64,000 nucleotides of DNA from positions 1 through 64,000 of the forward strand of contig LAKY01000067.1 in NCBI GenBank assembly GCA_000987045.1, given 5' to 3'. This DNA is from Clostridiales bacterium PH28_bin88. GTDB lineage: Bacteria > Bacillota > PH28-bin88. Under the pieces are notes generated by a model that ran no database searches, had not been told where the DNA came from, and worked only from the letters and a program-made list of their open reading frames with translations. A program made the translations under genes and the position numbers. This document shows positions 1 to 64,000 of this stretch, piece by piece (the stretch's first letter is position 1; each line of letters starts with the position of its first letter).

Positions 1-7813: not shown

Positions 7814-8575
7814 GTGTCCGGACACTCTAAATGGGCGAACATTAAACACCGCAAGGCCAAGATGGATGAGAAGAGGGGAAAGCTTTTTACTAAGCTTGGG
7901 CGGGAATTGGTTATCGCGGTCAAGCAGGGTGGCGGTGACCCTGAAGCCAATCCACGGCTGAAGGTAGCCATTCAAAAAGCGCGGGAAGCGAATATGCCCA
8001 TGGAAAACATCAATCGTAACATTCAAAAAGCCACCGGGGAACTGGGCGGTGTTGACTTCGAAGAGACTGTTTATGAGGGCTACGGTCCAGGTGGGGTGGC
8101 GGTACTGCTCAATATCACCACAGATAACCGCAACCGTACCGCCGGTGAAATCCGTTACCTCTTTTCCAGGAACGGGGGAAACCTGGGGGAAAGCGGGTGC
8201 GTAGCCTGGATGTTTGACCCCAAAGGAGTAATTACCCTTGACACGTCTAGCGGCCAAATGGACTCCGAGGAGGTAATGCTGCAGGCAATTGAAGCGGGAG
8301 CGGAAGACGTCAGCGTGGATGATGGTGTCCTGGAGGTGATAACGGCGCCTGAGGATTTAGAGCGAGTTAAGCAGGGTTTGTCAGGAGCAGGACTAAAATT
8401 TGAACAGGCGGAGATGACCATGGTGCCGAAGAATACCGTAACCGTGGAGGATGAGGGGCAGGCGCGACAGGTCCTTCGCCTGATGGAATTGCTGGAAGAC
8501 CACGACGACGTCCAGGCGGTATTCGCCAACTTTGATATACCCGAAGAGATTATGTCCAAAATAGAATCGGTTTAA
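7814..8575 (+). CDS. yebC: YebC/PmpR-family protein
   Basis: A 253-residue full-length YebC family protein, with the typical start SGHSKWANIKHRK, the GAGAEDV-like central region and the C-terminal dimer fold. Such proteins were described as transcriptional regulators and more recently linked to translation of difficult peptide stretches. The GTG at 7814 has AGGAGGG eight bases upstream; the frame extends back to 7661, but that part runs through a terminator. In this lineage it commonly precedes ruvCAB, as here. Confidence 0.95.
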   Translation: MSGHSKWANIKHRKAKMDEKRGKLFTKLGRELVIAVKQGGGDPEANPRLKVAIQKAREANMPMENINRNIQKATGELGGVDFEETVYEGYGPGGVAVLLNITTDNRNRTAGEIRYLFSRNGGNLGESGCVAWMFDPKGVITLDTSSGQMDSEEVMLQAIEAGAEDVSVDDGVLEVITAPEDLERVKQGLSGAGLKFEQAEMTMVPKNTVTVEDEGQARQVLRLMELLEDHDDVQAVFANFDIPEEIMSKIESV

Positions 8576-8583
8576 GGAGCCCG

Positions 8584-8620
8584 GAAGCCGCCCCTACAGG
8601 GGCGGCTTCACTGGTATATT
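8584..8620 (+). terminator. Terminator after yebC
   Basis: An 11-bp perfect stem GAAGCCGCCCC/GGGGCGGCTTC with loop TACA. The T-run (ATTTTT) comes about ten bases later, so efficiency is uncertain. Confidence 0.6.
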
Positions 8621-8674
8621 TTTGCCAACATTCGTCAAAGCTAGGGTAACGGTCAATTGGAGGAGGGAAACGGC

Positions 8675-9253
8675 TTGTTTTGGTCAAGGTACCGTCACAT
8701 CCTCATTACCCTGGTTTTGGCTTCCGCGTTTAGCGGTATCCTGGCTTTCTTGGTGAGTTCGGAATGGCAACAGATTCCGGCAAACCGCTATTTAACAGGG
8801 GAAGTAGGATCGGCGAACAGGGAAACGGGAGAAAGGGTGGTGCAGTATTACAGGTTTCAGAACCGGTACAGCTTGTGCGGGCATACTGTTCCGGTTGAAA
8901 ACCCCGGAGTGGATTTGGAAGGGCTTAGGCTGGAGGATATCCGGAAACGGTACCCGGGAGAGGCCGGGTGGGTGGTGGACACTTCTCCTGGAGGAGAGGT
9001 TACTATTACCAGAAAAGTGGACGGACTTTGCCCGGAGGACGCCGGCCAACGCCACCTGGGCGTTTTGGGGGAATATGTGGCGGTATACGTAGGGCCGGTG
9101 GGTATCAACGGGGGTCTTGACAGGGTAACTCCTATCAAGGTTTCCGATCTTCCCAAGGAGTGGCAGAAGCTGATCCGGGGTGGTGGGTTGGGGTTCACCA
9201 GCGAGGCGGAACTCCTCGAGGCGCTTGATAGTTTCGACGAATACCAGGAATAA
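8675..9253 (+). CDS. BofC-like protein
   Basis: A 192-residue protein with an N-terminal membrane anchor or signal (about residues 8-28) and an extracytoplasmic domain containing CGHTVPVE and GLCPEDAGQRHLGV, features of the BofC C-terminal domain. BofC acts in the space between mother cell and forespore to delay SpoIVB, the protease that triggers sigma-K activation. The TTG at 8675 is chosen because GGAGGAGGG ends seven bases before it; the TTG at 8657 overlaps that site. The yebC-bofC-ruvC order fits other spore-forming Clostridia. Confidence 0.72.
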   Translation: MFWSRYRHILITLVLASAFSGILAFLVSSEWQQIPANRYLTGEVGSANRETGERVVQYYRFQNRYSLCGHTVPVENPGVDLEGLRLEDIRKRYPGEAGWVVDTSPGGEVTITRKVDGLCPEDAGQRHLGVLGEYVAVYVGPVGINGGLDRVTPIKVSDLPKEWQKLIRGGGLGFTSEAELLEALDSFDEYQE

Positions 9254-9425
9254 ATATTAATTCCCTGCCTCCGGTTTCTCCGGGGGCATCTCTATATTAT
9301 AAGAGTGAACCAAATACTCCGGCGCAGGAATACGCCTCTTTCCCGTCGAATACTTGAAGTCATGGACAATACGTCTTTCCACCGGAACATTCGCTGGCGG
9401 TTGGCCAGAAAGGGAGCGGGTTACC

Positions 9426-9929
9426 ATGTTGGTGCTGGGAATTGACCCGGGGACATCCATCACCGGGTACGGGTTGGTTGAAGCCCAGGGAGGGAAATTC
9501 AAGCCCGTCAGTTACGGATGTGTACGCACCCCCGCAGGAGAAGCCCTTCCCCGCCGGCTGCAGGTGATTTACCGGGAGGTACGATCACTGATCGAAAGGT
9601 ACCGGCCGGACTTCATTGCGGTGGAGGAATTGTTCTTTAACAAGAATACCCGCACAGCATTGGTGGTAGGCGAAGCGCGCGGGGTGATCCTTTTAGGCGC
9701 CGCGGACGCCGGCTTGGAGGTATGGGAGTATACACCTTTGCAGGTTAAACAGGCGGTGGCGGGATACGGGCGGGCAGAGAAATGCCAGGTACAGGAGATG
9801 GTACGGGTGCTGCTTTCTCTGCCCGGAATACCCAAGCCGGATGATGCAGCCGATGCGCTGGCTGTTGCCATTTGTCATGCGCAGAGCCTGCGGTGGCATC
9901 AGGCCTGTGCCCGGGAGGTGGAAAAGTGA
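9426..9929 (+). CDS. ruvC: Holliday junction resolvase RuvC
   Basis: A 167-residue endonuclease that cuts Holliday junctions after RuvAB branch migration. The four acidic active-site positions are visible: GIDPG at the N terminus, VEELFF in the middle and the DDAADALA pair near the C terminus. The start is the ATG at 9426, just before MLVLGIDPG; the frame extends upstream but is not conserved-looking. Its stop overlaps the ruvA start. Confidence 0.97.
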   Translation: MLVLGIDPGTSITGYGLVEAQGGKFKPVSYGCVRTPAGEALPRRLQVIYREVRSLIERYRPDFIAVEELFFNKNTRTALVVGEARGVILLGAADAGLEVWEYTPLQVKQAVAGYGRAEKCQVQEMVRVLLSLPGIPKPDDAADALAVAICHAQSLRWHQACAREVEK

Positions 9930-10540
9930 TCGCGTCTTTAAGGGGAAGGTTGGCTCAAGTGATGCCGGACAGCGTGGTAGTGGACGTGGGGGGAGTGGGC
10001 TACCAGGTATTTGTTCCTGCCAAGCCGGGCCGGCGGCCCGCCCTTGGAGAGGAGGTTACCCTGTATACCCACCTGCACGTAAAGGAGGATGACCTCCAGT
10101 TATACGGATTTGTTGACGGCAGGCAACGGCAGGTTTTCCGTCTCCTGATCGAAGTTACCGGAATTGGCCCCAAAGGGGCCTTGGGAATCCTGTCGGCTAT
10201 TTCCGGGGAACAACTTATCCAGGCAATCCTGTCAGAAAATACTGGTTTACTTACCAAACTCCCCGGCGTGGGGAAGAAGACGGCCCAGCGCCTGGTGGTG
10301 GAATTAAAAGACAAACTCCTGAAAGAACAGGTTGTTTCCGCAGACACCGGGACCGAAATGGCTTTGCCCGGAATAGACGGTGCCGTTGGCGACGCACTGG
10401 GGGCGCTGGCTGCCCTGGGATACACGCCGCAGGAAACGGCGGATTGGCTGGCAAGAGCAACGCAGGAATTAGGTAATACGGCCCAGGCCGCCGATTTGAT
10501 CAGGTACGCATTGAAACAAATTGGTGCATCCAAAAACTGA
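9926..10540 (+). CDS. ruvA: Holliday junction helicase subunit RuvA
   Basis: A 204-residue RuvA, which binds the four-way junction and loads RuvB. It has the N-terminal OB fold (IASLRGRL, VDVGGVGYQVF), two helix-hairpin-helix motifs (VTGIGPKGAL and LPGVGKKTAQRL) and a C-terminal domain with ALGYTPQE that contacts RuvB. The GTG at 9926 overlaps the ruvC stop (GTGA), with GGGAGGTGG upstream, so ruvC and ruvA are coupled. Confidence 0.97.
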   Translation: MIASLRGRLAQVMPDSVVVDVGGVGYQVFVPAKPGRRPALGEEVTLYTHLHVKEDDLQLYGFVDGRQRQVFRLLIEVTGIGPKGALGILSAISGEQLIQAILSENTGLLTKLPGVGKKTAQRLVVELKDKLLKEQVVSADTGTEMALPGIDGAVGDALGALAALGYTPQETADWLARATQELGNTAQAADLIRYALKQIGASKN

Positions 10541-10636
10541 AGTGTTAGATGTATTTAGACTTATTATAATGAACAGCTTATAATGAACAGCGACCGTTAA
10601 TTATCTCAGAAAAAGGAAACGGGGAACATGAGGGAG

Positions 10637-10696
10637 GAAGCAAGAATTAAGGAATTGATCTAGACAATTCCAACAAACAATCTTGCATCTTGCTTC
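10637..10696. repeat. Nested inverted repeats in the ruvA-ruvB spacer
   Basis: GGAATTG/CAATTCC (7 bp, loop ATCTAGA, 10651-10671) lies inside GAAGCAAGA/TCTTGCTTC (10637-10645 with 10688-10696). Together they can fold into one extended hairpin in an otherwise non-coding 190-base spacer. The AAGCAAGA unit also occurs in the relA-dtd spacer, so it may be a dispersed repeat unit. Confidence 0.55.
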
Positions 10697-10731
10697 TTGT
10701 CTCCGGCTTCCTGTAGCGAGGTGAGGGTCTT

Positions 10732-11763
10732 TTGCCGGAACGGTTGATTTCAGCGGTACAGGGGGAAGAGGACCTGGAGTGGGACCAGAGCCTCCGCCCA
10801 CGCTTGCTGTCTGACTATATCGGGCAGGATAAGGTCAAGGAGACCTTATCCATCTTTATAGAGGCGGCCAAAAAGCGGGGTGAGTCCTTGGACCACGTTT
10901 TGCTTTATGGACCGCCGGGTCTGGGTAAAACCACCCTGGCCAATATCATTGCTAACGAGCTGCAGGTCCAGATTCGGATCACCTCCGGGCCTGCTATCGA
11001 AAGGCCTGGGGACTTGGCCGCCATCCTCACCAACCTGCAACCTTGCGATGTCCTCTTTATCGACGAGATCCACAGGCTGCACCGTAGTGTAGAGGAAGTG
11101 TTGTACCCGGCGATGGAGGATTTCTGCCTCGATATAGTCCTGGGTAAGGGGCCTAGTGCCCGCTCCATCCGGTTGGAGCTGCCTCGCTTCACCCTGGTGG
11201 GAGCTACCACCAGGGCGGGGCTGTTGACGTCACCCTTGAGGGACCGTTTCGGCGTGATCAACCGGTTGGAATTTTATAGACCGGAAGAACTGGAGGCGAT
11301 TATAACCCGTTCCGCTCGTATCCTGGGAGTGCCCATTAATGGCGAGGGGGCCCGGGAGATCGCCCATCGGTCCCGAGGGACGCCCCGGGTTGCCAACCGA
11401 CTGTTAAAGCGTGTACGGGACTATGCCCAGGTACGGGCAGGCGGTGAGATTACCGGGGAAGTGGCTACCCGGGCATTGGAGTTGCTGGAAGTGGACAGGC
11501 TGGGCCTTGACCACGTGGACCGGCGGATGCTTTTGGCTATTATTAAAAAGTTCAACGGTGGGCCGGTTGGGCTGGATACCCTTTCCGCAACCATCAGCGA
11601 GGAAGCGGAAACGGTCGAAGACGTTTACGAACCTTATCTGCTGCAGTTGGGGTTTATCAACCGTACCCCGCGCGGAAGGATTGCCACCCGGCTGGCATAT
11701 GATCACCTGGGAATCGATCCTGGTACAGGTATAAAACAAGAAAACTTTAACTTTGGACCTTGA
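10732..11763 (+). CDS. ruvB: Holliday junction helicase RuvB
   Basis: A 343-residue AAA+ motor for branch migration, of normal length. It shows Walker A ([11 protein letters not shown]), Walker B (LFIDEIHRL), sensor 1 (GATTRAG), the [11 protein letters not shown] arginine-finger region and the C-terminal winged helix ([10 protein letters not shown]). The start is a TTG with GAGGTGAGG upstream. It is separated from ruvA by 190 bases containing an inverted repeat, so it may have its own transcription start. Confidence 0.97.
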
Positions 11764-11784
11764 TTGAAGAAGGGGGAGAAGATC

Positions 11785-12009
11785 TTGGGCGATTGGTCCC
11801 AATTAGGCCGGATGCTGGTCATTTTCGGTGTGGTTGCGCTGATCTTGGGTGGGATCCTGTTGGGAGGAGCCAAAGTGTTTCAGATCGGCCGGCTGCCTGG
11901 GGACATTTATTACCAGAAAGGTAATTTCACCTTCTTTTTTCCTCTGGCTACTTCGCTGATCCTCAGCTTAATCCTCACTATCGTGCTAAACTTGTTCTTT
12001 CGCCGCTAG
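11785..12009 (+). CDS. DUF2905 membrane protein
   Basis: A 74-residue protein with two membrane helices (about residues 7-27 and 49-70) around the conserved loop IGRLPGDIYYQKGNFTFFFP. This is the DUF2905 family, function unknown, often found just after ruvB. The TTG at 11785 has AGGGGGAG about seven bases upstream; an earlier TTG lies before that site and is less likely. Confidence 0.85.
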   Translation: MGDWSQLGRMLVIFGVVALILGGILLGGAKVFQIGRLPGDIYYQKGNFTFFFPLATSLILSLILTIVLNLFFRR

Positions 12010-12130
12010 TGCAACGATGCAAAGTGGGTAAAGGTCTATCCTCTATATTTAATGGCAGGACTTGTGGCAAAGTTGTACGTCTTAATCAATGCCAGTATCC
12101 ACGAAATTAATAAACACGGCACTGGGTACG

Positions 12131-12159
12131 ACCCCTAGAAAACCTGAAACTTCAACGAA
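12131..12159 (+). promoter_or_regulatory. Possible sigma-I promoter of sigI
   Basis: ACCCCT at 12131 and CGAA at 12156 resemble the ACCCCC/CGAA boxes reported for sigma-I promoters, though the spacer here is 19 bases. If right, sigI controls its own transcription. No good sigma-A boxes are seen in 12010-12185. Confidence 0.35.
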
Positions 12160-12185
12160 TATCTATGATAAGTGAGGTGGAGCGA

Positions 12186-12953
12186 ATGGCACTGTTTGGC
12201 CGGAAGCCCGAAGCTTCGCTCCGCGGAAGTGACCCTAACTGGCTGTTGCAGCAGGCGAAATCGGGTCATGAGCCTTCCAGGGAAGAGTTTATCAGGCAGT
12301 ATACACCTTTCGCTCTCCGGGTCGCTTCCGGTACCTGTGGACGATACCTGCACCTGGGCGAGGATGACGAAGCCAGTATAGCCCTTATTGCCTTTAATGA
12401 AGCCATAGACGCTTATCAGGAGGGCAAAGGGGCCTCCTTCCTCACCTTTGCGGAGATGCTGATCAAAAGGCGTTTAGTGGACTTTTATCGTAAGGAGGGT
12501 CGGGCCCGGAGGGTAGTGTCCCTATCGATGGTAGCGCCCGAAGAAGCGGAAGGCGAGTCCGAATGGAGTCAAGTGGAGGTCAAGCAGGCCTTTGATTTTT
12601 ACAGGTTGCAGGGCGATAACTCCGACCGGCGGGAGGAGATCCTGCAGTATGTCCAGGTTCTCCGGGAATACGGGATTGACCTGATGGAACTGGTGGAGCT
12701 AACACCCAAACACCAGGACGCAAGGGAACGGGCGGTAGCAACGGCCCTGCTGATCGCCGGCAATAAGCAGTGGTGCCAGCACCTTTTGCTCAGGAAGGAA
12801 CTTCCCTTAAAGGAGTTGTCCCAGCACATCGACGTCAGCCGCAAGACGCTGGAGAGACAGCGGAAGTATATTATTGCTCTTGTGCTTGCTGTGACAGGGG
12901 ATTTCCCGTTTTTACGGCATTACATTACCCAGGGAAGAAGGGATGGTCCATGA
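12186..12953 (+). CDS. sigI: RNA polymerase sigma factor SigI
   Basis: A 255-residue sigma-70-type factor of the SigI group. It contains the region 2 segment around YTPFALRVASGTCGRY and EDDEASIALIAFNEAIDAY, and a C-terminal helix-turn-helix (ELSQHIDVSRKTLERQRKYI). SigI factors respond to heat or, in cellulolytic clostridia, to extracellular polysaccharides, and are held by the membrane anti-sigma factor RsgI, encoded next. The ATG at 12186 is preferred because GAGGTGG is just upstream. Confidence 0.92.
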   Translation: MALFGRKPEASLRGSDPNWLLQQAKSGHEPSREEFIRQYTPFALRVASGTCGRYLHLGEDDEASIALIAFNEAIDAYQEGKGASFLTFAEMLIKRRLVDFYRKEGRARRVVSLSMVAPEEAEGESEWSQVEVKQAFDFYRLQGDNSDRREEILQYVQVLREYGIDLMELVELTPKHQDARERAVATALLIAGNKQWCQHLLLRKELPLKELSQHIDVSRKTLERQRKYIIALVLAVTGDFPFLRHYITQGRRDGP

Positions 12954-14242
12954 GGTCCGGCCAACGAGGCGTGGTGATGGCGGTGCGCGGCCGGGAAGTG
13001 GTGGCCCTCACACCGGATGGGGCTTTTAAAAAGATGCGCGTGCAGGGAGCCGTTCCGCGGGTGGGCGATGAGATCATGCTGGCGGACATTAAAACCGGTT
13101 CCCGCAGAGGATGGGGCATTGCGGCAGCTGCAATGGTGGCTTTGATGCTTATTTCTTCTCTGGTTTTCCAGGTGGTGGCCTTACCTCCGGTCCCTGCGGC
13201 TTTTATTACCCTGGACATCAACCCCAGTATAGAGTTGGCCGTGGACAGGTCCGAACGGGTAATCAAGGCGGAACCGTTAAACGAGGAAGGCCGGCAATTG
13301 CTGAGTTCGCTCCGCTTGAAAGGTATTCGTGCGGAACGGGCTGTGGAAGAGGTCGCAGCCGAGGCAGTAAAGCAGGGATTTATCAGACCCGGACAAGAAA
13401 ATACTGTATTGATTGCCTGGTCTCCGGCCGGAAACGGGCAGGTACAGCAGGATGACCTGGTGGACCGGCTAAAATCCACTGCCGGCCAGGTGTTGGAACG
13501 GGGCAACCTGGGGGCTCAGGTGCAGACAGTAAAAGGATCGGCTGAGATGCACGAAACAGCAAAGGAATTGGGGCTTTCTGTAGGGAAATACGCGATTTGG
13601 CTTACGACCCAGGAGGCCGGACTGGAGGTAAAACTGTCGGACCTGCAAAAATCCAGTATAGCCAAGGCGTTAAAAGCAGCCGGTGGTGACCCCGGACAAA
13701 TCATCGGTAAAGCCCATGAAGAAAAGGATTTTCGCAAGCTGGAAGAGAAGGTTAAGGAAAAGATCAAGAATAAAGCCTTGGATAAGGACCAGGAAAAGGC
13801 AGTAGGTAAGGATTCGGAACAGGGTAACGTTAAGGGCGAAAAAACAAGTGAAGTGAAGGCTGAAAATGTGGGTAAAGCAGCAGACGGAAAATCGGATAAA
13901 GTCAAGGATGTTGTGGAAGATAGAGTAAAGGACGAAAAAGAGGGTGCAAGGGGCGACGAAGGGAACAACGCAAAGAGACCTCTTGTAGAGGTTAAGAAGG
14001 ATACAGAGGAGCAAAGTCCTGGTAATCCGGGGCAGCAAGAAGATCAAACACAGCGAGAAGATGAAACTATTGAAACAAAGGATGAGACGGGTTTACCAGG
14101 TAAAGGTCGAGGCCCTGGTAAACCCGAAGGTCTTGGTCGCGACAAGGTGGGCAATTGGACTGAGCCACCGGGAAAATCGGCTCCGGGGTTCGGTCCCTTG
14201 CAGGAAGTGGAAAGGATAAATGATGCCAGGGGGAAAAAATAA
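12950..14242 (+). CDS. rsgI: Anti-sigma-I factor RsgI
   Basis: A 430-residue membrane anti-sigma factor. The N-terminal ~45 residues form the cytoplasmic RsgI domain that binds SigI (GVVMAVRGREVVALTPDGAFKK). One membrane helix follows at about 49-73, then the conserved extracytoplasmic part starting AFITLDINPSIELAVD. From about residue 250 the protein is highly charged, rich in Lys, Glu and Asp, with no carbohydrate-binding domain visible, unlike the large cellulosomal RsgI proteins. The start overlaps the sigI stop (ATGA), so the pair is translationally coupled. Confidence 0.92.
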   Translation: MRSGQRGVVMAVRGREVVALTPDGAFKKMRVQGAVPRVGDEIMLADIKTGSRRGWGIAAAAMVALMLISSLVFQVVALPPVPAAFITLDINPSIELAVDRSERVIKAEPLNEEGRQLLSSLRLKGIRAERAVEEVAAEAVKQGFIRPGQENTVLIAWSPAGNGQVQQDDLVDRLKSTAGQVLERGNLGAQVQTVKGSAEMHETAKELGLSVGKYAIWLTTQEAGLEVKLSDLQKSSIAKALKAAGGDPGQIIGKAHEEKDFRKLEEKVKEKIKNKALDKDQEKAVGKDSEQGNVKGEKTSEVKAENVGKAADGKSDKVKDVVEDRVKDEKEGARGDEGNNAKRPLVEVKKDTEEQSPGNPGQQEDQTQREDETIETKDETGLPGKGRGPGKPEGLGRDKVGNWTEPPGKSAPGFGPLQEVERINDARGKK

Positions 14243-14254
14243 GTTTGATTTGTT

Positions 14255-14284
14255 GCCCGGTCGTTTGGCCGGGCTGACTTTTGG
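14255..14284 (+). terminator. Weak terminator after rsgI
   Basis: GCCCGG/CCGGGC (loop of eight) followed by TGACTTTT. The T-run is short. Confidence 0.45.
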
Positions 14285-14403
14285 GTGAAGCCCGTGTGAG
14301 GGTGTCTCGGGATGGATCGTAGCTGAAAAGGGTTATAAAGCGTGGTGTAGACAAGAGAAACGAATTAATTGTTCGTATCGTATGCTGCGAGGACGGGAAG
14401 GAC

Positions 14404-14517
14404 TTTCGACATGGGTGTCGAAATAATCAGGGTCATATCAGCTTCATCACTGATGGTATCTCGACTAGAACAAAAACATTTCCGATAAATGCCGAATGGC
14501 ATTAAGTGTTTTTGTTC
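14404..14517. repeat. Three successive hairpins before spoIID
   Basis: In the 318-base spacer between rsgI and spoIID there are three hairpins in a row: TTTCGACA/TGTCGAAA (14404-14423), ATCAG/CTGAT near 14435-14455, and a long one at 14468-14517 with outer arms GAACAAAAACA/TGTTTTTGTTC and inner arms AATGCC/GGCATT. No gene is seen. It could be a leader RNA of spoIID, a small RNA, or a palindromic mobile remnant. Confidence 0.5.
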
Positions 14518-14560
14518 TTGGCGGCATAGGTTTCAGAAGAAGTGAAGGTGGTTATTACTG

Positions 14561-16018
14561 GTGCGGGGCGAAAAGCTAAAGAATTGTTTCTGTCAATACA
14601 TACCGGTCGCAATTCTGCTACTGATTTTGGTGTCTCTTACCGGGCAAGCCCTGGCTGGCGAACCGGTTACAATCAGGGTGGGCTTGGCTACCGGACTATC
14701 CCAGGCCGATTTCCGGGTGATGAGCGGCAGTTACCAACTAATTGACGGGGCCACCGGTCTTCCCATCGGGCAGCCGGCAGTGGGGGAAAAATGGAGTGTC
14801 CTTAAGGAAGGACCGGTACTTAGAGTAGCCCGGGAGGACAATTATTTGCCTGGACCTTACGCCGGACCGGTACTGCTTTCGCCAGTAGAGGGAAATAGTG
14901 AACCCAACCTGTTCCGGTTTAAAAATGTCCGGTACAGGGGGACGCTCAGCGTGCAAAACGAGCCGGCGGGGCTGGTGGTGATCAACGTGCTGGACGTCGA
15001 GCACTACCTGTACGGGGTGGTGGGGAAAGAGATGGGTAACACCGCCGGCCTGGAAGCCCTCAAGGCCCAGGCGGTGGTATCCCGATCCTATGCATTAAGC
15101 CTCCGGGGTAGCAGTACCCGTTACGATGTGAGCACTGATACTTCTACGCAGGTTTACGGAGGTTACGAAGCGGAGACCACTCCCGGCAGCGAGAGGGTGC
15201 TCCAGGCGGTAGACGAGACTGCCGGGCAGGTGCTGTACTTTGACGGGCAGTTGGTAAGGGCCTTTTTCCACGCTAATGCCGGGGGCTACACGGAGAACGC
15301 CGAGAACATCTGGTCCTCACCCGTTCCCTATATCAAGGCCGTTCCTTCGCCACAGGACGACTGGGCCCAGCGTTACCCGGTGCAGGTAGAGGGATGGCCC
15401 GCGAACACCTTCCAGTGGATAAAGGTTTTTTCCCGCAGCCAGTTGGCGGATCGGCTGCGATCTTGGAACGAGAAGAACACGTCAGCAGGGAAAACCGAAA
15501 ACCTGGTAGAGGTGGGGAGCGTCCTCGATATTCTGGTCTCCAAAAACCAACGGGACAGTTCCCTACCGACGGCTTCCGGCCGGGTTACCCAACTGGATAT
15601 AGTTGGCACACAAGGTTCCAAGTCTTTTTTCCGGGACGGCATCCGGCCGGTGTTTGACCTGAGGAGCACCCTGTTTGAAGTGGAAATGGATTCCACTGTG
15701 TGGGTGATGGGTCCGGAGGGGAAGGTAAGCTGGAACCGGGGGGATGAACTGCTGGTAGCAGGGGCCGCGGGGGTTACCCTGGCCAATGGGGCCATGCCCA
15801 GGTACGAGGCCCTGGGGCCGGAGGGAGCTCGCTCCCTGCCCAAACTGTTTGAAACCCTTACCTTTAAGGGGCGGGGGTACGGACACGGCCTTGGTATGAG
15901 CCAGTGGGGCGCCCGGGGGATGGCCGAAATGGGGTATAATTACCAGCAAATAGTCCAACACTACTACAACGGGGGAAACAGTGACGGCCGACTGACGGTT
16001 GAACCTTTCAAACAATAG
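14561..16018 (+). CDS. spoIID: SpoIID/LytB-domain sporulation protein
   Basis: A 485-residue exported protein with a signal or anchor helix at residues 14-32 and an SpoIID domain. SpoIID is a lytic transglycosylase that, with SpoIIP, thins septal peptidoglycan during forespore engulfment. Typical elements are [36 protein letters not shown] and, near the end, [15 protein letters not shown]. Start is GTG with GTGAAGGTGG nine bases upstream. In this position, before queA, the gene is a LytB-like paralogue in many Clostridia, so the exact role may differ from B. subtilis SpoIID. Confidence 0.85.
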
Positions 16019-16028
16019 GGAGTTGAAC

Positions 16029-18235
<2,207 letters not shown>

Positions 18236-18249
18236 GTGGGTACCCTCAC

Positions 18250-18552
18250 ATGCAGCAATGGGCGGGAACTTTCGGATACCTGCTGGTGTTCTTCGCGATT
18301 CTCTACTTCATGATGATCCGGCCGCAGCAGAGACAGCAGAAACAGCGGCGGGAAATGCTCAGCAGGGTGAAGACCAATGACCACATTGTCACCATCGGAG
18401 GCATTCACGGGCGGATCACCAGGGTTAAGGAAGACCGGGTGACAGTCCGGATTGCGGACAAGGTGGAAGTAGAGCTGGAGAAAAGCGCCATCGGCTCGGT
18501 ATTGAGCCAGGTCAAGGAAAAAGAAACGGAAAAGGACACAGAGCAATCTTAA
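18250..18552 (+). CDS. yajC: Preprotein translocase subunit YajC
   Basis: A 100-residue protein with one N-terminal membrane helix (about 6-22), the typical FMMIRPQQRQQKQ junction and the soluble DHIVTIGGIHGRI domain. YajC associates with SecDF in the Sec export complex; secDF lies 1.7 kb downstream, separated by a toxin-antitoxin module and an HD protein. Confidence 0.95.
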   Translation: MQQWAGTFGYLLVFFAILYFMMIRPQQRQQKQRREMLSRVKTNDHIVTIGGIHGRITRVKEDRVTVRIADKVEVELEKSAIGSVLSQVKEKETEKDTEQS

Positions 18553-18558
18553 GAACAG

Positions 18559-18592
18559 GGCAGTGGGCTGGATCCACTGCCTTTACATTTTC
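18559..18592 (+). terminator. Terminator after yajC
   Basis: GGCAGTGG/CCACTGCC, an 8-bp stem with a seven-base loop, followed by TTTACATTTT. It separates the queA-tgt-yajC group from the toxin-antitoxin genes. Confidence 0.6.
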
Positions 18593-18696
18593 CTCCCCAT
18601 TCTTTGCCATGATGTGACACCGATCGAAGGAGGAAAACCGGCAACCGTCGTCCAAATTATCTTCCCAACGGGATGGTAAAGAAAGGGTGATGGGGA

Positions 18697-18858
18697 TTGG
18701 CGTGGTGGACAGGCTTATGGCCGCAGCGGGCCGATGATGAGCGATTAGAGAGGGATTATCTGAGATTGGCTCAGCTTGCCCTCTCCTGGGATGAAGCCTG
18801 GACCATCGTGGAGAACCAGGCTTTGCTGGACTTGGAAGAGACCGGGGTGGGGGGATGA
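18697..18858 (+). CDS. Probable antitoxin of the MazF-like toxin
   Basis: A 53-residue frame starting at TTG 18697 and ending in the TGA that overlaps the toxin start. Its C-terminal half (ERDYLRLAQLALSWDEAW and ENQALLDLEE) resembles the acidic tail by which MazE/RHH-type antitoxins wrap their toxin. No clear DNA-binding N-terminal domain is present. A second frame upstream is open to about 18730 and could carry the missing N terminus, so the gene may be frameshifted or simply short. The assignment rests on overlap and composition. Confidence 0.5.
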   Translation: MAWWTGLWPQRADDERLERDYLRLAQLALSWDEAWTIVENQALLDLEETGVGG

Positions 18859-19277
18859 TGAAGAACAATGAAAAGGAACCGGCTATTCATCGCGGGGACC
18901 TTTTCCTGGCCGACCTGGGGCCGGGAGCAGACGGTAACCGGTTGCTCCGTCCGGTCCTGGTGATCCAGAACGATATCGGCAACCGCTTCTGCGACACGGT
19001 GATCGTGGTACCCCTGACAGCCTCTTTCAAAGCCAAGCGGCTCCTCTTCAGCGTCTTGATCCCGCGGGGAGCCGAAACAGGGCTGTGCGGGGACCACATC
19101 GCGCTGTTTTCCCAGATCCGTACCCTTCCCAGGAGCCAGTTTCACCCCGAAAACCGCCTGGGCCGGTCGGACGCCAACACCATGACCCAGGTGGATCAGG
19201 CCATCCAGTTGAGCCTGGGCCTCAGCACCCTGCAAAAGCTGCAAAACCGCACCCGTTCACGCCGGAAAAGCTCATAA
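18858..19277 (+). CDS. MazF/PemK-family mRNA interferase toxin
   Basis: A 139-residue toxin of the MazF/PemK fold. Typical segments are HRGDLFLADLGPGADGN, LRPVLVIQNDIGNRF, TVIVVPLT and a QIRTLPRSQF strand. MazF enzymes cut single-stranded RNA at short sequences; the conserved arginine and threonine of the active site fall in the RPVLVIQN and VVPLT regions. An ATG three bases earlier is equally possible. The start overlaps the antitoxin stop, so translation is coupled. A strong terminator follows. Confidence 0.88.
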   Translation: MKNNEKEPAIHRGDLFLADLGPGADGNRLLRPVLVIQNDIGNRFCDTVIVVPLTASFKAKRLLFSVLIPRGAETGLCGDHIALFSQIRTLPRSQFHPENRLGRSDANTMTQVDQAIQLSLGLSTLQKLQNRTRSRRKSS

Positions 19278-19283
19278 ATTTTT

Positions 19284-19316
19284 AAAAGGAGGGGACCAAC
19301 AGCCCCTCCTTTTACA
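19284..19316 (+). terminator. Terminator after the toxin gene
   Basis: AAAAGGAGGGG/CCCCTCCTTTT, an 11-bp perfect stem with an eight-base loop; the A and T runs make it work in either direction. Confidence 0.85.
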
Positions 19317-19461
19317 TCCCCAGCACCTTCTGGATGAAAGCACAGACGGTGGTGGGTATATATTGCGATTACCTGTTGAAAAATAGAAATTCAGAAAGGA
19401 ATCGGGCGGCAGTTATAGAAAGTTATGGTGTTACACGAGGTGTTTAGCTAGGGGGATGAAA

Positions 19462-20121
19462 ATGGTTACTTTAATGGACGTCAAGGCCGACCCCGAGGTG
19501 GATACCTATATCCGCAGGGGAAATGAATACCTGGGGGCCATGGGGTTTACCGAACACAGCTACCGGCACCTGAACGTGGTGTCTGAAGTGGCCGGCGGCA
19601 TTCTGAAAGCGCTGGATTACCCGCAGCGGCTGGTGGAGTTGGCGGGTATCGCCGGCTACCTCCACGACATGGGCAACGTGGTCAGCCGCCACAACCACGG
19701 CCAGTCCGCCGCGGTGTTGGCTCACTCGATCCTGACCCGCCTCGGCATGCATCCCGACGAGGTGGCCACGGTCATGGCTGCCATCGGCAACCATGAGGAG
19801 GAGTATGGCGTTGCTGTCAACCCGGTGGCCGCCGCCCTTATCCTGGCCGACAAGTCGGATGTCCACCGTTCCCGGGTGCGCAACCAGGACCTGGCTACCT
19901 TCGATATTCACGACCGGGTCAACTACGCCGCGGAGCAGTCCAGCGTAACGGTGTACGCGGAAGCGCGCACCATCACCATGGAACTGAGCATTGACCTGGA
20001 GATCAGCACTGTAATGGAGTATTTCGAGATCTTCCTCACCCGGATGGTGATGTGCCGGCGGGCGGCGCAGTTCCTGGGCTGTCACTTCAGCCTGGTGATC
20101 AACGGCAGCAAGCTGCTTTGA
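19462..20121 (+). CDS. HD-domain phosphohydrolase
   Basis: A 219-residue protein with an HD metal-dependent phosphohydrolase core: the H...HD...D pattern shows as EHSYRHL, YLHDMGN, NHGQSAA, NHEEEYG and LADKSDVHRSR. The substrate is unknown. A gene of this type is regularly found between yajC and secD in this group of bacteria. The ATG at 19462 is chosen since AGGGGG is six bases upstream; the ATG at 19456 abuts it. Confidence 0.8.
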   Translation: MVTLMDVKADPEVDTYIRRGNEYLGAMGFTEHSYRHLNVVSEVAGGILKALDYPQRLVELAGIAGYLHDMGNVVSRHNHGQSAAVLAHSILTRLGMHPDEVATVMAAIGNHEEEYGVAVNPVAAALILADKSDVHRSRVRNQDLATFDIHDRVNYAAEQSSVTVYAEARTITMELSIDLEISTVMEYFEIFLTRMVMCRRAAQFLGCHFSLVINGSKLL

Positions 20122-20153
20122 CCAAATGGTGGGCAGCATGGCATCAGCTACAA

Positions 20154-20183
20154 TTGACAAGCTTTCCGGCCGAGGTTTATAAT
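20154..20183 (+). promoter_or_regulatory. Promoter of secDF
   Basis: TTGACA and TATAAT with an 18-base spacer; the start site would be about 40 bases before secD. Confidence 0.75.
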
Positions 20184-20227
20184 TATCCAGTATGGAAATC
20201 GAGCTAGACAGTTAGGAGGAGAAAGCC

Positions 20228-21481
20228 ATGGGCGGGGGGAACTTTGCCAAGGTATTCGTGGTCCTGGTCATCATCCTGGTGGCCGGGGTGCTGGCCGTCG
20301 GCCCGTTGCTGGGCGCCATCAACCTGGGTTTGGACCTGCAGGGTGGCGTCCACGTGGAGTTGCAGGCCGTAGAAAAGGACAGGCCGGTTACCGATGAAGA
20401 TATGAGGCAACTGGAGCAAGTGATGCGGAAGCGAGTGGACGAACTGGGTGTCAGCGAGCCCATTATCCAGCGCATCGGTGAAAAACGCCTGATCGTGGAC
20501 CTGGCCGGGGTGGAAGACACGGAACAAGCTGTAGAAGTGATCGGCAAGACGGCCCAACTGGAGTTTAAAAAGTCCGACGGGACGGTAATCCTTACTGGTA
20601 ACCTTTTGAAGGACGCTGTGGCAACTATTGATCCCAATAACCAACAACCGGAGATCAACCTGGAGTTCGATGCCCAGGGGACCAAGGCTTTTGCCGAGGC
20701 GACTGCGGAAGCCGCCGGCTACCCGGAAGGAGATCCCATGAGACGCATCGCAATTCTGCTGGATGGGGAAGTGTTAACCAATCCCCATGTTACTGAGCCC
20801 ATCCCCAGCGGTCGTGCCCGGATCACCGGAGGTTTTGACAGCTACCAGGAAGCGGCCAACATTGCCGCCCTGCTGCGCGGTGGTGCCCTCCCGGTATCCA
20901 TGGAGATTATCGCCAAGCAGACGGTAGGCCCCACTCTGGGGGCCGACTCCCTGGAGAAAAGCAAAATCGCGGTAATTGCCGGTTTGATTGCGATATCGCT
21001 GTTCATGATTTCTTACTACCGCCTGCCGGGCTTGATTGCCAACTTCTCGTTGGTGGTTTACGCCCTGATTGTACTGGGTACCATGGTGCTCATCAAGGCG
21101 GTGCTGACCCTGCCGGGGATCGCGGGCCTTTTGCTTTCGGTGGGTATGGCGGTGGACGCCAACATTATCATCTATGAGCGCGTGAAGGAAGAGTTACGTA
21201 ACGGCAAAACGCTGCGGTCCGCGGTGGAAGCAGGTTTCAAGCGGGCATTCTGGACTGTGTTCGATGCCAACGTCACCACCTTGATCGCCGCGGCAGTGCT
21301 GTACTACTTGGGTACCGGGCCTATCCGTGGGTTTGCGGTTACCTTGAGCATCGGTATCCTGGCCAGCATGTTTACCGCCATCACCCTGACGAGGTGGCTG
21401 CTGCGCATGGTGGTCAAGGTGGATGCCTTTAAGAAAATGACGCTTTACGGCGTGAGGGGAGGGGCCGGCAATGAGGCGTAA
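20228..21481 (+). CDS. secD: Protein translocase subunit SecD
   Basis: A 417-residue membrane protein of the SecD group, which uses the proton gradient to pull exported proteins through SecYEG. It has one N-terminal helix, the signature LGLDLQGGVHVELQ, the first periplasmic domain with RKRVDELGVSEPIIQRIG, and five C-terminal helices including LLSVGMAVDANIIIYERVKEE. Start is ATG with AGGAGGAGA upstream. It overlaps secF by eleven bases. Confidence 0.97.
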   Translation: MGGGNFAKVFVVLVIILVAGVLAVGPLLGAINLGLDLQGGVHVELQAVEKDRPVTDEDMRQLEQVMRKRVDELGVSEPIIQRIGEKRLIVDLAGVEDTEQAVEVIGKTAQLEFKKSDGTVILTGNLLKDAVATIDPNNQQPEINLEFDAQGTKAFAEATAEAAGYPEGDPMRRIAILLDGEVLTNPHVTEPIPSGRARITGGFDSYQEAANIAALLRGGALPVSMEIIAKQTVGPTLGADSLEKSKIAVIAGLIAISLFMISYYRLPGLIANFSLVVYALIVLGTMVLIKAVLTLPGIAGLLLSVGMAVDANIIIYERVKEELRNGKTLRSAVEAGFKRAFWTVFDANVTTLIAAAVLYYLGTGPIRGFAVTLSIGILASMFTAITLTRWLLRMVVKVDAFKKMTLYGVRGGAGNEA

Positions 21482-22358
21482 ATTTAATTTTGTAGGCCGG
21501 CGCAAGCTGTGGTACCTTCTTTCCTTGCTGATCATTATCCCGGGCATGATTTCTTTCTCCGTTCAGGGACTGAATACGGGGATCGATTTTACCGGCGGTA
21601 ACATTTTCCGCTTGCAGTTTGAACAGCAGGTGGATACGGGGCAACTCCGGGAGGTTATGGGAGCGGAGAACATGAAAGACTTTTCCCTGCAGCAGTCGGG
21701 GGAGCGGCAATTTATTATCCGTACGCCGGAACTGGCTGAAGAGGACAGTAAACAGCTGTTGCGGGACCTGGAGCAGAAGCTGGGCAAGCTGGAAGTCTTA
21801 GGTAACGATAAGGTGGGGGCGGTGATCGGTGCCGAACTCCGTAAGAACGCCATCATGGCCCTGGTTATCGCCTCAATCCTGATGGTAATCTACATTACCA
21901 TCAGGTTCGAGTTCTTCTTCGCCATTGCGGCTATTACGGCTCTGTTGCACGACGTAATGGTGACTGTGAGCATATTTTCCTTGTTCCGTATCCAGGTGGA
22001 CAGCGCCTTTGTGGCAGCCATCCTGACCATTATCGGTTACTCCATTAACGATACCATCGTAATCTTCGACCGTATCCGGGAAAACCTTAAGCTGCACAGG
22101 AAAGAGAGCCTGGAAGAACTGGTCAATAACAGTATCAGCCAGACCCTGACTCGTTCCATCAATACTGTGCTCACGGTGGTAATGGCCCTGCTGGCGCTGA
22201 TCTTCTTGGGTGGGGAAACCACCCGGGTCTTTGCCCTGGCCATGCTGGTGGGGACCCTCAGCGGGACCTATTCCTCCATCTTTACCGCCAGCCCCCTGTG
22301 GATTGATCTGCGGGGTTGGAGGAAGCGGCAGTATAGCGCCCAGAGGGCTCGTGCTTAA
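21471..22358 (+). CDS. secF: Protein translocase subunit SecF
   Basis: A 295-residue SecF with six predicted membrane helices. Signatures are GLNTGIDFTGGN near the N terminus and the helix IIGYSINDTIVIFDRIREN, which mirrors the proton-conducting helix of SecD. It starts inside the end of secD, so the two are coupled and act as one complex. Confidence 0.97.
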   Translation: MRRKFNFVGRRKLWYLLSLLIIIPGMISFSVQGLNTGIDFTGGNIFRLQFEQQVDTGQLREVMGAENMKDFSLQQSGERQFIIRTPELAEEDSKQLLRDLEQKLGKLEVLGNDKVGAVIGAELRKNAIMALVIASILMVIYITIRFEFFFAIAAITALLHDVMVTVSIFSLFRIQVDSAFVAAILTIIGYSINDTIVIFDRIRENLKLHRKESLEELVNNSISQTLTRSINTVLTVVMALLALIFLGGETTRVFALAMLVGTLSGTYSSIFTASPLWIDLRGWRKRQYSAQRARA

Positions 22359-22411
22359 TTTGAGTAAGCTGGTCGTCAGAGGCCGGACACCGGAAAAAGA
22401 GAAAATAGGGG

Positions 22412-22441
22412 AAAAACCCCGGTAGATGCCGGGGTTTTTCT
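22412..22441 (+). terminator. Terminator after secF
   Basis: AAAAACCCCGG/CCGGGGTTTTT, an 11-bp perfect stem with loop TAGATG. Confidence 0.9.
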
Positions 22442-22975
22442 TTGCCAGTATTGCAAATAATAACCTTATCTATTCTTTGGCTGTTTAGGCGGGTGAAGCA
22501 GGTGTTCTGGTGGCGTCTACTATGGATCTGGTGGTTAATGGCCGGTACCGGGCTAACCCTGGTGGATGGAATTCCCGGACTGCTCCTCTACCTGGCGGGG
22601 GTGGCCGTCTTGGCATGGGCGTCCGGTTTTACAATTGTAAGTACCGCTCAACTAGTTTGGTTACTGGGGATCGGGACTGCTGTCATGTTGCTGACGGCTG
22701 TTGCGGACCGGTTGCTCACGCGCCGGTGGCCGGTGCCCCACCAAGTGGCAAGCATACTGGTGGGATTTACAATGGGCGGGTTGTTGCTGGGAATGTTTTT
22801 CGGTCCGACCAAGGGACTGGCGGCGGCGGGAGCGGGTACCGGCCTACCCCTTTTCATGTTATACCGGAGGTACGGCCCCGGTCGCCTGCTGGCCGGCTCC
22901 CTGGGGCTGCTGCTGAGGGTGACGGGGGTGGTGGCCTTAAGCGGGTTATTAGCCTGGTGGGTGTTAGGCGGTTGA
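22442..22975 (+). CDS. Membrane protein, DUF456-like
   Basis: A protein of up to 177 residues, mostly hydrophobic, with about five membrane helices and glycine-rich stretches (LLLGMFFGPTKGLAAAGAGTGLP) like those of DUF456 proteins. Function is unknown. The start is uncertain: the TTG at 22442 abuts the secF terminator and lacks a ribosome site, while the GTG at 22502 has AGGCGG nine bases upstream. The family call is by general resemblance only. Confidence 0.55.
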   Translation: MPVLQIITLSILWLFRRVKQVFWWRLLWIWWLMAGTGLTLVDGIPGLLLYLAGVAVLAWASGFTIVSTAQLVWLLGIGTAVMLLTAVADRLLTRRWPVPHQVASILVGFTMGGLLLGMFFGPTKGLAAAGAGTGLPLFMLYRRYGPGRLLAGSLGLLLRVTGVVALSGLLAWWVLGG

Positions 22976-22987
22976 TTGAATAGGTAG

Positions 22988-23016
22988 TTGCCTGGCGGTA
23001 CCAGGTGTGCTACAAT
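22988..23016 (+). promoter_or_regulatory. Promoter of the CDF transporter leader
   Basis: TTGCCT and TACAAT with a 17-base spacer. It drives a leader of about 110 bases. Confidence 0.7.
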
Positions 23017-23039
23017 GAACGAGTAGTACGAAATAAAGA

Positions 23040-23116
23040 GGACTTCCCTGCAACCACGGGTGAAGTTCTATTTTTCTTTTATTGTTTCGGAAATGTTGTT
23101 GTTCCGTTCCGAAAGG
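23040..23116 (+). promoter_or_regulatory. Leader with terminator and RBS hairpin before the CDF gene
   Basis: At 23040-23068 GGACTTCCCTG pairs with CGGGTGAAGTTC and is followed by TATTTTTCTTTT, a terminator shape. At 23085-23114 TTTCGGAA pairs with TTCCGAAA, which overlaps the ribosome site AAAGGATGG. Both lie between the promoter and the CDF start. The layout suggests control by attenuation or by hiding the ribosome site, perhaps metal-dependent; no known riboswitch was recognised. Confidence 0.55.
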
Positions 23117-23130
23117 ATGGTGCTATATAT

Positions 23131-24027
23131 ATGGATAAGCGAGTGCATGCAGCCCGGCTGAGTATAGCTTCGAATCTGGTGTTAGTTGTGTCAAAGCTCA
23201 CGGTTGGAATTGCCATCCACTCGGTAGGGGTAATCTCCGAGGCCATTCATTCGGGTATGGATCTGGCCGCGGCGGTAATCGCCTATTTCTCGGTCCGGGA
23301 GGCCAGTAAGCCCGCCGATGACCGCCACCGGTTCGGTCATGGAAAAATCGAAAACGTGTCCGGTACCGTAGAAGCCTTGCTGATTTTTGCGGCAGCGCTG
23401 TGGATTATCTATGAAGCGGTAAAAAAGCTGTTAGAAGGTACCGGGATGATGGCGGTAGGCCCTGGTATAGCGGTGATGGCTGTATCCGCTGTGGTAAACC
23501 TTTTGGTGTCTCGCCGGCTAAGACGGGTGGCCAGGGAAACTGACTCCGTCGCGCTGGAGGCGGACGCCATGCACCTTACCACCGACGTGTACACTTCCGT
23601 GGGGGTGGTGGTAGGTCTAATCGGCATCCGGCTAACCGGTTGGACATGGCTGGACCCTGTAGTGGCTATCCTGGTGGCTTTTTTCATCATCAAAGCGGCA
23701 TACCGGCTAACGTTGCAGGCATTTCTACCGCTGCTGGACGTCAAGCTGCCATCCGCGGAGGAGGAGGCCATTATCGCGATCATTGAAACCCATGCCCAGG
23801 AATACATTGAGTTCCACAGGCTACGTACCCGCAAGGCAGGGGCTGAGAGGCACATCGACCTGCACATGGTGGTTCCCCGGCATCGGCCGGTAGACCAGGT
23901 GCATGAGTTTTGCCACCACATCGCTGACGATATTGAAGAGCGGTACCCTAACACCCACGTGATGATCCACGTGGAGCCCTGCCAGGATGACTGCCGGAGT
24001 TGTTATGAGTGCCAGGGGGTTAGTTAA
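23131..24027 (+). CDS. Cation diffusion facilitator (CDF) metal exporter
   Basis: A 298-residue antiporter that exports divalent metals (Zn, Fe, Mn, Cd, Co) in exchange for protons. It has six membrane helices; the metal-site aspartates are seen in SGMDLAA and in ADAMHLTTD, and HRFGHGKIE is the usual cytoplasmic loop. A C-terminal metal-sensing domain follows. The protein ends in a cysteine-rich tail (CQDDCRSCYECQG) with four cysteines, unlike many CDFs, perhaps an extra metal site. The ATG at 23131 begins the conserved part; the frame extends back to 23005 through the leader hairpins. Confidence 0.92.
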   Translation: MDKRVHAARLSIASNLVLVVSKLTVGIAIHSVGVISEAIHSGMDLAAAVIAYFSVREASKPADDRHRFGHGKIENVSGTVEALLIFAAALWIIYEAVKKLLEGTGMMAVGPGIAVMAVSAVVNLLVSRRLRRVARETDSVALEADAMHLTTDVYTSVGVVVGLIGIRLTGWTWLDPVVAILVAFFIIKAAYRLTLQAFLPLLDVKLPSAEEEAIIAIIETHAQEYIEFHRLRTRKAGAERHIDLHMVVPRHRPVDQVHEFCHHIADDIEERYPNTHVMIHVEPCQDDCRSCYECQGVS

Positions 24028-24104
24028 ATTTGACCCTTCTGCAGGAATCCGGCCGTATTGACACGAAAAATATCTTCGTTAGAAGAATAGCCGGAGGTGC
24101 TGAA

Positions 24105-24440
24105 ATGCAAACCTATCTGATCCTGGCGCTGGTTTTTGCCCTCCTGGTGGCGGTATTCGCCATCCAGAATGCTGCCGCAGTAGATATCCGGTTCTTTAGC
24201 TGGACGTTCTCCGGTATCTCCCTGGTGCTGGTGATTCTGGGGTCGGCGGTGGTGGGGGCTGTCTTTACCCTGCTGTTGGGCGCGCCCAAACAATTCAGCA
24301 TGTTTCGCCGGGTCAAGGAATGCCAGTTTCAGAATAGGAGACTGCAGGAGGAACTGGATCAAATTAAAGGCACCTTGGGGGCGGCCGGTGGCGTGCCGGA
24401 TAACAGTCCCGAGCCTGCGGGCACCCCCAATGAAGTGTAA
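24105..24440 (+). CDS. LapA-domain membrane protein
   Basis: A 111-residue protein with two membrane helices separated by the conserved VFAIQNAAAVDIRFFSWTFSG strand, as in the LapA/DUF1049 family, followed by a coiled-coil tail. E. coli LapA and LapB regulate lipopolysaccharide synthesis; in Gram-positives the role is unknown. Start is ATG with CCGGAGGTG upstream. Confidence 0.85.
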   Translation: MQTYLILALVFALLVAVFAIQNAAAVDIRFFSWTFSGISLVLVILGSAVVGAVFTLLLGAPKQFSMFRRVKECQFQNRRLQEELDQIKGTLGAAGGVPDNSPEPAGTPNEV

Positions 24441-24475
24441 AACGCCTGTTGACACTGTACTATTGGCCCGTAACC

Positions 24476-24504
24476 TTGCAGTGGATACGGGCTTAATTTA
24501 TAAT
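24476..24504 (+). promoter_or_regulatory. Promoter of recJ
   Basis: TTGCAG and TATAAT with a 17-base spacer, 18 bases before the recJ start. It may drive recJ-apt-relA. Confidence 0.75.
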
Positions 24505-24521
24505 TAACCCGGGGGGAAGAA

Positions 24522-27500
24522 ATGTATCCTGAGGAAAAGTTGTGGTCGGTAGCAGCGCCCGACCTGGCGCTGCAACGACTTTTTAGCCAAAAACTGGGAA
24601 TCTCTCCGGTGGTAGCTCAGGTGCTGCTGAACCGGGGTATTACTGATATTCACCAGGCACGCCTGTTCTTAAGCGGAGCCCTGAGCCAGCTGCGGGACGC
24701 TCGCGATCTTTCGGGAGTACCGGCGGGTGTGGCTCGTATTCTTGAGGCGGTCCGTTTAGGGGAACTGGTACTGGTTTACGGGGATTATGACGTGGATGGG
24801 GTTACAGCCACTGCCTTGCTGGTTGGGGTACTGCGTTCCCTGGGAGGAAACGTATCTTTTTACATCCCCGCCCGCAGGGAGGAGGGGTACGGCCTTAACT
24901 CCCAAGCCCTTGCTTGGGCGCACGAGCAGGGTTTTTCCCTGGTAATCACGGTAGACTGCGGGATAACTTCTGTGGCCGAGGTCGCTCTTGGGAATTCCCT
25001 CGGTTTGGACGTGATCATTACTGATCACCATGAGCCCGCTGGAGAGTTGCCACCTGCCCTGGCAGTCATCAACCCGAAGCTGGCCGCTGCAGGAGAGCTG
25101 CTCCCGCTGGCCGGCGTGGGAGTGGCCTTCAAACTCGCCCAGGCACTGCTCGGGGAGTCCGGTGGTACGCCGGTGAACGGCACCCTGGCCGGAGATCAGC
25201 TAGACCTGGTAGCACTGGGTACCATTGCTGACGTGGTACCGCTGGTAGGAGAAAACCGCATTCTGGTGAAATATGGCCTACCCATCCTGGCAACCACCTC
25301 GCGCCCGGGGCTGAGGGCACTGATAGAGGTCGCCGGTATTGCGGACAAGCCAATGACGCCGGGGCTGGTAGCCTTTGTCCTGGCACCGAGAATTAACGCC
25401 GCCGGCCGGCTGGGAGACGCCAATCCAGTGGTGGACCTGTTGCTTACTCATTCTTCGCAGCATGCCTGGGACCTGGCCCGGCGGCTGAACCGGGAAAATG
25501 AGGCCCGGCAGGCTGTCGAGATGCAGATAAGTAAAGAGGTGGCGGAACGAATCGCCGCGGAAGTGGAACTGGAGCAGGAGCGGGTGGTGGTGCTGGCCTC
25601 TCCCCTCTGGCATGCCGGCGTGGTGGGTATTGCCGCTTCGCGGGTGGTAGACAGGTATCACCGGCCGGCGGTGCTCATCGCCCTGGAAGGAGAGACGGGT
25701 AAGGGTTCAGCCCGCAGTATTCCGGATTTCCCCATTAATGAGGCCCTGCACCACTGCCGTGATTTGTTGCTGCAGTACGGCGGTCACCGCCAGGCGGCTG
25801 GCTTAAGCATCCGGGCGGATCAAGTTCCGGCGTTGCGGAGCCGGTTAAACGATCTGGCGCGGGATTGGTTGGAAGAGGAACAGTTAAGGCCGCGGTTGCG
25901 GGTTGATACAGAAGTACTGTTTGACCAGATAGATGAAGAACTGGTAGAACAACTGGAAAGTTTAGCCCCGTTCGGGTACGGTAACCCAGAACCAGTCCTG
26001 GCTTACAGGAAGGCCCGGATGGTGGAGTGGCGGGCTGTCGGAAAAAACGGCAATCACCTCAAGTTTACTGTTCGGGGAGAGGGGAAGGAACTGGAGGGAA
26101 TCGGCTTTAACCTGGCGGCCTTGCAAGAGGTGGCTGCCACGGGAGAGCCGTTAGACCTGGCGTTTTCCCTTGCCAAAAATCACTGGCAAGGAAAGGATAG
26201 TATCCAACTGAGCCTGCAGGACTTTCGTCCTCACCACGGACAAGACGTACCTGCTACCCTTTTCCTCGATAAGGCAACAGGGCCGATTAACCGGGTACTT
26301 TCAGTTTTGACAGAAGGTAGAAACTGCCAGGTGACCACATCGCCTCAGGCAGGTATCAAACTGCTGTTGGACGTGGCCTCCCACTATTGGTCCCTCGGAA
26401 GGGTACGGCTGCTGGTGTTAGCGGGGTCCAGGCAGGAAGCGGGGGCGATCGCCAGGCGAGTGAAAGAAAGGCTAAGTCCTGTTAGATTGACGGTCTGGCA
26501 GGGAGACGGAAGCCTGATAGACGGTAAAGTTGATGAAATATTGCTCAGGCTGGTAGAACAGCCGGGTATGCTGGTGGCTACGCCGGCCTTTTTTCGACGG
26601 TGCAAGGAACGTTTACTAATTGAACAGTTTGATTTGATCATTACGTGCCTGTTCACCGCTTCCCGGGAGGAGCAGCGGCGCCTGGCCGGAGAGATAACCG
26701 GGTCCCCTTTAATGGCAATCAGCGGGCAGGCGGGACTACTACTGCAGGGTGCGGAGGTCATTGCCGGTGTTCCTGCTGGGCAGAATATCAGGGTTACTGA
26801 CCTGCGCGGGTCTGGTGAGCCCTTGCAGCGGTTACAGGAGCTGATCGCGGCTCCTGGGGGAACCGTGGTCTGGACGGAGCGACCCAGGGTAGCGTTGGGG
26901 TTAGTACAAAGGCTCCGGGGGCAATTACCCCGCCCGCGGGAAGTCATGAGCTGGCACCGGGGAATGAGTTGGCAGCAGAAACAAATGGTGACTGGCCTGC
27001 TGGAGAACGGCCTGGTGACGGCTGTGGTAGCCGCTGGCCCGATGGACGCTTGGTTACGCTTTGCGCCAGGGCAGGTAGTCTTTTGGGAATATCCCCTTGA
27101 ACCCGCCGAGATGATGTTCCGGGCACCCACCGGCTCCAGCACACCTGAACCAACCGATATTTACCTTCTGGATGAGGGTTCCCCGGGTGAGCGCGGGGAG
27201 GAGGGGGTTAATGCCAACTACCTCGACCGCGAACGACTGGGCCGGCTGTACATGTTGTTAAGGCATTACGCTGCCGGCAAACACATTCTGCTGGCGGAAC
27301 GAGAGGTGGGCAATTTATTCCACCGGTGCGGTCTTGGCAATCACGGAGGTACCGGCCTGGCGGTGCTCGAAGAACTGGGATTAGTGAAGGTGACTGTAGA
27401 GGATGGGGGGTGTATCCGGCTTGTTCTCCCCCCTGTACCGGAAAGAAAACTTGAACTGGCTTCTTCCTGGCGTTACATGGAGTCCCGTTTCGAGGGAAGG

Positions 27501-27620
27501 ATAACGGAAAAATACCGGGCCGTTTTGCGGGAACCGGATCCCGGCTCGTGCATACAGTTGTTCGGGGGAAACCACGAATTTCTCTGGCAGGTATCGCGGA
27601 CAGATGAGAGGATGGGGTAA
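24522..27620 (+). CDS. recJ: Single-strand DNA exonuclease RecJ, long form
   Basis: A 1032-residue RecJ; the 5'-3' nuclease works in recombination and repair. The first ~570 residues are the normal enzyme: DHH motifs ([30 protein letters not shown]), the DHHA1 motif [11 protein letters not shown] and the OB domain. A further ~460 residues form a helicase-like C-terminal extension with patterns such as [22 protein letters not shown] and [14 protein letters not shown] but no intact Walker A. Extended RecJ forms of this kind are common in Clostridia. It is followed one base later by apt. Confidence 0.95.
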
Positions 27621-27621
27621 T

Positions 27622-28143
27622 ATGAATATAGAAGAACTAAAAGCAAAGATCAGGGTAATACCCGACTTCCCCGGACCCGGTATCAGTTTCAAGGATATCA
27701 CTACCTTGATTAAGGACGGTGACGCTTTTCGCTTTGCTGTCAGGGAACTGGCGAACAAAGTCGGCAACAAGGACATTGAATTAGTGGTGGCACCCGAAGC
27801 CCGGGGGTTCCTGGTCGGTATTGCCCTGGCTTACGAACTGGGACTGGGGTTTATCCCGGTGCGGAAAAAGGGAAAACTACCCGCGGGCACCTACCAGGGA
27901 GAGTACCAGTTGGAATATGGTACCGATGTCCTGGAGATGCACCGGGACGCTGTTCAGCCGGGCCAGAAGGTGCTGGTGGTCGACGACCTGCTGGCTACCG
28001 GGGGCACCGTCTCCGCTGCTATTGGGCTGGTAGAAAGGGCGGGGGGAATTGTGGAGGCCGTGGCCTTTTTGATTGAACTAACTTATCTCCCCGGGAGGAA
28101 ACAGTTGGAGAAATACGATGTGGTTTCCCTGATAAAGTATTAA
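27622..28143 (+). CDS. apt: Adenine phosphoribosyltransferase
   Basis: A 173-residue purine salvage enzyme making AMP from adenine and PRPP. The PRPP-binding loop is [13 protein letters not shown], and [14 protein letters not shown] is the usual N-terminal region. The ATG at 27622 follows the recJ stop by one base, so translation is likely coupled. recJ-apt-relA is the standard order in this group. Confidence 0.97.
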
Positions 28144-28205
28144 TGCTGATGGGGTTTTCACTGCCCTGACATCTCGTAGTACAGGCCAGAAAGGGGGTGA
28201 GCGCG

Positions 28206-30362
28206 GTGTCGATTCAGGGCGTCATCCAAAAAGTGCAGACTTACTATCCGCAGGCGGATGTACAACTAGTGCAGCAGGCTTATCTTTTTGCCTCTACCGC
28301 CCATCAGGGCCAGCACCGCCGCTCTGGGGAGGACTACATCGTTCACCCCCTGGAGGTGGCCACCATCCTGGCCGAACTGCAGTTGGACGTAGTGACCATC
28401 GCGGCGGGTCTCCTTCACGACGTGGTGGAAGATACCAGCTTTACCCTGGAGGACTTGGAGAGAGCCTTTGGTGCGGAGATCGCCCTGCTGGTTGATGGGG
28501 TCACCAAGCTGAGCCGGATTGAATACAAATCCAAGATGGAGCAGCAGGCTGAAAACCTGCGCAAGATGTTCCTCGCTATGGCGAAGGACATCAGGGTAAT
28601 CCTGATTAAACTGGCTGACCGGCTGCACAACATGAGGACTTTAAAACATCAACCGGAAGAGAAGCAGCGCGAGTGCGCCCAGGAAACCCTTGAGATCTTT
28701 GCTCCACTGGCTCACCGTCTTGGTATCTTTCGCTTGAAATGGGAACTGGAGGACCTTTCCCTCCGTTACATGGAACCGGAAAGGTACTATGAGCTTGTCC
28801 AGAACATTTCCATGAAGCGGCAGGAGCGGGAAGAGTTTATTAACCATGTGATTAAAATCCTGAAGGAAAAACTGGATGAAGTAGGGATTGATGCAGATAT
28901 TCAGGGACGGCCCAAGCACTTTTACAGTATCTATAACAAGATGGTGAAGCAAGGTAAAGAGTTGGGCGAAATCTACGACCTGATCGCTGTGCGGGTGGTG
29001 GTAGAGAGTGTCAAGGACTGCTATGGCGCCCTGGGAATGATCCACGCGCAATGGAAGCCCATCCCCGGCCGTTTCAAGGACTACATCGCCATGCCCAAAC
29101 CGAATATGTACCAGTCTTTACACACCACGCTCATCGGCCCGTCCGGTGAGCCCTTCGAGGTACAGATCCGCACCTGGGATATGCACCGGACCTCGGAATA
29201 CGGGATCGCCGCCCACTGGAGGTACAAGGAAGGAAAAAACGGGGATAAAGACTTCGACGCCAAGCTCACGTGGCTGCGCCAGCTTTTGGAGTGGCAACGG
29301 GAACTGAAAGATGCCAGGGAGTTTATGGAATCCCTTAAAATCGACCTGTTCTCCGACCGGGTCTATGTTTTCACCCCCAAAGGGGATGTGGTGGAACTCC
29401 CGGCGGGCTCGGTGCCCCTGGATTTTGCCTACCGGGTGCACACGGCGGTGGGTAACCAGTGTGTGGGCGCCAAGGTTAGCGGGCGAATTGTGCCTTTGGA
29501 TTACCGGCTGCAGACCGGAGATATCGTGGAGATTCTCACCTCCAAGACAGGGCGCCCCCGGCGTGACTGGCTGAATATCGTCCAAACCTCCCAGGCCAAA
29601 AACCGTATCCGGCAGTGGCTGAAAAAGGAACAACGAGACGAACTGGTGGCCAAGGGCCGGGAGATGCTGGAGAGGGAAACGGACAAAAAGGGCTGGTATA
29701 CAGCCGAGGCACTTAAGAACAGTAACCTGCAGGAGGCCGCCAAACGTTTCAATATTCCCACAGTGGAGGATTTGCTGGCTACTGTGGGTGACGGTGGACT
29801 CACCCCCCTGCAGGTAATGGCCAAGTTGAAAGAGGCGGTTCCGGGGCTGGTCACCGAGGCGCCGGCACCCTTACCTTCGGTAAAGCCGTGGAGCGGGTAT
29901 GGGAAACCTTCCCAGGGCATCAGGGTAAGAGGCGTGGACAACGTGGTGGTTCGCCTGTCCCGCTGTTGCAACCCGGTGCCCGGGGATGATATTGTCGGCT
30001 ATATTACCAGGGGGCGGGGGGTTTCCATTCACCGTTCCGATTGCCCAAACATTGCCCACCACCATGATAACGAGCTGGAGCGGATCATCGAGGTGGCGTG
30101 GGATCTGGAAGCTGAGGCCATTTACCAGGTGCATATCGAGGCGGTGGCCGTAGACCGTCCCCGGTTAGCTATGGACATCATGACCACCATTGCGGACACC
30201 AAGACCATCATCAATTCGGTACACGCCCGGGCCACCAGGAATAACCTGGCTACCGTGGACCTGAAGATTGAGATCAAAAGCCTGGACCATTTGAACTACA
30301 TCACGGAAAAGGTTAAAAGAATCAAGGATGTGCTTGAAGTAAAACGAGTAACACCTTCGTAG
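28206..30362 (+). CDS. relA: Bifunctional (p)ppGpp synthetase/hydrolase RelA/SpoT
   Basis: A 718-residue Rel enzyme of normal length for Gram-positives. It has the HD hydrolase domain ([29 protein letters not shown]), the synthetase domain ([18 protein letters not shown]-like region, [17 protein letters not shown]), TGS ([17 protein letters not shown]), a cysteine-bearing zinc-finger region ([31 protein letters not shown]) and a C-terminal ACT domain. It should both make and destroy the stringent alarmone. The GTG at 28206 has AAAGGGGG eight bases upstream; the GTG at 28197 overlaps that site. Confidence 0.96.
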
Positions 30363-30424
30363 CAGGAGGCAAGAAGCAAGAGGCAGGAAGCAGGAATAAT
30401 GGTGTTGGTAGGGGGAGTGGGAAA

Positions 30425-30874
30425 TTGCGGGCGGTAGTTCAGCGGGTGCGGCGGGCCAGCGTCGCCGTGCAGGGTAACCAGGTAAGTTCTATCGGGGCAG
30501 GTCTGGTGGTCCTGCTGGGCGTCGGCTCTGGTGATGATTTGCAGGCTGCCAGGTACCTGGCGGAGAAGGTGGCTCACCTCAGGATATTTTCCGATTACGA
30601 GGGCCGGATGAACCGGTCGGTTCTGGATACCGGCGGAGAAGCGCTGGTGGTTTCGCAGTTCACCCTTTACGGGGACTGCCGTAAAGGCCGGCGCCCGGGT
30701 TTCGACCGGGCAGCAAGGCCTGAACTGGCGGAGGAATTGTACCTCCGCTTCGTGGATTACTTGCTGGAGTTGGGAGTGCCGGTAGCCACAGGCCGGTTTC
30801 AGACCGAGATGCTCGTAGAGATTCATAACGATGGGCCCGTTACTATGCTGTTGGACAGCGAACGCCAATTTTAA
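30425..30874 (+). CDS. dtd: D-aminoacyl-tRNA deacylase
   Basis: A 149-residue enzyme that hydrolyses D-amino acids from mischarged tRNA. Both active-site signatures are present: the N-terminal [12 protein letters not shown] and SQFTLYGD, and the C-terminal motif around [11 protein letters not shown]. The start is TTG with GGGGGAGTGGG upstream. The 60-base spacer from relA is an AAGCAAGA-rich simple sequence. It is 17 bases before the metallo-hydrolase gene. Confidence 0.96.
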
Positions 30875-30891
30875 ACTGAGGAGGAGAGTGG

Positions 30892-31515
30892 ATGTTTTTC
30901 AAAACACTGGTTGTGGGGGCCATAGAAACCAACTGCTACGTGGTGGCCTGCCGGGAGACCAGGGAAGCGGCTGTAATCGACCCCGGAGCCGAGGGACAGC
31001 GGATTTTACAGGCTGTAGCGGAAGATGGCCTGCGGGTAAAATACATCATCAATACCCACGGCCATGGGGACCATATCGCCGCTAACGGGACGGTTAAAGA
31101 GGCCACCGGCGCGGAGATACTCATTCACCAGGACGACGCGGTTTACCTTACCGACCCCAAGAAGAGCCTGCTTGCTTTCATGGGAGCCAACAAGCCCGAG
31201 CCTCCTGCCGACCGGACTCTCCGGGAGGGAGACGTGGTGGAAATAGGCACCACCGTCCGGCTGGAGGTTATACATACCCCTGGGCATACTCCCGGAGGGA
31301 TCTGCCTCAAAGCAGGTAACGTCATTTTTGCTGGGGATACTCTGTTTGCCGGGTCGGTAGGAAGGACCGACTTTCCTGGAGGCTCTTACAGCAAATTGAT
31401 CAGTTCCATCAAGGAGAAGCTGCTACGGTGCCAAGACGATGTGGAGGTCTACCCGGGCCATGGCCCCGGCACCACTATCGGAGAGGAGCGGGCTTATAAC
31501 CCTTATTTATCATGA
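30892..31515 (+). CDS. MBL-fold metallo-hydrolase
   Basis: A 207-residue protein of the metallo-beta-lactamase fold, glyoxalase II-like (YcbL/YqgX type). The metal motif THGHGDH is near residue 56, HTPGHTPGG near 126, FAGDTLFAGSVGRTDFPGG near 150 and PGHGPGTTIGEE near the C terminus. It probably hydrolyses a thioester such as an S-acyl glutathione analogue, but the substrate cannot be read. It follows dtd in many Clostridia. Confidence 0.88.
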   Translation: MFFKTLVVGAIETNCYVVACRETREAAVIDPGAEGQRILQAVAEDGLRVKYIINTHGHGDHIAANGTVKEATGAEILIHQDDAVYLTDPKKSLLAFMGANKPEPPADRTLREGDVVEIGTTVRLEVIHTPGHTPGGICLKAGNVIFAGDTLFAGSVGRTDFPGGSYSKLISSIKEKLLRCQDDVEVYPGHGPGTTIGEERAYNPYLS

Positions 31516-31558
31516 ATATAGAGTAGTTTTTGATAAAGTTAACTAAGTGGGGATATGG

Positions 31559-33049
31559 TTGCAGGTGAAATTACTCTTACCCGATAACATTTCTGTTGCC
31601 GCAGTACAGGACGTGATCTGGCTGTTTTTGCCAGGGGTGGAACTTTCACTGTTGGCAGGAGCAGCGCCTGTTGACAGTAAGGTTCCGGTGCTGGAGGTAC
31701 GGGTGGAAGGCGGCCCAGGTGGGCTGTACGGGTGGGCGGCTTACCACAGCACCGAGGGGATATTTTGTCACGAAAGGAAGACAGGACCGAGTCCTACCGG
31801 TGAGGTGGCTAATGAAAGGAAGCGCCTGGCCAGGCTGCTGATCTTCTTCGCTCTAAAAGAAGCTACCGGCAAAGAGCCTGGACCCTGGGGTATTTTCACC
31901 GGGATCCGGCCTACCAAGATTGTTCACCGTCTTTTGGACAGGGGATGCAACCGGGAGCAGACCGTGGAGATACTTTGCCGCGACTACGCGGTAAGGGCTG
32001 GCAAAGCTGAACTGATTACCGGTATCGCTCTCCGCCAGCGTCCCCTGCTGTTACCGTTAGCGAATAACCCTGGTCAGGTCAGCGTTTACATTGGCATTCC
32101 TTTTTGTCCCACTCGTTGCCTGTACTGCTCGTTCCCCGCCTATTCCCTCAACCGGCACCGGCAATGGGTGGCACCTTTCACGGAGGTGTTACTGGCGGAA
32201 ATCAGGGCGGTGGGGGAAGAATTGTGCCACCACAACCTGGAAGTGCAGTCAATCTACTTTGGTGGTGGAACACCCACAAGCCTGGCGGCAGAGCAACTGG
32301 CGGAACTGCTTGAGGCAGCCAACCTGTACCTGCGTACCGCCGGGACGGTAGAATTTACCGTAGAGGGAGGGAGGCCTGATACCCTCTCCCTTGAACGATT
32401 ACGGATATGTGCCGGTGCGGGGGTAACCCGGCTGAGTATCAACCCCCAGAGCATGCAGGAAAGGACCCTGAAGGTCATTGGCAGGGACCATAGCGTGGAG
32501 GACGTGTACCGGGCGGTTGAGGCGGCAAGGAACGTCGGTTTTCCGGTGTTGAACATGGACGTGATTGTGGGGCTGCCGGGGGAGGGCGTGGCAGATGTGG
32601 AAAGCACCATGGAGCACATCAAGGGGTTGGCGCCGGAGAACGTCACGGTCCATACCCTGGCGGTCAAGCGGGCCTCCCGGCTGCTGGATGAGTTGTCTAA
32701 CCACCCTCTTCCCACCGGAGAGGAGGCTGCGGCCATGTGGGAAGTAACCAGAAAGTATGCTGCTGGTTCCGGGATGGTTCCGTATTATCTCTACCGCCAG
32801 AAACGGATGCTTGGAAACCTGGAGAATGTCGGTTATGCTCTTCCAGGGCGGGAGTGTGTCTACAATATCCAGATGATCGAGGAGCGGCAGACGGTGATCG
32901 GTTTAGGAGCAGGGGCGGGCTCCAAGTGGGTCAATCCGCGGGATGGCTCCTTGATCAACCAGTACAACCCAAAGGACCCGCAGGATTATATCCGCCGCCT
33001 GCCGGAATTGATTAAGAGAAAAATTGACAAACTCGCGGCTATCCGGTAA
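31559..33049 (+). CDS. hemZ: Oxygen-independent coproporphyrinogen dehydrogenase HemZ
   Basis: A 496-residue radical SAM enzyme of the HemN-related HemZ group, annotated in the oxygen-independent oxidation of coproporphyrinogen III for haem synthesis. The cluster motif is CPTRCLYCSF, followed by YFGGGTPTSL and the later INPQSMQERTL region. An N-terminal ~170-residue domain precedes the radical SAM core, as in HemZ. The TTG at 31559 is chosen since GTGGGG lies six bases upstream; GTG at 31547 and GTG at 31565 are alternatives. The multihaem cytochrome at 3 kb shows that the cell needs haem. Confidence 0.87.
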   Translation: MQVKLLLPDNISVAAVQDVIWLFLPGVELSLLAGAAPVDSKVPVLEVRVEGGPGGLYGWAAYHSTEGIFCHERKTGPSPTGEVANERKRLARLLIFFALKEATGKEPGPWGIFTGIRPTKIVHRLLDRGCNREQTVEILCRDYAVRAGKAELITGIALRQRPLLLPLANNPGQVSVYIGIPFCPTRCLYCSFPAYSLNRHRQWVAPFTEVLLAEIRAVGEELCHHNLEVQSIYFGGGTPTSLAAEQLAELLEAANLYLRTAGTVEFTVEGGRPDTLSLERLRICAGAGVTRLSINPQSMQERTLKVIGRDHSVEDVYRAVEAARNVGFPVLNMDVIVGLPGEGVADVESTMEHIKGLAPENVTVHTLAVKRASRLLDELSNHPLPTGEEAAAMWEVTRKYAAGSGMVPYYLYRQKRMLGNLENVGYALPGRECVYNIQMIEERQTVIGLGAGAGSKWVNPRDGSLINQYNPKDPQDYIRRLPELIKRKIDKLAAIR

Positions 33050-33074
33050 AATGGGTTTCAAACGCGTATACAAT

Positions 33075-33355
33075 AAACTTGACGAGGTAATGAACAGAAC
33101 GAGTACTCTCGTAAGCAGCGCCTTTCAGGGAGAAAGGGCCGTGACTGTAAGCCCTTTTAAGGCGTTATGGGAGGAAGACACCTGGGAGCCGTGCACCGAA
33201 CGCGACCAACCGCCAGTAGGCTGCACCGGGTGGCGACCGTTACAGCGACCGGAAAGTGGAACGCATGATACGTGCGTTCAACAAGGGTGGTACCGCGGGA
33301 ATCCTCTCGTCCCTGCATGCTTGACGTGTGCTGGCGAGAGGTTAATTTTTTATCT
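33075..33355 (+). promoter_or_regulatory. T-box riboswitch of hisS-aspS
   Basis: A complete T-box leader. The T-box AAGGGTGGTACCGCG is at 33283-33297 and the terminator stem CCTCTCG/CGAGAGG at 33303-33341 is followed by TTAATTTTTT. In stem I the S-turn AGTA (33102-33105) is opposite GAA (33174-33176), held by CTCTCGTAA/TTATGGGAG. The specifier after GAA reads GACAC (33177-33181): GAC (Asp) in the canonical register, overlapping CAC (His). Uncharged tRNA binding would let transcription continue into hisS-aspS. The leader's exact 5' end is not set. Confidence 0.92.
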
Positions 33356-33366
33356 TGGGGGGATAG

Positions 33367-34635
33367 ATGGTGCTAACAACCAGGCCCCGGGGGACTAACG
33401 ATATCCTGCCGGGAGAAACGGAAAAGTGGCAGTTTGTGGAGTCGGCCTTTCGAAATATCTGCGGAAGATATGGCTACGCCGAGATCCGCATCCCGATGTT
33501 CGAACACACCGAGCTGTTCTTACGGGGTGTAGGGGAGACCACTGATGTGGTGGAGAAGGAGATGTATACCTTTACCGACAGGGGTGGCCGCAGTATTACC
33601 CTGCGGCCGGAGGGGACGGCCTCCACGGTGCGGGCTTTTCTGGAACACAAGCTCTTTGCCCAGCCACTCCCGGCCAAAATGTACTATGCCGGCCCCATGT
33701 TTCGCTACGGCCGTCCTCAGGCAGGCCGGCTTAGGCAGTTCCACCAGGTGGGTGTGGAGGTATTGGGAGCCAAGGACCCGGCCGTGGATGCCGAGGTGAT
33801 CACCCTGGCAATGGATTTCTACGGCGAACTGGGACTGCAAGGGTTGGAATTGAGAGTGAACAGTGTGGGGTGCCCGCATTGCAGGCCGGCTCACCGGGAG
33901 CGCCTGAAGGAATTTCTGCGCCCGGTGCTGGGAGAACTCTGCGACACATGCCAGGGGCGGTACGAACGGAACCCCATGCGGATCCTGGACTGCAAGAGCC
34001 CCCGGTGCCAGGAACTGGTGGCTGAGGCGCCCACCACCACGGTTAGCTTATGCTCGGAGTGCGACAGGCATTTCCGGCAAGTGTTGAAATGTTTGGACCA
34101 GGTAGGGGTTAATTACACCGTGGACCAGCATCTGGTACGCGGGCTGGACTACTACACCAATACAACTTTTGAGATTGTGGCAGCGGGGATCGGTGCCCAG
34201 AGTTCCATCGGGGGAGGGGGGCGCTACGACGGCCTGGTAGAGGAATGTGGTGGCGCACCCACCCCGGGTATCGGATTTGCCCTCGGATTGGAACGTATCC
34301 TGCTGGCGATGGAGGACCAAAATATCTCCATTCCTGTGGCGGAAGCCATGGAGGTATTTGTGGCCACTATCGGGCCGGAAGGTGAGGCGGAGGCGTTTCG
34401 AGTCCTTACTGAACTGCGCCGATCAGGGATCAGGGCCGAGAAGGACTTTATGGGCCGCAGCCTTAAGGCCCAATTGAAACATGCTGGCAAGTTCCGTGCC
34501 CGTTACACAGTGTTCCTGGGGGGAGAAGAATTTACCAGGGGAGCGGTTTCAGTCCGGGATATGGTTAAAGGAATACAGGAAGAGGTTGCCCTCAAGAATT
34601 TGACAACCTACCTGCGGCAGGGATTAGCGCTTTGA
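33367..34635 (+). CDS. hisS: Histidyl-tRNA synthetase
   Basis: A 422-residue class II synthetase. Motif 2 (YYAGPMFRYGRPQAGRLRQFHQVG), the histidine motif LVRGLDYYTNTTFEI and motif 3 (GIGFALGLERILLAME) are present, with the C-terminal anticodon domain. The ATG at 33367 is preceded by TTGGGGGGA. First gene of the T-box-controlled hisS-aspS operon. Confidence 0.97.
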   Translation: MVLTTRPRGTNDILPGETEKWQFVESAFRNICGRYGYAEIRIPMFEHTELFLRGVGETTDVVEKEMYTFTDRGGRSITLRPEGTASTVRAFLEHKLFAQPLPAKMYYAGPMFRYGRPQAGRLRQFHQVGVEVLGAKDPAVDAEVITLAMDFYGELGLQGLELRVNSVGCPHCRPAHRERLKEFLRPVLGELCDTCQGRYERNPMRILDCKSPRCQELVAEAPTTTVSLCSECDRHFRQVLKCLDQVGVNYTVDQHLVRGLDYYTNTTFEIVAAGIGAQSSIGGGGRYDGLVEECGGAPTPGIGFALGLERILLAMEDQNISIPVAEAMEVFVATIGPEGEAEAFRVLTELRRSGIRAEKDFMGRSLKAQLKHAGKFRARYTVFLGGEEFTRGAVSVRDMVKGIQEEVALKNLTTYLRQGLAL

Positions 34636-34690
34636 TCCAGGAAGTAGGAAGTAAGGTGCAACAAGATTGCTGGATAAGGAGGAACCAATT

Positions 34691-36496
34691 ATGGCTGATG
34701 TAACAGTAGAATCCATGGCCGGCTTTCAACGCAGCCACATGTGCGGCACAGTTACCCGGGAACACACCGGTGAAGAAGTAACTCTGATGGGCTGGGTGAA
34801 CCGTCGCCGGGACCACGGGGGGTTGATTTTCATCGACCTGCGGGACCGCTCCGGCCTGGTACAGGTGGTTTTCAGCCCGGAGGTGGACCGGGCGGCTTTT
34901 CAGAAGGCGGAACATGTCAGGAATGAATACGTCCTCGCCCTGAAAGGGAGGGTGCGCCGGCGCCCGGAGGGTACCGTGAACCCCAACCTGGCAACCGGGG
35001 AAGTGGAGGTTTATGCCCGCGAACTCCGGTTATTGAACCGGGCGCTGACCCCTCCGTTTTACATCGAAGAAGAGGTGGACGTGGATGAAAACGTCCGCCT
35101 CCGTTACCGCTACCTGGACCTGCGGCGTCCGGACATGCAGCGGGCCATGGTCACCCGTCACCGCACCGCCAAGGCCATGCGGGACTTCCTGGACCGTCAC
35201 GGCTTTTTGGAGATTGAGACTCCCATGCTTACCCGCAGCACGCCGGAGGGAGCCCGTGACTACCTGGTACCCAGCCGGGTGCACCCTGGGGAGTTTTACG
35301 CCCTGCCCCAATCCCCCCAGATCTTTAAGCAGATTCTGATGGTAGCCGGGATGGACCGTTACTTCCAGATCGTACGGTGTTTCCGGGACGAAGACCTGCG
35401 GGCCGACCGGCAGCCGGAGTTTACCCAGTTGGATGTGGAGATGTCCTTCGTGGGGCGGGAAGACGTCATGTCCATGATGGAGGAACTCGTGGCCCATGTT
35501 TTCAGGGAGACCCTTGGTGTGACGGTGGAGACACCCTTCCACCGTCTGTCCTACCAGGAAGCCATGGATCGTTTCGGTTCGGATAAGCCGGATTTGAGGT
35601 TCGGCATGGAACTGCAGGATGTCTCACAACTGGTAGCCGGCAGTTCATTTAAAGTCTTTAGCAGCGCCGTACAGGGCGGGGGCAGGGTTAAGGGCATCAA
35701 TGCCAAGGGGTGTGGCGGTTATTCCCGCAAGGAACTGGATGACCTGACCCAACTGGCGGCGGTTTACGGAGCTAAAGGACTGGCCTGGATGGCCGTTAGC
35801 GAGGAAGGTATCCGTTCCCCCATCGCCAAGTTCTTTACCGAGGACGAGCTTTCGTCCATCCGGCAATCCATGCAGGCGGAACCCGGCGACCTGCTGCTGT
35901 TTGTCGCGGACGAACCCGCGGTGGTTGCCGGCGCCCTGGGGCACCTGCGCATGGAACTGGGGCGGAGGCTCAATCTGATCGACGCTTCAGAATTCAAGTT
36001 CTGTTGGGTGACAGACTTCCCCCTGGTGGAATGGGATGGGGAAGAAAGGCGCTATGTGGCCATGCACCATCCCTTTACTTCCCCGCTGGAGGAAGATATC
36101 CCGTTAATGCAAACAGACCCGTCCAGGGTTCGGGCCCAGGCCTATGATATGGTCCTGAACGGGGTAGAACTGGGCGGCGGCAGCATCAGGATCCACCGGC
36201 GGGATCTCCAGGAAAAAATGTTCGGCCTGTTGGGCTTTAGCCCGGAAGAGGCCAGGGCCAAATTCGGGTTCCTGCTGGATGCCTTTGAATATGGCACTCC
36301 GCCCCATGGTGGCATTGCCTTCGGTCTGGACCGGATGGTGATGTTGATGACCGGGCGGGAAACCATCCGGGACGTCATCGCCTTCCCCAAGACTCAAAGC
36401 GCTGCGGACTTGATGATGCAGGCGCCTTCTGACGTCTCCCAGCGGCAGTTGAAGGAACTTCACCTCAAACTGGATGTAAATCCCAGAAAGGCTTGA
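34691..36496 (+). CDS. aspS: Aspartyl-tRNA synthetase
   Basis: A 601-residue bacterial-type synthetase with an N-terminal OB anticodon domain ([22 protein letters not shown]), the class II core ([39 protein letters not shown]) and a GAD insert. ATG 34691 has AAGGAGG upstream. In lineages lacking a separate AsnRS such enzymes may be non-discriminating; this cannot be decided here. It lies 55 bases after hisS in the same transcript. Confidence 0.97.
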
Positions 36497-36556
36497 GGCC
36501 ATGTATAAACCATACCTTTTTTGTCATACTAGAGGCGTGAGGCTAATTATTGACAC

Positions 36557-36585
36557 TTGAAAGGGTACGGAATTTGTGCTACCAT
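36557..36585 (+). promoter_or_regulatory. Promoter of the 6S RNA
   Basis: TTGAAA and TACCAT with a 17-base spacer, placing the start site near 36592. Confidence 0.55.
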
Positions 36586-36590
36586 AAACG

Positions 36591-36850
36591 TGCCAGCATT
36601 AAACACGCCAAAGGTTGCCACACCCTGCGATGCGCGTGAAGGTCGCTAGTGTTGAGCCAACACCAACACATAGGGAGCCCCATCTCTGGTTGTAGCATGT
36701 ATGCCCCCTCCGAGGGGAAACATAAAGCAACAGGAAGGCACCCACCTGCGAGAGCAGGTTCAAAACTGCGGCTGTCCACGGCATATGTGGGGTAAAGCGT
36801 CATCTGCCGCTTAAGCCTACGCTCATTAACTATGAGGGTGGGCTCTGTTT
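36591..36850 (+). ncRNA. ssrS: 6S RNA
   Basis: The 377-base gap between aspS and tcdA has no gene but holds a long, highly self-complementary sequence preceded by a promoter and followed by CTCAT/ATGAG and a run of seven T. In many Firmicutes 6S RNA lies in exactly this place. The CACCTGC...GCAGGTTCAAAA block resembles the right-hand stem of Firmicute 6S RNAs. 6S RNA imitates an open promoter and traps sigma-A polymerase in stationary phase. Ends are estimates, and a covariance-model search was not possible. Confidence 0.75.
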
Positions 36851-36873
36851 TTTTAAAAAAAGGAGGTTCGCTG

Positions 36874-37632
36874 GTGCAGCATCAATTTTCCCGTACTGAA
36901 CTATTAATTGGGCCGGAAGGTCTGCGCATCCTTGAGCAAAGTAAAGTGGCGGTATTCGGGATAGGCGGGGTGGGTTCCTTTACCGTCGAGGCCCTGGCCC
37001 GGGCCGGTGTGGGAAGCCTTGTACTGGTTGATTTCGACGAGATCTGTCTCACCAACATTAACCGGCAACTGCACGCTCTGTACTCTACTGTGGGGGAACC
37101 TAAGGTGGAGGTAATGAAAAAGCGGGTACTGGATATCAACCCGCGGGCGCGGGTAGAGGCCATCCAGCAGTTCTATTCTCCGGAAAACGGGGCATCCCTG
37201 CTCACCCGCGATGTCAGCTATGTGGTAGACGCTATGGACACGGTATCCGCCAAGGTTCACCTGATCGCGAGTTCTTCCCGAGCAGGGATACCGGTGGTCT
37301 CCTGCATGGGGGCCGGAAACCGGCTGGATCCCACCACCTTCCGGGTTGCTGATATCTCCGAGACGCGGGCTTGCCCGCTGGCCAGAGTGGTAAGGAAGGA
37401 GTTGAGAAAGCTCGGAATTGTAAAGGGTGTTAAAGTGGTATACTCACCCGAACAGCCGCTGGTTCCCGACAAGTCCCCGGTTGATTGCAAGAATTTCTGC
37501 GTTTGCCCCGGCGGTGACGCGCACTGTACCAGGAAAAACCAGATTCCGGGCAGCATCTCCTTTGTGCCCCCTGTGGCCGGATTGTTTCTGGCATCGGTAG
37601 TGGTTAACGACCTCCTGCACAAGCCAGCTTGA
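36874..37632 (+). CDS. tcdA: tRNA threonylcarbamoyladenosine dehydratase TcdA
   Basis: A 252-residue E1-like enzyme that cyclises t6A37 of tRNA to ct6A using ATP. The nucleotide site is FGIGGVGSFTVEALARAGVG with VLVDFDEICLTNINRQ, typical of the YgdL/CsdL/TcdA group. The GTG at 36874 has AAGGAGG eight bases upstream. The aspS-6S-tcdA order matches other Firmicutes. Confidence 0.92.
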   Translation: MQHQFSRTELLIGPEGLRILEQSKVAVFGIGGVGSFTVEALARAGVGSLVLVDFDEICLTNINRQLHALYSTVGEPKVEVMKKRVLDINPRARVEAIQQFYSPENGASLLTRDVSYVVDAMDTVSAKVHLIASSSRAGIPVVSCMGAGNRLDPTTFRVADISETRACPLARVVRKELRKLGIVKGVKVVYSPEQPLVPDKSPVDCKNFCVCPGGDAHCTRKNQIPGSISFVPPVAGLFLASVVVNDLLHKPA

Positions 37633-37679
37633 CAGTCGCCTGTTCGTGTCATGTGCGCTAACCGATCTACTGATGAACC

Positions 37680-37708
37680 TTGCAAATTCAAGGGATATCT
37701 TATATAAT
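37680..37708 (+). promoter_or_regulatory. Promoter of csoR-like gene and thioredoxin
   Basis: TTGCAA and TATAAT with a 17-base spacer. TACCGGGTA just downstream (near 37722) is a small G/C dyad of the type CsoR proteins bind, which would fit autorepression. Confidence 0.65.
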
Positions 37709-37753
37709 AACCATAGTTTGTACCGGGTATAGGTATGAAAGGGGGCGTGTTCT

Positions 37754-38029
37754 GTGCCGGCATCCTATGCGGCATCCAAGGAGGACCTCTTGCGCCGGTT
37801 GAAAAAAATCGAGGGGCAGGTTAAGGGTATCCAGCGGATGGTAGATGAAGAACAGTACTGCGTGGATGTGATGATCCAGATCGCTGCTGTCCGGGCGGCC
37901 TTGAACAAGGTGGGGACCATCATCTTTGAGCACCATACTCGAGGATGCCTGAAATACGCCATGGAAGAGGGAAAAGTGGACGAGATGGTGGACGAGCTGA
38001 TTCAGGTCATGGGTAAATTTGGCAGTTAA
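37754..38029 (+). CDS. CsoR/RcnR-family metal-sensing repressor
   Basis: A 91-residue all-helical DUF156 repressor. Start MPASYAASKEDLLRRLKKIEGQ includes the DNA-binding first helix. The putative ligands are a cysteine in YCVDV, a histidine in FEHHTRGC and the following cysteine, the Cys-His-Cys set of copper-sensing CsoR; persulfide-sensing relatives lack the histidine. It is followed after 36 bases by a thioredoxin, not a copper pump, so thiol or sulfide stress sensing is also possible. Confidence 0.85.
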   Translation: MPASYAASKEDLLRRLKKIEGQVKGIQRMVDEEQYCVDVMIQIAAVRAALNKVGTIIFEHHTRGCLKYAMEEGKVDEMVDELIQVMGKFGS

Positions 38030-38065
38030 GAAAGTTTTTCTATAACGATTAAAGGGGGAAGGAAA

Positions 38066-38401
38066 TTGGCCAGCGGAAATCTTTTCACTCTTACCGATGC
38101 CAATTTTGATGCGGAGGTGCTGCAGTCCGGCAAACCGGTGTTGGTGGACTTTTGGGCGGTCTGGTGCGGTCCTTGCAAGATGATCGCCCCGTTAGTGGAG
38201 GAACTGGCGGAGGAATACGCCGGAAAAGTCAAGATCGGCAAACTAAACGTGGATGAAAGCGGGGAAACTCCGGGCCGGTACGGTATCATGAGTATTCCCA
38301 CCCTGCTGCTGTTTAAAAACGGTGAGGTGGTAAACCGCCTGGTGGGCTACCAGCCCAAAGAACACCTGGTCCGCATGATCAACGGCGCCTTACAGGAGTA
38401 A
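38066..38401 (+). CDS. trxA: Thioredoxin
   Basis: A 111-residue thioredoxin with the normal active site WCGPCK and the cis-proline segment [12 protein letters not shown]. It reduces protein disulfides in the cytoplasm. Start is TTG with AAAGGGGGAAGG upstream. Probably cotranscribed with the CsoR-type repressor. Confidence 0.95.
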
Positions 38402-38439
38402 AACAATTTGGAAATCCATTTAGGGGTGAGGTTTAAGAA

Positions 38440-38476
38440 GAGAGCCGGGGAGTGATCCCCGGCTCTCGGCTTTTTA
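38440..38476. terminator. Terminator shared by thioredoxin and symporter genes
   Basis: AGAGCCGGGG/CCCCGGCTCT, a 10-bp perfect stem, with CTTTTTAG on the plus side. It sits between convergent genes. Confidence 0.8.
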
Positions 38477-40069
38477 GTGCAGGTCATTGCAGTACTTTTG
38501 CACTGTCTCCTGGGAACAGGGTTTGGTTAGTAAGGAGACGATGATGAAGAAGATAAACGCCACCGGGATCCAGTACATCTGGTGCCCGACAGGGATCAGG
38601 TTGGGCTTCTGGCTCAGGAAGAACCAGTGAGGGCTGCCCAGTGCATTCTTGGCGTAAAGCCAGGAAAAGAAGGTCAGCGGCAGGAATACCAGGATGGTGG
38701 AGAAAGCCGCCGCCTTGGTAGCCCGTGGCCACCAGATCCCCAGGATCATAGGTGCGCCGGTGGTTGCGATGATGGTAACGAAAGCCCAGCCGGAGAGGTC
38801 CAGTACCAGGGCAATAGGGTTGAAGGCGAAGACGGTGCCGATGATGATTATAATCACTGACCATACCCGCATGGATTTTACCGGGTTATCGATAGCCCAC
38901 TTGCTGCCGAACACCTTGCCCATCCAGTCGCGGCCAATCATCACGTTCAGCACCATCACCCAACCCGATGCGGTGGACATGGCGATGGCCAGACCGCCGG
39001 CCACCAGTAGACCGAGGAGCCACGGGTTATTCAATGCCTCCACCGCGGATACCATCGAGTAGTCGGTAACCGCCACACCACCGACATTGTACAACCCCTT
39101 GATTTTGCCCAGTAAGTCGACGGCGTTTTTGGCGCCCAGTTGGGTCATCAGCGGGTGCAGGGTTTCAATAACCATCCGGGCGGAGGTGCCGATAATGATC
39201 AGGCCCCAGTACATAGCACCGCCGATTAACGTGCACCATGCCACCGCCCGGCGGGCTGACTTCAGGTCCATGGCGGTAAAGAAGCGTACTACCGTGTAGG
39301 GCATGGTGGCGAAGCCGAAGTGCCACACGAAATAGAAGCTGACCATCCCTGTCCAGATTGACATGACCGGGTGAGAAGCCTTGCCTGGCACGGCCCCCGG
39401 CGCCAACCAGAAGTTGGGGTTATTGGCGTATACCGCGTCACCCAGCCCGGCAAACCCACCGAACTTGACCAGGATGGCCAGGGCGGCGGCCACAGCGGCT
39501 ACCGCCATCAGGATGCCCTGGAAGGCGGTGGCCCAGGTGGTGGAAACCATCCCGCCGAGGTATACGTAGAACAGCACCGCGATAGCGCCAATGATTACCG
39601 CATACTGGTAAGGGATCTTCAGGATTGCCATCATGAACAGGGCGGTGCCTACCAGGGACAGCACCACGTAAGCCCATCCCGATACCAGCACGGGCAGACC
39701 GGCGACGATCCGCATAGCCTTATCGCTTTCGTAACGGTCAGCGTAGTAATCGGTAAAAGAAATGGGTGCATACTTTCTCAGGGGAGCTGCCGTAAGCATG
39801 GAGGCCAGCGGCATCCCGCCGATGATACCGATGAGGGCCCACCAGAAGGGGTAGCCCATGATGAAGATAAAAGCCGGCAGTCCCAGGAAACTGGCGGGGC
39901 TGAGGTAGGTAGCCGCCAGGGCGGCGCCGTTAACAAAGGAGCCCACTTTGCGGCCGGCTACATAGTAATCCATGGGGTTTAAGGACGCTTTCCTGGTAAA
40001 ATAACCAATGCCGAATATAATGATGAAATATATAACCGCAGCGCCAACTACAATCGGGCTAGTTTGCAT
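38474..40069 (-). CDS. Sodium:solute symporter (SSS family), acetate permease-like
   Basis: A 531-residue membrane protein with about 13 helices of the SSS family. N-terminal DYYVAGRKVGSFVNGAALAATYLSPASFLG and MSTASGWVMVLNVMIGRDW resemble ActP-type monocarboxylate (acetate) carriers; the substrate is inferred. It overlaps by eleven bases the upstream small membrane protein gene (40059-40325). It lies at the 3' end of a minus-strand operon with two small membrane protein genes. Confidence 0.85.
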   Translation of the reverse strand: MQTSPIVVGAAVIYFIIIFGIGYFTRKASLNPMDYYVAGRKVGSFVNGAALAATYLSPASFLGLPAFIFIMGYPFWWALIGIIGGMPLASMLTAAPLRKYAPISFTDYYADRYESDKAMRIVAGLPVLVSGWAYVVLSLVGTALFMMAILKIPYQYAVIIGAIAVLFYVYLGGMVSTTWATAFQGILMAVAAVAAALAILVKFGGFAGLGDAVYANNPNFWLAPGAVPGKASHPVMSIWTGMVSFYFVWHFGFATMPYTVVRFFTAMDLKSARRAVAWCTLIGGAMYWGLIIIGTSARMVIETLHPLMTQLGAKNAVDLLGKIKGLYNVGGVAVTDYSMVSAVEALNNPWLLGLLVAGGLAIAMSTASGWVMVLNVMIGRDWMGKVFGSKWAIDNPVKSMRVWSVIIIIIGTVFAFNPIALVLDLSGWAFVTIIATTGAPMILGIWWPRATKAAAFSTILVFLPLTFFSWLYAKNALGSPHWFFLSQKPNLIPVGHQMYWIPVAFIFFIIVSLLTKPCSQETVQKYCNDLH

Positions 40070-40325
40070 CCTTGGTAACCCCCTTTTGAACCGTTAGTTT
40101 CTGTTCTTCAGCCTTTTCCGGGAAGTAGAACCAAAGAACGGCAATAGTCAAATTAACGATCAACATCATAAAAATATTCCCGTAATAGAACTGAGCGGGG
40201 GCGCCGAACAGTTTGGCCCCATAGACAAAACCCGGGACATTCATTTCAATGATCATAAACAAAAAGGTAAAACCGTAAAGAATAGCAATGCCTATCCAAA
40301 AAATTGGGTGCATCCCTTTGAACAA
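40059..40325 (-). CDS. Small membrane partner of the symporter
   Basis: An 88-residue protein with two membrane helices (about 9-29 and 49-69) and a charged C-terminal tail. Small two-helix proteins (DUF4212/DUF485 kind) regularly precede SSS carriers and are thought to be accessory subunits. The TTG at 40325 has AAGGAGG eight bases upstream; an ATG four codons later is an alternative. It overlaps the symporter start. Confidence 0.75.
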   Translation of the reverse strand: MFKGMHPIFWIGIAILYGFTFLFMIIEMNVPGFVYGAKLFGAPAQFYYGNIFMMLIVNLTIAVLWFYFPEKAEEQKLTVQKGVTKDAN

Positions 40326-40457
40326 AGGACCTTCCTCCTTTTTGCAAGATTGGGTCGATACACAAGATTAAGACAATAGACAATAGTCTGAAATTAAACC
40401 TCGCAATTCCCCCTTTCGTTTGGTATTATTCATGGGGTATTTGATCACCTTCCTTCC

Positions 40458-40718
40458 CTAAGTTTTCGGAGAGGGAGACTTAATAAATAACCGATAATGG
40501 AGTTCGGATAACCCCAGCATCGACGCCATAGGGACCGCCAGGCCGACGATCCCGCCCCATAAAATGTTGCGAGAAAGATCCAGGCCTGCAAGGTATAAAA
40601 GAAAATTGATACCTACCCCTAACAGGAAGTACGGGGTGTACAGTTTACTTTTTTTAAAGGCTTTCCGCCAGCCCTCCCGTTCCTCTTCAGTGGCGAATTC
40701 CAGGCTACGGGTCCCCAT
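40458..40718 (-). CDS. Two-helix membrane protein upstream of the symporter
   Basis: An 86-residue protein if started at ATG 40718, with two helices (about 30-46 and 53-71). I do not recognise a family. The frame is open further up, and AAAGGAGG lies eight bases before an in-frame ATC at 40787, whereas GGAGG is eleven bases before the ATG. A 109-residue product from a non-AUG start is therefore possible. First gene of the symporter operon. Confidence 0.6.
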   Translation of the reverse strand: MGTRSLEFATEEEREGWRKAFKKSKLYTPYFLLGVGINFLLYLAGLDLSRNILWGGIVGLAVPMASMLGLSELHYRLFIKSPSPKT

Positions 40719-40818
40719 CCGGTCTCTAACCTCCAGGGTATAACCCTTTTGCTCTTGCTTACTGACTTTTCTCGGTGGTTCTTTGATGTTACCCGCCTCC
40801 TTTCGTTTTTCCAGTACC

Positions 40819-40883
40819 TTGTTCCAATTACATCATAATATCCAGGGTGAGGTTATCATAGCCTATGTCGGTAATTGGAACAA
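40819..40883. promoter_or_regulatory. 13-bp perfect inverted repeat at the symporter promoter
   Basis: TTGTTCCAATTAC (40819-40831) and GTAATTGGAACAA (40871-40883) are perfect complements 39 bases apart. A minus-strand promoter, TTGTTC (40883-40878) and TATGAT (40860-40855) with a 17-base spacer, has its -35 box inside the right arm. The other arm lies in the early transcribed region. This looks like a paired operator for a repressor that may loop the promoter, or a transcript hairpin. Confidence 0.7.
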
Positions 40884-41053
40884 TATAATCTCTGGATGGG
40901 AGGAAACCGGGGGGGAACGGTTGCGGAAATCTTACAGTATGGTTAAAAACCGACCAGCTCGTCAGTCATGTGAAAGTATGTTACAAAAAGGTTTTTGCGG
41001 GGCTGCGGCGAAACTTACACAGGTATGTATTTCATAAGCGGGAGGGTACTAGC

Positions 41054-42091
41054 TTGGACAAGTGGATCGATTTACGCAGCGATACCGTTACCTGTCCCAC
41101 TGAGGCGATGCGTGAGGCCATGGGGCAGGCTGAGGTTGGAGACGATGTTTACGGCGAGGATGTAACGGTGAGCAGGCTGGAGGCGGTCGCCGCGGAAAAG
41201 ATGGGTAAGGAGGCTGGTTTGCTGGTTGCCAGCGGTACCATGGGTAACCTGGTGGCCTTGTTAACCCATACCCACCGTGGCGAAGAGGTGCTGGTAGAGG
41301 CGGAAGCCCACATTTATTATTATGAAGTGGGCGGAATGGCGGCGCTGGCTGGAGTAATGCCTAGGCTATTACGCAGTGAAAAAGGGGTGGTGACAACCGG
41401 TCACCTCCGAGAAGCGCTGAGACCTGCTGACCTGCACCTTCCCCGCACCACTCTGCTTTGCCTGGAAAACACCCATAACCGGGCCGGGGGAACCGTGGCT
41501 TCTGTCCAGCAGATGAGAGAGGTTACCAGCCTGGCCCGGGAGTACGGCCTGCGGGTTCACCTGGATGGCGCCAGGATTTTTAACGCTGCGGTAGCCCTGG
41601 GCGTACCGGCCAGTGAGCTGGCCAAGGAGGCCGACTCGGTGCAGTTTTGCCTGTCCAAAGGCCTTGCCGCTCCAGTGGGTTCCTTGCTGGTAGGTGACAA
41701 GGAGTGGATTGATCAAGCCCGCAAGTGGCGCAAAACGGTAGGTGGCGGGATGCGGCAGGCGGGGGTGATTGCCGCGGCCGGCCTGGTCGCCTTGGAGTCC
41801 ATGGTGGATCGCCTGGCGGAGGATCACCGCCTGGCCAGAGTGCTGGCCGAGGGCCTAGCCGGGATGCCGGGCATCTTGATAGACATGGGTACTGTTCAAA
41901 CCAATATTGTGGTGTTTGACGTTTCGGGTACCGGGATGGCTGCGCCCGCCTTTGTCACCGCCCTGAAAGAGCGCGGGGTAAAGTGCAATGCTTTCAGCCC
42001 GAACACAGTGCGCATGGTTACCCACAAGGACGTGGATGAGGGGGACATTCAACGCACCCTGGAGATCGTTCGGGAGATGCTTCGTTGTTAG
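41054..42091 (+). CDS. ltaE: Low-specificity threonine aldolase
   Basis: A 345-residue PLP enzyme that splits threonine to glycine and acetaldehyde. Signatures are IDLRSDTVTCPTEAMREAM, GDDVYGEDVTV, ENTHNRAGGTV, VHLDGARIFNAAVALG and the PLP-lysine segment SVQFCLSKGLAAPVGS. The TTG at 41054 is preceded by GGGAGGG; the frame runs further back to 40970 without a good site. It stands divergent from the symporter operon. Confidence 0.93.
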   Translation: MDKWIDLRSDTVTCPTEAMREAMGQAEVGDDVYGEDVTVSRLEAVAAEKMGKEAGLLVASGTMGNLVALLTHTHRGEEVLVEAEAHIYYYEVGGMAALAGVMPRLLRSEKGVVTTGHLREALRPADLHLPRTTLLCLENTHNRAGGTVASVQQMREVTSLAREYGLRVHLDGARIFNAAVALGVPASELAKEADSVQFCLSKGLAAPVGSLLVGDKEWIDQARKWRKTVGGGMRQAGVIAAAGLVALESMVDRLAEDHRLARVLAEGLAGMPGILIDMGTVQTNIVVFDVSGTGMAAPAFVTALKERGVKCNAFSPNTVRMVTHKDVDEGDIQRTLEIVREMLRC

Positions 42092-42237
42092 TGACTAGTG
42101 ACGGGTGACTAGTTTCTGGTGGTTGAATTGGGCTTAATGGCAGCTTCAAGGGCGGAGGTTAGCGTCGTGTTCCTTTGCCAAACAGGAAAGATGCAAGTAA
42201 AATCGAGGTTTCGATATCATAGCAGGAGGTGGCGTTT

Positions 42238-43542
42238 GTGGACCTGTTTGAGGCTCACCGGCAGGAGCAGTTGGCCAGGACCGCTCCTCTGGCCCTGCGG
42301 ATGCGCCCGCGGACGTTAGACGAGTTTGTGGGCCAGGAGGAGATTGTGGGCCATGGGAAGCTGCTCCGGCGGGCCATCGAGGCGGACCAGCTTTCTTCTC
42401 TAATTTTGTACGGGCCACCCGGTACCGGCAAGACCACCCTGGCCCGGATCATTGCCAACACCACCCGCGCTCACTTTCACCAGCTCAATGCCGTTACCGC
42501 CGGTATTGCCGACCTGCGCCAGGTGATCCAGGAAGCCCGGGAACGGATGGGCATGTACCAGCGGCGGACCATTCTCTTTATCGATGAGATTCACCGCTTC
42601 AATAAAGCCCAGCAGGATGCCTTGCTGCCGGCGGTGGAGGAGGGTACGGTGGTACTGATCGGGGCCACCACTGAAAATCCCTTCTTTGAGGTGAATACCG
42701 CTCTGGTTTCCCGCTCCCGCATCTTTCGTTTGCGATCCCTTAGCGACGGCGAGATACGCCTGCTCCTGGAGCGCGCCCTGGCCGATGGGGAGCGGGGTTT
42801 GGGCCATTTCAAGGTGGAGGTGACCCCGGAGGCCATGAATCACTGGGTGCTGGTGGCCGCCGGGGACGGCCGGTCAGCCCTCAATGCTCTGGAACTGGCG
42901 GTACTGACTACTGCTCCGGGTCCGGACGGAGTGCGCCGGATCACCCTGGAGGTGGCGGAAGACTCGATCCAGCGGCGGTGCGTGCTTTATGACAAGTCGG
43001 GCGACCAGCATTACGACGTTGTCTCCGCCTTTATCAAGAGCATGAGGGGGTCAGACCCGGATGCGACGCTGTACTGGCTTGCCCGGATGGTTTACGCCGG
43101 GGAAGATCCGGCCTTCATCGCCAGGCGGATCATGATCCACGCCGCCGAGGACGTGGGCTTGGCAGACCCTCAGGCGCTGCTGGTGGCGACTGCTGCCGCC
43201 CAGGCGGTGGAAAGGGTGGGTTTCCCTGAGGGGAGAATTATCCTGGCGGAAGCCGCCCTGTACGTAGCCCTGGCACCAAAAAGCAATGCGGTGGTCAAAG
43301 GGATTGATGGGGCCATGCATGCCGTGGAAAAAGGGGACACCGGACCGGTACCCGTCCATCTCCGGGATGCCAGTTACAAGGGTGCTAAGGCCCTGGGCCA
43401 CGGTGCGGGGTACAAGTACCCTCACGATTACCCCGGAGGTCGGGTACCACAACAGTATTTGCCGGACCCCATCACAGGCCGGAAATTTTACCACCCGTCA
43501 GGCTACGGTAAAGAAAAAAGCGAACAGAGCAAAAAAGAATAA
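42238..43542 (+). CDS. rarA: Replication-associated recombination protein A (RarA/MgsA)
   Basis: A 434-residue AAA+ ATPase related to clamp loaders, acting at stalled forks. Walker A is [11 protein letters not shown], Walker [12 protein letters not shown], sensor 1 GATTENP and the MgsA C-terminal tetramer domain includes the motif [19 protein letters not shown]. The GTG at 42238 has AGGAGG eight bases upstream; an upstream GTG overlaps that site. Confidence 0.95.
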
Positions 43543-43579
43543 AAATAAACCTGCTGCGGAATTATAAAAACCAGAGTAA

Positions 43580-43618
43580 AAAGCTCGGGTTTTTTTGTTG
43601 ACAATACCCGACAGCTTT
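43580..43618. promoter_or_regulatory. Inverted repeat flanking the iscR -35 box
   Basis: AAAGCTCGGGT (43579-43590 region) and ACCCGACAGCTTT (43606-43618) are inverted copies around the -35 element. It could be an IscR operator or a terminator relic of rarA. Confidence 0.4.
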
Positions 43619-43626
43619 GCTATGAT
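43598..43626 (+). promoter_or_regulatory. Promoter of iscR-iscS-iscU
   Basis: TTGACA and TATGAT with a 17-base spacer, 44 bases before the iscR start. Confidence 0.8.
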
Positions 43627-43669
43627 ATAAATACCGAGGGAATAGCTAGGAATTAGGAGGTGATGGGTA

Positions 43670-44122
43670 TTGAAACTATCCACTAAGGGAGAATATGGAT
43701 TGAGAGCCATGTTCGATCTGGCCCAGCACTTCGGGGAGGGCCCTATCTCCCTGAAGAGTGTGGCGGAACGGCAGGAAATATCCGAGCACTACTTGGAACA
43801 GTTGATTGCGGGCTTGAGAAAGGCCGGGCTGGTAAAAAGCGTGCGGGGCGCTCAAGGGGGCTATACCCTGGCCAGAGAACCAGCGGAAATCACCGTGGGA
43901 GATGTCATCCGCGTACTGGAAGGACCCATTGCACCCATGGACTGCGTAAGCGATGAAGAGACTGACCTCTGTTCACGGGCGGAGTTCTGTATCACCAGGA
44001 ATATTTGGGAGAAGGTACGGGACAGTATCAACGAGGTACTTGATTCCATTAATTTACAGGATATGTGTGACGAAGCCGAAAAGGTTAAACAGGGACAGGA
44101 GTACCTCATGTATTACATCTAA
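43670..44122 (+). CDS. iscR: Rrf2-family regulator, IscR-like
   Basis: A 150-residue Rrf2 repressor with the winged helix MKLSTKGEYGLRAMFDLA and VRGAQGGYTLARE. Three cysteines in the linker (DCVSDEETDLCSRAEFC) match the Fe-S ligands of IscR, so it probably senses cluster status. TTG start with AGGAGGTGA upstream. It heads an operon with cysteine desulfurase and scaffold genes, the usual IscR target. The CymR alternative is less likely because of the cysteines. Confidence 0.88.
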   Translation: MKLSTKGEYGLRAMFDLAQHFGEGPISLKSVAERQEISEHYLEQLIAGLRKAGLVKSVRGAQGGYTLAREPAEITVGDVIRVLEGPIAPMDCVSDEETDLCSRAEFCITRNIWEKVRDSINEVLDSINLQDMCDEAEKVKQGQEYLMYYI

Positions 44123-44160
44123 TAAGTGGTTTTAGGTGAAGGAAGGATGGAGTGGATAGG

Positions 44161-45360
44161 ATGAGGAAAGTATACCTGGATCACAGTGCCACCACACCGG
44201 TACATCCCGAAGTGGCTGATCTGATGATGCAGTACCTTACCAGCACATGGGGTAACCCTTCCAGCATCCACGCCTTTGGACGGGAAGCCCGGAAGGGTGT
44301 AGAGGAGGCCCGGGAGCGAGTGGCTGGTCTTATCGGTGCCAAGCCGGAAGAGATTTTCTTTACCAGCGGTGGTACCGAGGCCGATAACATGGCTGTCCTG
44401 GGGACAGCCTATGCCAAGCAAAAAAAGGGTAATCACATCATTGCCTCCAGTTTCGAACACCATGCTGTTCTGGATCCCTGCAAGTTTTTAGAGAAACAGG
44501 GGTACAGGGTCACCTTTCTTCCGGTGACACCGGAAGGCCTGGTACGGGTGGAGGACGTGGAAGCAGCTATTACCGACCAGACAATTTTGATCACCATTAT
44601 GCACGTCAATAACGAGGTGGGTACCATTCAGCCCATCGAAGAGATCGGTCGACTGGCTAAAACCAGGGGGATTACCTTCCATACGGACGCTGTCCAGAGC
44701 GCAGGTAAGATCCCTGTGGATGTGAATGCCTTGCAGGTTGACCTGATGACTGTATCGGCTCACAAGATTTACGGACCGAAAGGAATTGGGTGCCTGTACG
44801 TTCGAAAGGGTACCCGCCTGGAACCTATTACCCACGGCGGGGGACAGGAAAGAAAGCGGCGGCCGGGGACGGAAAACGTTCCCGGTATGGTTGGCTTCGG
44901 CAAGGCCGCGGAACTGGCCGCCCGGGAACTGGATTCTGAAAGCGCCAGGTTGACGGTCCTGCGTGACAAACTGATCGACGGCCTGATGAACCGCGTAGAT
45001 CATGTGCGCCTGAACGGCCACCGCACCAAGCGCATACCTACCAACGTGAACGTCAGTATCGAATTTGTCGAAGGTGAGTCTATACTGCTCAGTATGGATA
45101 TGCATGGTATCGGTGCTTCCAGTGGTTCTGCCTGTACATCCGGCTCCCTGGACCCGTCCCATGTTTTGTTGGCCATGGGTATTCCTTACGAGGTGGCCCA
45201 TGGCTCGCTTCGCATGACTCTTGGACGCGATAATACGGAGGAAGACGTTAAATATGTGTTAGAGGTCTTGCCAGGAATTATTGAACGGCTGCGGGCCATG
45301 TCGCCCTTAGCTCAGCAAAAGACTGCACCGGTGGGGAAGGAGTGTTGTACAAGTGTATAG
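44161..45360 (+). CDS. iscS: Cysteine desulfurase (NifS/IscS)
   Basis: A 399-residue PLP enzyme that takes sulfur from cysteine for Fe-S clusters and tRNA thiolation. VYLDHSATTPVHPEV is the N-terminal signature, SAHKIYGPKG holds the PLP lysine, and the mobile-loop cysteine is in GSACTSGSLDPSHVL. It is followed by an eight-base overlap with iscU. The ATG at 44161 begins the conserved part; the GTG nine bases earlier is an alternative. Confidence 0.96.
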   Translation: MRKVYLDHSATTPVHPEVADLMMQYLTSTWGNPSSIHAFGREARKGVEEARERVAGLIGAKPEEIFFTSGGTEADNMAVLGTAYAKQKKGNHIIASSFEHHAVLDPCKFLEKQGYRVTFLPVTPEGLVRVEDVEAAITDQTILITIMHVNNEVGTIQPIEEIGRLAKTRGITFHTDAVQSAGKIPVDVNALQVDLMTVSAHKIYGPKGIGCLYVRKGTRLEPITHGGGQERKRRPGTENVPGMVGFGKAAELAARELDSESARLTVLRDKLIDGLMNRVDHVRLNGHRTKRIPTNVNVSIEFVEGESILLSMDMHGIGASSGSACTSGSLDPSHVLLAMGIPYEVAHGSLRMTLGRDNTEEDVKYVLEVLPGIIERLRAMSPLAQQKTAPVGKECCTSV

Positions 45361-45727
45361 CGAAAAGGTAATGGATCACTTTTCTAACCCCCGCAACGTA
45401 GGGGAGATCGCCGAAGCTGACGGGATCGGGGAGGTGGGCAACGCCGTCTGCGGCGATATCATGCGCATTTACATCCAGGTTGATGGTAATGTAATAAAGG
45501 ATGTGAAATTCAAAACCTTTGGCTGTGGTGCCGCCATCGCTACCAGTTCCATGGTAACCGAAATGGTGAAGGGTAAAACCATCGATGAAGCCCTGCGGAT
45601 CACCAACAAGGCGGTGGCGGAAGCCCTGGACGGGCTTCCGCCCCAGAAAATGCACTGCTCCAACCTGGCTGCGGACGCGTTGCACAAGGCTATTGAGGAC
45701 TTTCAGAGCAAGCGCAAAGCCTCCTAG
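45353..45727 (+). CDS. iscU: Fe-S cluster scaffold IscU/NifU N-terminal type
   Basis: A 124-residue scaffold with the three cluster-binding cysteines in NAVCGDIM, TFGCGAAIA and MHCSNLAADAL and the conserved aspartate in CGD. It receives sulfur from the adjacent desulfurase. GTG start overlapping the iscS end. Confidence 0.96.
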   Translation: MYSEKVMDHFSNPRNVGEIAEADGIGEVGNAVCGDIMRIYIQVDGNVIKDVKFKTFGCGAAIATSSMVTEMVKGKTIDEALRITNKAVAEALDGLPPQKMHCSNLAADALHKAIEDFQSKRKAS

Positions 45728-45820
45728 TTCAGTCGTCAGTCGTCGGAAAACAGGAGTCGGGAGAAGAATGCGCCAAGTTTACCACGGCCTTGCGATAACT
45801 TAAAGGTTTAGGTGTGATAA

Positions 45821-46918
45821 ATGGGCGAACAGAAAACTGTTTTGGTCGCTATGAGCGGTGGGGTGGATAGTTCCATCACCGCCGCTTTACTTAAAAAAGA
45901 GGGCCATCACGTAATCGGGGTAACCATGCAGATCTGGCCGGCCGATGCGCCGGCCCCTGCAGGGGACACGGGGTGTTGCTCCCTGGCGGCGGTGGACGAT
46001 GCTCGCCGGGTAGCCAACAAGCTGGATATTCCCTATTACGTCATGAACTTCCGGGACTACTTTGCGGAAAAGGTAATCGACTACTTTACGGCGGAGTACA
46101 TGGCAGGGCGTACCCCCAATCCCTGTATTGCCTGCAACCGCTACGTAAAGTTTGAGGCACTGCTGCACAAGGCGCTGGCCATCGGTGCGGACTGCATCGC
46201 CACCGGCCATTACGCCAGGATCGGTTTTGATGCCGGCCGGGGGCGTTGGACCATGCGCAAGGCGGTTGACCGGAACAAAGACCAGACCTATGTGCTTTAT
46301 GGATTCACCCAGGAACAGTTAGCCCGCACCTTGATGCCCCTGGGCGACTATACCAAGCCCCAAGTGAGGCAACTGGCCGCTGACCTGGGGTTGGCGGTGG
46401 CGGAAAAGCCGGAAAGCCAGGAGATCTGTTTCGTCCCTGACGATGACTACCGCGGGTTTCTAAGGGAAAGGGTGGGTGATCAAATCCACCCCGGGCCGTT
46501 TCTGGACCTCCGCGGTCAGGTCGTGGGCCGCCACCAAGGCATCGCCTACTACACTATCGGACAGCGACGGGGCCTGGGGCTGGCCCTAGGTTACCCCGCC
46601 TACGTGGTGGAAATCGACCCTGAGCGTAACGCGGTCATCGTGGGGCCCGGACATGCCCTCCTGCGGGAAGGACTGATCGCCCGGGAAAACAACTTCATCT
46701 TGATTGACCGGCTTGACGCTCCTGTGGAGGTACAAGCCAAGATCCGCTATAAGGCCGACGAAGCGCCCGCCACCCTTTTGCCGCAGCCCGACGGCAGGGT
46801 GGAGGTGCGATTCCATGCTCCCCAGCGGGCCATCACTCCCGGACAGGCGGTGGTGTACTACCAGGAAGACATGGTGGTGGGCGGTGGGGTTATCGATGCA
46901 TCCTTATCCGTTTTATAA
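45821..46918 (+). CDS. mnmA: tRNA-specific 2-thiouridylase MnmA
   Basis: A 365-residue enzyme that thiolates U34 of Lys, Glu and Gln tRNAs. It has the PP-loop AMSGGVDSSI, the first catalytic cysteine in NPCIACN, the second in ESQEICFVPDDDY, and TIGQRRGL in the C-terminal domain. It takes sulfur from the desulfurase encoded upstream. The 93-base spacer from iscU has short CAGTCGT repeats. Confidence 0.97.
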   Translation: MGEQKTVLVAMSGGVDSSITAALLKKEGHHVIGVTMQIWPADAPAPAGDTGCCSLAAVDDARRVANKLDIPYYVMNFRDYFAEKVIDYFTAEYMAGRTPNPCIACNRYVKFEALLHKALAIGADCIATGHYARIGFDAGRGRWTMRKAVDRNKDQTYVLYGFTQEQLARTLMPLGDYTKPQVRQLAADLGLAVAEKPESQEICFVPDDDYRGFLRERVGDQIHPGPFLDLRGQVVGRHQGIAYYTIGQRRGLGLALGYPAYVVEIDPERNAVIVGPGHALLREGLIARENNFILIDRLDAPVEVQAKIRYKADEAPATLLPQPDGRVEVRFHAPQRAITPGQAVVYYQEDMVVGGGVIDASLSVL

Positions 46919-46923
46919 TGTCA

Positions 46924-46981
46924 TTGACACCGGCGGAAAAAGCGTGTAATCTGGAATTGCTGATGAATGAATAATCACTCA
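46924..46981 (+). promoter_or_regulatory. Promoter and FadR-like operator of the TetR gene
   Basis: TTGACA and TAATCT with a 17-base spacer (46924-46952). Twelve bases on, TGAATGA-ATAA-TCACTCA (46964-46981) is a near-perfect dyad of the kind bound by FadR/YsiA regulators of fatty acid degradation, where TGAATGA is the half-site. This suggests autorepression. Confidence 0.65.
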
Positions 46982-47007
46982 TACTACGGAATGGTGGAAA
47001 AAATTTT

Positions 47008-47607
47008 ATGGTAAAAAGGACCGGGGAAAAATACGACGCCATCATTGATGCTGCTGTCAGGGTTTTTGCCGAAACCGGGTACCACAGGGCACAGGTCTCC
47101 AGGATTGCCAGAGAGGCCGGCGTGGCTGACGGCACCGTTTACCTGTACTTCGAAAGTAAAGAGGACATCCTCATATCGCTTTTCCAAACTAAGATGGGTG
47201 AGTTTATCGAGACCATCCGCTCAGAAATCGAGGGTCTGGAGGATGTGGGAGAGAAGCTGTCCCGGGTAGTCAGCGGCCACTTTCGCCAGTTAGGCAATCA
47301 TCGCGAACTTGCGATGGTGACCCAGATCGAACTCCGCCAGGCTGACCCCGGCATAGCTCAGGGCATCTCGCAACCGATGAAGCAATACTTCGAGCTAATA
47401 GAGGACCTGGTGAGGGAAGGACAGGTGAAGGGCCAGGTTCCGGCGGACGTGGACGCGAGACTGGCGAGGAAGATGATCTTCGGTACCATGGATGAAGTAG
47501 TGACCTCCTGGGTCATGTCCAGCAGGATATATGCTCTGGAGGGATTGTCCGAGCCTGTTTTCCGGTTATTAGCCAGGGGCCTGTTGCAGGCGAAGACAGG
47601 AGAATAA
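47008..47607 (+). CDS. TetR/AcrR-family regulator, FadR-like
   Basis: A 199-residue TetR regulator with a standard N-terminal helix-turn-helix (ARVFAETGYHRAQVSRIAREAG-like, then VADGTVYLYFESKEDIL) and a C-terminal ligand domain. Sequence and operator resemble the YsiA/FadR group that senses long-chain acyl-CoA. No fatty acid degradation genes are nearby, so other targets would be elsewhere. ATG at 47008; a terminator follows. Confidence 0.85.
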   Translation: MVKRTGEKYDAIIDAAVRVFAETGYHRAQVSRIAREAGVADGTVYLYFESKEDILISLFQTKMGEFIETIRSEIEGLEDVGEKLSRVVSGHFRQLGNHRELAMVTQIELRQADPGIAQGISQPMKQYFELIEDLVREGQVKGQVPADVDARLARKMIFGTMDEVVTSWVMSSRIYALEGLSEPVFRLLARGLLQAKTGE

Positions 47608-47633
47608 TAAAAGTTTCTGTCAACGATATAAAG

Positions 47634-47660
47634 ATGCGTACTGTAGCGTACGCATTTTTT
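47634..47660 (+). terminator. Terminator after the TetR gene
   Basis: ATGCGTAC/GTACGCAT, an 8-bp stem with loop TGTAGC, followed by a run of six T. Confidence 0.88.
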
Positions 47661-47719
47661 CTTTTCGTCATGGCAATAATAGAGTACAAACCCTTACCAA
47701 TCTTGGGGAGGCAGCATGT

Positions 47720-48232
47720 TTGCGGAAAGGGAGAGAGCTGCTGAGCTTACCCGTGATCAGCCTGGATACGGGAACCCGGGTAGGGCAAATCAGGGACCTG
47801 CTTATAGATACCTCTACCCGCCGGGTTTTCGGGGTAGTGCTTGAGCATGAAGGTTGGCTGCGGGAAGCCCAGGTAATACCCTTTGAGCTTCTGGTTTCGG
47901 TGGGACAGGATGCCGTTACGGTTCGGGATAGGGAGGCCATTGTGACCCTCGACGCCGCTTCGCACCTCCATGAGCACGCCAAAGACAGCCTGCTGAAGAC
48001 CAGAGGCAAAAAGGTTTTTACCGCCGATGGTACCGAACTGGGGACTGTGGAAGACATGGTAGTGGGGATCCCCGAAGGACGTGTGGCTGGCTTGGAGTTG
48101 TCCGGAGGAATAATTAATGACGTAATGAAGGGAAGAGCAATCCTGCCCGAATCGGATATCATCATTTTTGGTGAAGATGCCATGGTAGTATCGAAATCCG
48201 GTGCCGGGTTTTGGCAGCAAGCACAAATGTAG
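47720..48232 (+). CDS. PRC-barrel domain protein
   Basis: A 170-residue protein with two PRC-barrel-like halves (LSLPVISLDTGTRVGQIRDLLID and GKKVFTADGTELGTVEDMVVG). The fold occurs in RimM, in reaction-centre subunits and in YlmC/YmxH proteins; the role here is unknown. TTG start with GGGGAGG upstream. It leads a cluster of small proteins and an AI-2E type permease in the same direction. Confidence 0.8.
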   Translation: MRKGRELLSLPVISLDTGTRVGQIRDLLIDTSTRRVFGVVLEHEGWLREAQVIPFELLVSVGQDAVTVRDREAIVTLDAASHLHEHAKDSLLKTRGKKVFTADGTELGTVEDMVVGIPEGRVAGLELSGGIINDVMKGRAILPESDIIIFGEDAMVVSKSGAGFWQQAQM

Positions 48233-48255
48233 AGGGTATGGAAGGAGGGTGAGAA

Positions 48256-48438
48256 GTGGCAGGCAGGTGTCCGCTTTGCGGCGGCAGAGCGATAGGCCAG
48301 GTGGGTGTCGACCAGTACTATTGTTGGGACTGCTTTGTAGAATTTAACGAGAAGAAACAGGTATTTGAAATTGCGGAAGACGGCAGCCTGGTATCACTGG
48401 GTCCGGTAGCCCAGGAGGCATCAGCCACTTTGGTTTAG
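48256..48438 (+). CDS. Small zinc-ribbon protein
   Basis: A 60-residue protein with two CxxC pairs (CPLCGG and CWDC) in its first 33 residues, forming a zinc ribbon, and an acidic C-terminal half. Function unknown. GTG start with GGAGGGTGAG upstream, 23 bases after the PRC-barrel gene. Confidence 0.7.
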   Translation: MAGRCPLCGGRAIGQVGVDQYYCWDCFVEFNEKKQVFEIAEDGSLVSLGPVAQEASATLV

Positions 48439-48466
48439 TCCTAAACAATTAAGGGAGGTGATTAAG

Positions 48467-48670
48467 GTGTTCGGGAAAAAGGGGTTCTTTAACGGTCTCA
48501 TTACGGGAAGCCTGATCGGTACCCTGGTCGGGGCAATCTTTACACCTCAACGCAAGCCAGAGACCAGGAAGCGGCTTGAAGGGCAAACCATGCGCCTGCG
48601 TTCCCGGGCTCGTAAAGTGGCTGACAAGGTAACGGGAGGAGTCAATGATTTGTTAAAGCGTGAGCGGTGA
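48467..48670 (+). CDS. YtxH-like small protein
   Basis: A 67-residue protein with a glycine-rich N-terminal helix (FFNGLITGSLIGTLVGAIFTP) followed by a basic, helical tail, the YtxH/GvpP-like plan. B. subtilis YtxH is a general stress protein. The GTG at 48467 has GGGAGG eight bases upstream; the GTG at 48458 overlaps it. Confidence 0.7.
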   Translation: MFGKKGFFNGLITGSLIGTLVGAIFTPQRKPETRKRLEGQTMRLRSRARKVADKVTGGVNDLLKRER

Positions 48671-48690
48671 GGGACCACCCTCACTTTTTA
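48667..48690 (+). terminator. Terminator after the YtxH-like gene
   Basis: GTGAGGG/CCCTCAC, loop ACCA, followed by TTTTTATT. Confidence 0.85.
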
Positions 48691-48725
48691 TTCTAACGCC
48701 GTTGAACTTTAACGGGGTTTAGTAA

Positions 48726-49775
48726 GTGGTGAATGATGCGTTGCTACGGTTATTTACTCCAAAAGCCATCCGGATAATGTTTGTCTTACTGATTAGCATG
48801 GGCATGCTGTATTTTTTTCTCAAGGTCAGGTTTATTCTCCCCCCTTTTTTCCTCGCTGTCGTATTAGCCTACCTGTTAAACCCGATGGTGGAACTGATCC
48901 AGGGTAAAGGATTTTCGCGTGTCTCGGCCATTTTAATAGTGTATTTCAGTTGTATCTTTTTTACCTACCTCCTAGTGGCCTACGGTTTTCCAGTGTTCTT
49001 GCGAGAACTGGACGTATTTGCGGAAGCCATACCGGATTACACGTTAAGGGTGCAGTCCCTGGTCCGGGAATTTTACCAGCGTTACCAGCGTATTGACATC
49101 CCGGAGAGCGTTCGGCAGGTGATTGATGAGACCTTGGTTGGGCTGGAAGCATCGCTGACAGCCGGTGTCCGCCAGTTGGCCCAGGCCACGATTAACTTCT
49201 TTACCCAGTTGATGAGCCTGATGCTGGCCCCGGTATTGACCTTTTACCTGCTGAAAGATGCGGAACACATCAACCGTCGCCTGGCGGCCGTTATTCCTGT
49301 CTCCTGGCGTACCCATGTGCTCCCCTTGTGGGAAGAGGTGGACCGGGTACTGATGAAATTTATCCGCGGGCACCTGCTGGTGGCGTCCATGGTAGGAGTG
49401 TTGACATCCCTGGGCCTGGCCCTGGTGGGAGTTAAGTTTTACCTCCTGCTGGGGATCATTGCGGGCATCGCTGACCTGATTCCCTACTTCGGACCTATTA
49501 TCGGGGCGATCCCAGCCGTGGGGCTGGCCTTGTTAAACTCCTCACAGCAGGCTTTATATGTGCTTTTGGTGATGGTGGTGGTCCAACAGGTGGAGAACAA
49601 CCTGTTGTCGCCGACAATCCTAGGGGACAGTGTGGGACTGCATCCGGTGGTGGTTATCTTTGTCCTGCTGGCTGGGGGACACCTTTTTGGCATCTTGGGT
49701 ATGCTGCTGGCGGTTCCTTTGACCGCGATCCTTCGGATTATTGTTAATTACCTCTATACCTTGCTGGTGAGTTAA
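48726..49775 (+). CDS. AI-2E family transporter (TqsA/YdiK type)
   Basis: A 349-residue membrane protein with about eight helices and the family core (ADLIPYFGPIIGAIPAVGLAL, VVQQVENNLLSPTILGDSVGLHPVVVIFVLL). Members transport autoinducer 2 or act as Na+/H+ antiporters, so the substrate is open. Start is GTG with a weak ribosome site. This gene commonly lies before alaS in this group, as here. Confidence 0.88.
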   Translation: MVNDALLRLFTPKAIRIMFVLLISMGMLYFFLKVRFILPPFFLAVVLAYLLNPMVELIQGKGFSRVSAILIVYFSCIFFTYLLVAYGFPVFLRELDVFAEAIPDYTLRVQSLVREFYQRYQRIDIPESVRQVIDETLVGLEASLTAGVRQLAQATINFFTQLMSLMLAPVLTFYLLKDAEHINRRLAAVIPVSWRTHVLPLWEEVDRVLMKFIRGHLLVASMVGVLTSLGLALVGVKFYLLLGIIAGIADLIPYFGPIIGAIPAVGLALLNSSQQALYVLLVMVVVQQVENNLLSPTILGDSVGLHPVVVIFVLLAGGHLFGILGMLLAVPLTAILRIIVNYLYTLLVS

Positions 49776-49794
49776 CAGCGACGGGTGTTCCAGA

Positions 49795-49823
49795 TTGACA
49801 TTCAATGGTTGTTTGGGTATAAT
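49795..49823 (+). promoter_or_regulatory. Promoter of alaS
   Basis: TTGACA and TATAAT with a 17-base spacer, a full consensus match, just before the T-box leader. Confidence 0.9.
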
Positions 49824-49825
49824 TG

Positions 49826-52801
<2,976 letters not shown>

Positions 52802-52963
52802 ACCTCCTTGGGTTCTTCCGGTTTCCATTGTATCATGCAGCTGGGAAATAGGTAAGTTGCGGGGAAGGAAAGCGAGGGGCGTATTTTTCCGGGGCTTTTA
52901 GAGGAATATAATGCCGGATGGCGAATATCTTTTGTATAGCGCTAGTCTGGGGAGGGATCTCCG

Positions 52964-53221
52964 GTGGCCAGGGATGTAGACGAGACCATGATGTTCAAGG
53001 TGGAGAAAGAGGAGGTCGTGGAGGCCAGGGATATCCTGTTAGGGGTTTACCGTGCGTTGAAGGAGAAGGGGTATAATCCTATCAACCAATTGGTAGGCTA
53101 CCTGCTTTCAGGGGACCCGGCCTACATCACCAGTCACCAAAACGCCCGTAACCTGATCCGAAAGCTGGAGCGTGACGAACTGCTTGAGGAGATCGTGAAA
53201 TCCTATCTGGAATCGAAGTAA
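52964..53221 (+). CDS. ireB: IreB-family regulatory phosphoprotein
   Basis: An 85-residue UPF0297 protein. In Enterococcus IreB is phosphorylated by the Ser/Thr kinase IreK and regulates cephalosporin resistance. The N-terminal [10 protein letters not shown] region carries the threonine expected to be phosphorylated. The alaS-ireB-ruvX order is typical of Firmicutes; here an aldo/keto reductase gene is inserted before ruvX. Confidence 0.93.
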
Positions 53222-53239
53222 AATGGGGTTAGGGGTGAG

Positions 53240-53270
53240 GGCCTCGTGTCGTGGACATGAGGCCGTTTAA
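53240..53270 (+). terminator. Terminator-like hairpin after ireB
   Basis: GGCCTCGTGTC/GACATGAGGCC, 11 bp with one G-U pair, followed by GTTTAAAC. The T-run is weak. Confidence 0.5.
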
Positions 53271-53359
53271 ACGTAGAGTGTTATACCTTGAAGGATTATT
53301 TTCGCTGCGTGGGGTTGATAGGGGGTGACGCCCTATGTTCTCGTTGGGAGGTTACAACC

Positions 53360-54307
53360 ATTCAGTACATTCCCCTGGGTCAGACGGATTTGGTGGTGTC
53401 GCGGTTGTGTTTCGGCGCTTTAACCATTGGACCGTTACAAGCTAACTTACCGCTTAGTGAAGGTTCCCGGGTAATCCGCCGGGCGGTGGAACTGGGTGTT
53501 AACTTTATTGACACTGCCGAAATCTACGGTACGTACCCTTACATCCGGAAAGCAATGGAGGGCATAGCCGGGCCGGTAGTGATTGCCTCTAAATCCTATG
53601 CCTACACCAGGGAAGGGATGGCGCAAAGCCTGGAGCAGGCCTTGGTAGAACTCGACCGTGATCAGATAGATATTTTTTTGCTCCACGAGCAGGAATCCGT
53701 CCTCACTATCAAGGGGCACCGACCGGCCCTGGAGTACCTGCTGGAAGCCAAGGCTGCCGGTATTGTTAGGGCTGTAGGTATTTCCACTCACTCTGTGGAA
53801 GCCGCTATGGCAGCCGCGGAGATGCCGGAAGTTGACGTCATTCATCCCCTGATTAACCGCCGCGGAATAGGTATCCTCAAGGGGGATTTAGAAGGGATGA
53901 TGGTGGCGGTTTCCCGGGCCAAGGCTAACGGTAAAGGCATCTACGCCATGAAGGCTATCGGAGGTGGTAACCTGATAGGCGAGGTAGAAGAGGCCCTACG
54001 CTTTGCTTTTGACCTGCCACCGGTGGACGCGGTGGCGGTGGGCATGAAGGCGGTGGCGGAAGTTGAAATGAACGTCGCCCTTTGTGAGGGGCGTGAGATC
54101 CCGGACCTGGTGCGGGACCGGGTAAGCCGTCAACACCGAAGACTGCATATTGAAGAGTGGTGCAGCGGGTGCGGGAACTGCACACAACGCTGCCGTTACG
54201 GAGCCCTGGCGGTGGTAGAAGGAAGGCTGGCGGTGGATCATGAAAAGTGCCTGTTATGTGGTTACTGTGCCGGAGTATGCCCTGAGTTTTGCATCAAGGT
54301 TGTTTAA
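53360..54307 (+). CDS. Aldo/keto reductase with ferredoxin domain
   Basis: A protein of about 315 residues: an aldo/keto reductase barrel (YIPLGQTDLVVSRLCFGALTIG, NFIDTAEIYGTYPYIRKAM, LLHEQE, GISTHSVEAA) followed by two 4Fe-4S motifs (CSGCGNCTQRCRYG and CLLCGYCAGVCP). Such fusions are common in anaerobes; substrate unknown. The start is odd: the conserved N terminus begins at an ATT (53360) with GGGAGG eight bases upstream, and no ATG, GTG or TTG with a ribosome site precedes it. The frame is open back to a TTG at 53288, giving 339 residues if that start is used. Confidence 0.85.
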   Translation: MQYIPLGQTDLVVSRLCFGALTIGPLQANLPLSEGSRVIRRAVELGVNFIDTAEIYGTYPYIRKAMEGIAGPVVIASKSYAYTREGMAQSLEQALVELDRDQIDIFLLHEQESVLTIKGHRPALEYLLEAKAAGIVRAVGISTHSVEAAMAAAEMPEVDVIHPLINRRGIGILKGDLEGMMVAVSRAKANGKGIYAMKAIGGGNLIGEVEEALRFAFDLPPVDAVAVGMKAVAEVEMNVALCEGREIPDLVRDRVSRQHRRLHIEEWCSGCGNCTQRCRYGALAVVEGRLAVDHEKCLLCGYCAGVCPEFCIKVV

Positions 54308-54345
54308 GTAAAGTTGATCACAGTGCTTCCAAGGGGGGATAGGAT

Positions 54346-54762
54346 ATGCGGTTGATGGGGCTGGATATTGGGGATAAGACCATCGGGGTTGCACTCAGCG
54401 ATCCCCTGGGATGGACGGCCCAGGGTTTGACTACCCTGAGACGGGGCGAGGAAGTGGTGGAAGATATTACCCGCCTGCGGGGGCTGATCAGCGATTATCA
54501 GGTGGAAGAAGTAGTTGTGGGCCTTCCCAAAAATATGGACGGTTCACTGGGTCCACAGGCACAGAAGGTACTTGAATTTGTGTCTTTGCTCCGGGAGACA
54601 CTACCCCAGCCCATCCACCTGTGGGACGAACGGTTGAGTACGGTGGCCGCGGAGCGGGTGCTTTTGGACGCGGACTTGTCCCGCCGCCGGCGTAAGCAGG
54701 TAATCGATAAGATGGCTGCGGTGATGATCCTGCAGGGGTTCCTGGACAGCCGCGGACGTTAA
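54346..54762 (+). CDS. ruvX: RuvX/YqgF, putative pre-16S rRNA nuclease
   Basis: A 138-residue RNase H-fold protein with MGLDIGDKTIGVALSDPLG, VVGLPKNMDGSLGPQAQKV and LWDERLSTVAAERVL. First called a Holliday junction resolvase; later evidence links it to 5' maturation of 16S rRNA. ATG start with AAGGGGGGA upstream. Confidence 0.95.
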   Translation: MRLMGLDIGDKTIGVALSDPLGWTAQGLTTLRRGEEVVEDITRLRGLISDYQVEEVVVGLPKNMDGSLGPQAQKVLEFVSLLRETLPQPIHLWDERLSTVAAERVLLDADLSRRRRKQVIDKMAAVMILQGFLDSRGR

Positions 54763-54792
54763 GCCCTTTTTACGGGAAATGGCCGGTTATGT

Positions 54793-54821
54793 TTGACAAA
54801 TACCCCCTGCTGTTATAAAAT
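54793..54821 (+). promoter_or_regulatory. Promoter of the DUF1292 gene
   Basis: TTGACA and TAAAAT with a 17-base spacer; TATAAA with 15 is an overlapping alternative. Confidence 0.75.
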
Positions 54822-54853
54822 GGGCATGATTTTAAAAGATTTGAGGTGGCGAA

Positions 54854-55129
54854 ATGGTAGACGAGGAAAACACCCTGGTGCTCACCGATGAAGACGGTAA
54901 TGAGCACCAATTTTCACTGCTGGACTTCTTTGAGGTGGATGAGCAGGAATACGCGATTCTGTTACCCCTGGAAGAGGATACCGAGGAAGCAATCATCCTG
55001 AAGGTTGGCCTAGACGATAACGGCGAGGAAATCCTGTATGAGATCGAGGACGACGAAGAGTGGGAAGCGGTAGCCGCAGCCTGGCAGGCGGCCATGCTGG
55101 AGGACGATGACGAGGAAAACGAAGAATAG
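54854..55129 (+). CDS. DUF1292 family protein
   Basis: A 91-residue very acidic protein with LTDEDGNEHQFSLLDFFEVDEQEYAILLPL, the DUF1292 (YrzB) signature, and a tail rich in Glu and Asp. Function unknown. In Firmicutes it usually follows ireB-ruvX, as here. ATG start with GAGGTGG upstream. Confidence 0.92.
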   Translation: MVDEENTLVLTDEDGNEHQFSLLDFFEVDEQEYAILLPLEEDTEEAIILKVGLDDNGEEILYEIEDDEEWEAVAAAWQAAMLEDDDEENEE

Positions 55130-55142
55130 AAAAGGTTACAGG

Positions 55143-55172
55143 AAAGCCCAAGTGGGCTTTTCTTTTATTTTT
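55143..55172 (+). terminator. Terminator after the DUF1292 gene
   Basis: AAAGCCC/GGGCTTT, loop AAGT, followed by TCTTTTATTTTT. Confidence 0.85.
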
Positions 55173-55185
55173 AGCAGTATTCCTG

Positions 55186-55214
55186 TTGACCGCGAAAAAT
55201 AATAATAGTATAAT
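55186..55214 (+). promoter_or_regulatory. Promoter of the FmdB-like gene
   Basis: TTGACC and TATAAT with a 17-base, AT-rich spacer. Confidence 0.85.
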
Positions 55215-55247
55215 AGTAATAACGCCAGGGATGAGGAGGTGAGGGAT

Positions 55248-55442
55248 ATGCCTTCCTACGACTTTCGTTGCGAAAGCTGTGGGAACAGTTTCACGGCCAG
55301 CTGTTCTATTAAGGAAAAGGATCAGGTCCGTTGCCCGGAATGTGGAGGTGCTACCCTTAAGCAGCTCTTTACCGGGTTTACATTTTTAACCGGCGGCTCC
55401 AAAAGCAGCAGTAGCTGCGGTGGTGGTGGACGGTTTACCTGA
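55248..55442 (+). CDS. FmdB-family zinc-ribbon protein
   Basis: A 64-residue protein starting MPSYDFRCESCG with a second CPECG pair and a Gly/Ser-rich tail ending in SSSCGGGGRFT. It matches the FmdB putative regulatory family, function unknown. The ATG at 55248 begins the conserved N terminus, with GGAGGTGA upstream. Confidence 0.88.
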   Translation: MPSYDFRCESCGNSFTASCSIKEKDQVRCPECGGATLKQLFTGFTFLTGGSKSSSSCGGGGRFT

Positions 55443-55602
55443 GCCTAACCACCTGGGTACTGGTAGTACCCTTGCAATGCTCACTGTCCCGCATCAGCCA
55501 GCGCCGGTTGTTTGGACAGTTTTCAAGAAATTATAGCCAGCGGGTGAGTCTGAATGAGGATTAAATGAGAATTTATACCGAATTTGCAGGGTGGGACACA
55601 AG

Positions 55603-55794
55603 ATGCAGCGCAAAAGAGCCTTCATTAATCCAAACATCTGCGACCGTTGCGATATTTGCCCTTCTCAGGCCAATTGCCCTACCAAGTCAATTGTCAGGGA
55701 GGAAAAGGGGGAACCCTGGTATGTGGATGTTCAGTGTATTGGATGTGGGAAATGCACCAGATTATGTGTGAAACAAGCTATCACTCTGGTTTAA
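55603..55794 (+). CDS. Small ferredoxin-like protein
   Basis: A 63-residue protein with two clusters of cysteines: CDRCDIC followed by an NCP turn, and CIGCGKCTRLC. The second is a good 4Fe-4S half; the first is spaced differently, so one or two clusters may form. It has an iron-sulfur electron-transfer look but no partner gene next to it. The ATG at 55603 has AGGGTGGG eight bases upstream. Confidence 0.75.
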   Translation: MQRKRAFINPNICDRCDICPSQANCPTKSIVREEKGEPWYVDVQCIGCGKCTRLCVKQAITLV

Positions 55795-55962
55795 CCCGGT
55801 CACAAGCCGGGCCAATTTTTGTTGCTCGGTTCAAAAAAACTATTGAAAATTACTCAAATGCTATTAATATATAAGTATAGAGGTATTAGGTGTGGCCGTG
55901 GGAACCGGCGGGTTTCGGACTGTGCGTTTTTCCTTTATAGCGGTGGTTGAGGGGTGAAGGAA

Positions 55963-56739
55963 ATGGCCAATGTAGGGGTACACATACGGCATTACAGAGA
56001 AGACCGGGGATATACCCTGCAAGAGACAGCCCACCGGGTTGGAGTATCGGTTTCTTATCTCAGTGAGATTGAACGGGGTGTCAAAAACCCTTCCATTAAG
56101 GTCCTGAACAGGGTTTGCCGGGAATTAAACATTCCACAGGAGAAGGTAATGCAGAAGGCATTTTACGGAGAAAGGGGCAATGCCTGTCTCGGGGACAAGA
56201 TCAGGATGAGAAGACTGGAGCTGGAAATGTCGCCCGCGCAAATGGCTGAAAAGGTAGAGGTCTCTACCGTCTACCTGGCGGATATCGAGATGGGTAGGCT
56301 GTATCCTCCGAATGATATTCTTCAAAGGATGGCAGAGGTGCTCAAGCTACCCCTTAGCCTATTGGTGGAATGCTCGGGCAATCACCTGGGAGCCAAGGTC
56401 AAGGAACTCAGGCTTAACCTGGAGATTACTCAAGGGGAGCTAGCCGGCCGGGCCGGGCTTTCGGCCGCCCTGATAGGCCAAATTGAAAACGGAAAGGTCC
56501 AACCTTCGCTAAAAACTATTGAAAAGATCGCTGAGGCTTTGGGCATCTCCCCATGCTACCTGATGGTGGAGAAGAATGGCCTGGAAGACATGTTAGCTTC
56601 CCTCGGCCCCGATCTAAGGGAACTCCTCCTGGACAACAACGTGCAGGCCATCCTGAGGCAGATTTGCCAGCTAGGAGAGAAGGAACTCCGGTTTATTTTG
56701 AAATTTATAGAGGACTTTAAGCGTGCAAATTTTACATAG
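55963..56739 (+). CDS. Regulator with three HTH (XRE) domains
   Basis: A 258-residue protein made of three consecutive Cro/C1-type helix-turn-helix domains at about residues 6-58, 74-128 and 136-188. Each has the SxxYLSxIExG pattern (VSYLSEIERGVKNPS, TVYLADIEMGRLYPP, AALIGQIENGKVQPS). A helical C-terminal segment (LRELLLDNNVQAILRQICQLGEKEL) follows. XRE regulators normally have one or two such domains. Targets are unknown; it lies just upstream of the arsR region. ATG 55963 has GAGGGGTGAAGG upstream. Confidence 0.85.
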   Translation: MANVGVHIRHYREDRGYTLQETAHRVGVSVSYLSEIERGVKNPSIKVLNRVCRELNIPQEKVMQKAFYGERGNACLGDKIRMRRLELEMSPAQMAEKVEVSTVYLADIEMGRLYPPNDILQRMAEVLKLPLSLLVECSGNHLGAKVKELRLNLEITQGELAGRAGLSAALIGQIENGKVQPSLKTIEKIAEALGISPCYLMVEKNGLEDMLASLGPDLRELLLDNNVQAILRQICQLGEKELRFILKFIEDFKRANFT

Positions 56740-56771
56740 GATGACATTTTCCGGGCATTTTACTCTAGATA

Positions 56772-56800
56772 TTGACGGTAAAAAACATAACATGTATAAT
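56772..56800 (+). promoter_or_regulatory. Promoter of the RNA upstream of arsR
   Basis: TTGACG and TATAAT with a 17-base spacer. Confidence 0.8.
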
Positions 56801-56806
56801 AAAAAG

Positions 56807-56938
56807 AGAGACGGTTTGTTTCTTGGATTTTCCTTAAATCAGCGGGTTCGAATTTATGCAGCACTTTAGTGAGTGGCACTTGTCGCCTGGTCCGTGGCAA
56901 GTTTCACATGCTAGGCAACCTCAGGGTTGCCTTCTTTT
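56807..56938 (+). ncRNA. Probable small RNA or leader upstream of arsR
   Basis: A 130-base stretch runs from the promoter at 56772-56800 to a terminator at 56913-56932 (AGGCAACC/GGTTGCCT, loop TCAG, then TCTTTTG). It has no convincing frame. Inside, ACTTG and CAAGT enclose GC-rich sequence with partly pairing arms (GTGA.../...TTCAC). It may be a free small RNA or an attenuator leader for the arsR-type gene 80 bases further on. No known RNA family was recognised. Confidence 0.55.
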
Positions 56939-57013
56939 GTGGAAAGAACGGGCGAGTACTTGCTTACAAACGTATATATTGATAAAATAATGAAAATAGG
57001 AAGGAGGACTGCC

Positions 57014-57337
57014 ATGGATGAGCGTTTGCTTCAGATGGAAGCGGATTTTTTAAAAGCTCTAGCCCATCCTACCAGGATCAGGATCCTGGAAAGCTTGCGA
57101 ACCGGGGAAAAGTGCGTCTGTGAGTTTACCGAGGACCTTGACCTGGAACAGTCCAACACTTCGCAGCACCTGGCGGTTCTCCGGCGGCAGGATATTGTAA
57201 GCTGCCGCAAGGAAGGACTCAAAGTTATCTACCAGGTCAATTACCCGGAGATCTTTCAACTACTGGACCTGGTGAAACACCTTCTTTACGCCCAGGTCAA
57301 GGTCACCATGGACAGTTTGGCACATCTGGAGGTTTAA
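57014..57337 (+). CDS. ArsR-family metal/metalloid-responsive repressor
   Basis: A 107-residue winged-helix repressor of the ArsR/SmtB family. KALAHPTRIRILESL and SNTSQHLAVLRRQDIVSCRKEG are typical. CVCEF at residues 34-38 corresponds to the ELCVCDL arsenite-binding motif of ArsR, with a further cysteine at 64. It should release DNA on binding As(III), Sb(III) or a similar soft metal. ATG 57014 has AAGGAGG upstream. The nearby methyltransferase-peptide operon and the Acr3-like gene are candidate targets. Confidence 0.87.
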   Translation: MDERLLQMEADFLKALAHPTRIRILESLRTGEKCVCEFTEDLDLEQSNTSQHLAVLRRQDIVSCRKEGLKVIYQVNYPEIFQLLDLVKHLLYAQVKVTMDSLAHLEV

Positions 57338-57385
57338 AACAGTTACAGATTGATTAAGCAACAATAACAATAAGCCAATAAACCA

Positions 57386-57415
57386 TTGACACCAAACATG
57401 TGTTCTGGTTATAAT
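57386..57415 (+). promoter_or_regulatory. Promoter of a mini-ORF
   Basis: TTGACA and TATAAT with an 18-base spacer, about 22 bases before a 23-codon frame. Confidence 0.8.
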
Positions 57416-57436
57416 ACTTAGTAAGAGGTGGTGTCG

Positions 57437-57508
57437 ATGGAAAAGTTGTTAACATCTCACCAGGCAGCAGAAAACGCAGTGCAAAAACTGACCAAAAGAG
57501 AGAGGTGA
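57437..57508 (+). CDS. 23-residue open frame behind a strong promoter
   Basis: ATG 57437 with AAGAGGTGG upstream begins a 23-codon frame (MEKLLTSHQAAENAV, ending in KLTKRER). Promoter, ribosome site, frame and a downstream terminator are all in place. I do not recognise it. It may be a true small peptide, a leader peptide, or the start of a gene since deleted. There is no other gene in 57509-57688. Confidence 0.4.
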   Translation: MEKLLTSHQAAENAVQKLTKRER

Positions 57509-57622
57509 AGAGTCTGGTTAACTGGCAGCATACAGGAAACAATTGTTAACAAGGTAAACCCTTTGCCATGCGCCATAACGTTTCGTCACATCAGTCGAAT
57601 TGGCCTCTTAAACTTAATAATA

Positions 57623-57675
57623 AGAGGGGTTACGGTACCGGTGAATTGCCAACTTTCCGTAACCCCTTTAATTGT
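57623..57675. terminator. Bidirectional terminator between the mini-ORF and the RACo-like gene
   Basis: AGGGGTTACGG pairs with CCGTAACCCCT around a 21-base loop; TTTAATTGTTTTT follows on the plus side and TCTTATTATT on the minus side. Confidence 0.75.
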
Positions 57676-57688
57676 TTTTCTGTAAATT

Positions 57689-59617
57689 TTACAGGTTGCT
57701 TGCCTTTTTTAGCGAACTCTGATCCAGCAGGGAAGGGAACAGGCTCAAATCTGTGTGGGGCAGGAACATGGCGGATACAAACTCGTCCATAAAGGTTGTA
57801 CCTACCGACAGTTCCAGGTAGGTCATCATCCGGCCCAGTTCTTCGACCTTCAGCCAGGCTGGTTTGGACAGCAGGGCTGCTTCCGCTCCTTTTAGAGAAC
57901 TGTTACCGATAAACTCGTACTTTTCCGGGGGAAGATCCGGCAGCAACCCGATGGCCACAGAATCGTGGATGTTCAGGTAGTTGCCGAAACCGCCGGCGAT
58001 GAGGACCTTGCTGATATCAGGCATCTCCATGCTTACCATATGCAGCAGGCTGCGGATACCGGCAAAGATGGCTCCCTTGGCCCGCAACAGGTTTTGCACA
58101 TCGCTTTCAGAAATGGTGATATCCTTGTTGACACCAGATTCTGAAGCCCAGGCCAGTACGAACTCCATGTCGCCATCTACCGATCTGAGGCGAGGGGTGG
58201 GAAGGTCGTGCTGGAACTTGCCCGCCCGGTCGATCACGCCTGCTGTCTGAAGTTGGGCGAGACAATCGATCAGCCCGGAGCCGCAAATTCCCACCGGCTT
58301 TCCACCGCCGATTACGCTTAAGCGTACGTCGTGGGTGCCGGGGTCAATTTCTACCCTCTCGATTGCCCCGTCCATGGCCCGCATGCCGCACGCGATACCC
58401 CCTCCTTCAAAGGCAGGCCCGGCAGAGCAAGCGCAGGTCACCATCCACTCCCGGTTGCCCAGCACCATTTCGCCATTGGTACCGATGTCAATGAACAGCA
58501 CCGGTTCTTCCGACTCGGCGACCCGGCTAACCAGTACGCCGGACACGATGTCCCCGCCCACATAGCTGGCTACCGACGGGAAGTTGAGCACCGGGGCAGC
58601 CGGCAGAACGTTCAGCCCCAACTCTCCTGCGCTGGAGGTCGGCACCCGGGTAAAGGTGGGGATGTAGGGTTCCAGGCGAATATATCTGGGGGTCGAACCC
58701 ATCAACAGGTGGGTCATGGTGGTATTGCCGGCGCTAACCACTAGGTAGACCCGGGTATGATGGATGTTGTTTCTTTGCAGCAGGGTTGCGATCAGGTCGT
58801 TAATGGTCGACACCACCGCCTCCTGCAGTTGCCGCAAGCCGTTATTTTCTTCGGTGGAATGGATCATCCGGCTGATGACGTCATCGCCGTAGCGGGACTG
58901 GCGGTTGTAAGTACCGGCCTGATCCACAACGCGTCCGGATTCCAGGTCCACCAGAGCCACGACCACTGTGGTGGTACCGACGTCAATGGCCAGGCCGTAA
59001 GGGGGTATCCGGTCGTGCCCAGGGAGTACCTGCAATACCTGGGGTTCGTCGTTATAGTCGGCCAGTACGGCCGTCACCTGCCAATCGCTCTGGCGGAGAT
59101 GCTCCGCCAGGTTCCGTATCACGGGCCAATCAATGCGGAAATGCTGGTGCCCGGTTATTTTGCGCAGTTCGCCTTCCAGCCGGGTCAGGTCGCTGGCGTT
59201 TTCGGTAACGCTCGGGGGTTCGAGGGTGAGCAATAGCTTTTTAACCAGTGGCTGAAAGGCATTGCCCGCCAGCAGGTCGACCTGTTTTTCCGCCAGCAGG
59301 CCTTTGTTTCCCGTCAGAACCCGGTGTTCCCGCAAGCGGGTATCGGCTGTGGTTTCTACCACCACATCTCCTGCCACGTGAGTCATACAGGCCAGTACCT
59401 GGCCTGATTTCCGCAACCTGGGGGGAAGGTTGCCTTTAGCCTCGTCCTGTACTTTACCTTCTTTTACCTTTACGGCACAGCGCCCGCAGGTCCCTTTACC
59501 GCCGCAGGTGCTGGCCAGGTCGATACCGGCCAGGTTGGCTGCCTTAAGCAGGGAAGTGCCATGGTCTACCTCTATGGACACATTATCCGGTTGAAAAGTT
59601 ACCTGGTGCTTATCCAC
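57689..59617 (-). CDS. RACo-like ferredoxin-ASKHA protein (DUF4445)
   Basis: A 642-residue protein: an N-terminal plant-type [2Fe-2S] domain (Cys38, Cys44, Cys47, Cys77; STCGGKGTCGRC), a linker, and a large ASKHA-fold ATPase domain (YGLAIDVGTTTVVVALVDL, SAGNTTMTHLL, FIDIGTNGEMVLG, LIAGGFGNYL). This is the plan of RACo, which reduces the cobalt of corrinoid proteins at ATP cost. No corrinoid protein or its methyltransferase is in the window, so its client is unknown; it may reactivate a cofactor of the upstream enzymes. The GTG at 59617 is preferred; the frame extends to 59686 without a ribosome site. Confidence 0.85.
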   Translation of the reverse strand: MDKHQVTFQPDNVSIEVDHGTSLLKAANLAGIDLASTCGGKGTCGRCAVKVKEGKVQDEAKGNLPPRLRKSGQVLACMTHVAGDVVVETTADTRLREHRVLTGNKGLLAEKQVDLLAGNAFQPLVKKLLLTLEPPSVTENASDLTRLEGELRKITGHQHFRIDWPVIRNLAEHLRQSDWQVTAVLADYNDEPQVLQVLPGHDRIPPYGLAIDVGTTTVVVALVDLESGRVVDQAGTYNRQSRYGDDVISRMIHSTEENNGLRQLQEAVVSTINDLIATLLQRNNIHHTRVYLVVSAGNTTMTHLLMGSTPRYIRLEPYIPTFTRVPTSSAGELGLNVLPAAPVLNFPSVASYVGGDIVSGVLVSRVAESEEPVLFIDIGTNGEMVLGNREWMVTCACSAGPAFEGGGIACGMRAMDGAIERVEIDPGTHDVRLSVIGGGKPVGICGSGLIDCLAQLQTAGVIDRAGKFQHDLPTPRLRSVDGDMEFVLAWASESGVNKDITISESDVQNLLRAKGAIFAGIRSLLHMVSMEMPDISKVLIAGGFGNYLNIHDSVAIGLLPDLPPEKYEFIGNSSLKGAEAALLSKPAWLKVEELGRMMTYLELSVGTTFMDEFVSAMFLPHTDLSLFPSLLDQSSLKKASNL

Positions 59618-59738
59618 ACTATCGCCTACTTTCGCGCATAATATGTAGGGCGAAACGCGGCCCGGGCCATTCCTGGTCCAGGCCAATCAGCACGATTCGC
59701 AACAAGTCTTGATTTCTGGGCAGGCCATTACACCACTT

Positions 59739-61019
59739 CTATTGGCTTTCTGCCAGGTAGCGTTCCGCCTGTACCGCGGCTACCGCGCCGTCACCGGCGG
59801 CGGTCACTACCTGCCTGACGGTCTTGTTGCGGACATCACCGGCGGCGAACACACCAGGCAGGCTGGTTTTCATGTTATCGTCAGCCATGATGTATCCCTG
59901 GGGCGTGATCTCCATCTGACCTTGCAAGATGGTAGTCTCCGGCTGGGTACCGATGTAGACGAAGACGCCGTCGGCGGGTACAAAACGGTGTTCGCCGGTT
60001 TTCAGGTCTTTGACGGTGAGTCCGGTCAGGTGGCCTTCCCCGTTAACCTCTACCACGTGGCATCCCCAGACAAAGTCGATTTTCTCATTGTCAAAAGCCT
60101 CATCCTGGGCGGTTTTGGAGGCCTGCAGGTGATCGAACTCGTGTACAATAGTTACCTTGGATGCAAAACGGGTCAGGTAAACCGCTTCTTCTACCGCCGA
60201 GTTACCGCCGCCTACCACGATCAGGTTCTTACCTTCGTACATCGCCCCGTCGCAGGTGGCGCAGTAGTGCACACCACGGCCGCGCCACTCGGCTTCGCCT
60301 GCCGCAGGCAGTTTCCGCGGCTGGGCGCCGGTGGCCACAATCACAGCACGGGCGTGGTAAATGGTGTCTTCGGTGGTCACTACTTTGGTAGAGCCGGTCA
60401 GGTCTACCTCCAGGACCTCCTTGAAATCTTCCACCTTTACCCCGAAAGAGACGGCCTGCTTCAACATGCCTTCCATCAGGTCCTTGCCTCTTACTACCCC
60501 GTCGGTACCGGGATAATTCGCGATGTGATAGGTATTGGCCGCCTGGCCGCCGGGTAGCCCCTCATCCAGGAGGATTACGTTCAGTTTAGCTCTGCCGGTA
60601 TAAATCGCCGCAGTCAGCCCCGCCGGGCCGCCGCCCAGGATCAATACGTCACAATTCACCACGGGTTTTTCCGCGGGTAGCTGGTCGGCGCCTACCACGT
60701 CTTCAATAGCCTTGCGCAGTTCCGGCTTTTTAATGTACCCGGAGAGTCGTGAACCAACTTCCCGGCCGTCTTTAAAAAACATTACCGTGGGGCTGGACTT
60801 GACCCCATAGCGTTCAGCCAGCGCCCTGTTGGCCTGGCGCAGGATTTTTACGAAACGCAAGCGGTTCCCGTACCTCTCCGCCAGGCGCTCAAACATCGGT
60901 GCCAGGGCGGCGCAGGGGGCGCAGTCTTCTGAAAAATAATCCAGCACGACCGGCAGGTCGCTGTTAAGGACGTCCTGTTCAAAGCGTTCTGCGTTGGTGT
61001 ACAGGATATTGTCGCTCAT
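59739..61019 (-). CDS. Thioredoxin-thioredoxin reductase fusion
   Basis: A 426-residue fusion. Residues 1-105 are a thioredoxin domain with active site CAPC (Cys33, Cys36). Residues ~118-426 are a thioredoxin reductase with the FAD site LILGGGPAGLTAA, the redox pair CATC (Cys253, Cys256) and AAGDVRNKTVRQVVTAAGDGA. The nucleotide loop GGGNSAVEEA is kept, but the NADPH-phosphate motif HRRxxxR is replaced by HEFDHLQ (from His293). The electron donor may be NADH, F420 or ferredoxin rather than NADPH. It overlaps the radical SAM gene by four bases, so it is coupled to it. Confidence 0.9.
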   Translation of the reverse strand: MSDNILYTNAERFEQDVLNSDLPVVLDYFSEDCAPCAALAPMFERLAERYGNRLRFVKILRQANRALAERYGVKSSPTVMFFKDGREVGSRLSGYIKKPELRKAIEDVVGADQLPAEKPVVNCDVLILGGGPAGLTAAIYTGRAKLNVILLDEGLPGGQAANTYHIANYPGTDGVVRGKDLMEGMLKQAVSFGVKVEDFKEVLEVDLTGSTKVVTTEDTIYHARAVIVATGAQPRKLPAAGEAEWRGRGVHYCATCDGAMYEGKNLIVVGGGNSAVEEAVYLTRFASKVTIVHEFDHLQASKTAQDEAFDNEKIDFVWGCHVVEVNGEGHLTGLTVKDLKTGEHRFVPADGVFVYIGTQPETTILQGQMEITPQGYIMADDNMKTSLPGVFAAGDVRNKTVRQVVTAAGDGAVAAVQAERYLAESQ

Positions 61020-62392
61020 GCCGGTATCCTCCCATCAGCCATTTTTACAATCTCTTCCCAATAGTATTCGAGGCCCAAGCTCAAGAGTTCTTTAATGGGG
61101 CGGCAGTCGGGAGATAACACCGAACCATTACGCTCATTGGCTACCACGCCGCATCCACCGCCGCACACCAGGCTAACGTCACAATCACGACACTCGGGAA
61201 TGGTGTTAACGTTCCTGTCGATCCAGGGTTGCAATACCTGGCGGTCATACTTCAGTTCCGGGACAAAGTTGCCAAACTGGTAGCCTTCCCTTCCACAGGA
61301 GGCCGTACAGCCGAATATGTGGCCGTTCAGGTCGTACACCCACTCCTTCTTACCGGCGGGGCAGGTGTCAAAACTGGGGTCTGGTAATTCGCCGGTCAGG
61401 GCCAGGTGCCGGATACCCTTGAATTCTGGCTGGTGAAATTTCTTCAGTACAGGGTTGGTGCGGGAAACCTCCACGAAGGAGCGCCATAACTCCACTTGCG
61501 AGAAGAGGTCTTCCGGACTTTCCGAGCACTGGAACAATTCGTAATTACGCCCGAGCTGGGTCTTGAATCTCGCGGCGCCAAGATCAAGCCATCCCCGGTG
61601 GTCCAATTCCTCGGCCAGGGGTACCAGAGAAGGCAGGTTTTCTTTGTCTACCACCACGCGAAAGTTGATGGGAAACCCCTTTTGCACAGATAGTTCTATT
61701 CCGCGCATGATGGACTCGTAGGTACCCCGGCCGGCCCTGGTGGGGCGCCTGGTGTCGTGGACAGCCTGCGGGCCGTCCACTGTCACCTGCACCTCTTTGA
61801 TGCGGGCCATGGCCAGGGTCTCCACATAGTCGGACAGGTGGTACCCGTTGGTGACCACCGCCAGCTCATATCCCAGTTCCCTGCTGCGGCGGCAGATATA
61901 GTCGATGGCTTCCCGTTGCTGTGGTGAATTAATCAGGGGTTCACCGCCGAACAGGGTAATGAAGGGAGGAATTTCTTCCTCCCGGAAGGTTTCCTGCATG
62001 TGCCCGAAGAAGGCGTCCAGGTACGCCCTGGAAATCACCTGGTGTCCCTCCTGGATGCCTTGCTGGAAACAGTACCGGCATGCCAGGTTGCAGTTGTATG
62101 TTGGTATTAAAAATACCTGGGTGGGGGAATGCCTTAAGGAGTCCTGAAATTCACTTTCCTTCACGGCGAGGAGCAGGTCTTCCTGCATCCGGTCCCGGTA
62201 TACATAGCCCCGGTTTTCCAAGTAGGTGACCAGGGAAGCATCCACCTGACCGGTATTACCATCGCCAAGAGAAGAAAGTTGGTCCACCTCGTCTTTTGTG
62301 GCCAGGTCAAAGGAACCGCTGAGGAAATTCATCAAGGCGTATTCCCCGGGTTCGGGTGATTTGAGGATCAGGTTGTATCTGCTAGGGTACAT
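61016..62392 (-). CDS. Radical SAM/SPASM peptide-maturase-like enzyme
   Basis: A 458-residue radical SAM enzyme. Residues ~1-90 form an N-terminal domain of the kind that binds peptide leaders in RiPP maturases. The cluster motif CNLACRYC has Cys101, Cys105 and Cys108. FGGEPL follows at ~148. The C-terminal SPASM region carries Cys344, 362, 366, 401, 404, 410, 414 and 430, enough for two auxiliary 4Fe-4S clusters. Related enzymes (anSME, SCIFF maturase, QhpD) modify cysteine-containing peptides. ATG 62392 has GGAGGAGG upstream. The 43-residue Cys-rich peptide gene lies 82 bases before it and is the probable substrate. Confidence 0.88.
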   Translation of the reverse strand: MYPSRYNLILKSPEPGEYALMNFLSGSFDLATKDEVDQLSSLGDGNTGQVDASLVTYLENRGYVYRDRMQEDLLLAVKESEFQDSLRHSPTQVFLIPTYNCNLACRYCFQQGIQEGHQVISRAYLDAFFGHMQETFREEEIPPFITLFGGEPLINSPQQREAIDYICRRSRELGYELAVVTNGYHLSDYVETLAMARIKEVQVTVDGPQAVHDTRRPTRAGRGTYESIMRGIELSVQKGFPINFRVVVDKENLPSLVPLAEELDHRGWLDLGAARFKTQLGRNYELFQCSESPEDLFSQVELWRSFVEVSRTNPVLKKFHQPEFKGIRHLALTGELPDPSFDTCPAGKKEWVYDLNGHIFGCTASCGREGYQFGNFVPELKYDRQVLQPWIDRNVNTIPECRDCDVSLVCGGGCGVVANERNGSVLSPDCRPIKELLSLGLEYYWEEIVKMADGRIPA

Positions 62393-62474
62393 GATCAGGT
62401 TTTCCTCCTCCGGTTGGGCAGGATTAAGGACACGGAAAACACGTCGCGCCTTGAGTCCATCCTAAATAGGTTGC

Positions 62475-62606
62475 CTAGTCATGACATCCGGCTACGACTT
62501 TGGAAGACTTGGAGCAGCACTGGGCGACGGGAACCGTCCGTACCGCCTGGCAACAGGAGTTGGTCTCAACGCCTGCTGAAAGCTTCCCCTTGGTGATAGC
62601 TTTCAT
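62475..62606 (-). CDS. Cys-rich 43-residue peptide, candidate RiPP precursor
   Basis: A short frame between the methyltransferase and the radical SAM gene, same strand. ATG 62606 has GGAAGGGGGTG six bases upstream. The first ~14 residues (MKAITKGKLSAGVE) are basic to neutral and could be a leader. The rest holds five cysteines: CC at 18-19, CC at 30-31 and C at 41, in a Ser/Lys/Val context, ending CHD. It has no signal peptide or membrane helix. Size, position and composition are those of radical SAM-modified peptides. It does not match the six-cysteine SCIFF pattern as I know it. Confidence 0.72.
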   Translation of the reverse strand: MKAITKGKLSAGVETNSCCQAVRTVPVAQCCSKSSKVVAGCHD

Positions 62607-62637
62607 TATTAACACCCCCTTCCACCAGGTTAAACAA

Positions 62638-63270
62638 TCAATCCTTGCGCCCAAGTATGGTGATGCTGGCTACCGGGTAGCCATACTTCAGGTACTCATG
62701 GCGGGACAGGAATTCCACCCGGCGGAAGCCGGCCCCGGAGATGGCATCCAGGTACTGGTCTTCCGGAATGGCCCCGCCGTAGCAAAGGGACCAGGCGACG
62801 GGGTCGCTGGTGACCTCGTCAGGCAGGGCCTCTTTGGCGATGACATCCGAGACCACGAAGCGGCCCCCGGGTTTTAACACCCGGTGGATTTCACTGTAAA
62901 CCCGACCTTTATCTTGGGCATGATTGATCACGCAGTTGGAAATGACCACATCCACTGAGGAACTGGCGAAGGGGAGGTCTTCAATTTCCCCCAGGCGAAA
63001 TTCAGCGTTGCTCACTCCTTGTTCACGCCGGTTTGCTTCAGCCTGTTCTACCATAGCCGGTGTCATGTCGACCCCGTAGGCAAAACCCGTAGGTCCTACC
63101 AGCCTGGCCGCGTTTAAGACCTCTAGCCCCTGCCCGGAGCCAAGGTCCAACAGGACTTCGCCCGGTTGAAGGCCGGCGTGAGGCAGGTTGTTCCCGCAGC
63201 TCAGGCAGGCTGTGGCGTTAGGAGCTTCTTTTCCGTAACGCTCCTGGATCTTAACCTGAATCTGGCTCAT
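62638..63270 (-). CDS. ArsM-like SAM-dependent methyltransferase
   Basis: A 210-residue class I methyltransferase resembling As(III) S-adenosylmethionine methyltransferase (ArsM). Motif I is DLGSGQG (42-48); GVDMTPAMVEQA, GEIEDLPF, ISNCVINHAQDK and RVLKPGGRFVVSDVI match the family. Of the arsenic-binding cysteines, Cys163 (SLCYGGA) and an N-terminal pair (Cys22, Cys25) are plausible equivalents; the C-terminal cysteine of long ArsM forms is absent. It may methylate arsenite or a cysteine in the neighbouring peptide. ATG 63270 has GGTGGG upstream. First gene of the operon. Confidence 0.85.
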   Translation of the reverse strand: MSQIQVKIQERYGKEAPNATACLSCGNNLPHAGLQPGEVLLDLGSGQGLEVLNAARLVGPTGFAYGVDMTPAMVEQAEANRREQGVSNAEFRLGEIEDLPFASSSVDVVISNCVINHAQDKGRVYSEIHRVLKPGGRFVVSDVIAKEALPDEVTSDPVAWSLCYGGAIPEDQYLDAISGAGFRRVEFLSRHEYLKYGYPVASITILGRKD

Positions 63271-63307
63271 TTCGTTGCCCACCCATCTGTTAGAATTCCC
63301 GCTTTTT

Positions 63308-63336
63308 ATTATACTAAGATATGCATAATCAAGCAA
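63308..63336 (-). promoter_or_regulatory. Promoter of the methyltransferase-peptide-radical SAM operon
   Basis: On the minus strand TTGCTT and TATAAT have a 17-base spacer. The spacer contains GATTATGCATATC, a near-palindrome centred on ATGCAT. ArsR-type repressors bind such AT-rich dyads between the boxes, so the nearby ArsR-type protein may act here. Confidence 0.7.
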
Positions 63337-63374
63337 TAGCGATAGCGAAATTATTTTTCTTTTTCTCGAAACCT

Positions 63375-63533
63375 TTACTGGTTTTTCAGCTTTTGTAGGA
63401 TTGCCTCAAGGGTTTGGCAATCCTCACAACCTTGATCTACTCCTCCCTGTTGGCACTTGTCAACGCAAGTTTCAACAGCCTTCCGCAGTACGATCATTTC
63501 ATCCGGTGTCAGTGAAATACTGGTATTGGGCAC
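63375..63533 (-). CDS. Small four-cysteine protein upstream of the methyltransferase
   Basis: A 52-residue frame starting at GTG 63533 with AAGGAAG about ten bases upstream. It reads VPNTSISLTPDEMIVLRKAV and then CVDKC and CEDC, ending in a Leu/Lys-rich helix. Two Cys pairs within 17 residues suggest a metal site or a disulfide hairpin. It is on the same strand as the ArsM-like operon and ends 39 bases before its -35 box. I do not recognise the family. A hairpin (AGGATTGCC/GGCAATCCT) lies inside the coding sequence. Confidence 0.6.
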   Translation of the reverse strand: MPNTSISLTPDEMIVLRKAVETCVDKCQQGGVDQGCEDCQTLEAILQKLKNQ

Positions 63534-63664
63534 AAAGCATCTTCCTTTCTTATATAAAGTGTTTGCTTTTAGTCTTTACCGTAATGAAGATGAAATAATC
63601 AGTGGAAAGAGGAACTAACCCGGTTTTTGCTTCCGTCCAGAGTTTTAGGCAGGAGAACAACCAA

Positions 63665-63693
63665 TTGACAGCGAAAAGAAGATAAAGTATACT
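63665..63693 (+). promoter_or_regulatory. Promoter of the Acr3-like gene
   Basis: TTGACA and TATACT with a 17-base spacer, 26 bases before the start codon. Confidence 0.85.
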
Positions 63694-63718
63694 TGAAAAA
63701 ACAAGGGGGGTGTTGCTA

Positions 63719-64000
63719 TTGGTTAAAAAGATCTTTTATTTCCCGGCTCAAAACCTGGTGACGGTCATTCCCGCTGTCTTGGCCATTGCATTCCTGGTGG
63801 GGAGTTTCTATCAGACACAGGTGCTTAAAAACTATATCCTTCCGGCTACATTTTTAATGATCTATCCTACCATGATTGGCTTCAAGCTAGTAGAAGCGGT
63901 AAACTTTAGCCATGCCAGGGTGCTGCTCTGGTCGCTGGGACTAAACTTTATAGTCATTCCTTTGGTTGCGTACGCCCTGGGGTCCGCTTTCTTCGCCAGT
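63719..64000 (+). CDS. Acr3/bile acid:Na+ symporter-like permease, 5' part
   Basis: Ninety-four codons are in the window, from TTG 63719 with AAGGGGGG eight bases upstream, and the frame runs off the edge. It encodes at least three membrane helices. MIYPTMIGFKLVEAV and LGLNFIVIPLVAYALG resemble the second and third helices of Acr3-type arsenite exporters, which belong to the bile/arsenite/riboflavin transporter superfamily. The Acr3 cysteine would be further right. Next to an ArsM-like gene and near an ArsR-type gene, arsenite efflux is the likely role. Confidence 0.7.
   Translation, partial: MVKKIFYFPAQNLVTVIPAVLAIAFLVGSFYQTQVLKNYILPATFLMIYPTMIGFKLVEAVNFSHARVLLWSLGLNFIVIPLVAYALGSAFFAS

Follow-up and report, generated by a model that had tools for sequence, protein, structure and literature searches.

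A four-gene cassette encoding an ArsM-like methyltransferase, a short Cys-rich peptide, a radical SAM/SPASM enzyme and a thioredoxin-thioredoxin reductase (Trx-TrxR) fusion is conserved in the phylum of the host bacterium and apparently has not been described so far. The peptide and the radical SAM enzyme may represent a radical-SAM RiPP class of a new kind, with a product that serves within the cell as a thiol ligand or carrier; the element bound would be thiophilic, most likely As(III). This reading is favored here tentatively. The cassette lies near the end of the window, the 64,000-nucleotide stretch of contig LAKY01000067.1 that was analysed, and is accompanied there by the following features.

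56927..57337, plus strand: CVC-containing regulator of the ArsR/SmtB type, transcribed toward the operon, a candidate link (NF033788, 95.9 bits, over the cut-off of 55)
57667-57625, minus strand: terminator-like hairpin 3' of the RACo-like gene, 11 bp (fold -20.9 kcal/mol, z -3.24)
57689..59617, minus strand: RACo/AcsV-like [2Fe-2S]-ASKHA protein, 642 aa (PF17650, PF17651, PF14574, Fer2)
59687..59728, minus strand: mini-ORF MACPEIKTCCESC, read from the sequence, ending in TGA in frame with the RACo-like gene and followed by a hairpin
59739..61019, minus strand: Trx-TrxR fusion, 426 aa (TIGR01292, PF00085)
61016..62392, minus strand: radical SAM/SPASM peptide maturase, 458 aa (Pfam Radical_SAM; best PDB match CteB 5wgg)
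62475..62606, minus strand: RiPP precursor-like peptide MKAITKGKLSAGVETNSCCQAVRTVPVAQCCSKSSKVVAGCHD, 43 aa, adjoining the radical SAM gene
62638..63270, minus strand: ArsM-like SAM-dependent methyltransferase, 210 aa (NF008823; PDB arsenite methyltransferases 5evj, 4kw7 and 4fr0)
63308..63336, minus strand: putative promoter TTGCTT-17-TATAAT, 5' of the ArsM-like gene
63375..63533, minus strand: small protein of 52 aa with four cysteines (C-x3-C-x2-GG-x4-C-x-D-C), starting with GTG, at the operon head

The five genes that an initial annotation had placed on the minus strand at 57689-63270 are all present, as read from the sequence and its open reading frames. The ArsM-like gene extends from an ATG at 63270 to a stop at 62638 and is separated by 31 nt from the peptide gene (62606-62475), which is followed after 82 nt by the radical SAM gene (62392-61016). 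The latter overlaps the Trx-TrxR gene (61019-59739) by 4 nt, and a gap of ~120 nt leads to the RACo-like gene, which begins with GTG at 59617 and ends at 57689. The gene of the four-Cys protein is a sixth gene that had been missed. The promoter that had been considered good includes a perfect TATAAT, but its -35 hexamer, TTGCTT at a spacing of 17, is poor; it was recognized by direct reading, falls under the threshold of a consensus scan and was not reported by that scan. A perfect promoter is located at 57386. No Rfam elements were found in the region.

The distribution of the cassette was determined in 399 genomes of the host's phylum only. The peptide and the cassette subfamily of the radical SAM enzyme occur in the identical 19 of these genomes (~5%), with 19/19 agreement in both directions and a Fisher p of 7e-33, a value that counts related genomes as independent. 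The radical SAM scores leave a clean gap, with carriers above 660 bits and the next match at 309. The ArsM-like and Trx-TrxR genes accompany this pair, and the Trx-TrxR gene is close to the peptide gene in every cassette fetched with the single exception of G171, in which the fusion is encoded elsewhere in the genome. Since 18 further genomes, representing 13 additional genera, also carry the core as a unit, the grouping exceeds chance. It is kept together in 12 bacterial families, with gene orders that differ among cassettes. Far from being rarely together, the outcome that the initial annotation had named as speaking against the set, the ArsM-like, peptide, radical SAM and Trx-TrxR genes co-occur. 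The earlier suggestion that a radical SAM/SPASM enzyme produces a thiol-rich modified peptide, served by a dedicated dithiol reductase, is supported. A weak peptide match in another genome (G353, E 4e-4) was dismissed as it lacks the radical SAM neighbor, and more distant radical SAM relatives in G057 and G024 have neither an ArsM gene nor a related peptide in their 1.5-kb flanks. Plasmid-borne spread was rejected because the radical SAM matches were distant only.

The peptide homologues comprise 34-43 amino acids with typically 5-6 cysteines, and a Shine-Dalgarno-like sequence precedes most of their start codons. Their C-terminus, AQCCSK-x6-GCH(D/N), is nearly invariant while the codons vary, and 88% of the single-nucleotide codon differences are synonymous versus 22% expected, a pattern that indicates strong selection at the protein level. 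The non-Cys core residues (A, Q, SK, G and H) are conserved as much as the cysteines. No similarity to a known family was found in NCBIfam or Pfam, and no acceptor residue is obvious in the peptide.

The radical SAM enzyme exhibits an invariant CX3CX2C motif (C101, C105, C108) and seven invariant SPASM cysteines (C344, C362, C401, C404, C410, C414 and C430) in an alignment of 15-16 orthologues. Its AF2 model (pLDDT 90.5) resembles CteB, TigE and SuiB, all RiPP-type enzymes, and contains an N-terminal β3-α domain of three strands plus helices, a putative RiPP recognition element (RRE); the PDB matches to CteB and SuiB refer to comparison of the whole enzyme. The best NCBIfam matches, over nearly the whole length, are CefB (NF038107, 135.9 of 600 bits) and TIGR04463 (125.7 of 525 bits), and the PapB family scores 109.6 bits against a cut-off of 340. 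The enzyme is far below the curated cut-offs of the PapB, CefB, TIGR04463 and SCIFF maturase families. Assignment of the pair as a putative radical-SAM RiPP is well supported by the co-inherited precursor and maturase, the selected peptide and the cluster cysteines. By analogy to CteB, the closest known structure and a thioether-forming RiPP maturase, the modification would most likely be a thioether between cysteine and a peptide carbon. The proximity to CteB and PapB would also be consistent with an exported antimicrobial RiPP, in which case tailoring enzymes would accompany a bacteriocin of the sactipeptide or ranthipeptide type. However, no protease, exporter or immunity gene was found to be conserved with the cassette, and the peptide core is undiversified across 12 families, which makes this alternative highly improbable.

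The ArsM-like protein scores 227.4 bits against NF008823, below the cut-off of 263; it is shorter than ArsM, lacking the C-terminal part, and carries a family-specific S(N/D)C-x-x-NH motif. Its residues C25, C113 and C163 are invariant in a 14-member alignment and align with Cys72, Cys174 and Cys224 of CmArsM, which bind As(III) (PMC3877260). As judged by this correspondence, the enzyme retains a complete three-cysteine As(III)-type site. In another ArsM-like paralogue encoded by this genome, the third of these cysteines is missing. The Trx-TrxR fusion scores above the TIGR01292 cut-off (358.1 versus 343.45 bits), and its CXXC motifs, C33-x2-C36 in the Trx part and C253-x2-C256 in the TrxR part, are invariant in 15 orthologues, as is the sequence HYCA(T/I)CDG of the TrxR part in the orthologue alignment. 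AS3MT is known to be supplied with reductant by Trx, TrxR and NADPH (PMC12608789), and a dedicated Trx-TrxR fusion adjoining an ArsM gene would fit this.

The same components could instead produce a thiol or redox cofactor that derives from the peptide, as PQQ and mycofactocin do from theirs, with arsenic uninvolved. The ArsM-like enzyme, whose substrate could be the peptide and not a metalloid, would then methylate the peptide, and the fusion would serve as the recycling enzyme. Conservation of the core down to GCH(D/N) goes beyond the need of a mere chelator and is consistent with such a product. On the other hand, a peptide methyltransferase has no need for the fully conserved three-Cys arsenic-type site, and a conserved protease that would release a small cofactor is absent. 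A cofactor of this kind is considered unlikely, although it carries appreciable weight.

Additional small thiol proteins are associated with many cassettes. The four-Cys protein, for which no Pfam family was found, occurs in 12 of the 399 genomes, all 12 of them cassette carriers (p 1.8e-18); homologues lie within seven further cassettes (L026, L028, L075, L078, L082, L083 and L087), and in G171 a homologue is located beside the unlinked Trx-TrxR gene. About half of the cassettes include a DUF5714 protein, and these partners resemble MbdU, a metal-binding double selenoprotein. Such proteins, together with the high cysteine content of the short peptide, could suggest that the peptide is metallothionein-like and scavenges soft metals and metalloids, with the radical SAM enzyme only rigidifying it and ArsM detoxifying arsenic in parallel. 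Metallothioneins, however, need no maturase, and in the peptide core the non-Cys residues equal the cysteines in conservation; this proposal appears rather improbable.

The RACo-like gene is accessory at this locus and lies outside the conserved cassette. The protein, at 700.4 bits, is below the NF040756 (AcsV) cut-off of 800 and is 61% identical to the genome's own AcsV, which is encoded in the acs operon on contig C28; no acs genes lie beside the RACo-like gene. As an AcsV paralogue that is absent from all other cassettes examined, it was excluded from the set, and the ATP-driven iron-sulfur reductase that had been envisaged as a fifth member of the pathway is left without support. A corrinoid or iron-sulfur activation system centered on this protein, as in the Wood-Ljungdahl pathway, would accord with its complete RACo domains, with its position as the last gene of a one-strand run ending at the terminator, and with the situation in G052, where an AcsV paralogue is found at a distance of ~11 kb from the cassette, next to an orthologue of the Acr3-like transporter seen in the window. 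Nevertheless, with RACo missing from the cassette in other genomes, AcsV in its own operon and no corrinoid protein seen nearby, this is the least probable reading considered. An alternative TTG start at 59686 is unlikely, since homologues begin at the ferredoxin domain. The genome possesses SelB and tRNA-Sec, and the hairpin after the mini-ORF TGA has a z of -1.9; selenocysteine readthrough at that codon, 59687-59689, is possible. No such mini-ORF was seen upstream of RACo homologues, and a conserved selenoprotein comprising the RACo-like protein with an N-terminal extension was rejected on account of the homologues' start at the ferredoxin domain.

The proposed link to arsenic draws its support chiefly from the intact three-Cys site of the methyltransferase and the CVC motif of the neighboring ArsR. 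In contrast, the Acr3 identity suggested for the gene to the right was rejected, as it scores 64.8 bits against a TIGR00832 cut-off of 282.8. ArsR and the Acr3-like transporter adjoin the cassette in the window only, and no ars genes were seen in the other cassette flanks read, where not every ORF was scanned against a library; their absence there is in keeping with the cofactor alternative. We infer that arsenic is the element handled by the cassette.

For the favored thiol ligand or carrier, the following sequence of events is envisaged. The RRE-like domain of the radical SAM enzyme would bind the leader of the 34-43-residue peptide, and the enzyme would modify the AQCCSK-x6-GCH(D/N) core, most likely by one or more thioether cross-links to its cysteines. 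The modified peptide would remain inside the cell, because neither a protease nor an exporter is conserved with the cassette, and its remaining cysteines would bind the metalloid. With electrons from NAD(P)H, the Trx-TrxR fusion would hold the peptide and the methyltransferase reduced, and the ArsM-like enzyme with its three-cysteine site would methylate the bound metalloid. The four-Cys and DUF5714 proteins may be accessory thiol or metal proteins. A more specific form, in which the peptide is a dedicated intracellular carrier that binds a metalloid such as As(III), holds it during methylation and is recycled by a Trx-TrxR of its own, so that the peptide is a cofactor for arsenic biochemistry, is put forward as a conjecture that is less likely to hold.

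The initial annotation was aware of no described system with exactly this gene set, and no match to the cassette was found in NCBIfam, Pfam or the literature searched. The literature search, which left bioRxiv and most subscription journals outside, returned no report of a single system that combines a radical SAM RiPP with ArsM and thioredoxin reductase, and DUF5714 was absent from the papers listed. The ranthipeptide and sactipeptide systems SCIFF-CteB and PapA-PapB share a short Cys-rich peptide gene directly before a radical SAM/SPASM maturase, with CteB as the nearest solved fold and PapB among the best NCBIfam matches, but fixed ArsM-like and Trx-TrxR partners are not known there. CefB and TIGR04463 maturases of Cys-rich RiPPs resemble the radical SAM enzyme but differ in the precursor peptide. 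ArsM (NF008823; CmArsM 4fr0/4kw7) has the same SAM fold and three As(III) cysteines, whereas the cassette protein is distinguished by its length and motif and always occurs with the RiPP pair. The RACo-like protein shares the Fer2, RACo linker, middle and C-terminal domains of the corrinoid activator AcsV/RACo, but its gene is outside the acs operon. The arsenic- or metal-linked selenoprotein neighborhoods of Haft and co-workers include ArsM/DUF2284, ArsM/AhpD, MTase/UXPK-star, MbdU and TrsS, and the families listed for Sec-using bacteria include ArsM-like methyltransferases, thiol/selenol proteins and radical SAM proteins (review PMC13188914). These neighborhoods resemble the cassette in their ArsM-like, radical SAM and thiol proteins and in the MbdU-like DUF5714 partners, but the core cassette lacks selenocysteine and is centered on a RiPP precursor-maturase pair. 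Organoarsenical systems, with ArsL of arsinothricin and ArsS of arsenosugars, also combine a radical SAM enzyme with an ArsM-type methyltransferase. ArsL and ArsS act on small molecules, whereas in the cassette the radical SAM enzyme is a SPASM peptide maturase that comes with a dedicated peptide. The arsQML genes are the subject of PMC8552651.

In the cassette, a RiPP precursor and its maturase are joined by an arsenic-type methyltransferase together with the reductant system known for it. Most radical-SAM RiPPs known so far are antimicrobials, signals or cofactors, and ArsM-type methyltransferases are known as stand-alone detoxification enzymes. If the proposal is true, metalloid handling or the provision of a peptide thiol cofactor would be a new role for RiPPs, and some bacteria may deal with arsenic, or with an element like it, by means of a modified peptide that they make themselves.

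The 43-residue cysteine-rich peptide and the radical SAM/SPASM enzyme encoded side by side in this region very probably form a RiPP precursor-maturase pair. The five genes listed in the initial annotation were all found on the minus strand at 57689-63270; that list omitted a sixth gene, which encodes a four-cysteine protein.

63375-63533, head of the gene run: 52-residue protein with four conserved cysteines
63270 (ATG start), minus: ArsM-like methyltransferase
62606-62475, minus: cysteine-rich peptide, 43 residues
62392-61016, minus: radical SAM/SPASM enzyme
61019-59739, minus: thioredoxin-thioredoxin reductase (Trx-TrxR) fusion, overlapping the radical SAM gene by 4 nt
59617 (GTG start) to 57689, minus: RACo/AcsV-like protein, followed by a terminator hairpin

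A peptide profile search of 399 genomes sampled from the phylum detected a single copy in each of 19 genomes; one further weak match was spurious. An independent profile for the radical SAM enzyme scored above 660 bits in exactly the same 19 genomes, the next best score being 309 bits. These carriers represent 12 families and 14 genera or fewer, and the coordinates from both searches place the peptide gene next to the radical SAM gene in 19/19. An ArsM-like gene lies nearby in all loci fetched, and the Trx-TrxR fusion in all except that of genome G171, where an orthologous fusion (68%) adjoins the four-cysteine protein on a different contig. The loci fetched do not include that of G365, which shares its genus with G085, G120 and G229. 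Gene order varies (TrxR may open or close the set, or be encoded on the other strand), as do the flanking genes; thus, the linkage is not merely inherited synteny. Co-occurrence within the proposed five-gene set holds for the peptide, radical SAM, ArsM-like and Trx-TrxR genes but not for RACo, which is present in none of the other cassettes examined. A search for the four-cysteine protein was positive in 12 genomes out of 399, every one a cassette carrier (p = 1.8e-18 with genomes treated as independent); in G112 and G279 its gene is unlinked to the cassette. Roughly half of the cassettes (L026, L028, L024, L029, L075, L076, L077, L079, L080, L087) have a DUF5714 gene alongside, whose product resembles the front portion of MbdU (NF045648), a metal-binding double selenoprotein.

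The peptide ends in AQCCSK-x6-GCH(D/N) in all 19 loci compared. Ahead of this lie a short N-terminus, in most cases of the form M(K/R)(A/P)(I/V)T, and then a middle stretch of variable sequence, in most cases with CC or CCC. Within the 16-codon core, 1131 of 1278 pairwise single-nucleotide codon differences are synonymous (88%, against a random expectation of 22%), which indicates conservation of the amino acids rather than of the DNA. Orthologues of the radical SAM enzyme invariably keep C101-x3-C105-x2-C108 as well as the SPASM cysteines C344, C362, C401, C404, C410, C414 and C430. The N-terminal domain of its AlphaFold2 model (pLDDT 90.5), three strands plus helices, resembles RiPP recognition elements, judged by shape only. 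The best solved relatives are CteB (5wgg), anSME, TigE, SuiB and ChlB; since these include the thioether-forming CteB, thioether formation is a reasonable guess, and only a guess, as the enzyme scores far under the cut-offs of every NCBIfam maturase family.

The methyltransferase is termed ArsM-like because its score of 227 falls below the ArsM cut-off of 263. C25, C113 and C163, invariant in a 14-member alignment, align with Cys72, Cys174 and Cys224 of CmArsM, which bind As(III) and are required for methylation (PMC3877260). As a control, the next ArsM-like protein of the genome (contig C38) has GVAG at the third-cysteine position, so the three-cysteine site is more than family background. 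Both CXXC motifs of the Trx-TrxR fusion are invariant among orthologues, and in three cassette-free genomes (G004, G043, G059) the best matches span the TrxR part only. Because Trx/TrxR/NADPH is a known reductant system for mammalian AS3MT (PMC12608789), the fusion would suit arsenic methylation; it would also fit reduction of the peptide. In the main rival to the arsenic scheme given below, the peptide would give rise to a redox or thiol cofactor that is methylated by the ArsM-like enzyme.

The RACo protein is 61% identical to the AcsV of the same genome, whose gene forms part of a readily identified acs operon (contig C28); the RACo protein is thus a paralogue, perhaps recruited to the cassette locus. 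Another AcsV paralogue lies ~11 kb from the cassette in G052 and G006, directly before an orthologue (~67%) of the Acr3-like transporter. In G052 (L088, 4993-9579) a methyltransferase gene and a further protein follow, the latter similar to one adjoining the L077 and L079 cassettes. A loose link of AcsV paralogue and transporter with the cassette is therefore conceivable. The window's 'Acr3-like' gene (63710-64000, plus strand, running on to L030 9726) falls within a distinct group of BASS-type (SBF) proteins, with relatives 55-68% identical in nine other sampled genomes among varied neighbours. Upstream of RACo, a cysteine-rich 13-codon mini-ORF (MACPEIKTCCESC; 59687-59728, minus strand) ends in a TGA that shares the RACo reading frame; a strong hairpin lies after this codon. 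Selenocysteine readthrough is possible, as the genome has SelB and tRNA-Sec; no RACo homologue shows this arrangement. A perfect sigma-70 consensus promoter (TTGACA-18-TATAAT; 57386-57415, plus strand) is directed at the 3' end of RACo, with a 23-codon ORF (MEKLLTSHQAAENAVQKLTKRER) and ribosome-binding site downstream. A triple-HTH XRE-type protein (55954-56739, plus strand), rather than ArsR, may regulate the cassette, since homologues (43-46%) adjoin four others (L026, L028, L075, L087).

Radical-SAM RiPPs are an established kind. The peptide matches no family in Pfam or NCBIfam, and the gene combination and peptide family were not found in NCBIfam release 20, Pfam or the literature searched, although other journals may describe them; both therefore appear to be new within that kind. 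A more radical reading, the peptide as a cofactor for arsenic biochemistry, seems rather unlikely. Our favoured but tentative scheme, somewhat short of an even chance as a whole, is that the radical SAM enzyme would mature the peptide into an intracellular RiPP that binds As(III), or a similar element, with its thiols or carries it, the Trx-TrxR fusion would hold this product reduced, and the ArsM-like enzyme would methylate the bound element.

Follow-up and report, generated by a model that had tools for sequence, protein, structure and literature searches.

The 43-residue, cysteine-rich peptide encoded between a methyltransferase gene and a radical SAM/SPASM gene of the window (the whole 64,000-nucleotide stretch of DNA analysed here) belongs to a real, conserved gene family and is not a chance ORF. 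Together with the adjacent radical SAM (rSAM) enzyme it forms a RiPP precursor/maturase pair that is not SCIFF, with the modification itself being inferred from homology, and it is very nearly certain that the peptide is the precursor of this neighbouring enzyme. The reality of the gene, its strict pairing with the rSAM gene and the composition of the surrounding cassette were observed directly, in a sample of 398 genomes drawn from a single phylum. Our literature search found no description of the peptide family in open-access papers, subscription journals being outside the search, and it apparently represents a new, undescribed rSAM RiPP family in a conserved ArsM-like and thioredoxin-reductase setting. 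The features concerned are as follows.

59739..61019, minus strand: thioredoxin-thioredoxin reductase (Trx-TrxR) fusion, with a CAPC thioredoxin site and a CATC reductase site
61016..62392, minus strand: radical SAM/SPASM peptide maturase, 458 aa, with the rSAM motif, SPASM Cys and a predicted RRE-like N-terminus
62475..62606, minus strand: precursor peptide, 43 aa, M-K-A-I-T start, CCSKSSKVVAGCHD end
62607..62620, minus strand: ribosome-binding site region of the peptide, AAGGGGGTG, immediately 5' of the ATG
62638..63270, minus strand: ArsM-like SAM-dependent methyltransferase, MSQIQ start, longest ORF to 63336
63375..63533, minus strand: 52-aa CX3C...CX2C protein (CX3C...GCxDC), an optional conserved cassette partner

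Re-reading of 62475-62606(-) returned exactly the coordinates, strand and 43-residue translation of the initial annotation (MKAITKGKLSAGVETNSCCQAVRTVPVAQCCSKSSKVVAGCHD), lying within a 245-base spacer (62393-62637) that is flanked, as had been described, by the methyltransferase and the radical SAM/SPASM gene. The ribosome site claimed for the frame was found immediately before the ATG, and the corresponding site in the homologues is mostly GGAGGTGA. The five cysteines, proposed to be arranged as CC-x10-CC-x9-C, do so in the window peptide at positions 18, 19, 30, 31 and 41. Across the homologues, which have 34-43 residues, this pattern could be upheld only in part: the CC-x9-C spacing is invariant and falls within a conserved motif closing the protein, as seen in the family consensus M[KR]x[IVL]T...(C)C...AQCCSKxSxxxxGCH[DN], in which the second Ser of the C-terminal motif is changed to Ala in one locus, whereas the first Cys pair moves, being replaced by two single Cys in L044-L046, which we take to be Carboxydothermus-like loci, and three loci have six Cys in place of five. 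Neither Pfam nor NCBIfam holds a model covering the peptide family, and within these libraries the earlier statement that no named precursor family has this pattern was borne out. When 16 peptides were compared with NCBIfam, the sole signal was a non-significant one to the ArsD-related vicinal-cysteine protein VcpD (4/16 members, best E 0.13); there is no significant homology to the ArsD arsenic metallochaperone, the window system being instead an rSAM-paired peptide of 34-43 aa.

Five loci with an orthologous rSAM (49-56% identity) were recovered by an initial search, and in every one of them a peptide homologue was encoded in the gap separating the methyltransferase from the rSAM. An rSAM profile used against the 398 genomes identified 19 strong orthologs, plus a single more remote relative (L049), and all 19 ortholog-bearing genomes carried the peptide directly upstream of the rSAM. 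A profile of the peptide alone gave strong matches (E < 1e-13) in the same 19 genomes and none elsewhere, its other four matches being chance-like (E > 8e-4). Counted by locus, the peptide frame stood just upstream of an orthologous rSAM in 21 cases. Taxonomically, the 19 genomes represent 13 of the sampled genera and 12 of the families; within the family of the window genome, two further members lacked the cassette, and the position of the window enzyme in the rSAM tree was unresolved. The initial annotation had held that the gene would be refuted if orthologous radical SAM genes had no homologue of the frame beside them, and the frame was present in 19/19 genomes; this strict co-occurrence, together with the conserved frame, supports its reading as a RiPP precursor. 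A mobile element was also considered and rejected, as no plasmid matched at E 1e-60 and viral contigs held just distant rSAM relatives (<=34% identity, over partial length).

Coding selection was assessed on a gapless 16-codon block at the 3' end of 17 distinct sequences. Third codon positions were variable in 16/16 codons and second positions in 4/16, codon differences over all pairs were synonymous in 938 cases and non-synonymous in 378, and 9/15 residues were invariant in frame, as against 0 and 1 in the other two frames, where stops occurred. On the strength of these sequence comparisons the peptide frame is under purifying selection, and the random codon substitution that would have spoken against the gene was not seen. 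That the spacer frame is non-coding, or an ORF by chance, could have been argued from its shortness, its lack of a family-model match and the unremarkable folding of the window spacer 3' of the peptide (z -0.1), but this explanation is already refuted by the conserved frame, the codon-position pattern, the ribosome sites and the 19/19 co-occurrence, and we give it practically no weight.

The maturase carries the CxxxCxxC motif at C101/C105/C108 and seven SPASM Cys (C344, C362, C401, C404, C410, C414 and C430), all of which are invariant in 14 orthologs. Its AlphaFold2 model (mean pLDDT 90.9) places three strands and three helices (beta3-alpha3) in an N-terminal domain of about residues 4-87, with the topology of RRE domains, and as modelled this domain may be described as RRE-like. 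The best solved match of the model was the SCIFF ranthisynthase CteB (5WGG; residues 4-448, Z 26.6, 394 aligned, rmsd 3.6), in which the leader is bound as a strand by an N-terminal RRE (PMC8326336). Among NCBIfam models, CefB (NF038107) and TIGR04463 gave the best scores, over the full length of the rSAM, and 14/14 orthologs match them as relatives. The window enzyme nevertheless missed these cut-offs (135.9/600 and 125.7/525 bits, respectively), as well as those of PapB (110/340 bits) and of the SCIFF maturase TIGR03974 (78.4/425 bits), while a separate SCIFF maturase above cut-off was present in 19/19 cassette genomes. Thus, with the maturase far under all NCBIfam cut-offs and a SCIFF maturase encoded separately in each genome, the peptide and rSAM constitute a precursor/maturase pair other than SCIFF, and a system parallel to it. 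In genome G119 two SCIFF maturases above cut-off were seen.

In its sequence and predicted structure the cassette conforms to an RRE-dependent radical SAM RiPP system, in that the precursor lies beside the maturase and co-occurs with it, and the maturase has the rSAM and SPASM Cys and, in the predicted model, an RRE fold. Its architecture works like that of the ranthipeptide/SCIFF systems with CteB, where, likewise in Clostridia-type bacteria, the gene of a short Cys-rich precursor immediately precedes that of an RRE-rSAM-SPASM enzyme, yet it stands outside SCIFF, CefAB and TIGR04463. The SCIFF precursor pattern is six Cys in forty-five residues. In contrast, the window family has five or six Cys in another pattern, with the fixed CC-x9-C and the CH[DN] end, and is accompanied by ArsM-like and Trx-TrxR partners. 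Membership of SCIFF was rejected on the maturase score, on the failure of all 16 peptides to match NCBIfam SCIFF at E up to 10 and on their having mostly five Cys, and membership of CefA/CefB and TIGR04463 on the wide score misses given above; unlike the Cys-every-fifth CefA/CefB system, the window precursor does not have Cys at every fifth residue and matches no peptide model. Ranthipeptide-class chemistry would rest on the modelled fold similarity to CteB only, the thioether being inferred. The distant relative L049 (G122, around 8001-9311(-), 291 bits to A2) encodes a sister rSAM with a small Cys peptide of a different sequence directly upstream (MEQITKETWLQKETTSGRIGVTCGMICSPYCVKSTPS), which has the M-x-x-I-T-K start in common; the methyltransferase is absent there, and the two genes are a possible second related RiPP family.

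Clustering placed the methyltransferase in 20/20 cassette loci, comprising those of the 19 genomes and L007; in 18 of them its gene directly precedes that of the peptide. Among solved structures it is most closely related to ArsM enzymes (5evj, 5.6e-29; 4kw7, 1.1e-25), and in an alignment with CmArsM its C47, C135 and C185 (numbered in the 232-aa ORF) fall on C72, C174 and C224, which are the three arsenite-binding Cys of that enzyme (PMC3877260). All three are kept in the cassette methyltransferases that were read, except that the first is not covered in L033, where the called start lies downstream. The cassette enzyme is thus a clear relative of ArsM (CmArsM, NF008823), but at about 210 aa it lacks the C-terminal part of CmArsM, its scores fall everywhere below the NF008823 cut-off of 263 bits (about 180-227, with 226 in the window), it lies outside any ars operon and, in 4/19 cassette genomes, it stands alongside a separate canonical ArsM above cut-off, which indicates that it is not the arsenic detoxifier of those genomes. 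ArsM-type methyltransferases are paired with radical SAM enzymes in the ArsM-ArsS arsenosugar and ArsL-ArsM arsinothricin pathways; what sets the window rSAM apart is that it is a peptide maturase of the SPASM type and has a precursor peptide.

With regard to arsenic efflux, ACR3 was present in 14/16 cassette genomes as compared with 109/233 others (p 0.0015, uncorrected for relatedness), but no linkage of the cassette to ACR3/ArsB efflux genes was found. The canonical ArsM lies about 1 kb from ACR3 in G123 and about 4 kb in G111; in the six genomes where a single contig carries both, cassette and ACR3 are 230-2467 kb apart, which excludes the cassette from an ars operon, and a plain arsenic-resistance operon was ruled out on these grounds. 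The true ACR3 of the window's genome is located elsewhere, on contig C90. The window itself encodes a permease diverging from the cassette (C10:63719-64726, plus strand), a distant relative of ACR3 and PanS that scores 64.7 bits against the ACR3 cut-off of 282.8.

The Trx-TrxR fusion gene overlaps the stop of the rSAM by 4 bases and was recovered in 19/20 cassette loci. This natural fusion, whose thioredoxin motif (CAPC/CPPC) is atypical, forms a conserved part of the cassette. Trx/TrxR/NADPH is one known reductant for AS3MT, an ArsM ortholog (PMC12608789). A DUF5714 protein is encoded near the cassette in about 12 loci, the copy of the window's genome being on another contig, and was present in 14/16 cassette genomes as compared with 18/233 others (p 2e-12, uncorrected for relatedness). 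A relative of DUF5714 is entered in NCBIfam as 'metal-binding double selenoprotein MbdU', and the DUF5714 structure model (confidence 75) had no PDB match at E <= 0.001. The 52-aa CX3C...CX2C protein, which has no Pfam or NCBIfam match, recurs in L033, L041-L047 and the window, nine loci in all, on either side of the cassette. Several cassette copies have thioredoxins, a CcdA-like protein and ferredoxins in their vicinity, and no exporter or peptidase was found to be conserved beside the cassette. In the window the fusion is followed by an AcsV-like corrinoid activation protein (57689-59686, minus strand; 700 bits against a cut-off of 800), which was not seen in other cassettes.

We propose that the peptide frame would act as a RiPP precursor whose conserved N-terminus, M[KR]x[IVL]T, would bind to the neighbouring rSAM/SPASM enzyme at its RRE-like domain, and that this enzyme would modify the fixed C-terminal core CCSKxSxxxxGCH[DN], both of these steps being inferred from homology. 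The subsequent steps are less well supported. One or more ranthipeptide-type Cys thioether cross-links would be the likeliest modification, because CteB is the closest solved structure, and by this analogy we consider a thioether-type modification reasonably probable. As neither an exporter nor a peptidase is conserved, the product may be retained inside the cell, and the thiols left in it might serve as ligand or carrier for a soft metalloid, e.g. As(III), which would be methylated by the ArsM-like enzyme, the Cys of the latter being re-reduced by the Trx-TrxR fusion. A soft-metalloid thiol ligand appears the likeliest function because the ArsM-like enzyme retains its three metalloid-binding Cys and has a dedicated reductant alongside. 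The metal- or metalloid-binding role put forward in the initial annotation is suggested by these two partners but is not shown, and a metalloid or soft-metal thiol role of the product must be regarded as possible, if somewhat doubtful. The explanation as a whole, in which an rSAM-crosslinked, intracellular product acts as a soft-metalloid ligand with the ArsM-like enzyme and the Trx-TrxR fusion, is therefore tentative, falling just short of what we would call probable.

Two other functions have to be set against it. The rSAM could cross-link the peptide for sensing or regulation, as a housekeeping signal in the manner of SCIFF-derived ranthipeptides, with the methyltransferase tailoring the peptide. 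CteB is indeed the nearest fold of the maturase, the conserved Ser, Lys, His and Asp of the core could accept cross-links, and for SCIFF-derived ranthipeptides a part in clostridial quorum sensing has been reported (Chen et al. 2020, as cited in PMC8326336). However, such a signal would lack a conserved exporter or peptidase beside the cassette, peptide tailoring would not need the three arsenic-binding Cys kept by the methyltransferase, and a SCIFF maturase already exists in 19/19 genomes; we consider this function unlikely. Otherwise, like PQQ or mycofactocin, the product might be a redox cofactor derived from a peptide, or a thiol carrier, that works in thiol-redox chemistry or Fe-S/metal trafficking with DUF5714 and the fusion, and not with arsenic. 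This would accord with the near-universal fusion (19/20 loci), the strong co-occurrence of DUF5714, the thioredoxins, CcdA-like protein and ferredoxins near several copies, and the position of the cassette outside ars operons, while leaving the three conserved ArsM Cys unexplained and without a dedicated user enzyme, none having been found. We judge it to be improbable to a similar degree; nevertheless, given the missing ACR3 linkage, the separate ArsM, the sub-cut-off scores and the merely distant relationship of the permease, a thiol-redox or cofactor role remains a serious rival to the soft-metalloid ligand. An extension of the ligand reading can also be envisaged, in which the vicinal thiols of the rSAM-modified peptide would hold the metalloid during methylation by the ArsM-like enzyme to give an organometalloid peptide, i.e. 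an arsenic- or metalloid-containing RiPP with a physiological and not a detoxifying role, but this is quite improbable.

The family adds to the radical SAM peptides one that is unnamed in the libraries searched and is spread over 12 families of one bacterial phylum (Bacillota). No other case was met in this analysis in which a RiPP maturase shares a fixed cassette with both an ArsM-like methyltransferase and a Trx-TrxR fusion, and this pairing makes it testable whether ribosomal peptides are dedicated ligands in arsenic or thiol chemistry.

The spacer between the peptide and the rSAM also varied in its predicted folding. As mentioned above, that of the window is unexceptional, and a hairpin is thus not part of the window's anatomy. 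A terminator-like hairpin was observed at this place in about 11/21 loci, with z of -3 to -6 (L031, L032, L033, L036-L039, L042, L043, L007 and L004), and is possibly a leaky terminator that sets an excess of precursor.
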